Positions 1-64,000 of a stretch of DNA of 64,000 nucleotides are shown here, piece by piece. Source of the DNA: Candidatus Scalindua sp. (lineage in GTDB: Bacteria; Planctomycetota; Brocadiia; Brocadiales; Scalinduaceae); assembly GCA_030748215.1 (NCBI GenBank), contig JASMMK010000015.1, forward strand, positions 1-64,000. Reading direction: 5' to 3'. Each line of letters begins with the position of its first letter. Position 1 is the first letter of the stretch. The notes beneath the pieces were generated by a model. It did not search any database, had not been told where the DNA came from, and saw only the letters and a list, made by a program, of their open reading frames with translations. A program made the translations under genes and the position numbers.

Positions 1-1818
1 TTCAAACCGGCAGGCTACATTACAGACGATGCCGAACTTAAAGACCTTTCGGCCTTTTTCTTCTGGGGTGCGTGGGTTTGTGCGGTGGAAAGACCCGGAG
101 GTGAATCCAGTTATACCCATAACTGGCCTTTTGATGAATATGCCGGGAATACTCCGACACCTTCAGTAATCTTGTGGAGTGTTATTGGAATGCTGTTTCT
201 AATTTTCGGTCTGGGTGCAGTTCTCTGTACTTATAGTTACTATTCAAAGGCCTCTCAGTTGCAAGTCAAGGAGGATCCTGTTGACAATAAAAGTGTTGAT
301 GCATCAGCACCCACAGCCAGCCAACGAGCAACATATAAGTTCTTTGTTGTTGCCGTTTCACTGCTCTTCATACAGATTGTAGCCGGTGTCTTGACGATTC
401 ACGATTTTGTCGGTTTTACAACATTTTTTGGCTACAACATTTCTGAATTTCTACAGATAACTATTACGCGGAGCTGGCATGTGCAGTTATCAATTCTGTG
501 GATAGCTACCTGCTGGATAGCGGGTTCTATCTTTATTCTTCCCGGTATTTACAGGCGGGAATCGAAGCGTCAGGTACTTCTTATCAATGTGCTTTTCGGT
601 CTGCTGGTTTCAGTAGTTATTGGTATGTTTGTGGGCTGCTTTATGGGACCAAAGAATCTGCTTGGCGACCATTGGAGATTACTGGGTAATCAGGGATGGG
701 AATTTGTTGAGCTTGGCAAGTTGTGGCAGGTTGTTCTCTTTGCCGCGCTCGTTATGTGGGCCGTGATTATATACCGCGGGGTTAAACCAGCATTGAAAGG
801 GCAGTCAGCATTTTCTCTGCCATATTGGATTCTCTACTCTGTTATCGCTATAACTATTCTATTCCTGTCAAGCTTTGTGGGCGGGAAGAATACTAATTTT
901 GTTATTGCAGATTTCTGGCGCTGGTGTGTTATTCACATGTGGGCAGAGTGCTTTTTTGAGGTGTTTACAACAATAGTAATCGCCTGTTATATGATACTCA
1001 TGGGCTTGGTGTCCCGGCAGGGTGCTACCAGGGTGATTTACCTGGCGACGCTGCTGTTTCTCGGCTCAGGCCTTCTGGGCATTTCTCACAACTTTTACTG
1101 GAACGCAAAGCCAGCCGCTCTTATGGCCATGGGAAGTGTTTTTTCAACGCTCCAGGTTATTCCGCTTGTACTGTTAACGCTTGAAGTCTGGAAGTTTGTA
1201 CGAGTACCCGGATACTCATTTGGACGTTCAACAAATTCTGCCGTAACAGGATCATCCTTCGGATTCTCAGAGGCATTCCTGTTTCTCATTGCTGTGAATT
1301 TCTGGAACTTTTTCGGTGCCGGTGTATTTGGATTGATCATAAACCTTCCAATAATGAATTACTACGAACATGGTACCTACCTGACTGTCAATCACGGTCA
1401 CGCGGCATTAATGGGTGTTTACGGTAACCTGTCGATAGCGGCAGTTCTGTTCTGCAGTCGGCATGTTATAACTTCCAGGCGTTGGAACGTAAGGCTTCTC
1501 CGCTCTACCTTCTGGGCAATAAACGTGGGGCTCCTGCTGATGGTGGTGATGGATACATTTCCGGCAGGAGTGCTGCAATTCAGGTCGGTTGTTGAAAATG
1601 GCTATTGGGTGGCTCGTTCACAGGAATTTATTCTTGGCAGTGCATTCCAGGTGTTGACGTGGATGCGTGCGGTTGGTGGTGTGCTCTTTTTTGCCGGTGT
1701 GATACCGTTACTCTACTTTATGATATCTCGACTGAATTCACTCAAGGCTGCTGAGACAATGCATAGTTCAGAAGAGTCAGTTCTTACAAAGGAAGAGTTA
1801 ACGATGTGTGATGCTTAA
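1..1818 (+). CDS. nod: Quinol NO-reductase homologue with NO dismutase-type active site (5' partial)
   Basis: The reading frame is open from base 1, so the N-terminus is missing; the in-frame ATG-less stretch before base 85 already reads as qNOR sequence. The remaining part is a polytopic heme-copper-oxidase superfamily subunit of the single-chain quinol NO reductase type. FeB ligand motif HMWAE is present (His codon 934-936, Glu 946-948) and both heme ligands of NHGH are present (1393-1395, 1399-1401). The normally invariant His-His pair reads His-Asn (codons 1087-1092), and the conserved Glu 21 residues further on is Gln (1153-1155). Aligned to Geobacillus qNOR these are positions 560 and 581. 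The His-to-Asn change is the hallmark described for putative NO dismutases of Methylomirabilis and strain HdN1, which split NO to N2 and O2. The family is certain; the dismutase activity is inference, since an unusual or impaired reductase is the alternative. Confidence 0.85.
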   Translation, partial: FKPAGYITDDAELKDLSAFFFWGAWVCAVERPGGESSYTHNWPFDEYAGNTPTPSVILWSVIGMLFLIFGLGAVLCTYSYYSKASQLQVKEDPVDNKSVDASAPTASQRATYKFFVVAVSLLFIQIVAGVLTIHDFVGFTTFFGYNISEFLQITITRSWHVQLSILWIATCWIAGSIFILPGIYRRESKRQVLLINVLFGLLVSVVIGMFVGCFMGPKNLLGDHWRLLGNQGWEFVELGKLWQVVLFAALVMWAVIIYRGVKPALKGQSAFSLPYWILYSVIAITILFLSSFVGGKNTNFVIADFWRWCVIHMWAECFFEVFTTIVIACYMILMGLVSRQGATRVIYLATLLFLGSGLLGISHNFYWNAKPAALMAMGSVFSTLQVIPLVLLTLEVWKFVRVPGYSFGRSTNSAVTGSSFGFSEAFLFLIAVNFWNFFGAGVFGLIINLPIMNYYEHGTYLTVNHGHAALMGVYGNLSIAAVLFCSRHVITSRRWNVRLLRSTFWAINVGLLLMVVMDTFPAGVLQFRSVVENGYWVARSQEFILGSAFQVLTWMRAVGGVLFFAGVIPLLYFMISRLNSLKAAETMHSSEESVLTKEELTMCDA

Positions 1819-1947
1819 ATGACAATGCAATTTGCCTTTTGCTCAGGAAAAAGGTAAAATGATCGCAGAAATTATTACTATTAAAAAAAATATTTAAAAT
1901 AATTATTTGTTTTTAAATCTTTCTAAATTATAGGAGTGGAAATAAAC

Positions 1948-2502
1948 ATGTTGGTTATTAATCAAGTGTTGGGAAATATTAATACTGACGAAAAGTGGAA
2001 AGAACTTTATCAAGTAATGCGTAGTGAAAATCATGTACAAACAATAATGTTTACACGTAAAGAATCAGAAAGGTCTCGCTACTATAAAAAATTACCGAAA
2101 TTTGATGAAGAGATAGGGATAAATATCAAAAGAGGAACGATACTGCACGATGGAGATGTTCTATACTATGAAGAGGGTGAAAATATGTTTGTGGTTGACA
2201 TTGAGCCGGAGGAGATGATGGTTCTCCATTTTGTAGAGAAATTCCATGAAGATAAAATGCTTGAGCTGGCTGTTAAATTGGGTCATGCGATTGGTAACCA
2301 ACACTGGCAAATGAAGGTTGTTGGAAGGAAGATATATGTTCCGATAATGATCGACAAAAAAGTAATGGAATCCGTTATGAAAACGCATAATATTCTAGGT
2401 GTTAAATATTGTTTTGAGGAAGAAGTGGGGGAACAAACACTAAGTGGAGAGTACGGTTCTTTACAAAACACGTCACATAATCACGATCACCACAAATATT
2501 AA
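1948..2502 (+). CDS. ureE: Urease accessory protein UreE (nickel metallochaperone)
   Basis: UreE binds nickel and passes it to the UreG/UreF/UreD complex that assembles the urease active site. The protein is about 184 residues, as usual for the family. It shows the C-terminal domain motif HAIGNQHW, containing the conserved interfacial nickel-binding His region, and ends in a short His-rich tail (HNHDHH). I chose the ATG at 1948, preceded by TAGGAG at 1931-1936; a GTG at 1936 lies inside that ribosome binding site and is unlikely. A very AT-rich 120-bp gap separates it from the upstream NO-reductase homologue, so a promoter for the urea block probably lies at 1830-1930. It is the first gene of ureE-ureF-ureG-ureD; ureABC are not in the window. 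Confidence 0.93.
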   Translation: MLVINQVLGNINTDEKWKELYQVMRSENHVQTIMFTRKESERSRYYKKLPKFDEEIGINIKRGTILHDGDVLYYEEGENMFVVDIEPEEMMVLHFVEKFHEDKMLELAVKLGHAIGNQHWQMKVVGRKIYVPIMIDKKVMESVMKTHNILGVKYCFEEEVGEQTLSGEYGSLQNTSHNHDHHKY

Positions 2503-2519
2503 GAAAAGGATACTTAACA

Positions 2520-3260
2520 GTGAGTATTGACGGCAAAAAAATTCCATTAAGATATGATGTACAGGAAACACATTTAAAATCATTTGCAAAGGCACTTCAG
2601 ATATCAGATACTTTTTTTCCTGTGGGTATGTTTAACTTCTCTCATGGTTTTGAATCATTTGTTCAGGAGGAGATGGTGAAGGATGAAAACGATGTTGTCG
2701 CTTTGCTTGGTGACATTCTTTCCTGCCAAATCGCTCCCGCTGATTGTGTTGCGTTGGCCAATGGTTACAGGGCAGCAGAGCAGTGTGATTTAAATACCAT
2801 TTTATTGGTGGATGAAATGCTTTATGCGATGAAGCTGACAATTGAAAACAGGGATTGTTCTGTAAAGACAGGAAAGTGTCTTCTGTCTAATATCCTGTTA
2901 ATGGTTCCCAAAAATTTAATTATTCGTGAATTTAACGAAAAAGTATGTGCGGGGGACAGTCCGGGAAACTATGCGGTTGCATTAGGTTTAGGTGGCTATC
3001 TCCTAGGAATAACGTGTTCTGAGGTGATGATGATAGAGTTGTATTCCTTTTGTGTTAGTCTTATTAGCGCGGCAATGAAGCTTGTTCAAATTGATCACTA
3101 TACGGCAATAAAGATAATCAATGACTTGCAGCCTTTATTAGTGGATATTATAAAAAAGAATATATACAAATCACCGGGCGAAATGTATTCCTGTGCGCCT
3201 TTAGTAGATATTATGTCTATAAAGCATGAACAAGCAACTGTCCGAATGTTTTTGAGTTAG
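2520..3260 (+). CDS. ureF: Urease accessory protein UreF
   Basis: UreF is the all-helical scaffold that, with UreD and UreG, forms the GTP-dependent urease activation complex. The protein is 246 residues and begins its family-typical region with DTFFPVGMFNFSHGFESFV, matching the conserved UreF N-terminal motif around a D-x-x-F-P-x-G core. The start is GTG at 2520, nine bases after an AAGGA ribosome binding site, 17 bases downstream of ureE. The C-terminus (MSIKHEQATVRMF) resembles the usual UreF end (D-I-x-x-M-x-H-E), which contacts UreG. Translational coupling with ureE is likely. Confidence 0.92.
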   Translation: MSIDGKKIPLRYDVQETHLKSFAKALQISDTFFPVGMFNFSHGFESFVQEEMVKDENDVVALLGDILSCQIAPADCVALANGYRAAEQCDLNTILLVDEMLYAMKLTIENRDCSVKTGKCLLSNILLMVPKNLIIREFNEKVCAGDSPGNYAVALGLGGYLLGITCSEVMMIELYSFCVSLISAAMKLVQIDHYTAIKIINDLQPLLVDIIKKNIYKSPGEMYSCAPLVDIMSIKHEQATVRMFLS

Positions 3261-3298
3261 TGTACAATTTTTTGGAATTCTAAGAGGAAGGAGAATTA

Positions 3299-3919
3299 AT
3301 GGAAAACAAGATTCCGCGAATTGGTGTAGGAGGGCCTGTCGGTTCCGGTAAAACGGCACTTATTGAAGCCGTAGTGCCTGTATTGGTGAAAAATGGGTAC
3401 AAACCAATTATCGTGACCAATGATATTGTTACAAAGGAAGATGCCGAACATGTAAAAAAGACACTAGAGGGTGTTATCCCTGCTGATCGCGTTTTAGGTG
3501 TTGAGACGGGAGGGTGTCCTCATACGGCAGTGAGAGAAGATCCGAGCATGAATCTGATTGCCGTAGAGGAGATGGAAAAAAAATTTCCGGATTCTCACAT
3601 ACTTTTTGTTGAAACAGGAGGGGACAATCTGACACTCACATTTAATTCTGCATTAGTAGATTATTACATTTACGTAATTGATGTCGCTGCTGGAGAAAAA
3701 ATCCCTCGCAAAAATGGCCCTGCAATTACCCAATCTGATCTGTTGATTATTAATAAGATTGATCTGGCTCCACTTGTAAATGCAGATTTAAAAATAATGG
3801 AGCGCGATACAAAGGTGAAGAGAAATGATAAACCTTTTATCTTTACCAATTGCCATACCAAAGAAGGTATAGACGTTGTATTCCAACTAATTAAAAAAGA
3901 GGTTCTTTTTGAGGATTAA
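3299..3919 (+). CDS. ureG: Urease accessory GTPase UreG
   Basis: UreG is the SIMIBI-class GTPase that drives nickel insertion into apo-urease. At 206 residues it has the usual length. The P-loop GGPVGSGKT occupies residues 11-19. The nickel/zinc-binding Cys-Pro-His motif is at residues 73-75 inside VETGGCPHTAVREDPS. The FVETGGDNL switch segment and the NKIDLA base-specificity motif follow. A good ribosome binding site (GGAAGGAG, 3286-3293) precedes the ATG. It lies 38 bases after ureF and 12 bases before ureD. HypB is the closest paralogue, but the CPH context and neighbours make UreG secure. Confidence 0.97.
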   Translation: MENKIPRIGVGGPVGSGKTALIEAVVPVLVKNGYKPIIVTNDIVTKEDAEHVKKTLEGVIPADRVLGVETGGCPHTAVREDPSMNLIAVEEMEKKFPDSHILFVETGGDNLTLTFNSALVDYYIYVIDVAAGEKIPRKNGPAITQSDLLIINKIDLAPLVNADLKIMERDTKVKRNDKPFIFTNCHTKEGIDVVFQLIKKEVLFED

Positions 3920-3931
3920 TGTTTACATTAA

Positions 3932-4870
3932 ATGCTAAAATCTAGCGTTGTTGATTCAAACGATTACTATACTCCTGTAAGTATTCCATCAGAATTTAAC
4001 CAGTATGACCTGGAAGTTCCAACACTCAATGTTGGCAATGCAGGCAAGGTCGGGTTGCTGGCTTTAGTCTTAGAAAATAGAGAGGGAAAGACGACACTTG
4101 TAGAAAACTATCATAAAGTTCCATTGCAAGTTCAAAAGGCCCTTTATATTGATGAGAATATGCCTCATATGCCTTTTGTGTATATCATGAGCCCGAGTGG
4201 TGGAATACTACAAGGTGATAGACTGAGAATAGACATACACGGGCATGAGAATACTACTTTTCATATTACGACCCAGGCTGCGACTAAGATATATCGTATG
4301 GAGAAAAATTATGCAACTCAGATTCTGAATATTACTCTTGATGATGGGTCATATGCAGAATTCTTACCTGATATGATTATCCCATTTAGGGATTCTCGCT
4401 TTTATCAAGAGGTTAATTTAAAAATTCATGAGGATGCAACTTGTCTTTATAGTGAAATATTGTTACCAGGGCGTGTGACTTATGGAGAGTCATTTCTCTA
4501 TGAAATGTTTTATTCGAGATTTAAGGCAACTGATCTATCAGGAAGTTTCAGGTGTTTAGATAATATGGTTTTTTCACCAAAAACGAGTAATCCTAAGTCG
4601 TGTGGTATACTTGGCAATTGGGATATTGTAGCAAGCATTTATTTGCTAACTAAGAAAGTAGAAAGTAAAATACTGAATGCCGAAATAGAAGGAAGTGTAC
4701 AAAAAGCTGATAATGTATATATTGCTTCCACAGTACTTCCTCATTCGGATGGTATTATTGTCCGCATATTGGGTAGAGAATCGAATGATGTTGAGCTTGT
4801 TTGCAAACAAATATGGGATTTGATCCGAATGAAATTACATGGAAAACCTGCTCCTGATTTAAGAAAATAA
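3932..4870 (+). CDS. ureD: Urease accessory protein UreD (UreH)
   Basis: UreD binds apo-urease directly and forms the tunnel through which nickel reaches the active site. The protein is 312 residues. Recognisable family blocks are the SPSGGILQGDRL segment near residue 90, the TTQAATKIYRM segment near residue 115 and the LPDMIIPFRDSRF segment near residue 145; the family consensus of the last is L-P-x-P-x-I-P-F. It starts 12 bases after the ureG stop and lacks a clear ribosome binding site, which suggests coupled translation. The order E-F-G-D without A, B and C implies that the structural genes sit elsewhere or were separated by rearrangement. Confidence 0.93.
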   Translation: MLKSSVVDSNDYYTPVSIPSEFNQYDLEVPTLNVGNAGKVGLLALVLENREGKTTLVENYHKVPLQVQKALYIDENMPHMPFVYIMSPSGGILQGDRLRIDIHGHENTTFHITTQAATKIYRMEKNYATQILNITLDDGSYAEFLPDMIIPFRDSRFYQEVNLKIHEDATCLYSEILLPGRVTYGESFLYEMFYSRFKATDLSGSFRCLDNMVFSPKTSNPKSCGILGNWDIVASIYLLTKKVESKILNAEIEGSVQKADNVYIASTVLPHSDGIIVRILGRESNDVELVCKQIWDLIRMKLHGKPAPDLRK

Positions 4871-4911
4871 TAAACGGTATTATCAATTAAGCTTTATATA
4901 GGAAAATATCA

Positions 4912-6483
4912 ATGACAGAACAGAGCCTTGGTAATGTACAAGCACAGAGTGTGGGAAATACTGCTCTCGAAAATAACTGTGCTGCAGTTTTGTCTATAGC
5001 TGATACTGTACGGACTACACTAGGACCAAAAGGATTAGATAAATTACTAGTGGATGAACTGGGAAATCGTTTTATTACAAACGATGGGGCGACCATAATG
5101 CTATCAGTTAAAACTGTCCATCCTGTAGCAAAATTGGTTGTTGAAATTGCAGACAGGCAAGAAGAGAAGGTTGGTGATGGTACGACTACTGCTGTTGTGT
5201 TAGCGGCAGAAATGATAAAGGAGGGTAACCGGCTGATTACTGACATTGGTATCCATCCTACATTGATTGTGAGAGGTATCGAGTTGGGGATCCAGCGCTC
5301 TATTGAACTTTTCAAGCAAATGGCGATAAAGATTAACGTGGAGGATGCTGGTCTTGCTCAAGTGATTTCGACGGCTGCAGGAAGTAGAATGGATGGAGGT
5401 CAGGTTGTCTCATTAGTAAGTGACGCCCTTGGCTTTCTGAAAAAACCAAATGGAAAAAAGGGAATGATTAATTTGAAAAAAAGTATTTTTTTAATTAATA
5501 ACCCTATGCTGGACGATAGGGTATTTGATGGAATAGTTATTCAAAAACAGCTCTTTGGTCAACAAATACCTGATAATCTGGATAATACCAAAGCGGTCCT
5601 TCTTAAAATAGACTTAAAAGAGATTAAGGAGTCATTGGTTAAAGAGATGAAAAACTATGATGAAATCGTGCGGATGAAAGAACGTCAAACAAAAATGACA
5701 AAAGAGATTTCTGATAGTATATGTGAAACTGGCGCTGGCATTGTATTTATGGCCTCTGCCCATGCGGATGAACAACTCTTGGCCAATCTCCTTGAAGAGA
5801 ATGTCTTGATGATACATGTCTCTAACGAAGAGCTTCTTAACATTGCAAATACCTTAGACGTACAGGTAGTAAGAAGAAAAGAGGATATCGGAGAAATATC
5901 AGTTGGCACTTTTAAGAGTGTATACTATGATGAAGAGAATGGATTATTCTTCTTAGAGAATCACGCGCAGCGAAAAATGGTGACAATCATCATTGGAGGT
6001 GTTACAAAAGTGACATCTCAGGAGCGGTGGCGTACTGTGAAAGATGGTATTTCAGCAGCGCAGTCAGCATTGAATGATGGCATTGTAGCAGGGGGAGGAG
6101 CGGTGGAGCTTTGCATCAGTGAGAAATTAAAAGAGGAAAACTCGAATAGTGGAGTTGATTCTATAGGTATTGAAGTGGTTGCTCATGCCCTTTCAGGTAT
6201 TATGCGTCAAATACTTACAAATGCGGGCTTTAATGGTTTTGAAAAAATGGCTGAGATCAAAAATAAATCCGGAGAATATGGAATAGATATTAGTACAGGG
6301 AAAGAAATAAATATGTTTGAAGCCGGGGTTGTTGATTCAGCAGGTATTAAGATTAATGCATTGAAATCGGCTGCTGAAATCGTCAAAGCTGTTTTGCGTA
6401 TTGATAGAATATTAATTGCCCATTCTCCTCATAATGCAGTTATTGGAAAGTCCGCAAATGAAACAAATTTCAATGATAAATAA
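4912..6483 (+). CDS. Archaeal-like (group II/III) thermosome-type chaperonin
   Basis: This 523-residue protein is a TCP-1/thermosome-like chaperonin rather than GroEL. N-terminal blocks LGPKGLDKLLVDELG and NDGAT and the ATPase motif GDGTTT (residues 88-93) follow the thermosome pattern, and the C-terminal AGGGAVELCIS block is also present. Bacterial homologues are known as group III chaperonins, first described in Carboxydothermus and a few other bacteria; they have a built-in lid and need no GroES. No groES-like gene is nearby. It follows ureD by 41 bases and precedes a urea transporter by 38 bases, so it is probably transcribed with the urea genes. A role in folding urease or its maturation complex is my inference from position only. 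Confidence 0.93.
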   Translation: MTEQSLGNVQAQSVGNTALENNCAAVLSIADTVRTTLGPKGLDKLLVDELGNRFITNDGATIMLSVKTVHPVAKLVVEIADRQEEKVGDGTTTAVVLAAEMIKEGNRLITDIGIHPTLIVRGIELGIQRSIELFKQMAIKINVEDAGLAQVISTAAGSRMDGGQVVSLVSDALGFLKKPNGKKGMINLKKSIFLINNPMLDDRVFDGIVIQKQLFGQQIPDNLDNTKAVLLKIDLKEIKESLVKEMKNYDEIVRMKERQTKMTKEISDSICETGAGIVFMASAHADEQLLANLLEENVLMIHVSNEELLNIANTLDVQVVRRKEDIGEISVGTFKSVYYDEENGLFFLENHAQRKMVTIIIGGVTKVTSQERWRTVKDGISAAQSALNDGIVAGGGAVELCISEKLKEENSNSGVDSIGIEVVAHALSGIMRQILTNAGFNGFEKMAEIKNKSGEYGIDISTGKEINMFEAGVVDSAGIKINALKSAAEIVKAVLRIDRILIAHSPHNAVIGKSANETNFNDK

Positions 6484-6521
6484 ATAATAAAAATTTTATT
6501 ATTTGGTAGGTAATTTTACTT

Positions 6522-8369
6522 ATGCTACTAGTTATAGAAGCTCAATACGTACTTCCTTGCCAATCCGCATATTACATCATAGCCGCCTTTGGGATTATCT
6601 TTTTGATATTTAGTATTTTGTGGTGGAGAAATACCAAAAAGATACCCTGCAATAATACCGCCGAATGGTTTTTAACTGCAGGCAGAAATACGAAGGGCGG
6701 GATAGTAACGGCTTCTATTGTTAGTACCTGGACTTGGGCTGCTACAATCATGGTATCCTCCAAAATGGGATATATCTATGGTATTAGCGGCCCATACTGG
6801 TATGCTGCAGGGGCAACGATACCCATCCTTTTGTTTAGCATAATAGCAGTTAAGTTGAAAAAGCTGGTCCCTCAGTTGCATACATTTCCAGAATTCATTT
6901 TGTACCGATATGACAAAAAAAATCATTGGATTATGATTATTGTAGGGTTGTTGGCTTGTACCATAGTAACTACTATGGTAATACTAGGAGGCGCCTTGGC
7001 CCTAAATGTTTTAACGGGCATCAGCATAAAGGTTGCAGTTCTTATTATTCCTTTGGCGTTTTGTTTCTACAGCTCTATTGCGGGTTTAAAAGGTTCTTTC
7101 GTTACAGATTATATTCAGATTGCAATCATCTTTGTTGTCGTAATAGGATTATCTATTGTATTCTATTATGAGTATGGAGATTTTGGTTTATGCCAGATGC
7201 TGGAAAATATTCCCAACAGAGAAAGATTGGTTACCATTACCGCTTTTTCCGGAGTCATGTTTGGAATAATAAATACGATTGGGAATTTTGGTACAGTATT
7301 CTTAGATCAAACGTATTGGCAAAGGGCGATTGCTGTTAATTACAAATCTGCAGGTAGTTGCTTTTTAACAGCAGGACTAGCCTGGTTTGCAATACCTGTT
7401 TGTATAGCAACTGTTTTGGGAATAGGTGGGTTGTTATTAGGTATCGATATTAGTGATTCCACAACAATAGCTCCGTTAATGGCCTATAATATTGCAGGCA
7501 ACATCGGAGGTATAGCTTTTTTAATAATGCTTTTTATGGCTATTATTTCGACTGGAAATTCTGAATCTGTTGCTGTCGCCTCTATTATTGCGAACGACAT
7601 ATATCGTCTAAATATCAAACCACAGGCGACAGATAAACAAATACTTAAGGTTTCTCGTTTTGCTACAGGTCTTTTCGGAATTATTGTGGGAATATTAAGT
7701 TTTTCACTTTATTCAATAGGTGTACAGGTTTATTTCCTATATCTTGCAATGGGTATATTCCTTGGATCTGCAGTGTTTCCGATCATTTTAGGAATTATGT
7801 GGAAAAGGTTGTCGTCATTTGGTTCCTTTTGGGGAACATTACTGGGACTTGTCAGTGGGATTATTGTATGGATAGCAGTGGCTTGTATTCAAGAAAAAAG
7901 CTTGTTAACGGTGTCTATAACAAATATAGCACCCATGGCTTATGCAAATTGTACAGCTATTCTAGTAAGTGGGATTGTTTGCTTGATTGATGGCTACTTG
8001 TTAAATAGAGATAATTTTGATTTTTCCAAGATTCAACTAAAAATAAGTTCCTTCCTGATAAAACAGGAAATAGATGAAATGGAAGGGATTGAGCCTACAC
8101 CCAAGTATGTCTATTTTAAGAATATCAATCGGTATTTTAAAACAAGTGGCCGGAAAATTATTTTGTATGCAATCTTTATCTCCTTAGCCATAGAAATCTT
8201 TTTCCCTGGAGTGATGTATCTTTCGGGTTTTACTTTTAGTGAAGGATTTTTTAGCTATTGGATTATTGGGACACTTGTGTGGCTTATGTTTTCCGCTGGA
8301 TATACTATTCTTGTACCAATTATTGATTTCTTTCAAGTTGACGAACCGGTAGAGCTACATTATGAATGA
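6522..8369 (+). CDS. Sodium/solute symporter family protein, DUR3-like urea transporter
   Basis: The 615-residue product has about 14-15 hydrophobic segments and belongs to the sodium:solute symporter (SSS) family. The sequences IVSTWTWAATIM, YGISGPYWYAAGATIP and the LHTFPEF block match the DUR3 branch, which contains urea and polyamine transporters, better than the proline or pantothenate branches. A hydrophilic loop at about residues 505-550 precedes the last two helices. Placement directly after four urease maturation genes and the chaperonin supports urea as the substrate. The start is ATG at 6522, with TTTGGTAGG about 10 bases upstream. Substrate specificity is inferred. Confidence 0.85.
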   Translation: MLLVIEAQYVLPCQSAYYIIAAFGIIFLIFSILWWRNTKKIPCNNTAEWFLTAGRNTKGGIVTASIVSTWTWAATIMVSSKMGYIYGISGPYWYAAGATIPILLFSIIAVKLKKLVPQLHTFPEFILYRYDKKNHWIMIIVGLLACTIVTTMVILGGALALNVLTGISIKVAVLIIPLAFCFYSSIAGLKGSFVTDYIQIAIIFVVVIGLSIVFYYEYGDFGLCQMLENIPNRERLVTITAFSGVMFGIINTIGNFGTVFLDQTYWQRAIAVNYKSAGSCFLTAGLAWFAIPVCIATVLGIGGLLLGIDISDSTTIAPLMAYNIAGNIGGIAFLIMLFMAIISTGNSESVAVASIIANDIYRLNIKPQATDKQILKVSRFATGLFGIIVGILSFSLYSIGVQVYFLYLAMGIFLGSAVFPIILGIMWKRLSSFGSFWGTLLGLVSGIIVWIAVACIQEKSLLTVSITNIAPMAYANCTAILVSGIVCLIDGYLLNRDNFDFSKIQLKISSFLIKQEIDEMEGIEPTPKYVYFKNINRYFKTSGRKIILYAIFISLAIEIFFPGVMYLSGFTFSEGFFSYWIIGTLVWLMFSAGYTILVPIIDFFQVDEPVELHYE

Positions 8370-8406
8370 ATCCTGAATAAAGTATAAATTTTAAAGGTAT
8401 AAAAAA

Positions 8407-9975
8407 ATGTTCTCGAACAATTCTATTAGCATTCGTTTATTCAATACATACTTTATTATTATTATTTTTCTGGGAATCATAACAATAGTCTCTCTTGTTA
8501 AGCTGGGAAATGTTAATTACCTGAAAAAAAACATTATGAATAACTATGTTCGAATTGAATGCATAAGTAATCTGGCAATAGATAAAGAAAAGTTAATAAC
8601 CAATACACGCATGCAGGTAAAAAAAGGCAATAAACAAGAACTTAGTGAAGATTGTTTGAATATTTTAAATAACATGGGGAATGAGGCATTAAAGCTAACA
8701 AGTATCTGCGTTGGCAATACCCTATTGTTACGTCTGAGCAATTCAATTAAAAGTCAATGTAATATGTTGTATGCGGAATATCAATCACATACATACCCTG
8801 ATGAAAGAATACTATTGCCTAAAATTGAGAATTTCGGTGTCGTTGTAGGCGCCTTCAAAAAGGAAAGTTACAGGGATATGGAAAAGATGCAAAGTTCCCT
8901 CAAAGATGTAATTAAGTCAGCATTTATGACAGTATTATTTTTTTCCCTGATTACGGTAGTTTATAGTATTTTTTTAAGTATTAACATTGCATCTTCGATA
9001 ACAAAACCACTGGCAAAATTGATGGATGCTGCCACAAAAATTAGAGGAGGAGACCTCTCTGTCAGGGTAAACACCAATACTTTTGACGAAATAGGGACCC
9101 TCTCACAGTCATTTGACGAGATGGCTGTTACTCTAAATAATGACCAGGCAGAGATAAAAAAATATAATAGGAGTCAAGAGGCAAAAAACCTGGAATTGAA
9201 AAAACTCTCACACAGATTGTTTACTGTTCAAGATGAAGAACGTAAGCGTTTGTCAGAGGTACTCCATGAGGAGATTGGACAGTCAATGTCTGCATTAAAA
9301 ATTAACTTTAAACTCTTGGAACATTACAGCAATAAATCGACCCCCGAGCCAGATAATAATAGTGAATTTCAATCATGCGTGGAGGATTGCAGGGGAATTG
9401 TGAATAAGGCATTTAAAAGTCTAAGGAGCCTGACATTCAGCCTCAAATATAACATTCTTGATAAATTGGGATTAATCGAGGCGACAAAATACTTTTTTGA
9501 ACAAGTTTCAAAAAGATCGCCTGTTACAATCATAACTAGTAGCAACATAAGTGAGGAACAAATCCCCGATAGTATTAAAATGCATTTATTTCGTATTATT
9601 GGTGAGGCAACAATAAATGTTATAAAGCATGCAGACGCAAACTTAATACGAATTGATTTCATTTTAGAAAAGAACAATTTTGTTTTGTGCTTTTCAGATA
9701 ATGGAAAAGGCTTTGATGTGGAAGGCGTAACTGGTAATGAGATGAGTGAGTTTAGTATGGGGATGACTACTATTAAAGAGTTGGTAAACATTATGAACGG
9801 TCACTTACAAATTATTTCAGAAACATCAATGGGAACCAGTCTTATTATTAAAGTACCTATCAATATGGAATCAAAAGCTTCGGGAGGAGTAGAGAATGGA
9901 AAAAATAAGAATCTTGCTGGTGGAGGACCACCATATAGTGAGGCAGGGTATCAGACAACTTTTATCACTGCATGA
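8407..9975 (+). CDS. Membrane sensor histidine kinase, NarX/DegS type (HAMP-HisKA_3-HATPase)
   Basis: The 522-residue protein starts with a transmembrane helix (residues about 10-32). An extracytoplasmic helical sensor domain of about 140 residues and a second helix near 175-195 follow. A HAMP domain spans about 195-248. A HisKA_3 phosphoacceptor (RLSEVLHEEIGQ, His287) and a HATPase_c domain with the DNGKGF motif complete it. This is the NarX/DegS kinase family. The last 80 bases overlap the start of the response regulator gene in another frame, and the final ~30 residues past the ATPase domain are probably an unstructured consequence of that overlap. The signal is unknown; position after the transporter suggests control of urea or nitrogen metabolism. 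Confidence 0.93.
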   Translation: MFSNNSISIRLFNTYFIIIIFLGIITIVSLVKLGNVNYLKKNIMNNYVRIECISNLAIDKEKLITNTRMQVKKGNKQELSEDCLNILNNMGNEALKLTSICVGNTLLLRLSNSIKSQCNMLYAEYQSHTYPDERILLPKIENFGVVVGAFKKESYRDMEKMQSSLKDVIKSAFMTVLFFSLITVVYSIFLSINIASSITKPLAKLMDAATKIRGGDLSVRVNTNTFDEIGTLSQSFDEMAVTLNNDQAEIKKYNRSQEAKNLELKKLSHRLFTVQDEERKRLSEVLHEEIGQSMSALKINFKLLEHYSNKSTPEPDNNSEFQSCVEDCRGIVNKAFKSLRSLTFSLKYNILDKLGLIEATKYFFEQVSKRSPVTIITSSNISEEQIPDSIKMHLFRIIGEATINVIKHADANLIRIDFILEKNNFVLCFSDNGKGFDVEGVTGNEMSEFSMGMTTIKELVNIMNGHLQIISETSMGTSLIIKVPINMESKASGGVENGKNKNLAGGGPPYSEAGYQTTFITA

Positions 9976-10579
9976 CAATTATAATGTTGTGGGTGATGCT
10001 TGTGATGGAGTCAGTGCAATAGAAAAAACAAAAAGGTTATTACCGGATGTGGTTGTTTTGGATATCTCCATTCCTAAGATAAACGGTATAGAAACAGCCA
10101 AACAAATACGCTCAATTGACCTGGGTATTAAAATAATAGTTCTTACAATGTACGAAGCAAAAGACATTATTACGCGGATGCTCGATATAGGTGTCTCTGC
10201 ATATCTCAATAAAGAATCAACTGATACAGATTTGGTTGCGGCCATAGAGGCAACTATGGGTGGGCAGATGTTTTTTAGTCCTTCAGTTTCAAAGGTAATG
10301 GCAGAGAAGTTAACAAACAGAACAAGCGATATTTGTGTCACTGATCTAAACAAAGAAACATATGATAAATTAACAGGTCGAGAGAAAACAATTTTGTATA
10401 TGGTGGCAGAAGGATATTGTAGCAAAGAAATTGCCAAGCACCTTTCAATTAGCATAAATACCGTGAATAACCATCGAGCAAATATTATGAAAAAAATTAA
10501 TATACATGACGCTGTTGGATTAACAAAATACGCAATAGATTTGGGTTTGCTAGTGAATTCCGATCAGAAGGACTTCTAA
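9896..10579 (+). CDS. Response regulator, NarL/FixJ family
   Basis: The protein is 227 residues with an N-terminal receiver domain and a C-terminal LuxR-type helix-turn-helix. The acidic pocket Glu10-Asp11 and phosphoacceptor Asp56 (VVLDISIP) are present, as is the later conserved Lys (LNKES). The DNA-binding domain begins at KLTGREKTILYMVAEG and contains the recognition segment SISINTVNNHRANIMKK. The ATG at 9896 lies inside the end of the kinase gene and is preceded by GGGAGG, so the two proteins are made from one message. It is the last gene of the forward block that begins at ureE. Confidence 0.95.
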   Translation: MEKIRILLVEDHHIVRQGIRQLLSLHDNYNVVGDACDGVSAIEKTKRLLPDVVVLDISIPKINGIETAKQIRSIDLGIKIIVLTMYEAKDIITRMLDIGVSAYLNKESTDTDLVAAIEATMGGQMFFSPSVSKVMAEKLTNRTSDICVTDLNKETYDKLTGREKTILYMVAEGYCSKEIAKHLSISINTVNNHRANIMKKINIHDAVGLTKYAIDLGLLVNSDQKDF

Positions 10580-10701
10580 AATTAAATTTGCTAAAACTGT
10601 GAGATTAGCTGCTTGGCTTTTGGTAGAGTAATGAAATAGCCTTCCGGGGTGGAGTGAATAAAATATATTACTCTGCTATGTGGATTGGAAGTATCCAAGA
10701 T

Positions 10702-11103
10702 TTATATAAGGCCGTTTTTCTTAAAGCAATCTATGTATCTCTTGTCAGTTACTTGTATGTGATTAATTAACCATTGCTTTAAATATTCAAGAATTTCGTT
10801 TGCAATTTGATAATCACCGCTAATAAAATTACGATAATTCCTAATTGTTTTATCTGTAAAATCGAGATGTTCATTTTTATGTAATTGATAATCTGGGAAT
10901 TTGAACTTTAACATGTAAGTTTCTTCCGTTGAAAAATGTTTACGAGAGTACTCAATCATATTGCCTAATATTTCCAATGTTTCTACTGTGTTGCCATTGT
11001 GTTCATTTGCGAAAACAGCCTTATTGAGAATGTCAATAAGTTTCTTATGCTCCTCATCAATTTCTGATATGCCCACACTAAATTTGTCTTCCCATTCAAT
11101 CAT
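10702..11103 (-). CDS. Bacteriohemerythrin
   Basis: The 133-residue protein is a single-domain hemerythrin, a non-heme di-iron O2-binding protein. Iron ligands are visible in order: His in SEIDEEHKKL, the HFSTEE motif, HKNEH, and HIQVTD near the C-terminus. It is encoded on the reverse strand, convergent with the response regulator and followed by an untranslated gap of about 120 bases. It stands alone. Members of the family are used for O2 storage, sensing or delivery in microaerophiles; its presence 9 kb from a possible O2-producing enzyme is suggestive but not evidence of a link. Confidence 0.93.
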   Translation of the reverse strand: MIEWEDKFSVGISEIDEEHKKLIDILNKAVFANEHNGNTVETLEILGNMIEYSRKHFSTEETYMLKFKFPDYQLHKNEHLDFTDKTIRNYRNFISGDYQIANEILEYLKQWLINHIQVTDKRYIDCFKKNGLI

Positions 11104-11340
11104 TTGGTAGATTATAAGATTTTAGAAATTTGCAATCAATTGTAAAACTAAGAGTTTATATGCTCTTCGTAATAATTAATATGTTTGATTTTATTGGTAT
11201 TCTGACTTCCGTTACAGAGCAGAGTGACATGCAGAATTTATTTAGAATAAACATAGTAGATAGGATTTATGTAAAAAAAAGATGTTAGTGGTAATTATAT
11301 GAAAGATCTTCCATAGATGTGTTGTAACATGATTAATGAA

Positions 11341-11390
11341 AAGACAATGCCATATAATGACTTATAATGTCTGTTACCTGGCATTGTCTT
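11341..11390 (-). terminator. Rho-independent terminator of rnpB
   Basis: A perfect 12-bp inverted repeat (AAGACAATGCCA at 11341-11352, its complement at 11379-11390) encloses a 26-base loop. On the reverse strand it is followed by TTTTCATT and lies seven bases after the RNase P RNA 3' end. Confidence 0.8.
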
Positions 11391-11397
11391 AAGAATC

Positions 11398-11778
11398 GAA
11401 GCAGACCATAAGCCGAGTTCTGTTTTTGATGACCATTAATCTAGTTCCAATGTTACCATTGGAATCAAGCGGCTTACCCGGAGGTTAAAAAGCGGATCAC
11501 TTTATTCCTCTCTATTTAGCCTTTCTCCCAGCGGGGTTTACCATGCCTCTCTAATCACTCAAAGAGCGGTGGGCTCTTACATTAAGCCTTTATCAGGCCC
11601 CACCTTTTCACCCTTACCTTGTGAGTATTATATCACAAGGCGGTATATTTTCTGTGGCACTTTCCTTGGGATCACTCCCACTCTGCGTTACAGAGCGCTG
11701 TATCCTGTGGAGCTCGGACTTTCCTCTTCAAAGATTAGACATGTGAATAATCCCTGAAGCGGCCATCCTGCCTGCTTC
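11398..11778 (-). ncRNA. rnpB: RNase P RNA (bacterial type A-like)
   Basis: The catalytic RNA of RNase P, which matures tRNA 5' ends, is about 381 nt on the reverse strand. Visible conserved elements in RNA sense are GAGGAAAGUCCGAGCUCC near the 5' end (complement of about 11709-11726), AGAGCCCACCG, GGAAAGUGCCACAGAAA, and ACAGAACUCGGCUUAU near the 3' end. The ends pair as helix P1: 5' GAAGCAGGC with 3' GGUCUGCUUC, which sets the boundaries. The 5' end abuts the stop codon of the zinc-ribbon gene with essentially no spacer, so the RNA is probably cut from, or promoted within, the dnaG-rpoD transcript. A terminator follows. Confidence 0.96.
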
Positions 11779-12492
11779 TCAATCACTGTTTTCATCAAGA
11801 TAGAGTATTCGGCTACAACTGCGGCAGAATACCAAATCTTTACTTCCCATAAGTTCGTTTAATGTTTGTGTCGTAATATTCATAGAACAGCCACCGCAGA
11901 CATTACCAACTACGGGAACTATGGATTTTCCTCCCTTTATATTAGATAAACGGTTATAACTATTCAAGGAGTGTTCATCAAGTAAGTCTATATATTTATT
12001 TTGTTCACCTTTTATCTTTTCAATCTCAGCATCAGTCTCTTTTACCTCTGCATCTACACAGTTTATGAGATCTTTCAGACTCTGCTCTTCATTCTTTAAA
12101 TTTTCCGTTGCTTTTTCAAGTCCTTGATTAGCTATTTCCAGTCTTGACATCGTGTCCAGAATCTCATCCTCTAATATCGACATGTCTGCCTTCTTACTGC
12201 CTATTTCTGTAATTAAAGCCGAATACTCTTTATTTGTTTTGATAGAATTCAACTGAACGTTATACTTAGTTATTTCGCCTTCATTAGTCTTTAGGTCCAG
12301 CTCTTTTCTGTCAATATCCTTCTGTACTGCTACTTTCTCTTCTTGCTTTCTTTCGGCAAGAGCTTTTTCTTCTTCTATCAGGTCTCTCTTTTTTTGGACA
12401 TCCTGCTTCCTGCGTTCTTGAGATGCTTCGAGCTCTTTTATTTTATTCTTTAGCGACTGCACTCTTTTTAGTACATCAATTTTATCAATCAT
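11779..12492 (-). CDS. Coiled-coil zinc-ribbon protein
   Basis: The 237-residue product is a long coiled coil (residues about 5-165, rich in Glu, Lys and heptad Leu/Ile) ending in a four-Cys zinc ribbon. The ribbon cysteines are CGGC and CRSC in the last 45 residues (GNVCGGCSMNITTQT and LVFCRSCSRILY). This matches the widespread bacterial C4-type zinc-ribbon family, thought to act in nucleic-acid transactions but without an established function. It follows rpoD on the same strand, and rnpB starts at its stop codon. The ATG has GGAAGAGG seven or so bases upstream. Confidence 0.88.
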   Translation of the reverse strand: MIDKIDVLKRVQSLKNKIKELEASQERRKQDVQKKRDLIEEEKALAERKQEEKVAVQKDIDRKELDLKTNEGEITKYNVQLNSIKTNKEYSALITEIGSKKADMSILEDEILDTMSRLEIANQGLEKATENLKNEEQSLKDLINCVDAEVKETDAEIEKIKGEQNKYIDLLDEHSLNSYNRLSNIKGGKSIVPVVGNVCGGCSMNITTQTLNELMGSKDLVFCRSCSRILYLDENSD

Positions 12493-12523
12493 TACCTCTT
12501 CCCGTATTCATGAAATATGTTAT

Positions 12524-14182
12524 TCATTTGCCTTCTCCAACGCTATCTAAAAACCCTTCCAGCTTTCTACTTCTGATAGGATGTTGCAGCTTTCTCACCG
12601 CCTTTGCTTCAATTTGTCTTACTCTTTCACGAGTTACCAAAAATCTTTTACCAACTTCTTCAAGCGTATATGTATAGCCATCTCCAATGCCATAGCGAAG
12701 TTTAATTATTTCTCTTTCTCGGTAAGTTAGTGTCTCCAATACGCTTTCTATCTTTTCTTTAAGCATTTCTTGAGCAGCAGCAAAAACAGGAGATTCTGCT
12801 TTATCATCTTCTATAAAATCACCAAAAGCACTATCAGCACTCTCTCCCACTGTCCTATCAAGGGAAATTTGATGTCTTGAGATTTTTAATACTCTTCTGG
12901 CCTCAGACACTGAAATTTTTATCTCCTTTGCCATCTCTTCGATACTAGGTTCTCTGCCGTTCTCTTGTAATAATTTCTTTGAAACATTTCTTATTTTGCT
13001 CATTGTCTCAATCATATGTACCGGTATTCGGATAGTTCTTGCTTGATCAGCAATTGATCGCGTTATGGCCTGCCTTATCCACCAGGTAGCATAAGTGCTG
13101 AATTTGTAACCCCTTCTATACTCATACTTATCAACTGCTCTCATTAGTCCGGTATTTCCTTCCTGTATGAGATCCAGAAAGCTTAGACCACGGTTCCTGT
13201 ATTTTTTCGCAATACTTACTACCAATCTCAGATTTGCACCGGAAAGTTTTCTCTTCGCAACTTCATGCTGTCTAAAAACATTGTCAAAGGATTTGACACG
13301 TTGGCTTAACCGTTCAGGTGTTTCAAGCACCATGTCTTCATATTCGCTTAGCTTGGATTTCAAGTTTCGTAATTTGTCCTTCATTTTGTCACGTTTTTCA
13401 CACAATAAAATCTGTTTCACTGTGCTATTCATTCCAGAAGAAATTTCCTGTAACCGTTTCATTATTGGCTGTAGCTTTTTAGTACGTATGCAAAGTTCTT
13501 CAATAATTGCAGAACCCTTTCTCTGGCGGTTCCTAACATTCTTAAGCAGCCGGTACCTGTCTTTTACAGATGTTCTTTTAAGCCTTAATTGTCCATAATC
13601 CTCTCTGTTCTTTTTCAAGAGCGTTCTTAAGGTTTTTGTGTGTAGCGGAAATTGCTTAAGAAGTTTTTCTTTCTGATTTTCAAATTCAATATTAATTGCT
13701 AAAGTACGATCAAAAGGCAGGTCTCCATTAGTGATGTCTTCCAGTATTTTTAAGCAAATCTCTTGTGAAAAATCAGATTTCAGTATTTTCCTATGAAAGT
13801 TTTTCCTCGTCACCTCTATTTTCTTTGCTAATGCTATCTCCTCATCTCGTGATAATAGAGGTATGACTCCCATTTGTGTTAAATACATTCTTATAGGGTC
13901 GTCAATCTTTTCTGAAGCACCTGCTGCGACTCCCACTTTCGATTTTGCATCATCCTTTGAGTCGTCATCATCTTCAGCCTCAGCCGCATCACGGGCCTCT
14001 ATTTCAGACTCCTCGATAAGATCTATGCCCAGCTCATCCAGCATTATCAACGTTTCATCAATTTTTCCAGGCTGGGTCAATGTGTCATCCGGCAGGATCT
14101 TATTTAACTCTTCGTAAGTTACAAATCCTTTTTCCTTACCCTTTGTTACAAGTGCTTTAATTTTTTGACTCGTTTTGTCCAT
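12524..14182 (-). CDS. rpoD: RNA polymerase primary sigma factor RpoD
   Basis: This is the housekeeping sigma-70 factor (552 residues). Region 1.1 lies at about residues 1-55, followed by an acidic linker ([14 protein letters not shown]). Region 1.2 begins at [13 protein letters not shown] charged non-conserved region precedes region 2 ([42 protein letters not shown]). Region 3 follows, then region 4 with the helix-turn-helix [23 protein letters not shown]. It sits 39 bases downstream of dnaG, the classical macromolecular-synthesis arrangement, here extended by the zinc-ribbon gene and rnpB. No anomalies are seen in the promoter-recognition helices. Confidence 0.97.
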
Positions 14183-14221
14183 TTAATGAGTCTCCTATTT
14201 AATAATAACTGAAAGTTATGT

Positions 14222-16045
14222 TTATCCTGATTTCTTTAAAGAATGAATAGTCATGCTCTTTTTGTGAACACCGGCAAGTATTTGGTTAACTTCTTGTTCA
14301 CTTCCTTTTGATTTGTATAAGTCTGACATTTTCTTTTTTGCTTGTTCTAAACTCTTACTGTTCTTCTTTTTTCTGATATGCAGAATACATGCTTTAAGCA
14401 TTTTTTTACCTGCATCTTCCTGGCCGACCATAAGGCTTTTTTCCATGGATTCCTGTTCTGAGATTGTATCAACCATACTTCTACTCATCTCAGACGAATC
14501 TAACATTGGGAAGATATCGCTTAATATAACCTGCCCTTTTTGAGAATATATTTCAGATATTCTCTTTGCAATATTCCTTATTTCGTTGTTACTGAAACTA
14601 TCAAAACCTATATCTGTCTCCACCTTTATTATTAGATCGTTTCTATTGATCATTAATCCAAGGATAGCCATTTCTACTTTATAATCAGCTGATTTAGCTT
14701 TACTTAAATTACTGGTTATTTGATCATGAGGTCGCCTGGCTTCAGTTTGTCTCTTTTTTGAGCTGGTAAACTTAGTTAAATGATTTCGTAAGAGTTGTTC
14801 ATCTATGGACATCTCTTCTGCAATTCTCTTGATGGTCAAATCACGCTTTAAAATATCAGGGATTTTCATAGCTGTTGACAGGATATCATCTATAGCAGAA
14901 GTTCTTCCTGAAACGGAAGACATGTCCCACTTTCTCTCCGATAGTTTTACTTTAAAACTGAAAAAATCGTACGCTTTCTCCACTTGTTCCAGAAATTGCT
15001 GTTTACCTTTTTTGATGATGAAATCATATGGATCATAACCTTTAGGCAAAAGAACAATGCTTACATCGAAATCTTCTTCTATAAAGATATCCAAATTTTT
15101 TTCAGAAGATTTCTGACCTGCCGTATCAGCATCAAAAACAAGAATGGCTTTATCACAATAACGCTTTAACATCCTCACATGCTCCCGTGTTAATGCTGTG
15201 CCAAGTACCGCGATAGACCAATCTATCCCGTTCTGATGAGCTATTATTACGTCAGTATAACCTTCCATGATCAAAACCTTCCGGGTTTTTCTCATAGATT
15301 CTTTAGCCCAGTTAATACCGTAAAGTGTCTTACTTTTGCTAAAGATTGGTGTTTCCGGAGAGTTAAGGTATTTTGGTAAAGAGTTGTCTAATGCTCTTGC
15401 CCCAAAACCTACAGGTCTGTTTTGAGAATCAAAAATGGGAAACAGTAATCTGTTACGAAAACGGTCGTAACACTTATCCTGCTTTTTTATAATTAGCCCG
15501 GCCCTTTCAAGTAGCTGTGTATCTGCACCCCATTCTTTTGATTTGTTTACTATAGAATCCCAACGGTTAGGAGCGTATCCAAGTCTGAATTTTTTGATTG
15601 AACTATCATTTATTGATCTGCTTGAGATGTAATCTCTTGGCCGTTTACCTTCCTGAGTTTTCAATAACATATCAACAAAAAAACGTGTTGCTTGCTCATT
15701 AACCTTAAATAAAATGTTTGTTCCCTGATGTTCTTTCTTTTTATCAAATACATCAATCCTGATATTTGCTTTTTCTGCAAGCACATTAACTGCTTCCGGA
15801 AAAGTCAAAGACTCTTGCTTCATCAGAAAGTTAAAGACGGTTCCTCCGTCTCCGCATCCAAAACACTTATATATCTGCTTCTCCTCATTAACGGTAAAAG
15901 ATGGGGTTTTCTCCTGATGAAAAGGGCACAGCCCTAGAAAGTTCTTTCCTGCCTGCTTAAGAGTAACATGGTCAGAAACTATATCTATTATGTTTATAGA
16001 CCTTTGGATCTCAGATATTTTTTCTGGTGGAATAAAAGGAGCCAT
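14222..16045 (-). CDS. dnaG: DNA primase DnaG
   Basis: DnaG makes RNA primers at the replication fork. The 607-residue protein has the N-terminal CHC2 zinc finger with ligands Cys40, His43, Cys61 and Cys64. A RNA-polymerase core follows, including the YLNSPETPIFSKSKTLYG block and the TOPRIM glutamate in LIMEGYTDVI. The second TOPRIM motif is LVFDADTAGQKS. The C-terminal helicase-interaction region is poorly conserved, as usual. Its stop is 39 bases before rpoD on the same strand. Confidence 0.97.
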   Translation of the reverse strand: MAPFIPPEKISEIQRSINIIDIVSDHVTLKQAGKNFLGLCPFHQEKTPSFTVNEEKQIYKCFGCGDGGTVFNFLMKQESLTFPEAVNVLAEKANIRIDVFDKKKEHQGTNILFKVNEQATRFFVDMLLKTQEGKRPRDYISSRSINDSSIKKFRLGYAPNRWDSIVNKSKEWGADTQLLERAGLIIKKQDKCYDRFRNRLLFPIFDSQNRPVGFGARALDNSLPKYLNSPETPIFSKSKTLYGINWAKESMRKTRKVLIMEGYTDVIIAHQNGIDWSIAVLGTALTREHVRMLKRYCDKAILVFDADTAGQKSSEKNLDIFIEEDFDVSIVLLPKGYDPYDFIIKKGKQQFLEQVEKAYDFFSFKVKLSERKWDMSSVSGRTSAIDDILSTAMKIPDILKRDLTIKRIAEEMSIDEQLLRNHLTKFTSSKKRQTEARRPHDQITSNLSKAKSADYKVEMAILGLMINRNDLIIKVETDIGFDSFSNNEIRNIAKRISEIYSQKGQVILSDIFPMLDSSEMSRSMVDTISEQESMEKSLMVGQEDAGKKMLKACILHIRKKKNSKSLEQAKKKMSDLYKSKGSEQEVNQILAGVHKKSMTIHSLKKSG

Positions 16046-16430
16046 AATCTACACGGGGTTATCAAAATTCATCAAAAATACCATATTATAAATAAAAGTC
16101 AAGACTTTCTTAAGTATATCTGTGTAAAGTATTTATATTTTTTGATATGTACGGCTAATAGCTTTCAGTTTTGATGCCGTCAATAAGAATTCTTCGTAAT
16201 ATTTATGCAGAAAGTTATAAAATATATTAAAGCTTAGTCAGTGCCTTGCTTACACTTGATATTATTCTAATCTTACACCAGCGGCAGCTGTCATAAGGTG
16301 TTTGATATAAACCTCTTAGCTGGGCTGAAACGCATCGGGTAGTAAGTAATGATGGTTGTAGATATGAGTTTGTCCGACTTCTGCTGACAAATAGCCTAGA
16401 GTATGTAAATTGTCTTTACTGGTTGGGTGT
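16046..16430. other. Intergenic gap between alr and dnaG
   Basis: I see no credible gene in these 385 bases. The stretch is AT-rich next to dnaG, where its promoter should lie. The part nearer alr contains a G/C-richer patch around 16270-16400 with no hairpin or motif that I recognise. Confidence 0.5.
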
Positions 16431-17549
16431 TTACTGTCTATACATCTTTTTCGGAGTGATTGTTCCTACGTTGCATACAATTTCATATGGAATGGTTCCT
16501 ATCAATTCCGTTGCAGATTCGATAGAAATTGTTTCGTTGCCTTGCTCTCCAAGCAATATAACCTCGCTCCCAATCTCTACATCAGAAAGATCGGTTACAT
16601 CTATGAAGCACCTGTCCATACATACCCGGCCAATAATTGGGACACGTTTTCCGTGAACAAGTACTTCTCCCAGATTTGAAAAGCCTCTGCTAAAACCATC
16701 CTTGTAGCCTACAGGTATTGTTGCCACGGTTGTCTGTTTCATTATCTCGAATGTTCTGCCATAGCCAATCACGCTTCCCGGGCCAAGCTCCTTAAGGTTT
16801 ATTATTCTTGTTTTGAAGCTCATAGATTGTTTTAACTCAACATTTCTTGATACATATTTTGATGGGAATATTCCATAAAGTATCAACCCGGGCCTTACCA
16901 TATTAAAATGAGAATCAGCTATATCTAGAATTGCCGCACTGTTCGCAGAGTGTATTAAAGGGACAGTGATCTTTTCATTTTCAAGCTGTTTGATGACCTC
17001 TTTAAACTTTCTGTTTTGTTCATAGGTAAAAGATTTATCCTTTTCCTCAGATGAACTGAAATGAGTAAACACTCCTTCCATTTCTAAGTTTTCAATTAGT
17101 AATAGCGCCTTTATAAAAGGCAGGGCTTTGTCCGGACAAATGCCCTCACCTCCCATACCGGTATCTATCTCAACGTGAATTCTGATATTGCGGTTGTGTT
17201 TTTTTGCGGTTATTGATATTTCATTAGCTATATCAAGACTGTTTACTGTTACTCCAAGTGAATGTTGTATAACATCTTCTATCTGTTCTGATATCACAGG
17301 GTTTAAGATAAGTATGGGAATGGTTATGTTGTTATTCCTTAGTTCGATACCCTCACCCGGAAATGCTACTCCAAGCATATCTGTGCCATTTTGTTCCAGA
17401 GTCTGGCTGACCTTGACTGCACCGTGACCATATGCATCGGCCTTGACAATGGCGAGGATATTTGTTTCACGTCCCACCGTTCTCTTAATTGCCTTTAGAT
17501 TGTGCTCTATCGCATTGAGGTCAACTTCTATCCACGTAATCTCACTCAT
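16431..17549 (-). CDS. alr: Alanine racemase
   Basis: Alr is a PLP enzyme that interconverts L- and D-alanine for peptidoglycan. At 372 residues it has the standard length. The PLP-binding Lys36 lies in AIVKADAYGHGA. The PLP-phosphate and barrel motifs HIEIDTGMGR-like (HVEIDTGMGG) and MVRPGLILYG are present. The C-terminal catalytic Tyr lies in VIGYGRTF, and the family-closing segment is GTIPYEIVCNVG. Its presence indicates that the organism makes D-Ala, consistent with a peptidoglycan-containing envelope. It is a single gene on the reverse strand. Confidence 0.96.
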   Translation of the reverse strand: MSEITWIEVDLNAIEHNLKAIKRTVGRETNILAIVKADAYGHGAVKVSQTLEQNGTDMLGVAFPGEGIELRNNNITIPILILNPVISEQIEDVIQHSLGVTVNSLDIANEISITAKKHNRNIRIHVEIDTGMGGEGICPDKALPFIKALLLIENLEMEGVFTHFSSSEEKDKSFTYEQNRKFKEVIKQLENEKITVPLIHSANSAAILDIADSHFNMVRPGLILYGIFPSKYVSRNVELKQSMSFKTRIINLKELGPGSVIGYGRTFEIMKQTTVATIPVGYKDGFSRGFSNLGEVLVHGKRVPIIGRVCMDRCFIDVTDLSDVEIGSEVILLGEQGNETISIESATELIGTIPYEIVCNVGTITPKKMYRQ

Positions 17550-17616
17550 TTTTGAAGTACCATTATACTACATACCATAAAAACTTTTCTTATTAGAAAT
17601 TTTATTGAGTTTCAGG

Positions 17617-17703
17617 AAAAGTTAAAAGTGCCTTAACTTTAAAGTGGGCTAAAGTTGTGATTTTTTTTACTTTAGGCACTTTAGTTCACTTTAGGCACTT
17701 CAG
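17617..17703. repeat. Intergenic hairpin repeat, copy 1
   Basis: An ~87-bp sequence built of alternating forms of ACTTTAGGCAC and its complement, starting AAAAGTTAAAAGTGCC and ending TTTAGGCACTTCAGAC. A second copy lies in opposite orientation at 56379-56466. The ends match best and the centre differs, as expected of a folded element. Confidence 0.75.
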
Positions 17704-17783
17704 ACATAGTCGCGGTTATACCGCGTTGATATGTGGCCATTCTAATTCCCTTGAATAAAAAAACAATGTTTTTTAAAAATTAG

Positions 17784-17811
17784 TTGACGCATTATAGATA
17801 CAGGCTAAAAT
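17784..17811 (+). promoter_or_regulatory. Putative sigma-70 promoter
   Basis: TTGACG (17784-17789) and TAAAAT (17806-17811) are separated by 16 bases and lie 32 bases upstream of the ATG of the next gene, which has its own AAAGGA ribosome binding site at 17829-17834. Confidence 0.6.
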
Positions 17812-17842
17812 CGACACAAATCAAACAGAAAGGATACTATCA

Positions 17843-18427
17843 ATGGGATTAGTTGTAACACTACAAATTACGGAAACAGATGAAAATAAAATGCTTATGG
17901 CTCGATCCAGGTTTCCCAAAGCAATGGGGAGTATGGTGCTGGGTTTAAGCCTGGTTTTCTTCATTATGTACAAGGCTGCTTCAATATACATATGGCTTCT
18001 TTTCTATTCGAGTGCATTTCTGGATAAAGCCCTTTTCTTTGCCATTATTTTTACGCTTATACTTTTCCCCCTGATGGGCTTCTTTTTACTCTTTTATGAT
18101 AAGAAGATTATAGTGGATAAAGAGTTGGAGGAGATTTGTATCCGGTTCAAATTCTTTTTACCTATCTGGACAAAGAAAGTCAAATTCAACAAGATAGATG
18201 AAATTATAGTAGAAAATGTATGCAACAGTAAGACTGTTGCCATGCAGAGGGAAGCAGCTAAAGGCACGGGTAAAGGTATTCGAGCGGGATACTGGCTGAT
18301 GAGTTTAAAAGGCAAAGATCTGGGCAAGTTATACTTTGATAGAAATCCTAAAAAAGAGGTGATCCTCTCATACGCAGAAAATATTGCTCGTTTGACCTCA
18401 AAAAAAGTCATTTTGATTGAGAATTGA
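17843..18427 (+). CDS. Hypothetical two-helix membrane protein
   Basis: I do not recognise a family. The 194-residue product has two strong transmembrane segments (about residues 28-55 and 64-88) joined by a short loop, then a ~100-residue soluble C-terminus. The tail has alternating hydrophobic and charged strands (KKIIVDKELEEICIRF, KKVKFNKIDEIIVEN) that resemble the small beta-rich PH-like domains found behind paired helices in bacterial membrane proteins. A good ribosome binding site and a sigma-70-like promoter lie just upstream, so it is probably expressed alone. It is not obviously linked to alr or to the menaquinone genes. Confidence 0.75.
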   Translation: MGLVVTLQITETDENKMLMARSRFPKAMGSMVLGLSLVFFIMYKAASIYIWLLFYSSAFLDKALFFAIIFTLILFPLMGFFLLFYDKKIIVDKELEEICIRFKFFLPIWTKKVKFNKIDEIIVENVCNSKTVAMQREAAKGTGKGIRAGYWLMSLKGKDLGKLYFDRNPKKEVILSYAENIARLTSKKVILIEN

Positions 18428-18615
18428 TTTAATACGATAAATCATTTATTTTCACTTAATTCCCTTCATACCATTCCTTCATAATATCAACATCTTCACT
18501 TGACGGACGTTATATATGCTCCGTTTCTGGCATGTTTACACTTTCTCGTTGCTTCTGTATCTCTTTACAGATATACTACTTAGTTTTAATTTGCAGGACG
18601 AAAAAACTCAATACA

Positions 18616-19410
18616 ATGGTTAAATTGAAGATCGGTGTTGTTCCTTATATGAATGCAAAACCTTTCATTTATGGTTTTGAAAAGAGAGCGGACGAAATAG
18701 ATATTGTGTATGGCGTTCCGTCGGTATTGCCGGAAATGCTTGACAATGATAACTTGGATCTGGTCGTAATGCCGTCTGCTGGCTATTTCAGGAGTACAGG
18801 TTACGAAATTATTCCTGGGAGTTCTATTGCCTCAAATGGATTGGTAGAAAGCGTGAAGCTGTTTATTAAAGCACCTTCGATTGAAGAGATCAGTAAAGTT
18901 GCTCTTGATAAAGATTCCTTAACGTCGTGTGTTCTTACAAAAATTATTCTCTGGAAAAAGTACTCTTTGAAGCCTGAATACATTGTGCTTGACGACAAGC
19001 GGAAGATTTATAACGAATACGCGGATGCCTTTCTCGTCATTGGAGACGATGCTATGAATGTTCGGGAAGAGGGCTTTATCGTACTGGACTTAGGGCAGGA
19101 GTGGAATGAGTTGACAGGGTTGCCATTTGTTTACGCAGTCTGGGTAGCAAAATCCAGATCCAGATTACATGGGCTTCGCGAACTACTAATTGATGCAAGA
19201 GAGTGTGGATTGAAGTTTGTGGACGAAATAGCAGATGCTGAAGCAGGTAGACTTGGAATGGAAAAAGAACGTTGTCTCTGGTACCTCAAGGAATCGATTA
19301 AATATAGTTTAGGTGAGCAGGAGATTCTTGGCCTTAAGTCTTTTTACGATTACGCCGTAGAGATGGGAGAAGTAGAGGAAGGGGTAAAGCTTGAATTCTA
19401 CAATGAATAG
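18616..19410 (+). CDS. mqnA: Chorismate dehydratase MqnA (futalosine menaquinone pathway)
   Basis: MqnA converts chorismate to 3-enolpyruvyl-benzoate, the first step of the futalosine route to menaquinone. The product is about 264 residues from the ATG at 18616, where the family pattern begins (KIGVVPYMNAKPFIYGF). An in-frame start 28 codons upstream would add an unconserved hydrophobic leader and is unlikely. The periplasmic-binding-protein-like fold is suggested by VMPSAGYFRS and FVYAVWVAK. The gene overlaps mqnC by eight bases, so the two are coupled. The other mqn genes are not in the window. Confidence 0.93.
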   Translation: MVKLKIGVVPYMNAKPFIYGFEKRADEIDIVYGVPSVLPEMLDNDNLDLVVMPSAGYFRSTGYEIIPGSSIASNGLVESVKLFIKAPSIEEISKVALDKDSLTSCVLTKIILWKKYSLKPEYIVLDDKRKIYNEYADAFLVIGDDAMNVREEGFIVLDLGQEWNELTGLPFVYAVWVAKSRSRLHGLRELLIDARECGLKFVDEIADAEAGRLGMEKERCLWYLKESIKYSLGEQEILGLKSFYDYAVEMGEVEEGVKLEFYNE

Positions 19411-20482
19411 TGCAACCGGCAGTGCCTGTTCTCATAAAAGATTGTCTTTCAAAGACGGCGTAGGCCTCATCGGATCACATGATTTGATAGACTTGGGAGC
19501 AGCCGCGGACAGATTATGCCAGGAGCTTCATCCCGAGCATTACAGAACATTCGTTGTAGACCGTAATATAAATTATACAAATGTCTGCACTTCCGGTTGT
19601 ACGTTTTGCGCTTTTTACAAAGATGCTGATCACAGAGATGGTTATGTACTTCCTAAAGATGAAATCTTTAAGAAAATTGAAGAGGCAATGTCTCTCGGAG
19701 GCACGCAAATATTAATGCAGGGGGGGTTGCATCCTGACTTGAAAATAGATTATTATGTTGACCTCTTAAGGTCGATTAAGGAAAAGTTTGATATCCATAT
19801 TCACTCTTTCTCTCCACCGGAAATAATTCATATCTCAACACTGAACGACCTGCCAACAAAAGAAGTCCTGGCCCTATTAAAAAATGCGGGGCTTGATACT
19901 ATTCCAGGTGGTGGAGCTGAAATACTCACTGACAGATGCAGGGGGATACTAAGTCCGCATAAATGTTCTGCAAATGAATGGTTACAGGTGATGAGAGAAG
20001 CACACATGTCAGGAATAAAGAGTACGGCTACAATGATGTTCGGGCATGTTGAAACTCTGGAGGAGAGAGTTGAGCATCTTGAAAAGATCAGGCAACTACA
20101 GGATGAGACAGGAGGTTTTACTGCATTTATTCCGTGGACATTCCAGCCAAAGAACACTGCTTTATCCTTATCTGCGGAGAAGAGGACAGGTTTTATAATT
20201 GGAGGATTTGATTATCTTAGAACACTTGCTGTCTCCCGCTTGTTTCTGGACAATATTCCAAATATTCAGGCATCATGGGTAACACAGGGTTCAAAGATTG
20301 CTCAACTTGCGTTAAAGTTTGGGGCAAATGATTTGGGAAGTACAATGATTGAAGAGAATGTAGTAAGAGCAGCAGGGGTTGATTATCGTATGAGCAAGGA
20401 GGAAATGATATCATTAATAAAAGAGTTAGGTTTTGAGGCGATGCAGAGGGATTGTTATTACAATATTCTAAGCAGGAAGTGA
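19403..20482 (+). CDS. mqnC: Cyclic dehypoxanthinyl futalosine synthase MqnC (radical SAM)
   Basis: MqnC is a radical SAM enzyme that cyclises dehypoxanthinyl futalosine in menaquinone synthesis. From the ATG at 19403 it is 359 residues. The [4Fe-4S] cysteines are Cys62, Cys66 and Cys69 (CTSGCTFC). Downstream blocks TQILMQGGLHPDL, HSFSPPEI, PGGGAEIL and FIPWTFQPKNTAL are characteristic of the MqnC/MqnE/CofH group, and the GGLHP and FTAFIPW forms favour MqnC. A menaquinone pool fits the membrane NO-reductase homologue at the left end. Confidence 0.93.
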   Translation: MNSATGSACSHKRLSFKDGVGLIGSHDLIDLGAAADRLCQELHPEHYRTFVVDRNINYTNVCTSGCTFCAFYKDADHRDGYVLPKDEIFKKIEEAMSLGGTQILMQGGLHPDLKIDYYVDLLRSIKEKFDIHIHSFSPPEIIHISTLNDLPTKEVLALLKNAGLDTIPGGGAEILTDRCRGILSPHKCSANEWLQVMREAHMSGIKSTATMMFGHVETLEERVEHLEKIRQLQDETGGFTAFIPWTFQPKNTALSLSAEKRTGFIIGGFDYLRTLAVSRLFLDNIPNIQASWVTQGSKIAQLALKFGANDLGSTMIEENVVRAAGVDYRMSKEEMISLIKELGFEAMQRDCYYNILSRK

Positions 20483-20484
20483 GC

Positions 20485-21153
20485 ATGGAAGAAGAAAATT
20501 ATTTTGAAGGTGATGATTGGGATGAAGAAGACTGGGAAAGGTTCCTGCAAAAAGCCGATGTTCGCACTGCAAAATATCTTGAGTTGTTCGAAACGCTACA
20601 TACTCATCCTGATTGTGATAAACTTATAGCGAAAGAGATGGGTTGGAGTCGTAAATATGAGGATTGCAATTATAAAAATGAATCGTGTGACAATTGCGGA
20701 AAAAGAGACGATTGCCATATATATGAAGTAAATCAGATTTTTGATAATGCAATTGAATATGACGAAACAACAGAAAGTGATGTAGAAAATATTGTTGCAT
20801 ATAAAAAAAGTTACAAGCTTTATATTAAGCTGAGTAAATATTTCAAAGATCGTAAAGAAGTGAATGCAGATGAAGACGTATTGGAAGCAATTTCTGCATC
20901 TTCTGTGATCCCTGCCAAAATAGCAGGAGGGCATGGTATGGGATACGAAAAAGATACGCTCTGTGGAAATATAGCAAATTGCAAACGTTCATTAAAAAAT
21001 GCCAGAAAATGTATCTATATGCTTGAAATAGTAAGAGCAAAAGCAACTTGTCCCGATAGTGACATTAACATACTGATAGGTGATGCTATAAAGGTTGAAC
21101 GTGAAGTGATCAAATGGATTGAATATCTGCGTTCAAGAATATGGTGGCGTTAA
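20485..21153 (+). CDS. Hypothetical cysteine-containing acidic protein
   Basis: I do not recognise this 222-residue soluble protein. The ATG at 20485 is two bases after the mqnC stop and has AGGAAG just upstream, so it is probably cotranscribed with mqnA-mqnC. The N-terminus is very acidic (GDDWDEEDWERFL). Residues about 60-80 carry a cluster CNYKNESCDNCGKRDDCH that could bind a metal or an iron-sulphur cluster. The rest is predicted helical and contains further cysteines (CGNIANCKRSLKNARKC, ATCPDSD). No membrane segment or signal peptide is seen. A link to menaquinone synthesis is suggested only by position. Confidence 0.8.
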   Translation: MEEENYFEGDDWDEEDWERFLQKADVRTAKYLELFETLHTHPDCDKLIAKEMGWSRKYEDCNYKNESCDNCGKRDDCHIYEVNQIFDNAIEYDETTESDVENIVAYKKSYKLYIKLSKYFKDRKEVNADEDVLEAISASSVIPAKIAGGHGMGYEKDTLCGNIANCKRSLKNARKCIYMLEIVRAKATCPDSDINILIGDAIKVEREVIKWIEYLRSRIWWR

Positions 21154-21397
21154 AACGTAAACTTGTCTGTGTTTAACGTCATCTATTTAACACAACGCCG
21201 GTTATATTTTGATCCTCAAATGTCTTTTCAGGGGTCCATGTTTTCCTCTCTTGACAACTTTAACTATAGATGATTTAATTGTTTGTTTTTAAATGCATTA
21301 AATAAAATAATTAGCGTGTAATGGCGCTATCGTATACTTAAGTCGTTATAAGAGATGCACATATGCAAAATCTAATTAAAGGGTAAAGGTGTGAACT

Positions 21398-22003
21398 ATG
21401 AAAAAGGTTTATTATTTTTTATTGTTTTTTCTATTGCTGTCTCAAGTTGTTGTTGCAGATGATGAAACTAAGGCCGAAAAGATGCTAAAGAAATCTGTTG
21501 GTAAAGTGTTTTCGATAATGCTGGATGAAGGGATGACATTAGATGAGAAGAAAAGTGAAGTCATAAAAATCACTGATGACGCTTTTGGTTTTTCACTAAT
21601 GGCTAAATTGTCTATAGGTAAAGATCATTGGTCTGAATTTAATGCTAAGCAGAGGGCAGAGTTTACTAACCTCTTTACTGACCAGTTCCAGAGTTTTTAC
21701 ATAGACAAATTGGATCTGTTCAGTGACGAGGAAGTTATCTTTAAACCTGCTACGGTGGTGAAGAAAAAAAAGGTGCAGGTGCCAACAATTTTGATCTCAA
21801 AGGGTAAGGAGTATTCAATATTATACAAAATGTCTAACACTAAAACCGGGTGGAAGATTTACGATATTGCCATTGAGGGTGTTAGTCTGATCCATACATA
21901 CCGGTCTCAGTACAATCATATCCTGAAAAGTGGCAAGGTTGAAGATTTGCTGGCCAAAATGAGAGAGAGAGAAGAGGAAATTAAGAAAAATAAAGAATTA
22001 TAA
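21398..22003 (+). CDS. MlaC/Ttg2D/HpnM-family periplasmic lipid-binding protein
   Basis: The 201-residue protein has a signal peptide (MKKVYYFLLFFLLLSQVVVA, cleavage near residue 20) and the MlaC/toluene-tolerance Ttg2 fold. Visible family blocks are SLMAKLSIGKDHW, QRAEFTNLFTDQFQSFYIDKL, and the late GWKIYDIAIEGVSLIHTYRSQYNHIL. Such proteins carry phospholipids or hopanoids across the periplasm. It precedes an MMPL exporter by 50 bases, a pairing that resembles HpnM-HpnN of hopanoid producers as well as Mla systems. The C-terminus is a charged helix (MREREEEIKKNKEL). Confidence 0.9.
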   Translation: MKKVYYFLLFFLLLSQVVVADDETKAEKMLKKSVGKVFSIMLDEGMTLDEKKSEVIKITDDAFGFSLMAKLSIGKDHWSEFNAKQRAEFTNLFTDQFQSFYIDKLDLFSDEEVIFKPATVVKKKKVQVPTILISKGKEYSILYKMSNTKTGWKIYDIAIEGVSLIHTYRSQYNHILKSGKVEDLLAKMREREEEIKKNKEL

Positions 22004-22053
22004 CAGCGGTCTTCATTTGTAGTTTCTTGCCACACTTTTAGCTACTTATTCTT

Positions 22054-24573
22054 ATGCAATCAACTCTTCTGAACTTCTACACCAGGAATATATTAAACAG
22101 GCCAATCATTGTTATTATTGTGTTGCTGGGAGTGTTTTCGTATCTCGGGTATAACGCTAAGCATTTCAGGATAGATGCCTCCGCAGACTCTCTTATACTG
22201 GAGAATGACGAAGATTATAAATATTACCGTGAAGTAAGTAAAACATACGGCTCACACAGTTATATGTTTGTAACATATAAACCCAAGGGGGAACTTCTTT
22301 CCCCTGAGACACTCAGTAAAATTAGTTCATTGCGGGGTGAATTACGGGAGATAAAGCGTGTCTCCTCTGTGCTCACCATCCTCGACGTTCCGCTTCTCAG
22401 AAATCCCCCTGTTCCCATCAAAGAGTTGATATCAAACATTAAGACCCTGGAGAATCCGGAAGTTGATTTACAACTTGCACGGACTGAGATCGCAGACAGT
22501 CCGATCTATAAGGAGCTTCTGGTAAGTACTGATATGAAGATGACTGCGCTCATGGTTCATTTTTCCGAAGATGCGGAGTATGACTGGATCGTCTCCAGAA
22601 GGGGAGATCTCAGGCAGAAACTTCATGAAGAAACAATCATTCCGGCAGAGCATGTTGAGCTTGAACAGCTTAAGCGTGATTATAGAAAATGTAAAATCCG
22701 TCTGGATAAAGAGAGGCACAGCGATATAGCGGCTGTTCGTGAAATAATGGATGGTTACAGGCAGGACGCGGAGTTGTTTCTCGGTGGAATATCAATGATC
22801 ACGGATGATTTGATAACATTCGTTAAAAATGATCTTAAAGTATTCGGGATTGGTATTGTTGTCTTTCTGATTGTAGCTCTCGGGGTTATTTTCAGAAAAG
22901 TATGCTGGGTAGTTTTGCCAATACTCTGCTGTACGTTCTCCGTACTTGCAATGGTAGGTATTCTCGGTATATTTGGATGGGAGGTAACAGTAATATCGTC
23001 AAACTTTATCTCCCTGCAGCTTATTATTACCATGGCATTAACTATTCATCTGATTGTCAGGTATAGAGAGTTGCAGGTAGACAATCCTGAATGGTCTCAA
23101 ATGGAGTTGGTCAAGGAGACAGTTTTTTCAAAATTTATACCATGCCTCTATACTACCTTAACGACAGTTGCCGGTTTTGGCTCTTTATTGATTTGCGACA
23201 TTTTGCCTGTTATAACTTTCGGCTTGATGATGAGTGTCGGACTGGTAGTCTCCCTCATAGTTACCTTCTTCCTTTTTCCTGCTATTTTGTGTCTGATTCC
23301 AAAAGGCAAATCAGGAGAGGATAGACAGTTTTGTGGAGGGTTTACTCGATTCCTGGCGAATGTCACCCAGAATAATGCAAAAACAGTATTTATTGTAACC
23401 GGCCTTCTGATAGCTATGATAGCTGTCGGTGTTTCAAGACTGACTGTAGAAAATAGTTTCATCGATTATTTCCGGGAGTCAACTGAGATCTACCAGGGCT
23501 TGAAGGTTATTGATCAGAATCTTGGAGGTACAACGCCTCTGGATATCATAGTGAGTTTTAATGAGACAGACCAGGAGGCAAGTGGTCATGCTCTTGCAGA
23601 TAATGATGCCGCTACTGAATCCAATGAAGAGTTTGAAGGGGACGACGATTTTGATGAATTCGATGAATTTGAAGAGGTAGATAACTCTGACAAATATTGG
23701 TTTACTGCTGATAAAATGGCCAGAATTATGAAGGTTCATGACTATCTTGACAGCTTACCTGAAATTGGTAAGGTTTTATCTCTAGGGACAATGTTAAAAA
23801 TTGCTGAGGAATTTACTGATGGAAAACCTCTTGATGATTTCCAGCTTGCACTTCTTTATACTCAATTGCCTGATAAATTTAAAAATATGGCTCTGGCACC
23901 TTACATATCAATTCCGGATAATCAGGCTCGTCTGACAGTGCGGATAAAAGATTCTTTGAAGGGATTAAAGAGGGATAACTTACTCAAACAGATTACGTCT
24001 GACATGGAGAATGAGCTTGGTTTGCAAGAGAATCAATATCAACTGGCCGGTATGATGGTTCTTTATAACAATATGCTTCAAAGCCTTTTCAGTTCTCAGA
24101 TATTAACCATAGGGTTTGTTGTGCTTGCGTTAATGGTAATGTTTACATTGTTATTTCGTTCAATAAAAATAGCCTTGATAGCAATTTTACCTAATCTGAT
24201 TTCTGCTATTGCAGTGCTAGGCATAATGGGGTTGGCAGGTATGCCGTTGGATTTTATAACGATCACTATAGCTGCAATAAGTATTGGTATTGCTGTTGAT
24301 GATACCATTCACTATATTCACAGATTCAAAGAAGAGTATGAAATTGATCGGAGTTACATAAATTCAATGCATCGCTGTCATGGAAGCATAGGAAATGCGA
24401 TGTACTATACTTCCCTCACGATTATTGCAGGATTTTCTATCTTGGTTTTATCGTATTTTATTCCCACAATTCTTTTCGGCCTCCTGACCGGCCTTGCAAT
24501 GTTTATTGCACTGATCACGGCATTAACATTGTTGCCGCGATTGATAATAGTGTTTAAACCTTTCGGGAAATAG
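22054..24573 (+). CDS. MMPL/RND-family lipid exporter (HpnN-like)
   Basis: This 839-residue inner-membrane protein has the MMPL layout: one helix, a ~200-residue periplasmic domain, five helices with a sterol-sensing-like block, then the same pattern again. The second periplasmic domain holds a striking acidic insert (FEGDDDFDEFDEFEEVD, about residue 530) absent from typical family members. The intramembrane motif GIAVDDTIHYIHRFKEE is the conserved proton-relay segment. HpnN of Rhodopseudomonas, which moves hopanoids to the outer membrane, has similar length and a MlaC-like partner. Together with the upstream gene and the MlaA homologue downstream it forms a lipid-trafficking group. Substrate is not established. 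Confidence 0.88.
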   Translation: MQSTLLNFYTRNILNRPIIVIIVLLGVFSYLGYNAKHFRIDASADSLILENDEDYKYYREVSKTYGSHSYMFVTYKPKGELLSPETLSKISSLRGELREIKRVSSVLTILDVPLLRNPPVPIKELISNIKTLENPEVDLQLARTEIADSPIYKELLVSTDMKMTALMVHFSEDAEYDWIVSRRGDLRQKLHEETIIPAEHVELEQLKRDYRKCKIRLDKERHSDIAAVREIMDGYRQDAELFLGGISMITDDLITFVKNDLKVFGIGIVVFLIVALGVIFRKVCWVVLPILCCTFSVLAMVGILGIFGWEVTVISSNFISLQLIITMALTIHLIVRYRELQVDNPEWSQMELVKETVFSKFIPCLYTTLTTVAGFGSLLICDILPVITFGLMMSVGLVVSLIVTFFLFPAILCLIPKGKSGEDRQFCGGFTRFLANVTQNNAKTVFIVTGLLIAMIAVGVSRLTVENSFIDYFRESTEIYQGLKVIDQNLGGTTPLDIIVSFNETDQEASGHALADNDAATESNEEFEGDDDFDEFDEFEEVDNSDKYWFTADKMARIMKVHDYLDSLPEIGKVLSLGTMLKIAEEFTDGKPLDDFQLALLYTQLPDKFKNMALAPYISIPDNQARLTVRIKDSLKGLKRDNLLKQITSDMENELGLQENQYQLAGMMVLYNNMLQSLFSSQILTIGFVVLALMVMFTLLFRSIKIALIAILPNLISAIAVLGIMGLAGMPLDFITITIAAISIGIAVDDTIHYIHRFKEEYEIDRSYINSMHRCHGSIGNAMYYTSLTIIAGFSILVLSYFIPTILFGLLTGLAMFIALITALTLLPRLIIVFKPFGK

Positions 24574-24946
24574 CTTGGGCGCATATATTTCGCTATAGAT
24601 CATTAGTTTGAATCCGTTTTCGCAATAATTACGTTCTTCATTATAGTCAAGCACTCAGATTTATTTGTTGCATTCTTTTGGTTAGTGTGGTAAGGTGTTG
24701 CCAGGTAATAGCTTAAGTGTGTTGTGATGCTTTTGTATACGAAAGTGAAATATTGGTATTATTATTGCTAAAACATTAGGGACACTTTTAGTAAGCTTGG
24801 TCAAAAATAATCGTAGCCAATTTAAAAATTTTTTGCTTGAATCCGCGCTTGCAAATGTTAGGTTAGCCTCAAAGAAGGAAGTGTTTGTAAAGAATATAAA
24901 TAAAAAATTATTTTTTAATAATAGCTATTAATACAGGAGTTAACTG
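24574..24946. other. Intergenic gap upstream of mlaA
   Basis: These 373 bases have no credible gene. They are AT-rich towards the right end and may carry a separate promoter for the MlaA homologue; no terminator with a clear stem and T-run was found after the exporter gene. Confidence 0.45.
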
Positions 24947-25756
24947 ATGAGGAAACTAGTTTTTCTGATGTGTTTTTTTGTTTTAACAATGTGCACGTTT
25001 AATTTCTCCTTGTTTGCAGAAGGTACTACTGCATCAAAGGAGCAACCTGTTGTAAGCGAGAGTGATGACAAGAATACTGTTGTAGGCACTAGTGATACCT
25101 TTGAGGATGAGGATGTAGATTTTGCAGATATTTCAATGGATACCACTCTCGTCAAAGACTCATTCCAGCCTTATAACAGAGCTGTGTTCACCTTTAACGA
25201 TAAATTATTCTATTACTTCTTCAGGCCTTTATCAAAGGGCTGGGGCGTTGTACCTGAGGTAGCACGATTAGGTGTCAGAAATTTCTTTACAAATGTAAGG
25301 ACACCCGGTCGTTTTTTCAACTGCATTTTTCAAGGTAAATTTAAGGGTGCCGGTACGGAATTAACGCGCCTCATTATTAATTCCACAATTGGTGGCGCTG
25401 GATTTTCAGACCCGGCCAAGAAATATTTTCACCTGGATATTCAAGATGAAGATTTTGGACAGACTCTTGGAAGTTATGATTTGGGGACAGGGTCATATCT
25501 TGAACTACCTTTCATTGGCCCATCCAACGTACGGGATGCCTTTGGACTCATTATAGATACAGCACTTGACCCTGTAACGCTTCTGACATTTGTCAGCCCA
25601 TATGCGACATTAGGGGCTAAGGGTTTTATTGCCGTCAATGATATTTCCATAGATAAAGGTGATACCTATGAGGGACTGGTAGAGCAGGCGATAGATCCTT
25701 ACATAGCGATTCAAGACGCATACACACAGAATCGAGCAAAGAAGATAAAAGAGTAA
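24947..25756 (+). CDS. mlaA: MlaA (VacJ) family outer-membrane lipid protein
   Basis: MlaA removes mislocalised phospholipid from the outer leaflet of the outer membrane. The 269-residue protein has a signal peptide and an acidic linker. The family domain begins at FQPYNRAVFTFND (about residue 70), with GVRNFFTNVRTPGRF, INSTIGGAGFSDPA and EDFGQTLGSYDLGTGSYLELPFIGPSNVRDAFG. Unlike most MlaA proteins it lacks a lipobox: the only early Cys follows Met (LTMC) and a standard cleavage site (LFA-EG) lies further on. It may therefore be anchored by its own amphipathic ring only. MlaBDEF genes are not present nearby. Confidence 0.93.
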   Translation: MRKLVFLMCFFVLTMCTFNFSLFAEGTTASKEQPVVSESDDKNTVVGTSDTFEDEDVDFADISMDTTLVKDSFQPYNRAVFTFNDKLFYYFFRPLSKGWGVVPEVARLGVRNFFTNVRTPGRFFNCIFQGKFKGAGTELTRLIINSTIGGAGFSDPAKKYFHLDIQDEDFGQTLGSYDLGTGSYLELPFIGPSNVRDAFGLIIDTALDPVTLLTFVSPYATLGAKGFIAVNDISIDKGDTYEGLVEQAIDPYIAIQDAYTQNRAKKIKE

Positions 25757-26830
25757 TCAGGTTTTGGTTTCTTCTAAAGATTCTGCAACCATGTCTATCT
25801 TCTTTCTTCTGTTTACCAGATAGATGAACAGGAAGGTTATGCTTGCGATCAGGGATCCGAGTATTGTCACTCTTTTCTCTACAGTATTAACCGCTTCGAA
25901 TGCCTCTTCTTCGTCAATCTCAACCATCAATGCCCAATTGACAAATTTAAGATCTAACGGTGTATACGCACTTAGCACTGGAATCCTTCGGTAGTCTTTT
26001 ATTATCTTTTCCCCTATTATTCCATCTAGTGCCTCTCTCGTCGCTATTGTATCAACTTCTTTCTGGAGTATGGTAGGTTCTTCCACAAACCTGGAGTTTG
26101 ACCTCATATAACTATCGTCACCTACAAGGTACATTTCTCCTGTATCTCCCAGGCCCTCTCTCTTGGTCATAATAGCATCTAAATGAGAGAAGGGGATTTC
26201 TATTACCAATACGCCCAGCAGCATCTGACCGTCGTATACGGGTGCTGAAAAGTAAGAAGTAAACTCAGCCAGCTCCTCTTGCCATGTATAGTCTTCAAAT
26301 GCGACTCCGTCCAGACCGTTCGCATAGACCTGACCGATACTGAATTGTTTGTATCTGCCGGTAAGTAGGTTAGTACCCGTAAACTCCTCTCTAATTGCGG
26401 AATACATTACATCTCCATCTTTTGCTATGAAATACAAGTTTACATAACCATAGTCAGTTAAATAATATTCCATCAAAGGCTGATAAAGTTCAGATATCTT
26501 GATATACTGATCTCCTTCCAGTCCTGAAGAGTGAAATGCCTTTTCTAATCTGGAAAAAGCTTGTCCAATTACTGGATTTCTAGAGAGGACGTTAATGTCT
26601 CCAAATCTCTCCTGGAAATAATTTTCTATCTGATGTTTTAACAACCCTCTGACTGTGACCAGATGATTAAAAGCGGCAGTTTTTACTGCAGTTTTAAGAA
26701 ACTTGTAGCTTACAATTGGCAGGGTGACCAGGAATATAGAGAAAGCTATCCCAATCGTAAGAAAAATCTTTTTAGCACTCATTAAAATATTGTTTAGATC
26801 GTAAAAACTGTAAGATTGGCTTTGTGCCAA
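25757..26830 (-). CDS. Membrane Cache-domain protein lacking an output domain
   Basis: The 357-residue protein is anchored by a helix at about residues 17-37, has a ~280-residue extracytoplasmic double-Cache (PAS-like) domain, and a second helix near 325-342. It stops after a 15-residue charged tail (NRRKKIDMVAESLEETKT). Domain features include YGYVNLYFIAKDGDVMYS, the distal FTSYFSAPVYDGQMLLGVLVIEI strand pair and the closing LKFVNWALMVEIDEEEAF. Such domains normally feed a methyl-accepting, kinase or cyclic-di-GMP module; none follows, and the next bases are the opposite-strand end of mlaA (the stop codons abut). It is either a truncated receptor or a subunit that signals through a partner. 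Confidence 0.85.
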   Translation of the reverse strand: MAQSQSYSFYDLNNILMSAKKIFLTIGIAFSIFLVTLPIVSYKFLKTAVKTAAFNHLVTVRGLLKHQIENYFQERFGDINVLSRNPVIGQAFSRLEKAFHSSGLEGDQYIKISELYQPLMEYYLTDYGYVNLYFIAKDGDVMYSAIREEFTGTNLLTGRYKQFSIGQVYANGLDGVAFEDYTWQEELAEFTSYFSAPVYDGQMLLGVLVIEIPFSHLDAIMTKREGLGDTGEMYLVGDDSYMRSNSRFVEEPTILQKEVDTIATREALDGIIGEKIIKDYRRIPVLSAYTPLDLKFVNWALMVEIDEEEAFEAVNTVEKRVTILGSLIASITFLFIYLVNRRKKIDMVAESLEETKT

Positions 26831-27181
26831 AACTAATTAAAAAGAGCGTTGAATATAGCATTGACAGCGAAATTTCTCCAATAAAAAATTTAAATCTGGT
26901 TACTCTAAGCCCTTTTACGTTTTTTTCTGAAAAAAATGTGATATAGGGAGAAAAGATTCAAAACAGACATGATACATACTGATATTTAATACTTCTAACA
27001 ATTTGCTTGCTCAAATTATTTAACATTCATAGAATAGTCAACATTTATTAGAATTTAAATATTCGGCGTTGGGTATATTTTTTGTTTAGGACATTTGTTT
27101 TTATGTCATTCGGATTTGTTTCGAGTTTTGTATTTCGGATTTCTTATTTTCCAGCTTGTCTGGGTTAGGAGCTAATTTACG
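26831..27181. other. Divergent intergenic region (Cache gene / purD)
   Basis: The 351-bp, strongly AT-rich region lies between two divergent genes and must hold both promoters. No ORF, repeat or riboswitch that I recognise is visible; in particular I do not see a PurR- or guanine-riboswitch-like motif before purD. Confidence 0.5.
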
Positions 27182-28468
27182 ATGAAGGTGTTGGTAATTG
27201 GAAGTGGTGGAAGGGAGCATAGTCTCGTATGGAAGATAGCACAGTCTCCACTTGTAAGTAAGATATTTTGTGCACCCGGAAATCCGGGTATTTCAGAACT
27301 TGCCGAATGCATTAATATTACCGTAGACCAGACAGAACAGCTTTGCGAATTTGCTGTTCAAGAGAATATAGACCTTACGGTTGTGGGGCCTGAAGCCCCT
27401 TTAGTAGATGGTATTGTGGATGTTTTCAATGAACACGGATTGAAGGTTTTTGGGCCTGATAAAAAAGCGGCAATTTTAGAAGATAGTAAGGTGTTCTCAA
27501 AAAGTCTTTTGAAGAAACATGGCATACCAACTGCGGACTTTAAATGTTTCGACGATTATCAACAGGCCAGGCGTTATATCGCATCTAAAGAAGCGCCAAT
27601 AGTAGTTAAGGCAGATGGGTTGAGTAAGGGCAAAGGTGTATTTGTCTGTAAAACTAATGATGAAGCATTACAGGCAATAGACTCAATAATGAAGGATAAA
27701 GTGTTTGGAGAAGCGGGAGATCAGATCGTGATAGAAGAGTGTCTGGTAGGTGAGGAGATTTCTTTACTGGCATTTACTGACGGGAAGAATATTGTTGCCA
27801 TGGAGAGCTCTCAGGATCATAAGACTGTCTTCGACGGAGATACCGGGCCCAATACAGGAGGTATGGGTGCATACTCGCCTGTTCCTCTCATGACGGATAA
27901 ATTGTATCTCCAGGTAGAAAAAGAGGTACTTGTACCGACAGTTCACGCTATGAATAGAGAGGGAAGGCCTTATAAAGGTGTTATCTATATCGGCCTGATG
28001 ATTACTGATGTCGGACCTATGGTATTGGAATACAATGTTCGATTAGGAGATCCGGAAGCCCAGGTAATACTGTCTCGAATGAAAAGTGATATCGTTCCAA
28101 TAATGCTGGCTACAATTTCAGAAGAGCTGGACAAGGTAGACCTGGAATGGTATTCACAGGCATCTGTTTGTGTTGTAATGGCTTCTGGTGGTTATCCAGG
28201 TAGTTATGATAATGGAAAGGAAATTACTGGATTGGATTCACTGAAGAATCAAGACGGTATATCTGTCTTTCATGCCGGCACGAAATCAGCAGACGGGAAG
28301 ATCGTAACAAATGGAGGTCGTGTATTAGGTGTTGTTGCTTGCGGTGAAGGTATAGAAGATGCACAGAAGAATGTATATGGAGCTGTTAGCAAAATATCAT
28401 TTGACGGTGTACATTATCGCAGAGATATTGCAAGTAAAGCTATAACTCCTCCTACATCTACCATCTGA
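27182..28468 (+). CDS. purD: Phosphoribosylamine-glycine ligase (GAR synthetase) PurD
   Basis: PurD ligates glycine to phosphoribosylamine with ATP in purine synthesis. The 428-residue protein begins MKVLVIGSGGREHSLVWK, the family N-terminus. The PGNPG-type segment (FCAPGNPGIS), the VVGPEAPLVDGIVD block, the ATP-grasp residues of VVKADGLSKGKGVFV, and DHKTVFDGDTGPNTGGMGAYSP and the YNVRLGDPEAQ magnesium site are all intact. The ATG follows TAGGAG. The downstream gene is close (14 bases or more) and may be cotranscribed. Confidence 0.97.
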   Translation: MKVLVIGSGGREHSLVWKIAQSPLVSKIFCAPGNPGISELAECINITVDQTEQLCEFAVQENIDLTVVGPEAPLVDGIVDVFNEHGLKVFGPDKKAAILEDSKVFSKSLLKKHGIPTADFKCFDDYQQARRYIASKEAPIVVKADGLSKGKGVFVCKTNDEALQAIDSIMKDKVFGEAGDQIVIEECLVGEEISLLAFTDGKNIVAMESSQDHKTVFDGDTGPNTGGMGAYSPVPLMTDKLYLQVEKEVLVPTVHAMNREGRPYKGVIYIGLMITDVGPMVLEYNVRLGDPEAQVILSRMKSDIVPIMLATISEELDKVDLEWYSQASVCVVMASGGYPGSYDNGKEITGLDSLKNQDGISVFHAGTKSADGKIVTNGGRVLGVVACGEGIEDAQKNVYGAVSKISFDGVHYRRDIASKAITPPTSTI

Positions 28469-28482
28469 AATGAGAATAAAGA

Positions 28483-29280
28483 GTGCACTTGCTTTCGTAC
28501 GAGATCAAGTGTGTAAAGATAATGAAGGATAGCAGGTTGTCTATTAAGAGTATAGCAGGGAAATTGGGGAGGGGTGCGAAGGGAGTTTCCGAGGAGGTCA
28601 GAGAAAAATTACCTGCTTATATTGAACTCTTGAAAATACTTGCCAGACTGGGCAAAAATATATCACTTGATATCGACCGTGGAATTCTGAGGATCAGGGA
28701 AGGCTTTGTCAACGACTACCTGAGTGAAGTGTCAATTGAGGATAAGGGTTTACAGTCAATCAATATTTCCTGTGAAGAGGGGAAAGCCTCATTTTCAATA
28801 GAATTAAAAAAGACTCTTTTTGATGGTGTAGTAAAGATGCCGTTTACGGTTGAACACTTTATTTTCAATAAGGATAAAAGGACCGTTACATTTAAATTTG
28901 GTGAGAAGAAAATAGACAAAGTAAACAACTACTATTCAAAGTTTCTGTTCTGGTTTAGTCTATCAGTAATCAGCATATTTTATGATAAAAGAGATGGTCT
29001 GAAAGATAGTATCTTCAGCCAGGATTCACTCACGGTTAATCCTGACGGTACACACAGTATAGATCTCAATAAAATTTCAGAGTTAAAAGAGATATTTAAT
29101 AAAGATGTGGTGAAGATCAGATACTGGGATATGATTTCAATGGACAAACTGTCATTTGAAAAAGGGCTGATAACACTAAGCCTCTCACGTAAGCTGACAA
29201 ACATTGTTAGAACTGCCATCGGTATTGTTGAAGTGCTGCCGAAAGGCCGGTTTATCAGGCCTTTGTTGAATAGGTTCTGA
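28483..29280 (+). CDS. Hypothetical protein downstream of purD
   Basis: The function is unknown. The longest frame starts with GTG at 28483; the ATG at 28522 is equally plausible and gives about 252 residues. There is no signal peptide or membrane helix apart from one moderately hydrophobic stretch (FLFWFSLSVISIF, about residue 158). The sequence alternates short beta-like strands with charged turns, as in a lipid-binding or repeat-strand fold (GKASFSIELKKTLFDGVVKMPF), and includes basic patches. The N-terminal part (SRLSIKSIAGKLGRGAKG) is basic. No cysteine pair or catalytic motif stands out. Order suggests cotranscription with purD, which alone says little about its job. Confidence 0.75.
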   Translation: MHLLSYEIKCVKIMKDSRLSIKSIAGKLGRGAKGVSEEVREKLPAYIELLKILARLGKNISLDIDRGILRIREGFVNDYLSEVSIEDKGLQSINISCEEGKASFSIELKKTLFDGVVKMPFTVEHFIFNKDKRTVTFKFGEKKIDKVNNYYSKFLFWFSLSVISIFYDKRDGLKDSIFSQDSLTVNPDGTHSIDLNKISELKEIFNKDVVKIRYWDMISMDKLSFEKGLITLSLSRKLTNIVRTAIGIVEVLPKGRFIRPLLNRF

Positions 29281-29289
29281 AAATCTTTC

Positions 29290-29361
29290 TTGACAAATTA
29301 ATGTAGATATATAAAAATGAAACCTTGATTTTTCACCGGTAAATAACCGTATGAGTCAAGG
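29290..29361 (+). promoter_or_regulatory. Putative promoter and structured leader of speD-speE
   Basis: TTGACA (29290-29295) is followed after 16 bases by TAAAAA. The RNA starting there would carry nested stems: CCTTGA (29323-29328) with TCAAGG (29356-29361), and inside them CGGT/ACCG with a five-base loop. The leader is about 180 bases long before the speD ribosome binding site. It could be regulatory; no known riboswitch class was recognised. Confidence 0.4.
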
Positions 29362-29490
29362 AGTTGTAAGAGTAATTTAAGGCAATGTTGAGGCCATGAT
29401 ACCTGATTGTCAGTGTCTTAGCTGAGGCAGGCAGTCAACAATCGCCACAAATTATTCTTTATCTTTCTACTTGAAAATAGGGGGTAGAGA

Positions 29491-29880
29491 ATGGAAGCAT
29501 TTGGACGACATCTTTTGCTTGAGATGTGGGATTGTAACAGGGAGATCCTTAATGATGCTGAAAAGGTAACACAGATCATGTGCGATGCCGCGAATGATGC
29601 CGGCGCAACCGTAGTCAAATCAATTAGTCACGAATTTGATCCTCCTGGAATTACTGCTGTAGCCATTTTGTCAGAGTCACATATTTCGGTGCATACATGG
29701 CCTATTGAAGGTTATGTTGCCGTTGATATATTCACATGTGGAACAGTAGCCGATCCTCAATTGGCCATAAAGGGGTTACTGGATGGCTTTGAGCCGAAAG
29801 AACACACGTCCGTGGAGATCAAGAGGGGTTCTCCATACATTAAAGAGACAATGCTGTCCAAAGTCTCTTCTGTAACTTAG
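29491..29880 (+). CDS. speD: S-adenosylmethionine decarboxylase proenzyme (class 1B)
   Basis: This pyruvoyl enzyme makes decarboxylated SAM, the aminopropyl donor for polyamines. The 129-residue proenzyme is the short bacterial/archaeal type. Self-cleavage occurs between Glu62 and Ser63 in LSESHISVHTWP, generating the pyruvoyl group from Ser63; the catalytic His68 and the Cys of DIFTCG are also present. The N-terminal FGRHLLLEMWDCN motif is typical. A GGGGGTAGAG stretch precedes the ATG. The stop codon overlaps the ribosome binding site of speE, so dosage of the two enzymes is coupled. Confidence 0.97.
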   Translation: MEAFGRHLLLEMWDCNREILNDAEKVTQIMCDAANDAGATVVKSISHEFDPPGITAVAILSESHISVHTWPIEGYVAVDIFTCGTVADPQLAIKGLLDGFEPKEHTSVEIKRGSPYIKETMLSKVSSVT

Positions 29881-29890
29881 GGAATATAAA

Positions 29891-30832
29891 CTGAAAAAAG
29901 AGACTCCTTCACGCTGGATTTACGATTACTTCAGTCCGTATGAAGTCCACAAACACGCTCTAAAGCAGACACTCTATCATGGTCATTCAGAATATCAGGA
30001 AATTGTTATTGCTGAAACTGAATGCTTTGGCAGATGTCTGATACTCGACAATGAATTCCAATCAGCAGAACGGGATGAGTTCATCTATCACGAAGCCATG
30101 GTACAGCCAGCCATGGTCTTACATCCTGATCCAAAAAAAGTAGCAATTATTGGCGGTGGTGAGGGCGCTGCAATTCGAGAGGTCCTCAGTCACAAGACAG
30201 TTGAGATGGCAGTGATGGTGGATTTAGATGGAAAGGTGGTTGAGTGTGCGAAGGAATACCTGCCAAGCTTTCACGACGGTAGCTTTTCAGATGAAAGAGC
30301 TACTGTATTATTTGGGGATGGCCGGAAGTTCCTGGAGGAGACTGATCTCACCTTTGATGTGATGATTATTGATATTACATGCCCTCTGGAAGAAGGGCCA
30401 GCTTACAAGCTGTTTACCAGAGAGTTTTATGATTTAGTGAGACAGAAGCTTACACCGCAAGGATTACTATCGGTTCAGGCAAGCACTGTTTCCCATACCG
30501 CTCTAAATACATATTCTGTCATTAACAGAACTCTCAACGATGTATTCCCAAATGTATTTCCTTCTGTAACGCATATTCCTTTCTTTGCCATGCTCTGGGG
30601 ATTCTGTCTGGCAACAAACGATGTTGATCCTGCCCAGATAAGTAGAGAAGAGATAGATCGCAGGATATCTGAAAGAGTTACGAGAGAATTGAGATTTTAT
30701 GACGGTATTACCCATCAGGCACTCTTTAACGTTCCTAAATATGTCAGGAGGGCCATTGAAGAGCAGACACACATCAATCTTGATAACAACCCCCTTATGG
30801 AGCAATTTCCCGGTTTGTCTGAAAAAGACTAG
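29891..30832 (+). CDS. speE: Spermidine synthase (polyamine aminopropyltransferase), CTG start
   Basis: SpeE transfers the aminopropyl group from decarboxylated SAM to putrescine or a related amine. Conserved sequence begins well before the first ATG (30098): the stretch from 29891 encodes SRWIYDYFSPYEVHKHALKQ, TLYHGHSEYQ and CLILDNEFQSAERDEFIYHE, all family blocks. The only frame-opening codon between the upstream in-frame stop (29873) and this region is CTG at 29891, seven bases after AGGGA, so a CTG start giving 313 residues is the best model. The SAM-binding GGGEGAAIREV loop and the DGRKFLEE and IIDIT motifs follow. An aspartate-rich PD-type substrate loop is modified (IIDITCP). Starting at 30098 would delete the substrate-binding N-terminus. 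Confidence 0.92.
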   Translation: MKKETPSRWIYDYFSPYEVHKHALKQTLYHGHSEYQEIVIAETECFGRCLILDNEFQSAERDEFIYHEAMVQPAMVLHPDPKKVAIIGGGEGAAIREVLSHKTVEMAVMVDLDGKVVECAKEYLPSFHDGSFSDERATVLFGDGRKFLEETDLTFDVMIIDITCPLEEGPAYKLFTREFYDLVRQKLTPQGLLSVQASTVSHTALNTYSVINRTLNDVFPNVFPSVTHIPFFAMLWGFCLATNDVDPAQISREEIDRRISERVTRELRFYDGITHQALFNVPKYVRRAIEEQTHINLDNNPLMEQFPGLSEKD

Positions 30833-32992
30833 TCACCCTTCCGACTGTTTTATAGAAAGAGAAACCCTTTTCATTTCGACGTCTATATCAAGTACCTTGA
30901 CTTTAACGATATCACCAACGGACACATGACTTTTTATGTCTTTTACGAATGTATTGGCAATCTCTGAAATGTGGACAAGTCCGTCCTGATGTACGCCTAT
31001 ATCCACAAAGGCCCCGAAGTTGGCCACATTGGTTACACATCCTTCCAGTACCATACCCGATTCCAGATCTTCTATTTCATTAATTGAGTCGTCGAAAGCA
31101 GCAGTAACAAATTGTTTGCGCGGATCACGTCCCGGTTTCTTAAGCTCTTCCAGTATGTCAGTTATAGTGGGAAGTCCGGCTTTATCGCTGACAAAGGTGT
31201 GAGGATCAAGCGTTTCTACCAGTTCTTCACTTCCAATTATCTCACTCGGTTTTTTCTGCATGCTTTCTGCAATCGCATCTACAATATAATAGCTCTCAGG
31301 GTGGACGGCTGAATTGTCCAGTCGATTGTCAGAATTGCGGATGCGCATGACGCCGGCACACTGTTCAAATGCTTTGGGTCCCAGTTTGCTGACTTTCAGG
31401 AACTGTTTCCTGCTGGAGAATAGTCCGTTCTGATCACGGTAGTTCACAATATTCTCAGCCAGGCTGGTGCTGATACCTGCGACATAGGAGAGCAGCTCCC
31501 TTGATGCGGTATTAACATCTACGCCTACATAGTTGACGCAGTCTTCGACAACGTCATCCAGCTTCTTCTTGAGACTCTTCTGCTGAACATCATGTTGATA
31601 CTGGCCTACTCCTATGGACTTCGGATCTATCTTTACCAGCTCTGCAAGTGGATCCTGAAGGCGACGTGCGATGCTCACTACGCCACGGACGGTAATGTCC
31701 TTGTCCGGAAATTCCCTTGCGGCGACTTCAGATGCGGAATAGATAGATGCTCCGAATTCATTAACTATTACGACTTTTATTTTACCTTTAAACTCTTTTG
31801 CCTCATCCTGGTCCAGAGCCCATTGTACAAACCTGTCTGTCTCACGAGATCCGGTACCGTTACCAATGGCAACCAACTCTATATTATATTTGTTAAACCA
31901 GTTGTACAATATTCTGGCAGATCCTTCGAAATCCTTTCTGGGTTCAGTGGGATAGATAACCGCGTCATCGAGGAGCTTTCCTGTATTATCAAGCACTACA
32001 ATTTTGCACCCGGTACGGAAGCCCGGATCGATTCCCACAGTATGTACTCCTCCTCCCGGAGGTGCCAGGAGTAAATTGTTAAGATTGGAGGCAAATGTCT
32101 CTATCGCTTCCTCATCAGCCTTGTCTTTATTTTCTAAGCGGATTCTCGAAATTATGGATGTCTTCATCAGACGATTATATGAGTCTTCAATTGCTTCTGA
32201 TACGATATCCGCTGACCTGTTCTTTTTATCTCCTATTATACTGTTTCTCAGTTTCGCAAGAATCTCTTCATCCGGTACTTCAATGGTAAAGGTAATTACT
32301 CCTTCATTTTCTGCACGTCTTAAACCCAGCATATTGTGACTTGAGATAGTGTCTACAGCATGATGGTAATCATAATACATATTGTATTTAGTATTCTTCT
32401 CCTTATATTCCTTCTTTACCTTAGAAGTGTATTGGCCTGCTTCATGCATCTGTTTGTATATGATGTTCCTGTAATCGGCATTTTCTGACAACGTTTCTGA
32501 AATAATATCTCTGGCGCCTGCCAGCGCCTCTTCAACACTCTCTATCTCCTTAAACCCGGACATCGATTCTGTAGCTGAATTAACAGGATCAAAGCCGTCC
32601 TCCATTTCCAGTATCTTAAGGGCTAATGGTTCAACTCCCTTTTCTCTGGCGATGGTAGCACGAGTTCTTCTCTTTGGCTTGAATGGTAGATAGATTTCCT
32701 CCAGTTCGTTCTTGGATAAACAATCACGGATAGTTTTTTCGAGCTCAGGCGTCATCTTGCTTTGCTCGATAATAGTTTTTGTTACTGTTTCTTTGCGATC
32801 AAGAAGTTCTCCCAGGTAGATGTTGCGCTCTTCAATCTTACGGAGAATAACTTCATCCAGGCCACCGGTTACTTCCTTACGATATCTTGCAACAAAAGGG
32901 ACAGTGTTGCCCTCGGCAAATAGGGATAGGACTTTGCTGACTATTGGTTCTGCCAGATTAAGTTCATCTGCAATTATTTGTGCATTATCCAT
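30833..32992 (-). CDS. tex: Tex-family transcription accessory protein
   Basis: Tex is a conserved RNA-binding protein related to eukaryotic Spt6. The 719-residue protein shows the N-terminal helical region with VPFVARYRKEVTGGLDE, a YqgF/RNase H-like domain (VGIDPGFRTGCKIVVLD), the helix-hairpin-helix block (SLAENIVNYRDQNGLFSSRKQF) and a C-terminal S1 domain (LEGCVTNVANFGAFVDIG ... DGLVHISEI). Length and order match the family. The stop codon is adjacent to the end of convergent speE (one-base spacing). A hairpin-forming palindrome lies upstream, between it and the GlcG-like gene. Confidence 0.97.
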   Translation of the reverse strand: MDNAQIIADELNLAEPIVSKVLSLFAEGNTVPFVARYRKEVTGGLDEVILRKIEERNIYLGELLDRKETVTKTIIEQSKMTPELEKTIRDCLSKNELEEIYLPFKPKRRTRATIAREKGVEPLALKILEMEDGFDPVNSATESMSGFKEIESVEEALAGARDIISETLSENADYRNIIYKQMHEAGQYTSKVKKEYKEKNTKYNMYYDYHHAVDTISSHNMLGLRRAENEGVITFTIEVPDEEILAKLRNSIIGDKKNRSADIVSEAIEDSYNRLMKTSIISRIRLENKDKADEEAIETFASNLNNLLLAPPGGGVHTVGIDPGFRTGCKIVVLDNTGKLLDDAVIYPTEPRKDFEGSARILYNWFNKYNIELVAIGNGTGSRETDRFVQWALDQDEAKEFKGKIKVVIVNEFGASIYSASEVAAREFPDKDITVRGVVSIARRLQDPLAELVKIDPKSIGVGQYQHDVQQKSLKKKLDDVVEDCVNYVGVDVNTASRELLSYVAGISTSLAENIVNYRDQNGLFSSRKQFLKVSKLGPKAFEQCAGVMRIRNSDNRLDNSAVHPESYYIVDAIAESMQKKPSEIIGSEELVETLDPHTFVSDKAGLPTITDILEELKKPGRDPRKQFVTAAFDDSINEIEDLESGMVLEGCVTNVANFGAFVDIGVHQDGLVHISEIANTFVKDIKSHVSVGDIVKVKVLDIDVEMKRVSLSIKQSEG

Positions 32993-33027
32993 ATATTTAT
33001 TCTTAGGGGTGAAAATTCGTTAAAGTG

Positions 33028-33059
33028 ATGGCATGGACAAACATGTTTGTCCATGCCAT
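33028..33059. other. Perfect 32-bp palindrome (terminator or operator)
   Basis: Bases 33028-33043 (ATGGCATGGACAAACA) are the exact reverse complement of 33044-33059. The element sits 18 bases after the stop codon of the GlcG-like gene and 35 bases before the tex start, both reverse strand. As RNA it folds to a long hairpin, but no T-run follows on the reverse strand, so it is either a U-less terminator, a processing/stabilising hairpin or a protein-binding site. Confidence 0.85.
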
Positions 33060-33077
33060 TCGGAGAAAGGTAGATAT

Positions 33078-33842
33078 TTATTTCTTTTCCACGGAACGTA
33101 CAGGATGTGTTTTAGGAAATTCTCTGGCGATTTCAGCAGCATCAGGAGAACACTCGGCATGACCCCATCCGCTTGCACTGGTACCATCAGTTATGTCGTA
33201 AACAATATTATCATCTTGAGTAGGGCTGACACCTTTAGGAACATAATCCAGATTGAGTTTGTGGCGTAGCTTCCATGCAATATTGTGATCTGCGCAAGAA
33301 CTGTCACCGCTGACGCCTATTGCTCCTAGAATTTTACCACTGTTGTCGTACAGTGCTAAACCACCACCAAATACATTTACTCCCCCAATCTTATAACCAA
33401 CCATAGGATCATTTAACGTTCCTATATTCTCGGATGGTCCGCGATAAGCCACTTCTGTATTAACTGGATTACTATGCTGTAAGCCAAATAAGCTACCGCC
33501 AGGTTGTGTTATCGCAAAGAGATTTGCAGTGGATAATGCAAGCCCCGGGAGACTGAAGGCATTTGCCGTATTAGCTTTTTGAGCGGATATAATACGACTT
33601 CCCGGCCACTGATCACCTCTGTCGTTACCAGAGAAAACTACGGCTTCTACGACTCCGTCTCTGTCCACTACCGTTGCCCACATATTAAGCCCAAATCCTC
33701 CGTTCTTTTCTCCAACAATTTCCTTGAGAGCTTCCCTGATTTCTGTATGTGTCGGAAATCCTTCTGCAAAAGATTGAATTGAAAACAGTGTGGAAAGCAG
33801 TATTAGTGCTAGAATAGTATAAACTGAATTGAGTTTCTTCAT
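33078..33842 (-). CDS. Secreted GlcG/HbpS-like heme-binding family protein
   Basis: The 254-residue protein has a clear signal peptide (cleavage after SIQSFA, about residue 26). Its domain belongs to the GlcG/HbpS family (formerly DUF336), small alpha/beta proteins some of which bind heme. Visible features are the repeated segment for DRDG(V)V, ISAQKANTANAFSLPGLALSTANL and the glycine-rich end MVGYKIGGVNVFGGGLALYDNSGKILGAIGVSGDSSCADHNIAWKLR. That last block (GGLPL...GAIGVSGG in relatives) is diagnostic. The protein is longer than minimal HbpS (about 150) because of the leader and a ~50-residue tail. In anammox and relatives, periplasmic members may handle heme; this is inference. Confidence 0.9.
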   Translation of the reverse strand: MKKLNSVYTILALILLSTLFSIQSFAEGFPTHTEIREALKEIVGEKNGGFGLNMWATVVDRDGVVEAVVFSGNDRGDQWPGSRIISAQKANTANAFSLPGLALSTANLFAITQPGGSLFGLQHSNPVNTEVAYRGPSENIGTLNDPMVGYKIGGVNVFGGGLALYDNSGKILGAIGVSGDSSCADHNIAWKLRHKLNLDYVPKGVSPTQDDNIVYDITDGTSASGWGHAECSPDAAEIAREFPKTHPVRSVEKK

Positions 33843-34250
33843 AAAATCAAAATCTCCTTTTCTAATTTGTGGTTGATTGTTATTGCTGGTAATAATTATT
33901 CAATTTATTATTGTCAAATTAAAATGGAACGGAATAATATAGATGTAACATTATAGGAGTCAAGTGAAAATAGAGTATGTATTATATCAGATTTGCTGTT
34001 AAGATCTCTTGGTATTTTATTTTTTTAAGATAGTATAAATTAATAAGATACTATGGAATGTGTGTTCATCTGTATACAAATTATTGGAGTCCGTATTTTC
34101 TTCACTCTGAGGTTTCTACAATATACCAAACTCTACCGTTAAGAAGAATTAGAGATTGTATAAGTGATAATAAATTGATTGACAAGATCGTGATAAAGGA
34201 TAAGATTCCTGATTATTGTTCCTTTATTATAAAATCACATTCAATATCTC
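33843..34250. other. Intergenic gap between divergent genes
   Basis: The 408-bp, very AT-rich region separates the GlcG-like gene and the acidic repeat protein, which are transcribed away from each other. GAGATTT/AGGAG-like sequence near 33850 serves as the ribosome binding site of the former. I see no gene or repeat in it. Confidence 0.5.
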
Positions 34251-36473
34251 ATGGCAAAACGGAATAAAGGTAAAAAAGCCAGAAAAGCTAACAGAAAAAA
34301 GGCCAGGGAAAAGGAAGCAGCAAGAACTGCTGAAACTGACGCTGCAGCAAGCGAACCTGCAGTTGAGAAAGATGAAATCCCTTCTGGCATTGAGCACCTT
34401 TTGCAGAAAGCAGACGACACCCAAACCGATAAACCGGTAGATAGTCCAGGAGAAGTAGATGTTGAAAAGGCTGAAGCTTCTCAGACAGATGACCGGTCAG
34501 GTGATATAACTGAAGCAATTCTCGATGCTGCTGCTGAGACAGAGAGGATTGAGGAGGGGGAGGATGAAGTAAAAGGATCACAGGTTGCAGACGAGCAAAC
34601 GGATATCGTAGTCGAAGCTGAAGACTCTGGCACGGAAGAGAGCCTAAATCAGGAGACAGAGGAGACACAAACAGATGAGATAACGGATGAAGTGTCCGGA
34701 TCTGTTGCAGAAGACACTGTTGATGCAGAAAATCCGACTGAGATGGATGTTGAAAGCACTAATACTGAACTTCTTGCTGAGGGTTTGGAAGCCTCACAGA
34801 CAGAAGACCAGACGGGTGATATAACTGAAGCTATTCTCGAAACTGCAGTTGAGACAGAGAGGATTGAGGAGGAGGAAGTAAAAGAATCACAGGCTGCAGA
34901 CGAGCAAGCGGATGACGTGTCTGGATCTGTTGCCAAGGAATCTGTTGATGCTGCAGAACAGACTGAGGAAATTGATAACCATCAAACAGACAAACAAGAT
35001 GACAAGCCAACTGAGAAGGATGCTGAAAGCACTTATACTGAAATTATCACTGGGGGTTTGGATGCTCAACAGACAGATGACCAGACGGGTGATATAACTG
35101 AAGCAATTCTCGAAGCTGCAGCTGAGACAGAGAGGGTTGAGGAGGAGGAAGTAAAAGGATCACAGGTTGCAGATGAGCAAGTGGATATTGTAGTTGAAGC
35201 TGAGGACTCTGACACAGAAGAGAGTCTACAACAGGAGACAGAGGAGGCACAGACAGATGAGTTAACGGATGACGTGTCTGGGTCGGTTGCTGAAGACTCA
35301 GTTGATGCAGAAGATCCAGCAGAGAAAATAGATGATACTAAGACAGTAGATCAGTCAGGGGATGTAAATGAGGATTCTGATACCATAGAAAGCAGTCTGG
35401 AGGAAACAGATGACACTCCGGCGGGCGAAGATATTGAAGCTGTTCCAGCAGAAAAGCTTGCGGAGGGTGTAGAAGGTTTGCAGGCCGAAGGCGAGCAGGC
35501 GGACACCGTTGCTGAAGCCGAGGATTCAAAGCCAGAAGATAGTCCAAGTCAGGAGGCAGAGGAGACACAAACAGACGAGTTAACGGACGACGTGTCTGAA
35601 CCTACTGCTGAAGAGATGATTACTGAAGACTCTTCTGAAAGCAAACCGATTGTAGGTCGTATTAAAAAGCTTTTGTCTGGTAAGAGCGAGTCAATTGTAG
35701 ATCGCATTAAGGAGCGTTTGTCTGGGATAATTAGTATTGGTAGTAAGTCTGGTGATCCTACTGAGGAAGGAACAGAAAACCATGTTGAGACAGAAGAACT
35801 TACAGAGGAAACAGACGACATCCATACTGATGAGCAGGAAGAAGAGGTCGTTGAGGCTGTCAGTGAAACCCCTGAATCTATTGAAAACGTTACTGAAGAG
35901 GTAGACGACACCCTGACTGATGAGCGAGTGGATGTCACAGATGAGGAAGATGACGAGAGCTCTGAGGTTATTCATACCGAGGAAACAGACGACACACAAA
36001 CAGACAACCAGGAGGTTTCTGCGACAGAGGCTAATATTGAAGATATTGATGATGAGGTTCAAACGGCAGTTTATAATGAAAGCAAACCACCTCGTACTAA
36101 AAAGACTGGTATCATAATATCCACCTTCATTGTTATCGCAGCGGTTATATTGTTATTAGTTGCGTCTGTCGAAAGAAGATCTGCTAAAGAAGCTCTTGTA
36201 CAGGTCAGCAAGGTAGCTGAGTCTATAAAACAGATGCGAGGCGAAACATTAAAGGATAGAGAACAGGTTATCCATTCTCAAATAGAGGGTAGAGAACTTG
36301 TAATTGATGCATTATCATTGACACGAAATGGCTTAGAGCTGGAACGTGCCAATTCTGATGAGGTAGAAGTAAAGAGAATCATTGGTGTTTTCATAAGCGA
36401 TATTGATGAGCGTATTACAGAAATTAAAGGTAATATTGAACTCTTAAGAGATAAATTAAAAGAAGTCGATTGA
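34251..36473 (+). CDS. Highly acidic repeat protein with C-terminal membrane anchor
   Basis: No family is recognised. The 740-residue protein starts with a strongly basic tail (MAKRNKGKKARKANRKKARE), then has about 600 residues rich in Glu, Asp, Thr and Ser. Within this are tandem blocks containing (Q/S)QTDDQ(S/T)GDITEAIL(E/D)AA and ADEQ, SGSVAEDSVDAE and ETQTDE motifs. Two related short helices (VGRIKKLLSGKSES, VDRIKERLSG) precede a single transmembrane segment at about residue 615-640 (GIIISTFIVIAAVILLLVASV). A ~110-residue charged coiled-coil follows. Most of the chain is probably disordered. The N-terminal-in orientation is implied by the basic start. There is no clear Shine-Dalgarno sequence before ATG 34251. 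It could be an envelope or organelle-membrane tether. Confidence 0.82.
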   Translation: MAKRNKGKKARKANRKKAREKEAARTAETDAAASEPAVEKDEIPSGIEHLLQKADDTQTDKPVDSPGEVDVEKAEASQTDDRSGDITEAILDAAAETERIEEGEDEVKGSQVADEQTDIVVEAEDSGTEESLNQETEETQTDEITDEVSGSVAEDTVDAENPTEMDVESTNTELLAEGLEASQTEDQTGDITEAILETAVETERIEEEEVKESQAADEQADDVSGSVAKESVDAAEQTEEIDNHQTDKQDDKPTEKDAESTYTEIITGGLDAQQTDDQTGDITEAILEAAAETERVEEEEVKGSQVADEQVDIVVEAEDSDTEESLQQETEEAQTDELTDDVSGSVAEDSVDAEDPAEKIDDTKTVDQSGDVNEDSDTIESSLEETDDTPAGEDIEAVPAEKLAEGVEGLQAEGEQADTVAEAEDSKPEDSPSQEAEETQTDELTDDVSEPTAEEMITEDSSESKPIVGRIKKLLSGKSESIVDRIKERLSGIISIGSKSGDPTEEGTENHVETEELTEETDDIHTDEQEEEVVEAVSETPESIENVTEEVDDTLTDERVDVTDEEDDESSEVIHTEETDDTQTDNQEVSATEANIEDIDDEVQTAVYNESKPPRTKKTGIIISTFIVIAAVILLLVASVERRSAKEALVQVSKVAESIKQMRGETLKDREQVIHSQIEGRELVIDALSLTRNGLELERANSDEVEVKRIIGVFISDIDERITEIKGNIELLRDKLKEVD
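34482..35148 (+). repeat. Long tandem repeats inside the acidic-protein gene
   Basis: A ~78-base unit starting CAGACAGA(T/A)GACC recurs at 34482, 34797 and 35070, i.e. at distances of 315 and 273 bases. Sequences between the units are also related (CAGGTTGCAGA(C/T)GAGCAA at three places). The repeats keep frame and are close in DNA sequence, so unit number could vary between strains. Confidence 0.8.
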
Positions 36474-36701
36474 TATCCTGCTGCCTTTTTAAATCACCCC
36501 TAAATCTTACCTATAAAATCACTTAAACAGATAAAAGAGCTTTTTGTAATCCATTCAATAGCTTCTAACATTTCCATTCTCTGCTTGTCATGTTATTTTG
36601 TCCAAATATTGACATAGTTCTGCCAAATTTTCAAATTTTTTACTAAAGACTATTGCAAATGTGTCGATAATACTAGGAACTGAAACCTTCAGGAGTTTTC
36701 T

Positions 36702-37097
36702 ATGTATGATCATGCTGAAAAAAGAAAATATATAAGGATTGAAAAGCCATATATGGCAAGGTTTAGAGTTAAACCATATGAGAATCCTGGTGCGGCTTCA
36801 ACAGAATGGGATATGGTTGCCGTTAATGATCTGGGGGCTGGAGGAGTTTTCTTTAATGCCAGCAATGATTTGAAGATTGGTACAATTTTAAATCTGAAGA
36901 TTGGGTTTTCGACAACCACTCCATCAATAAAATGTGATGGGATAGTTACTCGCGTGATAAATCATCCAGACACTTCCATTTTTGGTGTTGCAGCAGCTTT
37001 TACAAAAATTGATGAACATATGAAAGAGATGATTAACAAAGTAGCTGGGTTAGGTTATAAGATGAGCACTCCGGCAGTTATGTCTCTTGCTTCTTAA
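36702..37097 (+). CDS. PilZ-domain protein
   Basis: PilZ domains bind cyclic di-GMP. This 131-residue single-domain protein shows the N-terminal arginine motif (KRKYIRIEKP, near residues 8-17) and the second motif in DLGAGGVFF (D/N-x-S/G-x-x-G), although serine in D-x-S-x-x-G is Gly here, so binding may be weaker. Strands KIGTILNLKIGF and GVAAAFTKI follow the fold. AGGAG precedes the ATG by six bases. It is a stand-alone gene between the acidic repeat protein and a small unknown; its effector partner is unknown. Confidence 0.88.
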   Translation: MYDHAEKRKYIRIEKPYMARFRVKPYENPGAASTEWDMVAVNDLGAGGVFFNASNDLKIGTILNLKIGFSTTTPSIKCDGIVTRVINHPDTSIFGVAAAFTKIDEHMKEMINKVAGLGYKMSTPAVMSLAS

Positions 37098-37271
37098 TCT
37101 ATACTCTTTATTCATAACATGCAAGTTCAGTAGATGGAAATAGCGAAGATAACATCCTTTGCTATGAAGTGTTTTTTGAAACTGATTTATTTCCTAAAGT
37201 TTTTCTCAAAAGATCCGATACTAGAAGCATACTGTTTTATAAAAGAATAGTCTGATAAAAGGAGTTTTAAT

Positions 37272-37487
37272 ATGAAAATCAATAGAATCCTTCCTCACTT
37301 CTTTACAACTGATATTCGTGATGAGGAGACAACTCAAAAACACGAAAAGTCATTTGAAGAAATTCTCAGGGAGGAACAAGAAAAACTCATGCGGTTAATA
37401 TCAGAGGCAGAGAATACTGAAAATATGGAACAGTTTTACCGTCCACTTAATCCAAGAATGGTAAATGATCTGTTCTCTGAAGAGTAG
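37272..37487 (+). CDS. Small hypothetical protein
   Basis: The 71-residue product is acidic and helical (HEKSFEEILREEQEKLMRLISEAENTE region) with no signal peptide. It is supported by a good AAAAGGAG ribosome binding site at about 37258-37265 and by a coding-like composition. I do not recognise a family. It is followed by a 375-base gap, so it probably forms a single-gene or PilZ-linked unit. Confidence 0.6.
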   Translation: MKINRILPHFFTTDIRDEETTQKHEKSFEEILREEQEKLMRLISEAENTENMEQFYRPLNPRMVNDLFSEE

Positions 37488-37862
37488 CTTCTCTTAAAAT
37501 TACACAGTATACATTTACCCTCTTCTTCCTTAATTCCAGATAATCACGTCTTTTAACGCTGTCTTTTTAAAACAGTTACTATTCGCTGAAACCACGTAAA
37601 TGAATTGCACCAAATTCACTTCTTCATTGAGAACACCTTAATCCTGCTCATTCTGATGCATTGTTTTTATTATTGTACTTGTCCTGATCAGTTAGATTTT
37701 CATTTCGCTTCGCCACATTCAAAAGGAAATTCCAGTCGTACTATTCAGATAGGTAAACCGATAATGACTTATTAGCAACTAATTTATACTTGAAATAGGT
37801 ATAAAATGGATGTATCTTTTTATGTTATCGGAATTTAACTAATTTAAACACAGGAGCTGTTC
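37488..37862. other. Intergenic gap upstream of the AsmA-like gene
   Basis: These 375 bases hold no recognisable gene. AT-rich sequence at about 37770-37850 (including TTATACTTGAAATAGGTATAAAAT) is a likely promoter area, but I cannot assign motifs with confidence. Confidence 0.4.
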
Positions 37863-40595
37863 TTGGTAAAATCTAAAGTTTTACTGATTTTAATTATAGT
37901 ATTTTCTGTTGTCGGGTGCCTTCTTATAGGTGGATATGTAACCCTGAAAATTCTTACATCAGATAAGGCAATTAAAATAAAGATTACGAGTACGTTAGAA
38001 GATTATACCGGTGGCAAGGTGGATATCGAGAATGCTCATTTCGATTTTTCCAAAGGAATCACTTTAAACAATTTCAAGTTTGAAGGGAAGGATGCAGAAA
38101 AATTACGTATTGAGATCGAAAAGATTTTTATAAGATATGAACCTCTGGCTCTGTTGAGAGGAGAGATTCTAATCAACAGTGTTATGATATTTTCTCCCGA
38201 ACTGTTTTTACTTAGACAAAAGGGTGCAATATGGAAATTTATCAGTGGCGTTAAGGCATATCTGGATCATGCAAATATAAGTTACCCGACAGAGCATCTT
38301 AGGGGTGGGGTTGTTGTCAAGTCTGCTAATGTTCACGTGTTTGATGAGGAAATATTCAGGGGAGGTGTTTTAGATATAGAAAATCTGGATCTGTTTGGGC
38401 AGTATTTTGGAGGTTCTTTAAGGGATATAAATATTAAAGGTGCCGTACATGAAGGATTTTGGAAGGGGTTCGAGCTTATAGTTGATACAAATTTCGCTAC
38501 TCCTGAACTAAAGGTAGTGGCCAGTCTTAAAGACGAAACAATGACTGAGGAACTTATGAAGGAGTTGCCGGTAATTGGAGAGAAATTTTGGAAAGAGTAT
38601 TCACCTGAAGGTAAGTTTGATTTCGATTGTACTCTTGATTTTGACAACAAGGACGGTAAGGAAAAACTGGACTATTTATTGGTTCTTGATATAGCAGATG
38701 GCAAAACAAGATACGTAAAATGGCCGTTTTTAGTAAAGCACGTTAACGGTAAATTGGAGTTTTCCAGAGAAGGTGTGTTTTTAAGGAGCGTCAGGGGGGA
38801 CGTTCAGAATGAGGGACAGCATGCTCATGGGGAAATTGATGCATTCTTTGGTGTTGGTAATGCAAGAAAAAGTATCAACCTGAGCATACCAAACTTTAAT
38901 ATCACGGAAACACTCCTGAAGATGATACCTAATGTAGGAGAAAAGGTATGGAATGATTATCATCCAAAGGGCAGCATAGACTTAACAGTACATTATGAAA
39001 GCAATGAAGACGACTCTGTTGTCGATTATTCAGCTAAAGCATCATGTAAAGGGGTTGATGCTGAAAATCCATTCGTTCCTTACAACATATCCAATATTAT
39101 GGGACTTTTGGAAATTGACGGCAAAAATGTCTATCTCAAAAACCTGAGTGGTTATTTTTTAAACGGATCCAAAACCCACCATTCCATGATTGATGGAATA
39201 ATAAATCTGAAAAGTAAAGAAAAGAGTATTACGGTTTCAATCCCGAATCTGGATATGACAGAAGATGTTGTTAAGAATATTCCAAAAACTGGAGCAGATA
39301 TATGGTCTAAATATAAACCTACTGGTCAGGTTGGTCTCTTGCTGAATTATAAGGGTTTTGCAGATAGCAGTAAGGACGAATATGTTATTACCGTTGACGG
39401 TAAGGGAAACAAGGTTGAATACACTGATTTGTCAATTGAGCTGGTAGATGTTATTGGCAGAGTCATAGTCAGTAGAGACGATGTTAAATTGAAAAATATG
39501 CGTGGCTATATAGTTAATGGTAATCAACTTGCCCGTACGGTGTGCGACGGTGTGTATATACTGAGATCTAAAGACAAGAAAACACTATTTAATGCTCTTG
39601 ATCTACAGGTAACTCAGGAATTTATGGATAAATTTCCAGAAATACTCAAAAAGGACTGGCTTAAGATTGAACCTGTTGGCTGGGTAAGTGTACACCTCAG
39701 TGATGATGTGAACGAGGCGGAGGCGAAGGATATACACTCAATCATCGTTGATGGTAAAGGGTGTGGGGTTAGGCTTATTAACTTTCCCATCGCAATGTTA
39801 GAGTTGGAAGGAAGATTAAGTGTTGATGCAGAGAAACTGGCGTGCAGAAAGTTTACAGGAGTGTACTGTGGTGGAAGATTCACTGGTTCGATAGAAGTGG
39901 ACAGGGCATCTCCTGATGGGGAATACTCCGGAAAATTCAGTTTTGATAAAGTATCTTTACAGGAAGCGGTGTCGAGCTTTACAAAAAACTATCATGATAT
40001 GTCAGGGGTATGTGAAGGAGTAATTGAAATCCAGGGTAAGGGTGCTGGTATGGAGAATTTTTCTGCCAAAGGAAAAGCTAAGCTGAGAGATGGTTACCTT
40101 TCTGAGGTTCCTGCAGTATTGAGCATTTTAAAACTTTTGAGTGTGTCATTGCCCAATAAAGAGTCATTTCACACTGCAGATGTAAAGTATACAATAAGTG
40201 ATAAAAAAATAAATGTTGAAGAGTTGGAGGTGTTTAGTGATTCCATTGAATTAGGTTGTATTGGGACCGTAGGTTTTGATGGTGCTCTTGACTTAACTGT
40301 AGTTGCAGGTTTAAGTGAAGAGACCTTTTCCCAGATACCTTTTGTAGGTAAATTAATGGATTTTGTGGTAGGTGGTATCAGAAAGAAACTAACAAAAGTT
40401 CAAGTAACCGGTACAATCTCAAATCCAGTGACTACAATGATTGGACTGAAGCCATTTACTTATCCTATAACAAGTATTATCGAGGTGTTATCTGGCACCA
40501 AGAAACGTAATAATGAAGATAATGGAGATAATGAAGAGGGAAATACTGAGACAAAGGCTGATAAGAAAACAAAGAATCGGGCACGCAAGCGTTAG
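37863..40595 (+). CDS. AsmA-like inner-membrane/periplasmic protein
   Basis: The 910-residue protein starts with TTG at 37863, nine bases after AGGAG. It has an N-terminal membrane helix (about residues 5-28) and then a very long beta-rich periplasmic part. The early segment (LEDYTGGKVDIENAHFDFSKGITLNNFKFEG) and the C-terminal portion (VEVDRASPDGEYSGKFSFDKVSLQEAV, YLSEVPAVLSILKLLSV, ELGCIGTVGFDGALDLTVVAG) fit AsmA/TamB-like proteins, which form lipid-transport bridges between membranes. An internal duplication is visible: near-repeats such as IPNFNITETLLKMIPNVGEKVWNDYHPKG and the later IPNLDMTEDVVKNIPKTGADIWSKYKPTG. The last ~50 residues are highly charged. With the mla-like genes this adds a second lipid-transport candidate to the window. 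Confidence 0.82.
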   Translation: MVKSKVLLILIIVFSVVGCLLIGGYVTLKILTSDKAIKIKITSTLEDYTGGKVDIENAHFDFSKGITLNNFKFEGKDAEKLRIEIEKIFIRYEPLALLRGEILINSVMIFSPELFLLRQKGAIWKFISGVKAYLDHANISYPTEHLRGGVVVKSANVHVFDEEIFRGGVLDIENLDLFGQYFGGSLRDINIKGAVHEGFWKGFELIVDTNFATPELKVVASLKDETMTEELMKELPVIGEKFWKEYSPEGKFDFDCTLDFDNKDGKEKLDYLLVLDIADGKTRYVKWPFLVKHVNGKLEFSREGVFLRSVRGDVQNEGQHAHGEIDAFFGVGNARKSINLSIPNFNITETLLKMIPNVGEKVWNDYHPKGSIDLTVHYESNEDDSVVDYSAKASCKGVDAENPFVPYNISNIMGLLEIDGKNVYLKNLSGYFLNGSKTHHSMIDGIINLKSKEKSITVSIPNLDMTEDVVKNIPKTGADIWSKYKPTGQVGLLLNYKGFADSSKDEYVITVDGKGNKVEYTDLSIELVDVIGRVIVSRDDVKLKNMRGYIVNGNQLARTVCDGVYILRSKDKKTLFNALDLQVTQEFMDKFPEILKKDWLKIEPVGWVSVHLSDDVNEAEAKDIHSIIVDGKGCGVRLINFPIAMLELEGRLSVDAEKLACRKFTGVYCGGRFTGSIEVDRASPDGEYSGKFSFDKVSLQEAVSSFTKNYHDMSGVCEGVIEIQGKGAGMENFSAKGKAKLRDGYLSEVPAVLSILKLLSVSLPNKESFHTADVKYTISDKKINVEELEVFSDSIELGCIGTVGFDGALDLTVVAGLSEETFSQIPFVGKLMDFVVGGIRKKLTKVQVTGTISNPVTTMIGLKPFTYPITSIIEVLSGTKKRNNEDNGDNEEGNTETKADKKTKNRARKR

Positions 40596-40798
40596 ATAAA
40601 GATTTTCTTGCATGAAACTGAATAATTGTGACTAGGCATATCATTTGGTAGTAATCATTTTTATCTTGTTGGCATAACAAGGATACAGCCAAAAAATTGA
40701 TGTTTACTAGCCTGTTAATAGTGTATAATAAACTTTTTTTAGATATTTGAAGAACCTAAAGCCTTTTGTTTTGGTAGACAAATGGTTAAGATTGAGCA

Positions 40799-42676
40799 AT
40801 GGACCAACAAAAGATGGACCAACAAAAGAAAGAACCTACAAAAAAGCCGTTTAACCTTCAGATTTGGTATATTCTCATCGCGGCCTTTCTCTTTATGAGT
40901 ATGTCCTCATACCTGTTTAACCCCGCAGGCGAAAATATATCTTATAGTGAGTTTAAGAGTTTGGTTAGAGATGGCAGGGTTGAAACATGCCAGATTACAT
41001 CCAGTCTTGTAAAAGGGACTCTCAGATCAGAAGACTTGAGATCCGGAAAAAAGCAAACCTTTGTTACTGCAAGAGTTGATGATCCTGAACTCGTCAAAGA
41101 GCTTGAAGCCCAGGGTGTTCAATATGCAGGAAACTATGAAAATACATGGTTGCAGCAGTTCCTGTTTACATGGATTTTACCTATAGGTATTTTCTTTCTC
41201 ATATGGCGTTTTATCTTCAAAAAAATGGGAGGTACAACAGGCAGTATAATGTCATTTGGAAAGAGTAAAGGAAGAGTATATGCCCAGGAAGATTTGAAGT
41301 TTTCCTTTGAAGATGTTGCGGGTATAGACGAAGCTAAGGAAGAATTGCAGGAAGTAGTGGAATTTCTTAAAACACCTCATAAGTTTACGAAGTTGGGAGG
41401 AAGAATTCCTAAAGGCGTACTTCTGGTTGGTGCTCCTGGGACTGGCAAAACGCTTCTGGCAAAGGCTGTTGCCGGAGAGGCGGGAGTGCCGTTCTTCAGT
41501 ATCAGCGGTTCAGAATTTGTTGAAATGTTCGTAGGTGTTGGAGCGTCCAGAGTAAGAGATATGTTTGGTCAGGCCGTTCAAAAGGCACCATGTATAATTT
41601 TTATTGATGAACTTGACGCAATAGGGAAGACGAGAGGTGCGAATCCTGTTGGCGGGCATGACGAAAGGGAGCAAACACTGAATCAGTTGCTCGTGGAGAT
41701 GGATGGTTTCGGTACAAATGCCGGTGTAATAATTATGAGTGCTACCAATCGCCCTGAAACACTTGATCCGGCACTGCTCAGACCTGGAAGATTTGATAGA
41801 CAGGTTGTTGTTGACAGACCTGATTTGCACGGGAGAGAGGCAATATTAGTAATTCACTCAAAAGATGTAAAACTTGACGAAAATGTAGAGCTTAAATCTA
41901 TTGCTGCAATGACGCCTGGTTTTGTCGGAGCTGACCTGGCAAACATAATAAATGAGGCAGCATTGCTGGCTGCCAGACGTAGCAAAGATGAAGTTAATAT
42001 GAGTGAAATTGAAGAAGCCATAGAGAGGGTTATGGCTGGGCTTGAAAAAAAGAAAAGGCTGATAAACAAGAAGGAAAAAGAAATTGTCGCATATCATGAA
42101 TGCGGACACGCACTGGTAGCATCATTCTTGACTACTACGGACAAGGTAAAGAAAATATCTATAATACCAAGAGGTGTCGCCGCATTAGGATATACCCTTC
42201 AGCTACCCACTGAAGATAGATATATGATGACCAAGGTCGAACTAATAGAACGAATCTGTGTTTATCTAGGTGGTAGAATTGCAGAAGAGATAATCTTTAA
42301 GGAGGTATCTACAGGGGCACAGAATGATCTTGAAAAAGCATCAGAGATAGCAAGGAGAATGGTAAAGTATTACGGTATGAGTGACAAGCTGGGAATTGTT
42401 ACTTTCGAGCCTGAGAATAAATCTGCTTATCTGGGTTTTAGTATGGGAGGCACTAAGGAATATAGTGAAGAAACGGCAAGGGAAATAGATATAGAGGTCA
42501 AGAGGATTATTGACGAGACTTACGCAAAAACCAGAGAAATTCTAGAGAATAAAAAATCGGTACTTATCAAGCTATCAAAAATACTGATAGAAAAAGAGGT
42601 CATAGAAGGGGAAGAATTAATTACCTTCCTCGATAATGAAGAAAATGGAATGACAGGCGAAACTAACGTTAACTAA
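40799..42676 (+). CDS. ftsH: ATP-dependent zinc metalloprotease FtsH
   Basis: FtsH is the membrane AAA protease that degrades misfolded membrane and regulatory proteins. The 625-residue chain has two N-terminal helices (about 22-40 and 118-138) flanking a small periplasmic domain. Walker A is GAPGTGKT (residues 211-218), Walker B is [12 protein letters not shown] and the zinc site is HECGH (433-437). The 15-base start region ATGGACCAACAAAAG is duplicated in tandem, so either of two ATGs (40799 or 40814) could be used. It is directly followed (one base) by an inactive-looking HtrA homologue, with which it must be cotranscribed. Confidence 0.97.
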
Positions 42677-42677
42677 T

Positions 42678-44027
42678 ATGATATTTTTACTAAGAAGCGG
42701 CAGATCTTTTCTCTTGATAATAAGTATACTTCTCCTTACGAGTTCATTTCCCCAAGATAGTTTTGCAAATAAAGTCCTTTCCGATACTTTTGTATCTATA
42801 GTTAAGAGTACAAAAACTTCTATTGTTAATATCCATACAACCAAAATACTAAAGGATAACACGCAACATAGAGGGTTCAGGATTAAAGAGCAGGGTTCCG
42901 GCGTCGTCTATAATGGTCAAGGATTCGTAGTTACAAACAAACATGTAGTAAAAGATGCCGGTGAAATTATCATCAGATTGCACAATGGGAGTGAGTATAA
43001 GGCGGAAGTTATTGGCACAGATGAAAGGTCAGGCATTGTTGTACTTAAGATCGATGCTGAGAATTTGACACCGGCCAAATTTGGCAACTCAGATTCTCTG
43101 GAGTTAGGGGAAATTGTTTTGGCAATTGGCAATCCCATTGGATTGGGACAGATAGTTACAAGCGGTATAATTAGCGCGAAAGGAACATCTAACTTACGGA
43201 TTACTGGATTTGAAGATTTTGTACAAACAGATGCTACCATTAATCAGAATAGCTACGGTGGTCCGCTTGTAAACATGAATGGAGAAGTAGTTGGTATCAG
43301 CACTCTTCCGCTAGAACAAACAGCCGGTTATTTTGGAATAAGCCTTGCTATTCCAATAAATGTGGTTAACAAAGCAGCTGAAGATCTGATTAAACACGGA
43401 AGGATCACCAGAGGCTGGTTAGGTGTAACAGCCCAGCCTGTTACCAGGGAATTACAAAAGGCTCTTGGACTTAAGAATAATCTGGGTGCCCTCGTAAGTG
43501 GTACAGAACCTGGCTCGTCAGCCGCAAATGCCGGTGTTAAGAGTGGCGATGTAATAATAAGATATAATGGCAAGAAGATTAATAATCTTCTGCATCTTAG
43601 AAGCCTCGTTAAAGGAACCGAAATAAACAAAGAGGTGGAGATAACGGTATTAAGAGATGGCCGGGAATTGATACTTAATACTGATATCCTGGAAGCAAAA
43701 AAATCTGAAACTAAAAGTAAAAATGATCTGTTTCGGAATCTGGGACTGGTTGTACAAAACCTTACCAGCAAACTATCCCTGAAATTAGGATATGAAGACG
43801 AAAAAGGTGCAATCATAACTAATGTACAGAAGGGAAGCCCTGCATCTAAGGCAGGGCTGATAAAGGGTGATCTTATAGTAGAGATTCAGCACAAGCCTGT
43901 TGCAAGTAGTGATGAACTATATCAGGCAATTTTGAGGATTCAAAATGAAGAGGATATACTGATGTTCATTAAACGTTCTGGCAAAGCGTCTAAATTTATA
44001 GTTTTAAAACAGAAGAAAGATGTCTGA
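42678..44027 (+). CDS. HtrA/DegP homologue with degenerate catalytic triad (pseudoprotease)
   Basis: The 449-residue protein has a signal peptide (cleavage near residue 30), a trypsin-like domain and two PDZ domains, as in DegP. His89 of the triad remains (VVTNKHVV). The catalytic Asp position is Gly119 (DERSGIVVLKI where DegP has PRSDIALIQI), and the Ser position is Tyr193 (INQNSYGGPLV for INxGNSGGxLV, same length). Two of three catalytic residues are thus replaced, while the fold motifs and PDZ domains look intact and the frame is open. It is best read as a non-proteolytic binding protein or chaperone. The start codon lies one base after the ftsH stop. Confidence 0.92.
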   Translation: MIFLLRSGRSFLLIISILLLTSSFPQDSFANKVLSDTFVSIVKSTKTSIVNIHTTKILKDNTQHRGFRIKEQGSGVVYNGQGFVVTNKHVVKDAGEIIIRLHNGSEYKAEVIGTDERSGIVVLKIDAENLTPAKFGNSDSLELGEIVLAIGNPIGLGQIVTSGIISAKGTSNLRITGFEDFVQTDATINQNSYGGPLVNMNGEVVGISTLPLEQTAGYFGISLAIPINVVNKAAEDLIKHGRITRGWLGVTAQPVTRELQKALGLKNNLGALVSGTEPGSSAANAGVKSGDVIIRYNGKKINNLLHLRSLVKGTEINKEVEITVLRDGRELILNTDILEAKKSETKSKNDLFRNLGLVVQNLTSKLSLKLGYEDEKGAIITNVQKGSPASKAGLIKGDLIVEIQHKPVASSDELYQAILRIQNEEDILMFIKRSGKASKFIVLKQKKDV

Positions 44028-44100
44028 TTTAAGTTTATCGTTTGCCATCATACAGTTGCAAAAACATTACATCATTTACACAATACATTCATAATAATAG

Positions 44101-44640
44101 ATGGAGCCATTGGAAAAGAAATCTCCTGATGAAGTTAAGAGAATAGTAGAGGCTGTTTTATTTGCTGTTCAAGAACCTATTTCTGCACGTAAACTGAGTG
44201 ATATAGTTGGTGATACTGATACTAAAGAAATTCAGGAAGTAATACGGCAATTACGGGAGGAGTATGACACTCATGATCGCGTTTTTCAGATTGAAGAGAT
44301 TGCAAACGGATTTCAATTGCTTTCCCGTCCCGAATACCATGAGTGGATATCTAAAATACGTAAAAAGAGTAACGAAGGCAAGCTTTCGCAACTGGCTTTG
44401 GAAACCCTGGCAATTATTGCGTACAAACAGCCTATCATACGTGCAGACATTGAGGCAATACGTGGTGTTCAATCCGGCCAAATGATTAGAACACTGGTTG
44501 AAAGGGGCCTTGTAAAGATTACAGGTCGTGATGAGGTATTGGGGCGTCCTCTCCTGTATGGGACCACCACAAAGTTTCTGGATCATTTTGGTCTGAAATC
44601 AACCAAAGACCTTCCTAAAGTAGAAGATCTGGAAATGTGA
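44101..44640 (+). CDS. scpB: Segregation and condensation protein ScpB
   Basis: ScpB is the kleisin-associated winged-helix subunit of the SMC condensin. The 179-residue protein shows the family blocks LFAVQEPISARKLSDIVG near the start and LSQLALETLAIIAYKQPIIRADIEAIRGV, followed by RTLVERGLVKITGRDEVLGRPLLYGTT. scpA is not adjacent here. It lies 73 bases after the HtrA-like gene and is convergent with nifJ. Confidence 0.96.
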   Translation: MEPLEKKSPDEVKRIVEAVLFAVQEPISARKLSDIVGDTDTKEIQEVIRQLREEYDTHDRVFQIEEIANGFQLLSRPEYHEWISKIRKKSNEGKLSQLALETLAIIAYKQPIIRADIEAIRGVQSGQMIRTLVERGLVKITGRDEVLGRPLLYGTTTKFLDHFGLKSTKDLPKVEDLEM

Positions 44641-44722
44641 CATAAGCATTGATAACAAGAATACGTAATATATGTTTCAGGACACTAACCTGCCCTTTAC
44701 GAATGCCGTGTTTACACACATC

Positions 44723-47700
44723 TTATGCAGAAGGATCCCACTCTGCCATATGTTTGAGTAAGTTCCATCTTCTCTTGATGTCTGCTTTTGACTGCTCCAT
44801 TAGCTCCTTTGCAGCCTCCGGATCAGCTGCTCTTAACGTCTTGTAGCGGTTTTCACGATAGGCATACTCTTCGAATGGAGTTGAAGGGGCTTTACTGTTA
44901 ATTTGAAGAGGGTTTTTTCCCTGTGCTTCTAGTTCAGGATTATATCGATAGAGCGGCCAGTAACCACTTGTTACGGCCTTCTTCATCGCATCTATACTCT
45001 TACTCATATCCATGCCATGTGCAATACAGACTGAATATGCAATTATCAACGCAGGACCGTCATATGCCTCTGCTTCCGCAAATGCCTTAAGTGTTTGTGC
45101 CGGATTCGCACCAAAGCTCACCTGGGCAACATAAACATTACCGTATGTTGACATTATCATACCGATATTCTTCTTAGGGGTTCTTTTTCCACCGGCTGCA
45201 AACTGGGCTACTGCTCCCAGCGGCGTCGCCTTTGACATCTGACCACCGGTATTTGAATACACTTCCGTGTCCATGATCAATAACTTAATGTTCTCTCCTG
45301 TTGCCAGTACGTGATCAACTCCTCCATAACCGATATCATAACCCCAGCCATCTCCTCCGACTGACCATACGCTCTTTTTGATGATATAGTCAGCCTGGGA
45401 TAGCAAGCTCTTTGCTTCCGGAGAATCGCATTCTGAAAGCTTTTTCTTCATTGCATCAACACGTTCTCTCTGTTCCTCTATATCTTCCTGTTTAGATACG
45501 TTTGCATTTTCCTTGATTGCGCCAAATAACTCCTTCAGATCTGCAAAAGATGGGTCTGCAGCAAGGCGGTCTATCAACTCTATCGCTTGCGTATGGAACC
45601 TGTCCATTGTCTGTCGCATACCAAGACCAAACTCTGCAGTGTCTTCAAATAGAGAATTTGACCATGCAGGTCCTCTACCATCATCTCTTGTTGTGTAAGG
45701 TGTCGTTGGAAGGTTTCCACCGTAGATAGAACTGCAACCAGTTGCATTTGCGATCATCAGACGGTCACCAAACATCTGTGTCATCAGTTTAATATAAGGC
45801 GTTTCTCCGCAACCCAGACATGCACCACTATATTCAAAAAGAGGTTTGACGAACTGGCTTCCTTTAACACTGGTAACACTGAATCTTGATCTATCAGTTT
45901 CAGGAAGATTGAGAAAGAAATCGTAATTTTCTGCTTCACTCTTGCGAAGCGGTTCCTGGAACTTCATGTTTATTGCCTTAACGCCTTCTATTACGTTTCC
46001 ATCAGAATCCTTTTTCTTTCCCGGACAGTTGAAAACACACGAAGCACAACCTGTACAGTCCTCAGGTGCAACCTGTACAGTAAACTTAAGCCCCTTAAGG
46101 TCTTTTCCTGTTGCGTCTATAGATTGATATGTGGAAGGCGCGTCTTTGAGTTCTGAAGCATCGTATGCTTTTACCCTTATGCTGGCATGTGGGCAGACAA
46201 ATGAGCACTGGGCGCATTGAATACATGCATCAGGTTCCCATACAGGGATATTAACACCGATATTTCTCTTTTCATATTGAGTTGTTCCGGTTGGCCATGT
46301 TCCGTCATCAGGCATTTTTGATACGGGAAGAGAGTCTCCTTTGTCGGCCAGCAATGTGGCTGTTACGTCCTTAACAAATGCAGGCGCATGATCAGGAACA
46401 GGAGGACGCATACATTTACAGCTGGTAGCCTTAACAGGGACTGGCACTTCGACAATATTCTGTAATGCGGTATCTACCGCTTTATGATTTAAATTTACTA
46501 TATCCTCGCCCTTCCTCATATACGTCTTCTTGATTTCCGTTTTTATTGCTTTAACGGCGTCCTCTTTAGGGATAATTCCTGATATAACAAAAAATGCCGT
46601 CTGCATGATCATGTTTATCCTCGCACCGAGACCAATTTCCTCAGCAAGTGCAATGGCATCGATAATGTAGAACTTCATTTTTTTGGATATAAGCTGCTCC
46701 TGCACTTCAACAGGTAATGTGTCCCACACATCATCTTTGTTGTACGAAGTGGTAAGAAGGAACGTTGCTCCGTCTTCTGCGTTTGACAGCATATCTATCT
46801 TATCCGGAAACGAAGGATTATGACACGCGATGAAATTTGCCTTTTTTATGAGATACGGCTTCTGTATTTTATCTTTTCCGAATCTAAGATGAGATACTGT
46901 TGTCGCACCTGATTTTTTAGAATCATAAACGAAGTACGCTTGTGAATAATTATCTGTTTCGTTTCCGATGATTTTAATGGTATTTTTATTTGCTCCTACA
47001 GTGCCGTCAGCCCCTAAACCATAGAATAGTGATCTGAATTCACCTTTGTCGCCAATATCGAAAGACTCATCATATTCAAGGCTGGTGCCGGTTACATCAT
47101 CTTTAATTCCAATCGTAAAGTGGTTTTTGGAGTTTTCTGATGAAAGGTTGTCGTATATTGCTTTTACCATTGCAGGAGTAAAGTCTTTTGAGCCAAGACC
47201 ATAACGTCCGCCAATTATTTTTGGATATGTCTTCAATTTTGATGTGCCTCTATCCATCATCTCACCAATGGCAGTTCTGACATCAAGATATAAAGGTTCA
47301 CCAATTGCTCCTGGTTCCTTGGTACGGTCAAGTACCGCAATTGACTTTACGCTTGATGGTAAACTCTCGTCAAAAGCCTCTATGTCAAATGGCCTGTAAA
47401 GCCTGACCAGGACTATCCCTAGCTTTTCACCTTTGGCATTTAGTGCGTCTACAGTATTCAATACGGTCTCGCAAGCTGAACCCATAATGATAATGATACT
47501 CTCTGCATCCGGGTCACCCAGATAATCGAACAGTTTATATTTGCGTCCGACTACTTCAGCAAACTTGTCCATTGCCTTCTGAACAATTCCTGGTGTTGCA
47601 TCATAGTACTTGTTTACAGTTTCTCTTCCCTGGAAATATACGTCCGGATTCTGTGATGTACCACGAATATTTGGACGATCAGGGGTAAGACCTCTCTTAC

Positions 47701-48310
47701 GGTGGGCAATAACAAGATCATCATCTATTACTGCACGCATATCATCAAAACTGAGCTCTTCAATCTTCTGGACCTCATGGGATGTCCTGAATCCGTCAAA
47801 GAAATGCATGAAAGGGATTCTGGATTCAAGTGTGGCTGCTTGAGCGATAAGTGCAAAATCCATTGACTCTTGAACGTTTTGAGAACATAACATGGCAAAG
47901 CCGGTAGAACGTGCAGCCATTACGTCTGAATGATCTCCAAAGATAGATAATCCCTGAGCAGCAAGTGAACGGGCAGTTATATGAAATACTGTCGGTGTCA
48001 GCTCACCAGCAATTTTGTACATGTTTGGAATTATTAGGAGAAGACCTTGAGACGCGGAAATAGTTGTGGCCATTGCCCCAGTAGTAAGTGAGCCATGTAC
48101 CGCTCCAGCAACACCTGCTTCGGATTGCATCTGACTGACCATTGGAACTGATTCCCATATATTTTTCTGTCCTTTCGCGGACTTAGCATCACAGATTTCC
48201 GCAATAGGAGAAGATGGTGTTATCGGATAAATTGTGATAATTTCATTAGTGGCGTGTACTACGTGTGCACATGCAGTACAACCATCAACTATGACCGTTT
48301 TTCGACTCAT
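44723..48310 (-). CDS. nifJ: Pyruvate:ferredoxin (flavodoxin) oxidoreductase, single-chain
   Basis: The homodimeric enzyme interconverts pyruvate and acetyl-CoA plus CO2 with ferredoxin as electron carrier; in anammox-type autotrophs it runs in the carboxylating direction after the Wood-Ljungdahl pathway (established for the group, inferred here). The 1195-residue chain carries the YPITPSSPIAE N-terminus and the transketolase-like domains. Two [4Fe-4S] ferredoxin motifs are present (CIQCAQCSFVCPHAS and CTGCASCVFNCP, about residues 690-760), and a third cluster cysteine set lies around CLGCGETPY. The TPP-binding region GDGWGYDIGYGG to VYSNTGGQMSKATP follows. A flavodoxin gene at 60.7 kb could be a partner but is distant. 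Confidence 0.97.
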   Translation of the reverse strand: MSRKTVIVDGCTACAHVVHATNEIITIYPITPSSPIAEICDAKSAKGQKNIWESVPMVSQMQSEAGVAGAVHGSLTTGAMATTISASQGLLLIIPNMYKIAGELTPTVFHITARSLAAQGLSIFGDHSDVMAARSTGFAMLCSQNVQESMDFALIAQAATLESRIPFMHFFDGFRTSHEVQKIEELSFDDMRAVIDDDLVIAHRKRGLTPDRPNIRGTSQNPDVYFQGRETVNKYYDATPGIVQKAMDKFAEVVGRKYKLFDYLGDPDAESIIIIMGSACETVLNTVDALNAKGEKLGIVLVRLYRPFDIEAFDESLPSSVKSIAVLDRTKEPGAIGEPLYLDVRTAIGEMMDRGTSKLKTYPKIIGGRYGLGSKDFTPAMVKAIYDNLSSENSKNHFTIGIKDDVTGTSLEYDESFDIGDKGEFRSLFYGLGADGTVGANKNTIKIIGNETDNYSQAYFVYDSKKSGATTVSHLRFGKDKIQKPYLIKKANFIACHNPSFPDKIDMLSNAEDGATFLLTTSYNKDDVWDTLPVEVQEQLISKKMKFYIIDAIALAEEIGLGARINMIMQTAFFVISGIIPKEDAVKAIKTEIKKTYMRKGEDIVNLNHKAVDTALQNIVEVPVPVKATSCKCMRPPVPDHAPAFVKDVTATLLADKGDSLPVSKMPDDGTWPTGTTQYEKRNIGVNIPVWEPDACIQCAQCSFVCPHASIRVKAYDASELKDAPSTYQSIDATGKDLKGLKFTVQVAPEDCTGCASCVFNCPGKKKDSDGNVIEGVKAINMKFQEPLRKSEAENYDFFLNLPETDRSRFSVTSVKGSQFVKPLFEYSGACLGCGETPYIKLMTQMFGDRLMIANATGCSSIYGGNLPTTPYTTRDDGRGPAWSNSLFEDTAEFGLGMRQTMDRFHTQAIELIDRLAADPSFADLKELFGAIKENANVSKQEDIEEQRERVDAMKKKLSECDSPEAKSLLSQADYIIKKSVWSVGGDGWGYDIGYGGVDHVLATGENIKLLIMDTEVYSNTGGQMSKATPLGAVAQFAAGGKRTPKKNIGMIMSTYGNVYVAQVSFGANPAQTLKAFAEAEAYDGPALIIAYSVCIAHGMDMSKSIDAMKKAVTSGYWPLYRYNPELEAQGKNPLQINSKAPSTPFEEYAYRENRYKTLRAADPEAAKELMEQSKADIKRRWNLLKHMAEWDPSA

Positions 48311-48857
48311 AAGTATCTCCTCGAACTAGCTTAGCTTGAAAACTAATTACAATGTATTAATTGTTGATTACAAAGATATTTTAAAATAATACGTTTCTTT
48401 AAATATGATAAAGCTCTCATTTTTTATAAAAATTGAGAGAATATATTTCAAATATTGCCGAAGCGGTTAACTATAATGTATTTATCAAAAAAGTAAACAA
48501 AATTTTAGCGATACAGCTGTTATGTTGTTATTCTATACATGGTTATCTTGAAATCTGAATTAAATATAAAAAGACGACATTTCAGCATTTCATAGAGTTA
48601 ATATTCTTTAATATTTTCCTTGCCTTTTCCCTTGTCTCTAATACTATGGACAAAAGTTCAGCCTTGAATAATGAGTAACTTGCATCAAAATGGCAATCGG
48701 CTGTCGATTAAATACTTGAAATATAGGTCATGATTGGTTGGCTTAATAGTCGTTTGTACGCATTTCTTTACGATAACGATTAATATTGAAAAAAAATCAG
48801 AGTGAAATACTAAAACAGGAACCTTTTTGTTTAATAAGCTGTTATAAATGGTGATGT
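48311..48857. other. Divergent regulatory region nifJ / ECF sigma
   Basis: The 547-bp AT-rich gap lies between two divergent genes and should contain both promoters. GGAACC at about 48819-48824, near the sigma gene, is the consensus -35 element of many ECF sigma factors and suggests autoregulation, but the matching -10 is not clear. No gene or repeat is seen. Confidence 0.45.
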
Positions 48858-49463
48858 ATGAAAGACTTTGGCAACCAGGAAAGTAAAATTAAGGAGTTTG
48901 AAGCTGCAGCACTTGAACACATAGATTCGCTCTTTAACTTTGGAATGCGGATGACTGGAAACCGGGAAGCGGCTGAAGATCTCGTTCAAGAGACATATCT
49001 TAAGGTACACAGGTTCTCACATACGTTTAAGGACGGTTCAAACTTAAAGGCGTGGTTGTTCAAGATATTACGAAATACCTTTATTAATACGTTTAGAAAG
49101 AAGATTAAAGAGCCGAAATCGGTTCATTATGATGAGGTTGAAGATTTTTATCTATTCAATAAAATTAAAACTGCTAAAAAAGAAGGAGACTATGTAAGTG
49201 GTGAGTCTTCTGATGTTTATGAGTTTCTCGAAGATGAAGTAAAAAATGCTGTTAATGGTCTACCGCTTGCTTTCAGGGAAGTTGTTTTATATTCGGATAT
49301 TGAGGATCTCAGTTATGGAGAAATATCAGAAATTGTCGGATGTCCGATAGGGACAGTGAAATCTAGACTTTTCAGAGCAAGGAAATTGTTGTGGAAATCA
49401 TTATGGAACTACGCAAATGAAAGAGGTTATTTGAAAGAAAGGCAGGAGGGAAAAGAAATATAA
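48858..49463 (+). CDS. ECF-family RNA polymerase sigma factor
   Basis: The 201-residue protein has sigma region 2 (DSLFNFGMRMTGNREAAEDLVQETYLKVHRF and SNLKAWLFKILRNTFINTFRKK) and region 4 (GLPLAFREVVLYSDIEDLSYGEISEIVGCPIGTVKSRLFRARKLL). Regions 1 and 3 are absent, as in extracytoplasmic-function sigma factors. Region 4 is well preserved around the KSRLFRAR helix. The stop and the start of the next gene share one base (TAATG), so it is co-translated with its anti-sigma. The class resembles the RpoE-like ECF02/ECF11 broad group, but I cannot assign it more finely. Confidence 0.95.
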   Translation: MKDFGNQESKIKEFEAAALEHIDSLFNFGMRMTGNREAAEDLVQETYLKVHRFSHTFKDGSNLKAWLFKILRNTFINTFRKKIKEPKSVHYDEVEDFYLFNKIKTAKKEGDYVSGESSDVYEFLEDEVKNAVNGLPLAFREVVLYSDIEDLSYGEISEIVGCPIGTVKSRLFRARKLLWKSLWNYANERGYLKERQEGKEI

Positions 49464-50302
49464 TGACTTGTAAAGAAGCTATTGAACAACTCCACGAATT
49501 CCTGGATAAAGAACTTGATGATACGATTTACTCTAAAATCAGACAGCATATTGATATGTGCCATAAATGTTGTGAAAAGTTTGAGTTTGAGCAGTCACTA
49601 ATGAAAGTCGTAAGAGAAAAGAGTCAGCGTCACAAAACACCTCAACATGTGCTGCAAAGCATCGTAAGTCAGTGGGCGGAGTTGAATGAAGAACGCAGCA
49701 AGCCGGAACCTGTAGCTGTAGAGCCTGTAGCGGTACACGGAAAAGGCATATTTGGTTTCTTTACGTTAAAGCCTGCATATACGATGGCTGTCTTATTGCC
49801 TATGACTATCATAGGTCTTGCCGCATATCTCGCTTTTTTCAGACCAGCAGAATACTCTCCTATAGTTAAAGTTGCGGCAGAACGTCACGATAGTTTTGTT
49901 AATAACAATATGCACCTTGATCTTGTCAGCTCAGATCGAAATGAGATAAGAAGGCATTTTGAAAATTCACAACGTTCTAACTTTGCTGTAGATGTTCCTG
50001 AATGTAATGGGCGTGAAATGGAACTCTTAGGCTGTAAGAAGTACAGTCGGGACGGGAAGAAAAGCGCTTATGTTGGATTCAGAGGACGCCAGAATAAAAT
50101 ATCATTGGAGATGGTAGACGGTTCAGGGATGAATATAGATAAGTTTCCGCACGAATTTTACAAAGGTCGATCATATTACTTTGGAAAATACAAAGGTTAT
50201 AATGTAGTTATATGGAAACATGGCAATACACTGTATAGTCTGACTTCGACAGTGGATAGAGAAGGGCTTATGCGTGTAGCCAGTGAAACCATACTTCCAT
50301 AG
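49463..50302 (+). CDS. Membrane zinc-finger anti-sigma factor
   Basis: The 279-residue protein starts with the anti-sigma zinc-finger (ZAS/zf-HC2) motif HxxxCxxC (HIDMCHKC, near residues 32-39), preceded by the C-K-E-A-I-E-Q-L helix start. A transmembrane helix lies at about residues 104-124 (TMAVLLPMTIIGLAAYLAFF). About 155 periplasmic residues follow, with Cys pairs (ECNGREMELLGCKKY) and a beta-rich end. It should sequester the preceding sigma factor at the membrane and release it on an envelope or redox signal. The overlap with the sigma gene supports the pairing. Confidence 0.92.
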   Translation: MTCKEAIEQLHEFLDKELDDTIYSKIRQHIDMCHKCCEKFEFEQSLMKVVREKSQRHKTPQHVLQSIVSQWAELNEERSKPEPVAVEPVAVHGKGIFGFFTLKPAYTMAVLLPMTIIGLAAYLAFFRPAEYSPIVKVAAERHDSFVNNNMHLDLVSSDRNEIRRHFENSQRSNFAVDVPECNGREMELLGCKKYSRDGKKSAYVGFRGRQNKISLEMVDGSGMNIDKFPHEFYKGRSYYFGKYKGYNVVIWKHGNTLYSLTSTVDREGLMRVASETILP

Positions 50303-50398
50303 GTATGGAAATGTTCAAGTCGTCTAATATTTAACAGGCAATAGCATTTCTGTTAATTGACAAAAATTGTTTTCTTAACCGATTACCAGACACTCTAC

Positions 50399-51064
50399 AT
50401 GAGTACAACTCTTATTATATTCGCAAAGAGTCCTATTCCCGGTAAAGTTAAAACAAGGCTCACTCCTCATATTACTCCCACAGAAGCTGCAGAATTATAT
50501 CAAGGATTTATTACCGACATAATCTGTAGCACACGCAAGCTGAAATGCGAACGAATAACTCTTGCATATACGCCCTCAGATGCGGAAACCACATTTCATA
50601 GTATATGCGGTAAATCAGTAAATTATTTACCACAGAAAGGGGATAATCTTGGTGAGCGAATGAAGAGTGCCTTCAAGTACTCTTTTGATAAAGGCTCAAC
50701 AAGAACTGTAATTATCGGTACAGACAGTCCTACACTTCCATTATCTTACATTCAGAAAGCCTTTGACGCATTAAAAGAAGTACCTGTCGCAATAGGGCCT
50801 ACTTTCGATGGTGGTTATTATCTTATAGGTCTTTCAGGGCAGAACGATGCAATTTTTGATGGTATAGACTGGAGCACATCAAAAGTATTCGACCAGACTC
50901 TGACAAGGATACAGGCTAAAAATAAACAATTATATGTGCTTCCTCCATGGTATGATATTGATACCCTGGACAATCTGGAATTTCTACGGTCGCACATTCT
51001 GGCAATGAAGCTTAGCGGTTCTTCAGGTATTCCGGAAAAGACAATGCAATCTTTAAAGATATAG
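50399..51064 (+). CDS. DUF2064/TIGR04282-family nucleotide-diphospho-sugar-transferase-like protein
   Basis: The protein of about 221 residues matches the DUF2064 family (rSAM/selenodomain-associated transferase 1). The start is set at the ATG at 50399 because the family pattern begins at LIIFAKSPIPGKVKTRLTP; an upstream TTG at 50357 lacks a ribosome binding site. The GT-A-like features are GTDSPTLP, where the Asp is the metal-binding position, and TFDGGYYLIGL. Substrate is unknown; family members occur in gene sets with radical SAM proteins, and one such gene lies 4 kb away on the opposite strand. It follows the anti-sigma gene by about 100 bases and precedes the DUF3108 gene by 10. Confidence 0.88.
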   Translation: MSTTLIIFAKSPIPGKVKTRLTPHITPTEAAELYQGFITDIICSTRKLKCERITLAYTPSDAETTFHSICGKSVNYLPQKGDNLGERMKSAFKYSFDKGSTRTVIIGTDSPTLPLSYIQKAFDALKEVPVAIGPTFDGGYYLIGLSGQNDAIFDGIDWSTSKVFDQTLTRIQAKNKQLYVLPPWYDIDTLDNLEFLRSHILAMKLSGSSGIPEKTMQSLKI

Positions 51065-51074
51065 AAGGATTTAT

Positions 51075-51944
51075 ATGGCAAAGGCATTAATAAAGTTATG
51101 TTTTACTATCAGCATAATATGCTTACTGTTCATATCCTTCATCAATATCGACACTTTATGTTCAGAAGAAGATGTGAGCAAAGACATTGTCACTACACAC
51201 ACCGGCTTATCCCATATAACTGAAACAGAATGTGATATTACAAAGTTTGTTGGAGAGTCTCTCAAACTTGATGTTGGATTCTGGATATTTAATAAAATTG
51301 GCACAGTGGAGCTTCAAACACTACGCGACGGTAATAACATAGTAGTTACGATAGATGGCTCAACAACAGGCATGATTGACAGCATTCTCCACAGGCACAA
51401 TTTATACAAGACAACTCTGACGCTTGACAAAGACCTGAAAAGGCTGAAACCACTGAATACGTATGAAAAGAAGATTAAGGGGGACAAAGAGAGGGTTAAG
51501 GTTACAGACTACGATTATATAAATAATATGCGTAAGTTCACGATATGGAGAAACGGGAAATTTCGCAGGGAATGCGAAGTTAAGCTTGACAGTAGGGTAA
51601 GTGACGACGGAATCTCGGCGTTTTATAACCTCAGAAGTGAAAGGTACGGGGAAATAAAAGATGGGGCCAAATTCAATATTTGTACAGCTTACAAGGACAG
51701 GACTTCTGACTCTACAATCTACGTACGCACCCCGGTAAACTCTGACAGTTTATATAAACAGATGGGATCTGATCTCACTGCGAGCTTTGCGGCGGAGCTC
51801 AACATTGACCCGGAAGTCTTCGACTCTAAGGACGGAAAAGTTGTAATTCTATTTACAGATGATCTCCTGCCAATAGGATTTATTGCAAAGAATGTCTTTG
51901 GGTTTGGAGATTTGTATGGCAATCTGGAAGAGGAAACAAATTAA
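51075..51944 (+). CDS. DUF3108-family exported protein
   Basis: The 289-residue protein has a short N-terminal hydrophobic segment (about residues 8-25) consistent with a signal peptide, then a beta-rich region. The pattern VGESLKLDVGFWIFNKIGTVELQTL with later TVKLTPD-like FRRECEVKLDS segments and the closing DGKVVILFTDDLLPIGF resembles DUF3108 proteins, periplasmic proteins of unknown function. The ATG is 10 bases after the transferase gene and has GAAGGA upstream, so the two are cotranscribed. Its stop overlaps the stop of the convergent gene by four bases. Confidence 0.8.
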   Translation: MAKALIKLCFTISIICLLFISFINIDTLCSEEDVSKDIVTTHTGLSHITETECDITKFVGESLKLDVGFWIFNKIGTVELQTLRDGNNIVVTIDGSTTGMIDSILHRHNLYKTTLTLDKDLKRLKPLNTYEKKIKGDKERVKVTDYDYINNMRKFTIWRNGKFRRECEVKLDSRVSDDGISAFYNLRSERYGEIKDGAKFNICTAYKDRTSDSTIYVRTPVNSDSLYKQMGSDLTASFAAELNIDPEVFDSKDGKVVILFTDDLLPIGFIAKNVFGFGDLYGNLEEETN

Positions 51945-52951
51945 TGATTATCACCTTCTGATGGCACAGAATCCGCAATTGCCCATTCAAGTTTTGACAG
52001 AACGAACAGCCCGGCACCAGCCCATACTAATCCCCTGAACCTTCTCAGTATCCCAAATGTCAGAGCAATACCTGCGCTTAGTTTAAGACTAACAAAAATT
52101 GCTATAATACCTCCCTCCTGGCCTCCAACACTCCCTGGTATAAAGGAAGTTATTCCCTTGGCAACAGTTGCAAGTGATTCTATGATATAGGTAGAGACAG
52201 TATCTATGGGTACATTTAGAAAGTAAAGAATCAGGAACGTTTCTATTAGTCCTGCAATGTAGCCAAGAAAGCAATAAACAAAAGAGTAAAAGGCCTTCTT
52301 TTTATTATGGCTGTAAAACCGGTATATATTTTTATCAAGCTCCAACAATCTTTCTTCTCTTTCCTCAATATAGCGTATCTTTATCCTGAACCGACGTAAT
52401 AGCTTCAGCAGGGAAGCAAAGAGCCCTTGCCTCTGAGCGAAAACAATAAACATTATTATGGGAATCCCCAACAGTATTATTGCTATAGAACTTATTAAAC
52501 GGGAACCAGATACATTTAATTTGAAGAGAAGAAAGACAACTCCAATCATTACAAAGACTATCTGTGATATTATCAATATTGTTTTCGAAATAACAACGGA
52601 AGTCATCCCTTCTACCATCGGCACTTTATGTTTCTTCAGGAAATACGCTTTCATTGGCTCACCAGCGAAGTTTGCAGACGGTATTATCCAGTTCAGTGAT
52701 TCACCGGCAAGCCTTATTAAGAAGAGGTCTTTAAAACTAATCTTTGAACTTGTAAAGGCATATTTCCATCCCAGTGTGTCGAAAATAAATACAAGTGAGA
52801 ATGGCAGGAGTAGAAGCAAGACCTTCCACTTTAAAACAACCAGCTGGTGATAAATAGTCGAGGGACCAACCTTGTAGATTAAAACCAAAAAAATAGCACA
52901 GCCAGCAATCAAAAGTATTATTTTAAATTTTTTCTTATTTTCTTTATTCAT
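51941..52951 (-). CDS. Flippase-like/lysylphosphatidylglycerol synthase TM-domain protein
   Basis: The 336-residue protein has about eight transmembrane helices and belongs to the UPF0104/LPG_synthase_TM family (lysylphosphatidylglycerol synthase transmembrane-like, TIGR00374). Family blocks include LIRLAGESLNWIIPSANFAGEPMKAYFLKK and SVGGQEGGIIAIFVSL with the IPGSVGGQEGG motif. No soluble synthase domain follows, so it probably acts as a lipid or isoprenoid-linked intermediate flippase. It is the last gene of the reverse-strand group that starts with the TIM-barrel gene; 135 bases separate it from the kinase gene. Confidence 0.9.
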   Translation of the reverse strand: MNKENKKKFKIILLIAGCAIFLVLIYKVGPSTIYHQLVVLKWKVLLLLLPFSLVFIFDTLGWKYAFTSSKISFKDLFLIRLAGESLNWIIPSANFAGEPMKAYFLKKHKVPMVEGMTSVVISKTILIISQIVFVMIGVVFLLFKLNVSGSRLISSIAIILLGIPIIMFIVFAQRQGLFASLLKLLRRFRIKIRYIEEREERLLELDKNIYRFYSHNKKKAFYSFVYCFLGYIAGLIETFLILYFLNVPIDTVSTYIIESLATVAKGITSFIPGSVGGQEGGIIAIFVSLKLSAGIALTFGILRRFRGLVWAGAGLFVLSKLEWAIADSVPSEGDNH

Positions 52952-53085
52952 TTAGATCCAGAACACTCAAAAAATAATGTGGGAGTGATTTAATAATTGT
53001 ACTGGTGACTTTTGGTAGACATGAAGTATAAGATATGGATTTGCAAACGGCAAGAGTTAGTTTTGTTTTGTGTACTTCGTTTTTT

Positions 53086-53955
53086 CTAAACGGCGTTGTC
53101 ACTTTCTCCTTCTCTTACATCCATAGCCTTTAGCATTTCCTCTTTGTTCTTCTTAACGTAATTGTAAATCCCTTTTTTCTCTTGTTCTATTTTTTCATCA
53201 TATCTTGTTATGATAATAATAAAAAGGCATGGCAGAAAATATTCTTTTCTACCCTTTCCCGCTTTAACCTCTTCCCAATAGAATTTTGCAATTATCTGCC
53301 TTCCAAACCATTCAATTAATGACCCTAGTTTTGTTTTACCATTTAGTGATCTTCCTGATTTTATTAAATAATAAGTCCTTGCTATATCCAGATATTTATT
53401 GCTTACAAACATATTTGCCCAATCAATCACTTTGAAATCGTGGTTTTGATCTACAAACACATTCTCAGGATGATAATCACCGTGACATATCTCATTATTA
53501 TTAATTGTGCTCAAATATTTTAGAACTGTTTTCTTCTCAGGATCAGATAATAAACATGAACTCGATATTCTCTGCCTTAATTTACCTGTATAGTTTGGAA
53601 TAGCTTTAACGTTGATATTATTTATTCTCTTTTGGGTTTGAGCAAATTTGCGTATTATCCTGCGTGCATTTATAATATTCCCTGAAAGATAATCAGACAG
53701 CATTTTTCCTTTGATCTTCTCGTATACAATTCCAGTTCTGTTTTTAATATGAACAATATCATATACCCTGGGTACAAGACTGGTTGTAGTAGAAATGCCT
53801 TTTGCTATAAGATATTCGTCTTCTATGGTCTTAACACTGAAAGCAGAATAAAATAGTTTCAATACCTTATCATCCTCATAATCATATACTTCAGCAGTCC
53901 GTCCTATCCCAATCTTTTTCATAATAATATTCCAATTCTTTATCCAATCAATCAC
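53086..53955 (-). CDS. Aminoglycoside-phosphotransferase/choline-kinase-like protein
   Basis: The product (about 279-289 residues) has a protein-kinase-like fold of the APH/choline kinase type. The catalytic loop is ICHGDYHPENVFVD with the Asp base, and the metal site VIDWANM replaces the usual DW(E/D). The N-terminal GIGRTAEVYDYEDDKVLKLF stands for the nucleotide loop. Possible starts are ATG 53955 or, preferred for the family pattern, ATG 53922. The substrate is probably a small alcohol or sugar in the pathway encoded by its neighbours. It lies downstream of the radical SAM gene on the same strand, with about 70 bases between. Confidence 0.85.
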   Translation of the reverse strand: MIDWIKNWNIIMKKIGIGRTAEVYDYEDDKVLKLFYSAFSVKTIEDEYLIAKGISTTTSLVPRVYDIVHIKNRTGIVYEKIKGKMLSDYLSGNIINARRIIRKFAQTQKRINNINVKAIPNYTGKLRQRISSSCLLSDPEKKTVLKYLSTINNNEICHGDYHPENVFVDQNHDFKVIDWANMFVSNKYLDIARTYYLIKSGRSLNGKTKLGSLIEWFGRQIIAKFYWEEVKAGKGRKEYFLPCLFIIIITRYDEKIEQEKKGIYNYVKKNKEEMLKAMDVREGESDNAV

Positions 53956-54022
53956 TTACAAATTGATTGGCTATATCAGTATTGGTATCAGATTTTGCAC
54001 TCGTTAATAAATACGACTATCA

Positions 54023-55516
54023 CTACAAATACTTCTCTGTATATTCACTGGACAACTCTTCATAAAGGGCTTCTGCTTCCTGATCGTTGCCTTCGCATTT
54101 TTCAATCCTTGGCCACTCGCTCTTGGGAAACTTCACATATAAAGGGAATGTTTTCTGGAGACTGAGAAGCTCCTGCCTGGATATTTGTGGCATGTTTAAT
54201 ACTGTTTCTGACCTGTAATCGCCGGCATGTGCGCCTTTTTGCATAAGTCCCTCTTCATCACAATAGTCACGCAAGGCAGTTCCTTTATAAGGATTGTAAA
54301 GTGATACCATAACACCCGGAACATTTAATTTTCTGTTAAACTCAATAGTTTCAAAGATGTTTTCCCTGGTTTCAGTTGGGAAGCCGATAATATTGTTAGC
54401 ACTTACCCTGAGGTTGGATTTCTCTAAAAAGCTGAAAGCCTTTAATATAGCCTCATCGTTCATGTTCCTGCCAAGAAGATTACGACGCAGCTCCATGTTA
54501 CCGCTTTCGATACCAAGGCTTATTCCCTCGCAACCGGAAGACTCAAGGAGTTTAATGTTTTCTTCATTAATTGATTCAGGTCTTGCCTCAATCTAGAATG
54601 GTATATCCACTTCCTTATAGCGTTCTATGAATTCGGCTATCCTTTCCCGTTTAGTCGTAAGAAAACTTTCTGCTACCAGATATGCAAATTCGAGGTTATA
54701 TCTCTCTTTTTTCTCTTTCATCTCGTCAATAAGTCTTTTGATGGTCTTTTCTCTATAATAACCTCCGTTGTTTGCATAAAGTTTATTGAGGCCGTAATCA
54801 CTGCAGAATCGGCAGCTGTATGGACACCCTCTGTTCATTTCAAATGTTCCGGTCATGGATATCTTGCCTCCCATAGGCTTGTAAAATCTCCTTGGCTCAA
54901 AAATGGTCCAGTCCTGAAACGGCAGCTCGTCAAGTTCTACGGGCTTTCTGATCCCATTCTTGTATATCTTGCCATTTTGCTTAATCCATATATTTTGTGT
55001 TGACGTTATGTCCTGTTTTTCTTTAATCTTCGTGCATAGCTCAACAAGTGCGTATTCTCCCTCTCCCACGCATACCATATCTACACAATCTTCAGCAATT
55101 ATCTCAGCAGGGTCAAAAGTGGCAAAGATACCGCCCACAATCATGGGAACGTTAAAATAACGTCTTATATTATTCAGCATTTCTATTCCAAGTTCGTAGG
55201 TGCATTCTATACAGGATAATCCTATGATATCCGGTTTGTACTCTTCTACCATCTTTCTAAGATCATCAAACATATCTGTATCTTTATATACCAGTCCAAA
55301 TTCTTCGCGATTTGTTTTCTTTACCTGAAGATTTTTTACCCTCGCTTCGTCACCTGTTTCAGTTGCGGTTTTGTAAAAGGTAGTGTCGAACAACTTCACC
55401 CCAAAACCTTTCTCTTTAAGGCATGCCGATATCAAGGAGAGCCCAACAGGCAGAAGAACATCCATCATTGTATTGCAGTTGATAAATAAAACCTTGAAAT
55501 CTTTATTTTCTGTCAT
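54023..55516 (-). pseudogene. B12-binding-domain radical SAM protein interrupted by in-frame TAG
   Basis: Read through, this is a 497-residue cobalamin-binding-domain/radical SAM protein (BchE-like class). The B12-type Rossmann domain is residues about 8-170 with IVGGIFATFDPAEII and VCVGEGEYALVEL. The CxxxCxxC motif is GCPYSCRFC near residue 230. The second half includes LGIESGNMELRRN and IIGFPTETRENIFETIEF. Codon 308 is TAG (54593-54595 complement), between DIPF and IEARPESI. Frame and homology continue on both sides, so the stop interrupts one gene. Trp (TGG) is the likely original codon. The ATG at 55516 overlaps the TIM-barrel stop as ATGA. It could be a nonsense mutation, readthrough or sequencing error. 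Confidence 0.88.
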
Positions 55517-56322
55517 TTTCCGTTTACGATTCCCTTCACCCAATCCATACCTTCCTTAACCTCACCGGGTATATTGTCGTAATATGTATGGTTATATTCA
55601 AAAACTATATTGCATTCCTTATTGTGTCCTAAAATTATTTCGAGCGTTTTTTTTATGTCTACCCATCCATCTTCTGCCTTTTGTGAGGGATGGACGGGTA
55701 CGTGATTATATTTTTTGTTATGCTCCAGCCCCTTTGTATTCCAGATATGTATTGATTTGGTATACGGCGCCATAATTTCTATATCTTCGAAGAAATTACG
55801 GTTTCGTATTCCGGATATAAGTGATGTATGGCCTATATCAATACAAATACCCAATAAAGGGTGACCTTTAACAAAATCTACAAATTGTTCAGGTTCGTGG
55901 AAATGTCCTGAGTATCCGCCAAACTCAATATTAATAGGTAGTTTGTATCTGTCCACCAGATTACAGAATTCTGATTTTGTATCACATGCAAGATCCGTTA
56001 CCTTTTTCCTGTCATGAGAATCTTCCTTCCAGGTCAGATGTGTTACGACAAAATCAGCATCCCACTCCTTTGCATAATGCATAGTGTTGTCAATCAGTTT
56101 AAGAGAAAGAGATCTCTTGTCTGGATCGTCATTAAGGAAAAAAGTGGTTACTCCGGTATAGGGAAAATATGAGGGTCTGAAGAATGGCACATGAAAACTG
56201 AAGGGCAGCTTTTTGCTCTTTATGAAAGACTTTAGCTCACCTAATTCATCCTCTTGAAAATCAAAAACCTCGTATCTATCTAACCCTGTATGCAAATAGC
56301 CTGCAGGTCTTGCTCTTTCCAT
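55513..56322 (-). CDS. Xylose-isomerase-like TIM-barrel protein
   Basis: The 269-residue protein belongs to the AP-endonuclease-family-2/xylose-isomerase-like TIM-barrel superfamily. Metal-ligand-type segments are present in order: FHVPFFRPS, VVTHLTW, INIEFGGYSG, LGICIDIGHTSL, SIHIWNTKG and IVFEYNHTYYD, each with the expected His or Glu/Asp. It may be an isomerase, epimerase or nuclease; the sugar/polyol isomerase reading fits the kinase and flippase downstream. It is the first gene of the reverse-strand cluster, ATGA-overlapped with the radical SAM gene. A repeat element lies about 60 bases upstream of its start. Confidence 0.88.
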   Translation of the reverse strand: MERARPAGYLHTGLDRYEVFDFQEDELGELKSFIKSKKLPFSFHVPFFRPSYFPYTGVTTFFLNDDPDKRSLSLKLIDNTMHYAKEWDADFVVTHLTWKEDSHDRKKVTDLACDTKSEFCNLVDRYKLPINIEFGGYSGHFHEPEQFVDFVKGHPLLGICIDIGHTSLISGIRNRNFFEDIEIMAPYTKSIHIWNTKGLEHNKKYNHVPVHPSQKAEDGWVDIKKTLEIILGHNKECNIVFEYNHTYYDNIPGEVKEGMDWVKGIVNGK

Positions 56323-56378
56323 ATTTCAATTATAGCCGGCATGGACTTTTACCATTAAGCTGAGTCATGCCGAAAACA

Positions 56379-56466
56379 AGTTTGAATTGCCTAAAGTTAT
56401 AAAAAGCGTTTTACCATGTTGCTATAACTTTAGTTCACTTCAAACTTTAGGCACTTTTAACTTTGA
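56379..56466. repeat. Intergenic hairpin repeat, copy 2
   Basis: An ~88-bp element with the perfect inverted pair CTAAAGTTATA (56391-56401) and TATAACTTTAG, followed by TTCACTT and ACTTTAGGCACTTTTAAC. Its reverse complement aligns end to end with the copy at 17617-17703. It lies upstream of the TIM-barrel gene. Confidence 0.75.
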
Positions 56467-56624
56467 TCAGTATACATCATTTGTAGTTACTTGTTAAATA
56501 TTTTATTATATATGTGAAAGTGATTCAAGGCTGAATGTAGTTACTGATAAGTTATTTAATTTGACCATGTTGTTTTGATGGCATATGATATTTTTGTATA
56601 ACGATTCAAAAAAGGAGAACTGAT

Positions 56625-57552
56625 TTGAAACTTAGGTTCCAATGTATAATACTGCTGACAACATTGTATGTAGTGTTTTTATATTCTATCTCCGTGGCTT
56701 TTTCATTACCTGATGAAAGTGATTTCCATTCATACTGGTACAATCATGGTGCGGAAATAACGCGCTTTGAGCTTGAACAGAGCCGATATGGTGAAATCCA
56801 TTCTGGTCATGCGATTTTAATATTTGTTACTGAACCGTTTCTTCCGGACATACACGTAAAATCAGATTATGAATCATCCAGAAAAAGAAGCATTCCAGTC
56901 TTGAAGCTCAACTCTATCAAAAGATTCAATACGGGTATCTACGACTATTCCATGATGAAGTCCATATTTACACCAATCCCCACAGAGAAACAGAAGTACA
57001 TCAAAACATTAAAAGTATCAACGACAAGACAGGACTGGTGCGGCCAGGTCTATCTCCAGTATAATCTTGAGGGTGATCAATACAAGGTAAAGCAGTATTC
57101 GTACTTTGAAAAGGGGGGGGGACAAGTCCATGACTACACCATCAGTGCGCCTTGAGGATGATATATGGACACGCATACGCATAGCTCCAGAAACTCTTCC
57201 GTTGGGGAAAATCAGAATGATTCCCGGAAGCTTCTTTACCATATTACACACGATTGAAGCAGGGTCGGAAGATGCCATTGCAGAACTGACACACACACGG
57301 GAAGGTGATAGTGGGATATCTCAGTATACGGTGACGTATCCATCCCTTCAGAGGACATTATCTATCTACTTTAACCAAAACTTTCCATATGATATTCTCT
57401 CCTGGAGTGAAACCTATCCGGATGGTTCAGGAAAGAATGCAAAAGTATTGACTACCAATGCACGACGCACACATGCCATCATGACAGACTACTGGAACAA
57501 GCAGAGCTTGGAAGATTTGAATCTTAGAAAAGAGCTGGGTTTGGCAAAGTGA
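56625..57552 (+). pseudogene. Secreted hypothetical protein gene split at a G9 tract
   Basis: Two frames together encode one ~308-residue secreted protein. The first starts at TTG 56625 (AAAGGAG seven bases upstream, signal peptide to about residue 27) and ends prematurely at 57155. The second continues to 57552. They meet at nine consecutive G (57113-57121); with eight G the frame reads through as FEKGGDKSMTTPSVRLEDDIW. The N-part (HSYWYNHGAEITRFELEQSRYGEIHSGHAILIFVTEPF) and C-part (SQYTVTYPSLQRTLSIYF) resemble, from memory, a family of ~300-residue proteins of unknown function seen in Bacteroidetes. So the gene is frameshifted here, a phase-variable gene in the off state, or a homopolymer sequencing error. 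Confidence 0.85.
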
Positions 57553-58195
57553 CTCAACATGCGAATGGGATAAATCCTATTTTCTAAAGAATCACCTTGT
57601 AGGAATACCGTCTTTACTTTTGATATTATTCCAACAGATGTCAGGCCGTTCCGTCTTAAAGCCACACCTACTCCAGATAACTCGTCGACTATCAACATAG
57701 TAATGATTCATGTAAATTGCATCATACCGCATATTTATGTAAATTTTTTATTAAACTATTAACAGTTCCTGCCGATAATAAGTTTGTACAGGCTGCAATT
57801 TTTGCCTGAAAATTGGGAAATTGTTTCACAATTAAACGAGTTATAACATAAAACTTTGAAGTTTAGAAAAATTATTCTTGAAAATTGATAATTATTTCGG
57901 AGAGCTAATTAGCCATAAGTACCGATATGTATAAGTGTTACATTGTTGATGCCGGAGGGTCAGCATCTTTGTTAGACCCTAAATAATGTATTATAGAAAA
58001 ATGGTGCGGAAGTTGCGATGTAGTGTGAGGTAGTCTCTCTATTATTCATTCCATAATGAATGACTTATTGAAGGATGAGAGATTATATTTAGCTTAGATT
58101 AGTGATTAACTGACTTCGCAATTTAGAGAAACCAGTACATTTTCAATAATAAATACTTGTTTTCAGGAAAAATGTAAGGAAAGGAGAGAAACTAT
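57553..58195. other. 643-bp gap with a candidate pseudoknot
   Basis: No gene is credible here. At 57948-57980 the RNA of the + strand could form an H-type pseudoknot: GATGC (57948-57952) with GCATC (57963-57967), and AGGGTC (57956-57961) with GACCCT (57975-57980), loops of 3, 1 and 7 bases. It lies about 215 bases upstream of the next gene. The rest is AT-rich and featureless to me. Confidence 0.4.
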
Positions 58196-58501
58196 ATGAA
58201 GGTTTTTTCAACTATGTTAGTAACTGTCACACTATTAGTCATTGGTTTCTTGTTTTTGTTCTCTGGTGCTAATAATGCGGGTAGCAAAGTCAACAAATCC
58301 TCTGTAAAAAGGGTGCAGAATGGTCAATACCATTCTCAGTTTAAACGTCGGGATTTCATCAGAGAAAGACGTGATAATGAACGCAAGAAAATCAGCAAAG
58401 AGCAAAGTGCCAGACAAGTTGCGGCAGGGAGATATCATGACGATTTCATGGCATATAATCGGCAGGACAGTGGCAGAAACCGCTATGACGGTTTCAGGTA
58501 G
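58196..58501 (+). CDS. Small secreted basic protein
   Basis: The 101-residue product has an N-terminal hydrophobic segment (about residues 5-24, LVTVTLLVIGFLFLFSG) likely to be a signal peptide or anchor. The remaining 75 residues are strongly basic and hydrophilic (KRRDFIRERRDNERKK). Two copies of a G-x-Y-H-x-x-F motif occur: NGQYHSQF and AGRYHDDF. GGAAAGGAGAGAAAC precedes the ATG, an excellent ribosome binding site. I know no family. It is preceded by a 643-base gap and followed by a hairpin, so it is probably a single-gene transcript. Confidence 0.75.
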   Translation: MKVFSTMLVTVTLLVIGFLFLFSGANNAGSKVNKSSVKRVQNGQYHSQFKRRDFIRERRDNERKKISKEQSARQVAAGRYHDDFMAYNRQDSGRNRYDGFR

Positions 58502-58591
58502 TACTGAAATGGTTGTGGGTGTTAGCCACGAAGTGTCGACATGGCAACCATGACTAAATTATCAAATAACAAAATTCCCGTCTGACATCTA

Positions 58592-58626
58592 CAGCACAAT
58601 CAGCTGTATTAGAACTGATTGTGCTG
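58592..58626. terminator. Bidirectional terminator-like hairpin
   Basis: A perfect 12-bp stem (CAGCACAATCAG at 58592-58603, complement at 58615-58626) with an 11-base loop lies between two convergent genes. No strong T-run is present on either side, so terminator function is likely but not certain. Confidence 0.6.
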
Positions 58627-58640
58627 ACACATCATATCTG

Positions 58641-58949
58641 CTAATGTTGATTAATCTCTATCCATTTGTCCATAGACATTACCGGTGTGACTTTTCCGGT
58701 CTGTGTTGGTACGAGCGGAAGAAAAAATTCAGCCATTCCGGGATAGTCGTTTGTCTGCACAGTAATATAATATTCATGTGAAGTTACACCCACGTATGCA
58801 TTGAGGATGTTTATCCCCTTTTTTTCAAATTCTTCACGTCTTGCCTAGAAATCTACGAGCATCTTCGCTCCTTCCTTAGTTCTGCCCGGGCAGTTTTCCG
58901 GGGTATGTGTCCAATGTACTACATAAACTGAGCCTTCGTCGTTAGCCAT
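58641..58949 (-). pseudogene. Small DUF3303-like protein gene with in-frame TAG
   Basis: The reverse strand from ATG 58949 encodes 102 residues if TAG codon 35 (58845-58847 complement) is read through: MANDEGSVYVVHWTHTPENC..., then KMLVDF-stop-ARREEFEKKG..., ending MSMDKWIEINQH. The pattern (short beta strand with VHWT, helix, then ITVQTNDYPGMAEFF and a late VTPVMSMDKW) resembles DUF3303-type or ABM-like ferredoxin-fold proteins, a tentative match. Trp (TGG) is the likely ancestral codon at the stop. Both halves keep coding character, so the stop is recent or an error. The gene is not closely linked to the 59 kb gene. Confidence 0.75.
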
Positions 58950-59030
58950 TCAAATAACTCCAATCAATTATTAGATTTGTAAATATAAAAATGTAAAAAA
59001 CAAAAAACAGGAGAACACATTGATCACATA

Positions 59031-59654
59031 TCATTCATCAGAATATACACGTACCGGACGAACTTTTTTTCTTTCGATCATTATGTCCTTTCTGCTTACT
59101 AAACTGTAGTTAAAATCTACGCTCCATGCTCTATCCAGAGAGAGACTGGAACTCGAAATGTTACTGTCACATGTCCATACACTCGATTGTGTTTTATCAA
59201 ATGCAGGGTCAATAAATTGATTACCGCTTTTCGTGCTGGGCTCCAACAGAGAAACCGCTTCTTCCAGAGTGGGTAGTCTCCAGTCTGTAAATCCTGCGTA
59301 ACCATTTTCATTCAACTTTGTTACCCATCTCTTTGCACTCTTCCAGCTTATATTCTTAAATGATCCGGATTGGTGCCACATCAATCCGGTAGCATGGTCT
59401 ATAACGACGTTATCTCCTTCTATTATGTTCTTTTCGTAATCGTGACTTATTGTACTGTGTCCAAAAAAGCCCTGATTAAATTTCTTCTCACGTATTACGA
59501 CGTCAGCAATTTCTTCCGCCTCAGAAAGAGTTACTATTTTGCAATATGGACGCAGGTTTATTTTTGGTATCTTATTTTCAGCCGAATGTATGGGCGCTGA
59601 TAAAAAAAACACAAATGATATAATTGAGATATATGGTAATAATGAATGCTTCAT
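59031..59654 (-). CDS. DUF1566/Lcl-domain secreted protein
   Basis: The 207-residue protein has a signal peptide (to about residue 25, VFFLSAPIHSA) and one DUF1566 (Lcl C-terminal) domain. The diagnostic block is DHATGLMWHQSG ... NGYAGFTDWRLPTLEEAVSLLEP, ending WSVDFNYSLVSRKD and KVRPVRVY. Such proteins are surface or periplasmic and of unknown function, common in anammox Planctomycetes and Deltaproteobacteria (from general knowledge). GGAGG precedes the ATG. It is a single gene upstream of rsmA on the same strand. Confidence 0.9.
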   Translation of the reverse strand: MKHSLLPYISIISFVFFLSAPIHSAENKIPKINLRPYCKIVTLSEAEEIADVVIREKKFNQGFFGHSTISHDYEKNIIEGDNVVIDHATGLMWHQSGSFKNISWKSAKRWVTKLNENGYAGFTDWRLPTLEEAVSLLEPSTKSGNQFIDPAFDKTQSSVWTCDSNISSSSLSLDRAWSVDFNYSLVSRKDIMIERKKVRPVRVYSDE

Positions 59655-59709
59655 AGAACCTCCGGTGGTTGTTACCTCTATGGTAATGTAGTATTACATT
59701 CGATGTAGA

Positions 59710-60672
59710 TTATTTTTTGGAACTTAGATATTCTGAAATTCCGTTGGACAGGCTAATCAATGCTTCTATGTCTAATTCCTCTCCTCTGCTCTTAGGACTT
59801 ATGTCAACGCGCTTCAAAATTGCTACTAAATCTTTACGTATCTCCTTTGACTCATTTTTCATGCCCAGACCCGAGCAAAGCGATGACAGACTGTTCAGTA
59901 ATGTCTTTCTTCTTGAAACGTATATTGCATGTATAACATTCTGAAAGTTTTGAAAATCACGAATTTTGTCAGCATACTTGTGACGATTAACTGTCATCTT
60001 GACGATTGCAGAATCCACGAGTGGAACAGGCCAGAATACGTCAGGAGGAAGTTTCTTCAATACTTTTGCGTCAGCAAAAAGGTTTGTCATAATAGACAGT
60101 ACGCCATAATTCCTGGTCCCAGGTTGCGCCTTCATCCTATCCGTAGTATCCCGCTGAAGCATCAGGATCATTGTTTTGATGGGCAATACTTCCTGTAACA
60201 AATCAATAATTACCGGAGTGCTGATATAATATGGCAAATTGGATACTACCTTGACGGTTAAGTTTTCTGAAGAGGGAGCCGCTTGAATGTAATCAGACAC
60301 AGCCGCTACGATTGTTGGATGGATATGATGTTTCGACTTCAGGATATCCCTGTTAAATGTAGTTACATTATTGTAGTCCTTTAATGTCTCCTCCATGATT
60401 TCAAACAGTCTGCGGTCCAATTCTACAGCAAAGACGTGCCTGGCGTTTTGGGCAAGCAAACGTGTTAGAGAACCTGTGCCGGTACCTATTTCGAGAACTA
60501 CATCATTATGGCTCAGCTCTGAAACCTTAACGATAAACTGCAACAGATTCTGGTCTATTAGAAAATTTTGTCCCCACTGCTTCTTGACACGAACATCTCG
60601 TTCCTCTAAAAGTGCTTTCAACATTGATTTTGTGTGAGGAGCGTCTAATGTAATTATATCTTCAAAGAACAT
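59710..60672 (-). CDS. rsmA: 16S rRNA dimethyladenosine transferase RsmA (KsgA)
   Basis: RsmA dimethylates two adjacent adenosines near the 3' end of 16S rRNA. The 320-residue protein has the KKQWGQNFLIDQN N-terminal motif, SAM loop VLEIGTGTGSLTRLLA, and catalytic NLPYYIST. Both are intact. The C-terminal domain is somewhat longer than in E. coli KsgA (273 residues), and about 15 N-terminal residues before the QNFL motif may be optional. It is on the reverse strand, 46 bases downstream of the flavodoxin gene. Confidence 0.95.
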   Translation of the reverse strand: MFFEDIITLDAPHTKSMLKALLEERDVRVKKQWGQNFLIDQNLLQFIVKVSELSHNDVVLEIGTGTGSLTRLLAQNARHVFAVELDRRLFEIMEETLKDYNNVTTFNRDILKSKHHIHPTIVAAVSDYIQAAPSSENLTVKVVSNLPYYISTPVIIDLLQEVLPIKTMILMLQRDTTDRMKAQPGTRNYGVLSIMTNLFADAKVLKKLPPDVFWPVPLVDSAIVKMTVNRHKYADKIRDFQNFQNVIHAIYVSRRKTLLNSLSSLCSGLGMKNESKEIRKDLVAILKRVDISPKSRGEELDIEALISLSNGISEYLSSKK

Positions 60673-60717
60673 GATTTAAGTACTCTATCTTAATGAAGTA
60701 TTCGTATTCCCTTACGT

Positions 60718-61158
60718 TCACAGTTTCTCGCTGATGCTTTTTCCGTAATCCTGACAAGCCCTCATACCCTCTGTATCTTCCACTAAATGTTCTAACAGGT
60801 TGAAAGATCCTAACGAAGTCATATCCATCTTGAATACATTTTCCATTGTTTCAAAGATATACTTGGGCGCATCTCCGCTGTGGGTGTATGAGCCAAAAGC
60901 GCCTCCCACTTTTCCATTCAGTTTTGCTTTTTCTACCAGAAATAAAAATGTCTTCATATTTGCTGTCATGTCTCTGTGGTAGGTAGGGCAACCTAATACA
61001 TAACCGTCGTATCCATCTAACTCCTGTTCACTCTTAATATCTGCGAGTTTTCTGATCTCAGCACTATTACCACTAAAACGAACACCTTCTGCAATATACT
61101 CAGCCATTTTTTCGGTTTTGCCTGTTCTGCTATAATACGTAATTAACACCTTTCCCAT
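60718..61158 (-). CDS. Flavodoxin-family protein
   Basis: The 146-residue protein is a short-chain flavodoxin-like FMN protein. The phosphate-binding loop is TYYSRTGKTEKMA near the N-terminus, and YDGYVLGCPTYHRDM and GAFGSYTHSGDAPKYIFETMEN form the FMN contacts. The GKTEKMAEYIAEG pattern resembles flavodoxin-domain components of FprA/diiron flavoproteins but no such domain is attached. It could act as an electron carrier for pyruvate:ferredoxin oxidoreductase (inference). Gene order, tightly spaced with pdxA, suggests cotranscription with it. Confidence 0.9.
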   Translation of the reverse strand: MGKVLITYYSRTGKTEKMAEYIAEGVRFSGNSAEIRKLADIKSEQELDGYDGYVLGCPTYHRDMTANMKTFLFLVEKAKLNGKVGGAFGSYTHSGDAPKYIFETMENVFKMDMTSLGSFNLLEHLVEDTEGMRACQDYGKSISEKL

Positions 61159-61186
61159 ATTTTCGCTCCTTTTCTAGTTTTGTCTG

Positions 61187-62161
61187 TTACACAAATAAAT
61201 GTTTTCGTGTTTCCGCCATCATAATTGCCGTTTTTATTGCCTCAATCATTGAACCTGAACCTGCAATACCTTTTCCTGCAATATCAAAGGCGGTACCGTG
61301 TGTGGGTGAAGTCCTGATAACAGGTATGCCAAGCGTAATATTTACTCCGGAATCAAAAGCATGCATTTTTATCGGGATAGCTCCCTGATCGTGAAATTGG
61401 ACTACAACAATATCAAACTCTCCATTGAGTGCTTTGTTAAAAACCGTGTCGGCAGATAGAGGCCCGTGGCAATCAATTCCCATTTCCTGTGCACGTTCTA
61501 TTGCAGGTATGATAACATCCCTCTCTTCCGTACCGAAGCGGTCACCGTCACCGCAATGCGGATTTAAACCGCAAACTGCAATCCTCGGTTGATCTATACC
61601 AAAAAAAGTTTTAAGCCCTGTTGCTGTTATTTGTATGGTGGGAAATACATTTTCCTGGTTTATAGCTCCAGATATTTCACTTACTGCAAGGTGAGTAGTG
61701 ACAAACGCGACCCTAAGTCCTTTTCCAACCATAAACATTACTACATTTTCTACAGACGTCTTTTCCTTGAGTAACTCCGTGTGTCCGGCATAATCAAAAC
61801 CAGCCAGTTTGATTGCTTCTTTACTTATGGGTGCTGTTACAAGTGCGTCTATTTTTCCGTTAAGCGCCAGATCGAGCCCCTTTATAATATATTCTACAGA
61901 TGCCTTGCCGCTTTCTGGCAGGGGTTTGTGCGCCAGGGCATTATTAACTGTAAAGTTATCCAGATCTAATACGCTTATGTTATCTGTCAGGACTCTGTCT
62001 GAGATATTACTTAAAACCTTTTCAGAACCAATCACTACATAATTTGCCGCAGCTCTTATTTCAGGCGATGTCAATGCTTTAAGGATAACTTCCGGGCCTA
62101 TGCCACCGGGATCTCCCATTGTTATTCCGATTAAGTTTTTTTCTTTAGCTTCAGGTTTCAT
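61187..62161 (-). CDS. pdxA: 4-hydroxythreonine-4-phosphate dehydrogenase PdxA
   Basis: PdxA works in the DXP-dependent vitamin B6 route. The 324-residue protein starts with IGITMGDPGGIGPEVILKAL, has DALVTAPISKEAI and the metal-binding DYAGHTELL and CGLNPHCGDGDRFGTEE segments, and ends with the VVQFHDQGAIPIKMHAFDSGVNITLGIPVIRTSPTHGTAFDIAG block. All typical His ligands are visible. It is 28 bases upstream of the flavodoxin gene. Confidence 0.97.
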   Translation of the reverse strand: MKPEAKEKNLIGITMGDPGGIGPEVILKALTSPEIRAAANYVVIGSEKVLSNISDRVLTDNISVLDLDNFTVNNALAHKPLPESGKASVEYIIKGLDLALNGKIDALVTAPISKEAIKLAGFDYAGHTELLKEKTSVENVVMFMVGKGLRVAFVTTHLAVSEISGAINQENVFPTIQITATGLKTFFGIDQPRIAVCGLNPHCGDGDRFGTEERDVIIPAIERAQEMGIDCHGPLSADTVFNKALNGEFDIVVVQFHDQGAIPIKMHAFDSGVNITLGIPVIRTSPTHGTAFDIAGKGIAGSGSMIEAIKTAIMMAETRKHLFV

Positions 62162-62225
62162 AGTTTTTTAGGTGAGCTATACTCAACTACACAAATCACT
62201 CAATTCAGGTAGTAAACTACCGGCT

Positions 62226-62870
62226 TCACATGAATCCTTTTTCCTTTAACATCTCTTCTGTTATTCCTGATGTGGTATTGTCACTAGTTGTTAATATTCG
62301 TTTCACCCACTTACCTAACATATCTGTCTCTATGTTGACCTTCTGGCCTGCTTTCTTGAACCCTAATGTAGTGGCTTCAAGTGTAAATGGAATAAGAGCA
62401 ACCGAAAACAACTTCTCCTTGAGATCTACAATTGTTAAGCTAATCCCGTCTATGGCTACAGACCCTTTTTTGATCATCATGTTAGAGATATCGTTGCTTA
62501 CAGAAAACCAAACGGTGCATTGACCGGGTTCGTTTTCTATTTTATTGATTGTGCCAATACAATCGACATGCCCAGTTACAAAATGTCCACCGAGTTTGTC
62601 TCCTATTTTCAGTGATCTCTCTATATTTACATTATCAGATATGCATAAATCACCAATGGCAGTTTTGCTTAATGTTTCTCTTGAGACATCAAAATGTACT
62701 GCAGTGCCCTTTATCTGTGTTACTGTCAGGCAGGCTCCGTTTATGGCGATGCTATCACCAGGAACAGCACCATCCTTTAATGGCCCTATGTCAACAGCAA
62801 TAACTGCCGAATTCGCCTGTTGACTTACCTGTTTTACTTTACCTAAGTGCTCAATTATACCCGTAAACAT
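62226..62870 (-). CDS. ribE: Riboflavin synthase alpha chain
   Basis: The enzyme dismutates 6,7-dimethyl-8-ribityllumazine to riboflavin. The 214-residue protein begins with the diagnostic MFTGIIEHLGKV and consists of two lumazine-binding repeats: DSIAINGACLTVT with VSRETLSKT, and the second GSVAIDGISLTIV. The linker HFVTGHVDCIG joins them. ATG is chosen because the MFTGIIE motif is always N-terminal. The gene shares strand with psd and pdxA. Confidence 0.97.
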   Translation of the reverse strand: MFTGIIEHLGKVKQVSQQANSAVIAVDIGPLKDGAVPGDSIAINGACLTVTQIKGTAVHFDVSRETLSKTAIGDLCISDNVNIERSLKIGDKLGGHFVTGHVDCIGTINKIENEPGQCTVWFSVSNDISNMMIKKGSVAIDGISLTIVDLKEKLFSVALIPFTLEATTLGFKKAGQKVNIETDMLGKWVKRILTTSDNTTSGITEEMLKEKGFM

Positions 62871-62957
62871 TTTTGATTTAAAAAAAATTATAATAGTGTC
62901 TTGCTATCAGCAATCATACTCTTTTTAGTTTCTGTTTACAAAGCTGTTTACAATGCA

Positions 62958-63614
62958 TCATATTTTCAGTGTACCCAGTATAGTAGACCCTGCTGATACC
63001 ATTTGTCCTTCTTTTATAGCTATTTCAAAAGCTGCTTGTTCAGGAATGTAGACTTCCAGTCTGGAACCGAACTTAATCATACCGAATCTCTTGCCTCGTT
63101 CAACATCCTGTCCAACGGTACAGTCGCATACAATTCTTCTGGCTACCTTACCTGCAACCTGTTTTATCATTATTTTTGTTTTTCCATCTCCTGTCAAAAT
63201 TCCCATCAAATTATGTTCATTCATTTCAGAACAATCAGGAGAACGTGCATCCAGGAACTTCCCGGGTACGTGTTTTATAAACTCTACTTTTCCACCATAT
63301 GAAATTCTATTGACGTGAACACTGAATACAGACATAAATATTGCAATCTTTAACGCCTTGCATTTTAAATAGTTATCCTCTTGTACCTGTGAAATTGCAA
63401 TTATGTTACCGTCAGCGGGAGAGACTAAATTGTCTTCTCCATCAGGAATGTCTCTGTTGGGATCCCTGAAGAAATATAAAACAAAAGATAGGAATACAAA
63501 AAACGGTATACTTGCCAACGGATAAAAAAAGAGGCTCAAAACTATCATTACAAACAAGAACATTCCAAAAAACGAGAGCTCTTTGGTACCATATTCAGCA
63601 AAAGGGAATCTCAT
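62958..63614 (-). CDS. psd: Phosphatidylserine decarboxylase proenzyme, short type
   Basis: The pyruvoyl enzyme makes phosphatidylethanolamine. The 218-residue proenzyme is the short form found in many bacteria and archaea. N-terminal hydrophobic segments (about residues 13-50) are followed by SPADGNIIAI, the HVNRISYGGKV block, the RRIVCDCTVGQDVERGKRFGMIKFGS segment, and the self-cleavage site in SAGSTILG, where the Ser becomes pyruvoyl. It is the furthest upstream gene of the ribE/psd reverse group. Confidence 0.95.
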   Translation of the reverse strand: MRFPFAEYGTKELSFFGMFLFVMIVLSLFFYPLASIPFFVFLSFVLYFFRDPNRDIPDGEDNLVSPADGNIIAISQVQEDNYLKCKALKIAIFMSVFSVHVNRISYGGKVEFIKHVPGKFLDARSPDCSEMNEHNLMGILTGDGKTKIMIKQVAGKVARRIVCDCTVGQDVERGKRFGMIKFGSRLEVYIPEQAAFEIAIKEGQMVSAGSTILGTLKI

Positions 63615-63899
63615 AAAAATAACACTCCTGACACTCTACATAATGTAAAATCATCATTTAAATGATGATAAAAGATAAAATGGAACAGATTGAAGATAGT
63701 GGTTTACCGGTTGAGTTTTGTGTTGTATGCACAATGAATCCTGCCAGCAAAGTACGTTATTTTCTAGCATATAAACATTTACATGTCAACCTAATGTCGC
63801 TCTTATCGAGTTATTTCTTTACAGTCCTTATTAATAGTTGTAATATGTTTTTCTACATGAATCAATCTATTAACAAATACCATATGGAGAATCTAAAAA

Positions 63900-64000
63900 A
63901 TGAAAGTCACACAGAGATTATTATATAAGTCTTTTTTTGCGGTGTTCCTGTTGTTTGCCGTTTATGGATGCCAGACCACCAATAATGCCGTTACTTCAGA
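63900..64000 (+). CDS. Lipoprotein (3' partial)
   Basis: The frame opens at ATG 63900 (GGAG about 12 bases upstream) and runs off the window. The 33 visible residues are a lipoprotein signal: basic start MKVTQRLLYK, hydrophobic core FFAVFLLFAV and a lipobox-like VYGC at residues 23-26, then QTTNNAVTS. Nothing of the mature domain is visible. Confidence 0.75.
   Translation, partial: MKVTQRLLYKSFFAVFLLFAVYGCQTTNNAVTS

Follow-up and report, generated by a model that had tools for sequence, protein, structure and literature searches.

A NO-dismutase-type qNOR homologue beside the urease accessory genes of a Candidatus Scalindua genome

The window, that is the whole 64,000-base stretch of DNA analyzed here (bases 1-64000 of contig C15), belongs to a 2.4 Mb host genome that is 95% complete, and it begins inside a gene. 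An open frame runs without interruption from position 1 to 1818 of the forward strand (605 visible residues, translation of 1-1815), its 5' end being cut by the contig start. Full-length orthologues have about 773 residues (L103, L104, L099), and the part cut off from the window protein corresponds to the helix at the N-terminus and to the greater part of the periplasmic domain. Pfam recognizes a COX1 domain and the tail of a NorB cytochrome-c-like domain, and no haem c motif (CxxCH) is found in the full-length orthologues. With phmmer, the protein aligns end to end with the Geobacillus stearothermophilus qNOR (3ayf; E 4e-134). The latter is also the closest PDB match of the AlphaFold model (mean pLDDT 69, pTM 0.76, with the Asn560 segment of low confidence), with a TM score of 0.78 and about 40% identity in the fold match. 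On average, the window protein shares 87% identity with Scalindua proteins, 61% with near planctomycete relatives, 55% with the Muricauda group and 37% with canonical qNORs. The gene and its diagnostic segments, numbered as in the G. stearothermophilus qNOR, are the following.

1-1818, forward strand: nod-type qNOR homologue, 605 residues, the first ~165-170 residues cut off by the contig start
112-129, forward strand: YTHNWP motif, which reads YTNNWP in both solved qNORs, also the site of the primer nod684Fv2
400-426, forward strand: quinol-site segment, with His328 kept (400-402), Glu332 replaced by Gly (412-414) and Phe336 kept (424-426)
478-480, forward strand: His355, inferred haem b ligand, invariant in the alignment
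934-960, forward strand: HMWAECFFE, with the FeB ligand His508 (934-936), Glu512 (946-948) and Glu516 (958-960) all kept
1087-1095, forward strand: His559-Asn560-Phe561, His559 at 1087-1089, the FeB ligand His560 replaced by Asn (AAC, 1090-1092)
1153-1155, forward strand: Gln (CAG) in place of the catalytic/proton-transfer Glu581, 21 residues after Asn560
1390-1401, forward strand: NHGH, kept, with the haem ligands His651 and His653 at 1393-1401
1678-1680, forward strand: Gly in place of the quinol-binding Asp746, from the alignment to qNOR

To compare these residues, 66 sequences from public genomes or plasmids were aligned together with the two solved qNORs, which gives 68 sequences. A canonical qNOR displays three FeB histidines and Glu581, and the window protein departs from it at both places, with Asn for His560 and Gln for Glu581, which are precisely the two replacements expected of a Nod. 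The alignment divides without intermediates: Asn560 occurs together with Gln581 in 49/68 sequences and His560 with Glu581 in the other 19, no mixed type being observed. Asn560, Phe561 and Gln581 are present in 49/49 members of the Asn/Gln clade and in none of the 19 canonical qNORs and, among the positions that vary little in qNORs, 375, 560, 561 and 581 separate both groups completely. The haem ligands, His508, His559, Glu512 and Glu516 are invariant in clade and canonical qNORs alike. Since the AAC and CAG codons recur in eight other Scalindua genomes and both residues are invariant across the clade, chance or a sequencing error cannot account for Asn560 and Gln581. An earlier note on this DNA had described a qNOR homologue with a His-Asn pair at 1087-1092, Gln at 1153-1155, and HxxxE and NHGH kept; this proved correct to the base, and the alignment to qNOR that it proposed puts the Gln exactly 21 residues after Asn560.

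The phylogeny agrees with this partition. In a tree calculated without the eight diagnostic columns, a branch of SH-aLRT 100 sets the 46 Asn-type sequences apart from all the others; in a 40-row bootstrap tree that keeps these columns, the Asn/Gln clade is monophyletic with 100/100 support. The window protein lies inside a Scalindua clade (100/100), with other Planctomycetota and one Myxococcota genome as nearest neighbors, and the Asn/Gln clade also holds proteins from Muricauda, Flagellimonas and Robiginitalea. Muricauda ruestringensis is among the founding putative NO dismutases of Ettwig et al. 2012 (PMC3413370). Among reference Nods, clustering was judged against the Muricauda/Flagellimonas relatives alone. 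As judged by alignment and tree, the assignment of the gene to the NO-dismutase-type (Asn/Gln) clade of the qNOR branch of haem-copper oxidases is solid, and the signature that the earlier note had linked to putative NO dismutases thus goes with a position outside ordinary qNORs (100/100). Other planctomycetes contain a deep Asn/Gln subclade (L066, L067, L082-L085) with 45% identity to the window protein. This subclade displays Arg332 and FYWIAKP, in agreement with the published nod primer and with what is reported for the NC10-type Nod; four genomes (G174, G203, G272, G307) have both this type and a Scalindua-like one.

The nearest named genomes to the host are those of Candidatus Scalindua, with 91-95% amino-acid identity. 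The host genome contains the hydrazine synthase alpha subunit (PF18582, at G000:C56) as well as a cd1 nitrite reductase (NirS). The host is thus an anammox bacterium, Candidatus Scalindua, as the earlier note had supposed when it spoke of an anammox-type planctomycete. A nod-type gene is present in 9/13 genomes of the genus. In the rest of the family, 2/4 genomes contain a relative and, since these relatives fall in a different subclade, the distribution suggests that nod was acquired twice, separately, within the family. No nod match at E <= 1e-30 was obtained in 42 further genomes of the order, which are anammox relatives outside the family. Compared with its four nearest Scalindua orthologues, the window gene has a dN/dS of 0.03-0.05 (L013-L016 being excluded because an indel shifts the register), which shows that it is under purifying selection. 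The plasmid search returned only qNOR-level matches with less than 60% identity, and no match was obtained among phages. Among viral contigs, a sole relative was observed, a 537-residue nod-like frame (L115:5686-7296) on the 231 kb contig IMGVR_UViG_3300035492_000331. The active-site segment with HxxxE, HN and Gln is missing in this frame, which could be either a phage copy in decay or the product of a faulty assembly.

The genomic context of the window gene differs from that of its relatives. It directly abuts ureE-ureF-ureG-ureD (window 1808-5000), and the boundary is as follows.

1808-1818, forward strand: junction between nod and the sequence that is the ureC-ureE intergenic region of relatives, the stop codon being provided by the new context

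In G012 and G013, a spacer and then a ureC-like gene are found upstream of ureE, and the homology with the window starts exactly at the end of nod. The urease alpha subunit was not found in the host genome, where the accessory genes are present. A TCP-1/cpn60-family chaperonin gene (4912-6483) lies directly behind these accessory genes, likewise in G012, G013 and G022, and further on the window contains a bacterial RNase P class A RNA (11394-11778, minus strand). The host also possesses a second nod copy on contig C20 (L093:3-434), of which only the end is visible, the gene being truncated by the contig. Both copies share 94% DNA identity over 420 bases (dN 0.020, dS 0.158). The C20 copy sits where G004, G007, G011 and G012 have nod, a conserved site adjoining an MTA phosphorylase-like gene followed by MoxR-, DUF58- and Bat-like genes, as read by eye from the translations. 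The simplest reading of these sequences is that nod was duplicated into the urease locus. One could also wonder whether the window gene is an artefact, due to a sequencing error, a misbinned contig or a chimeric one, given that it starts at a contig edge, that the urease junction is absent from relatives and that urease alpha is missing from the assembly. We judge this very improbable: the same codons are read in the eight other Scalindua genomes, no 20-mer common to the ureC-ureE spacer of relatives and the window contig would explain a false join and, in G007 and G011, a distance of about 27 kb on a single contig separates nod from hzsA, which excludes an error of binning.

The electron-donor site gives a less uniform picture. 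The earlier note had placed the quinol site in the missing N-terminal part of the protein; it lies in fact inside the window, at 400-426 and 1678-1680. Its examination favors the note's proposal in part, since Glu332 and Asp746 are lost, and disfavors it in part, since His328 and Phe336 are kept. Of the three residues that form the canonical site (His328, Glu332, Asp746), two are replaced in the window protein. Throughout the alignment, Asp746 is present in 19/19 qNORs and in none of the clade members covering this position, and Glu332 is absent from 49/49 clade members, canonical qNORs keeping it except for a few. Position 328 varies with the subclade: His in Scalindua, Asn in the Muricauda type, Ser or Ile in the third one. 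The donor site has thus decayed unevenly across the clade, and the metal site is fixed.

Like the Nod of M. ruestringensis (PMC3413370), the window protein has Asn for His560 and Gln for Glu581, has lost Glu332 and Asp746, and belongs to a family without haem c motif. The Muricauda/Flagellimonas relatives that stand in for that protein fall with it in the same strongly supported clade, with 53-56% identity. However, Muricauda-type Nods have Asn328 whereas Scalindua keeps His328, and Scalindua forms a separate, mostly planctomycete subclade. The Nods of Methylomirabilis oxyfera (DAMO_2434/2437) and HdN1, compared by description, are reported to carry the same Asn560/Gln581 signature. Mainly in the NC10 and aquifer clusters, His328 is reported as Thr and Glu332 as Arg (PMC10286720), whereas in Scalindua His328 is kept and Glu332 is Gly. 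On the other hand, the canonical qNORs (3ayf and that of Alcaligenes xylosoxidans) share with the window protein the fold, the haem ligands, His508, His559, Glu512 and Glu516, with 34-40% identity to the aligned qNORs, but His560, Glu581, Glu332 and Asp746 are replaced in it and the two groups form separate clades (100/100).

Altogether, the likeliest function, to which we give a probability of about one half, is NO dismutation, in which the Asn/Gln qNOR homologue would convert NO into N2 and O2. Haem b3 and the altered non-haem metal would take up two NO molecules. As the supply of electrons from quinol and of protons through Glu581 would be impaired, N2O and water would not be released, and NO would be rearranged to N2 and O2. 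NO could be provided from nitrite by the cd1 NirS or by the anammox NO pool, and O2 could be consumed by the organism's own cbb3 oxidase or by other O2-using enzymes, the net effect being NO removal together with a small internal supply of O2. According to the published argument for dismutation, an enzyme that has lost the FeB histidine, Glu581 and its quinol site is unlikely to reduce NO and could plausibly dismutate it, the changes of the Glu332/Asp746 type being read by Ettwig et al. 2012 as a loss of quinol input (PMC3413370). The window protein agrees with this argument in full at the metal site and in part at the quinol site.

The conservation of His328, Phe336, Glu512 and Glu516 in Scalindua seems to count against dismutation, and no measured reaction for any member of the Asn/Gln clade was found in the literature consulted. 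The retained residues, like the overall qNOR fold (3ayf, TM 0.78), would suit an enzyme whose donor site has been rebuilt and which still reduces 2 NO to N2O, serving in NO detoxification; its electrons would come from quinol bound in a modified pocket or from a donor in the periplasm. Indeed, in ocean oxygen-deficient zones, genes with the same active-site changes have been argued to form N2O, since at places poor in norB the peaks of this gas are found together with nod-like genes (PMC5723336), and a qNOR-type gene of S. profunda was annotated in 2013 as NO detoxification (PMC3655542). However, neither Asp746 nor Glu332 remains, every clade member has its FeB ligand and Glu581 replaced, and canonical qNORs keep all these residues, Glu332 excepted in a few. 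We hold continued NO reduction as a serious rival, less probable than dismutation. Published work also warns that "unknown qNor-related" sequences carry these substitutions as well (PMC7338807, PMC10286720), and the differences in donor site between subclades (His328 in Scalindua, Asn in the Muricauda type, Ser/Ile in another) could reflect a lineage with some other function, such as NO sensing, NO binding or NO/O2 chemistry. This seems unlikely to us, the haem ligands, the FeB ligands that remain and the acidic residues 512 and 516 being invariant clade-wide, as expected for a catalyst handling NO.

Returning to dismutation, the other haem-copper proteins of the host were considered. Among its COX1 matches, no other NOR-type protein and no canonical NO reductase was found. 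The other matches comprise a CcoNO fusion, which belongs to a cbb3 operon (CcoNO-CcoP with accessory genes), two NnrS-type proteins and a 148-residue COX1-like frame; the matches on C57 and C32, considered as NOR candidates, were rejected as they are the NnrS-type proteins, and that on C35 is the short frame. We observed no association between nod and the cbb3 oxidase in Scalindua: the oxidase is present in 7/9 genomes with nod and in 3/4 without it. As cbb3 is equally common without nod, its presence cannot help to decide on the function.

The finding is less new than the earlier note implied, nod in Scalindua being already in print since 2023. Zhang et al. 2023 (PMC10359470) stated that two Scalindua MAGs contain nod, the same gene call in the same genus, and the nirS-bearing Scalindua MAGs of that study are without nor. 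Their statement is a one-sentence HMM match, whereas residues, tree, second copy and neighborhood are added here. The residue-level proof, the two acquisitions, the duplicated urease-linked copy and the primer mismatches, all described here, were not found in the literature consulted. In the Arabian Sea, 40% of norB/norZ reads have been assigned to Scalindua (PMC4830246).

One would also wonder what the benefit for Scalindua could be. Scalindua, whose central intermediate is NO, is the main anammox organism of the oxygen-deficient zones of the ocean. A further hypothesis, which we regard as less likely than not, would be that in these zones it makes O2 from its own anammox intermediate NO and respires or oxygenates with it. 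If so, a bacterium regarded as strictly anaerobic would use oxygen of its own making, and a second N2-forming reaction would be added to anammox. Oxygen production by Nod would bear on how nitrogen loss and cryptic oxygen cycling in oxygen-deficient zones are interpreted; if N2O were made instead, Scalindua would be a candidate source of this gas at places with little canonical norB. With the Scalindua enrichments that are available, the product can be tested directly. A 2026 study reports that nitrite is needed for cbb3 activity and O2 consumption in Scalindua, and internal O2 derived from nitrite through NO is a candidate link to this nitrite-dependent oxidase activity (PMC13253579).

Finally, we compared the window gene with the general nod primers. 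The forward primer nod684Fv2 (PMC6636425) has 1 mismatch at its site (112-129, forward strand), and the reverse primer binds as follows.

1092-1112, reverse strand: site of nod1706Rv2, the general reverse primer for nod, with 3 mismatches

These mismatches may have kept Scalindua nod out of nod amplicon surveys, which may thus have undercounted genes of this type.
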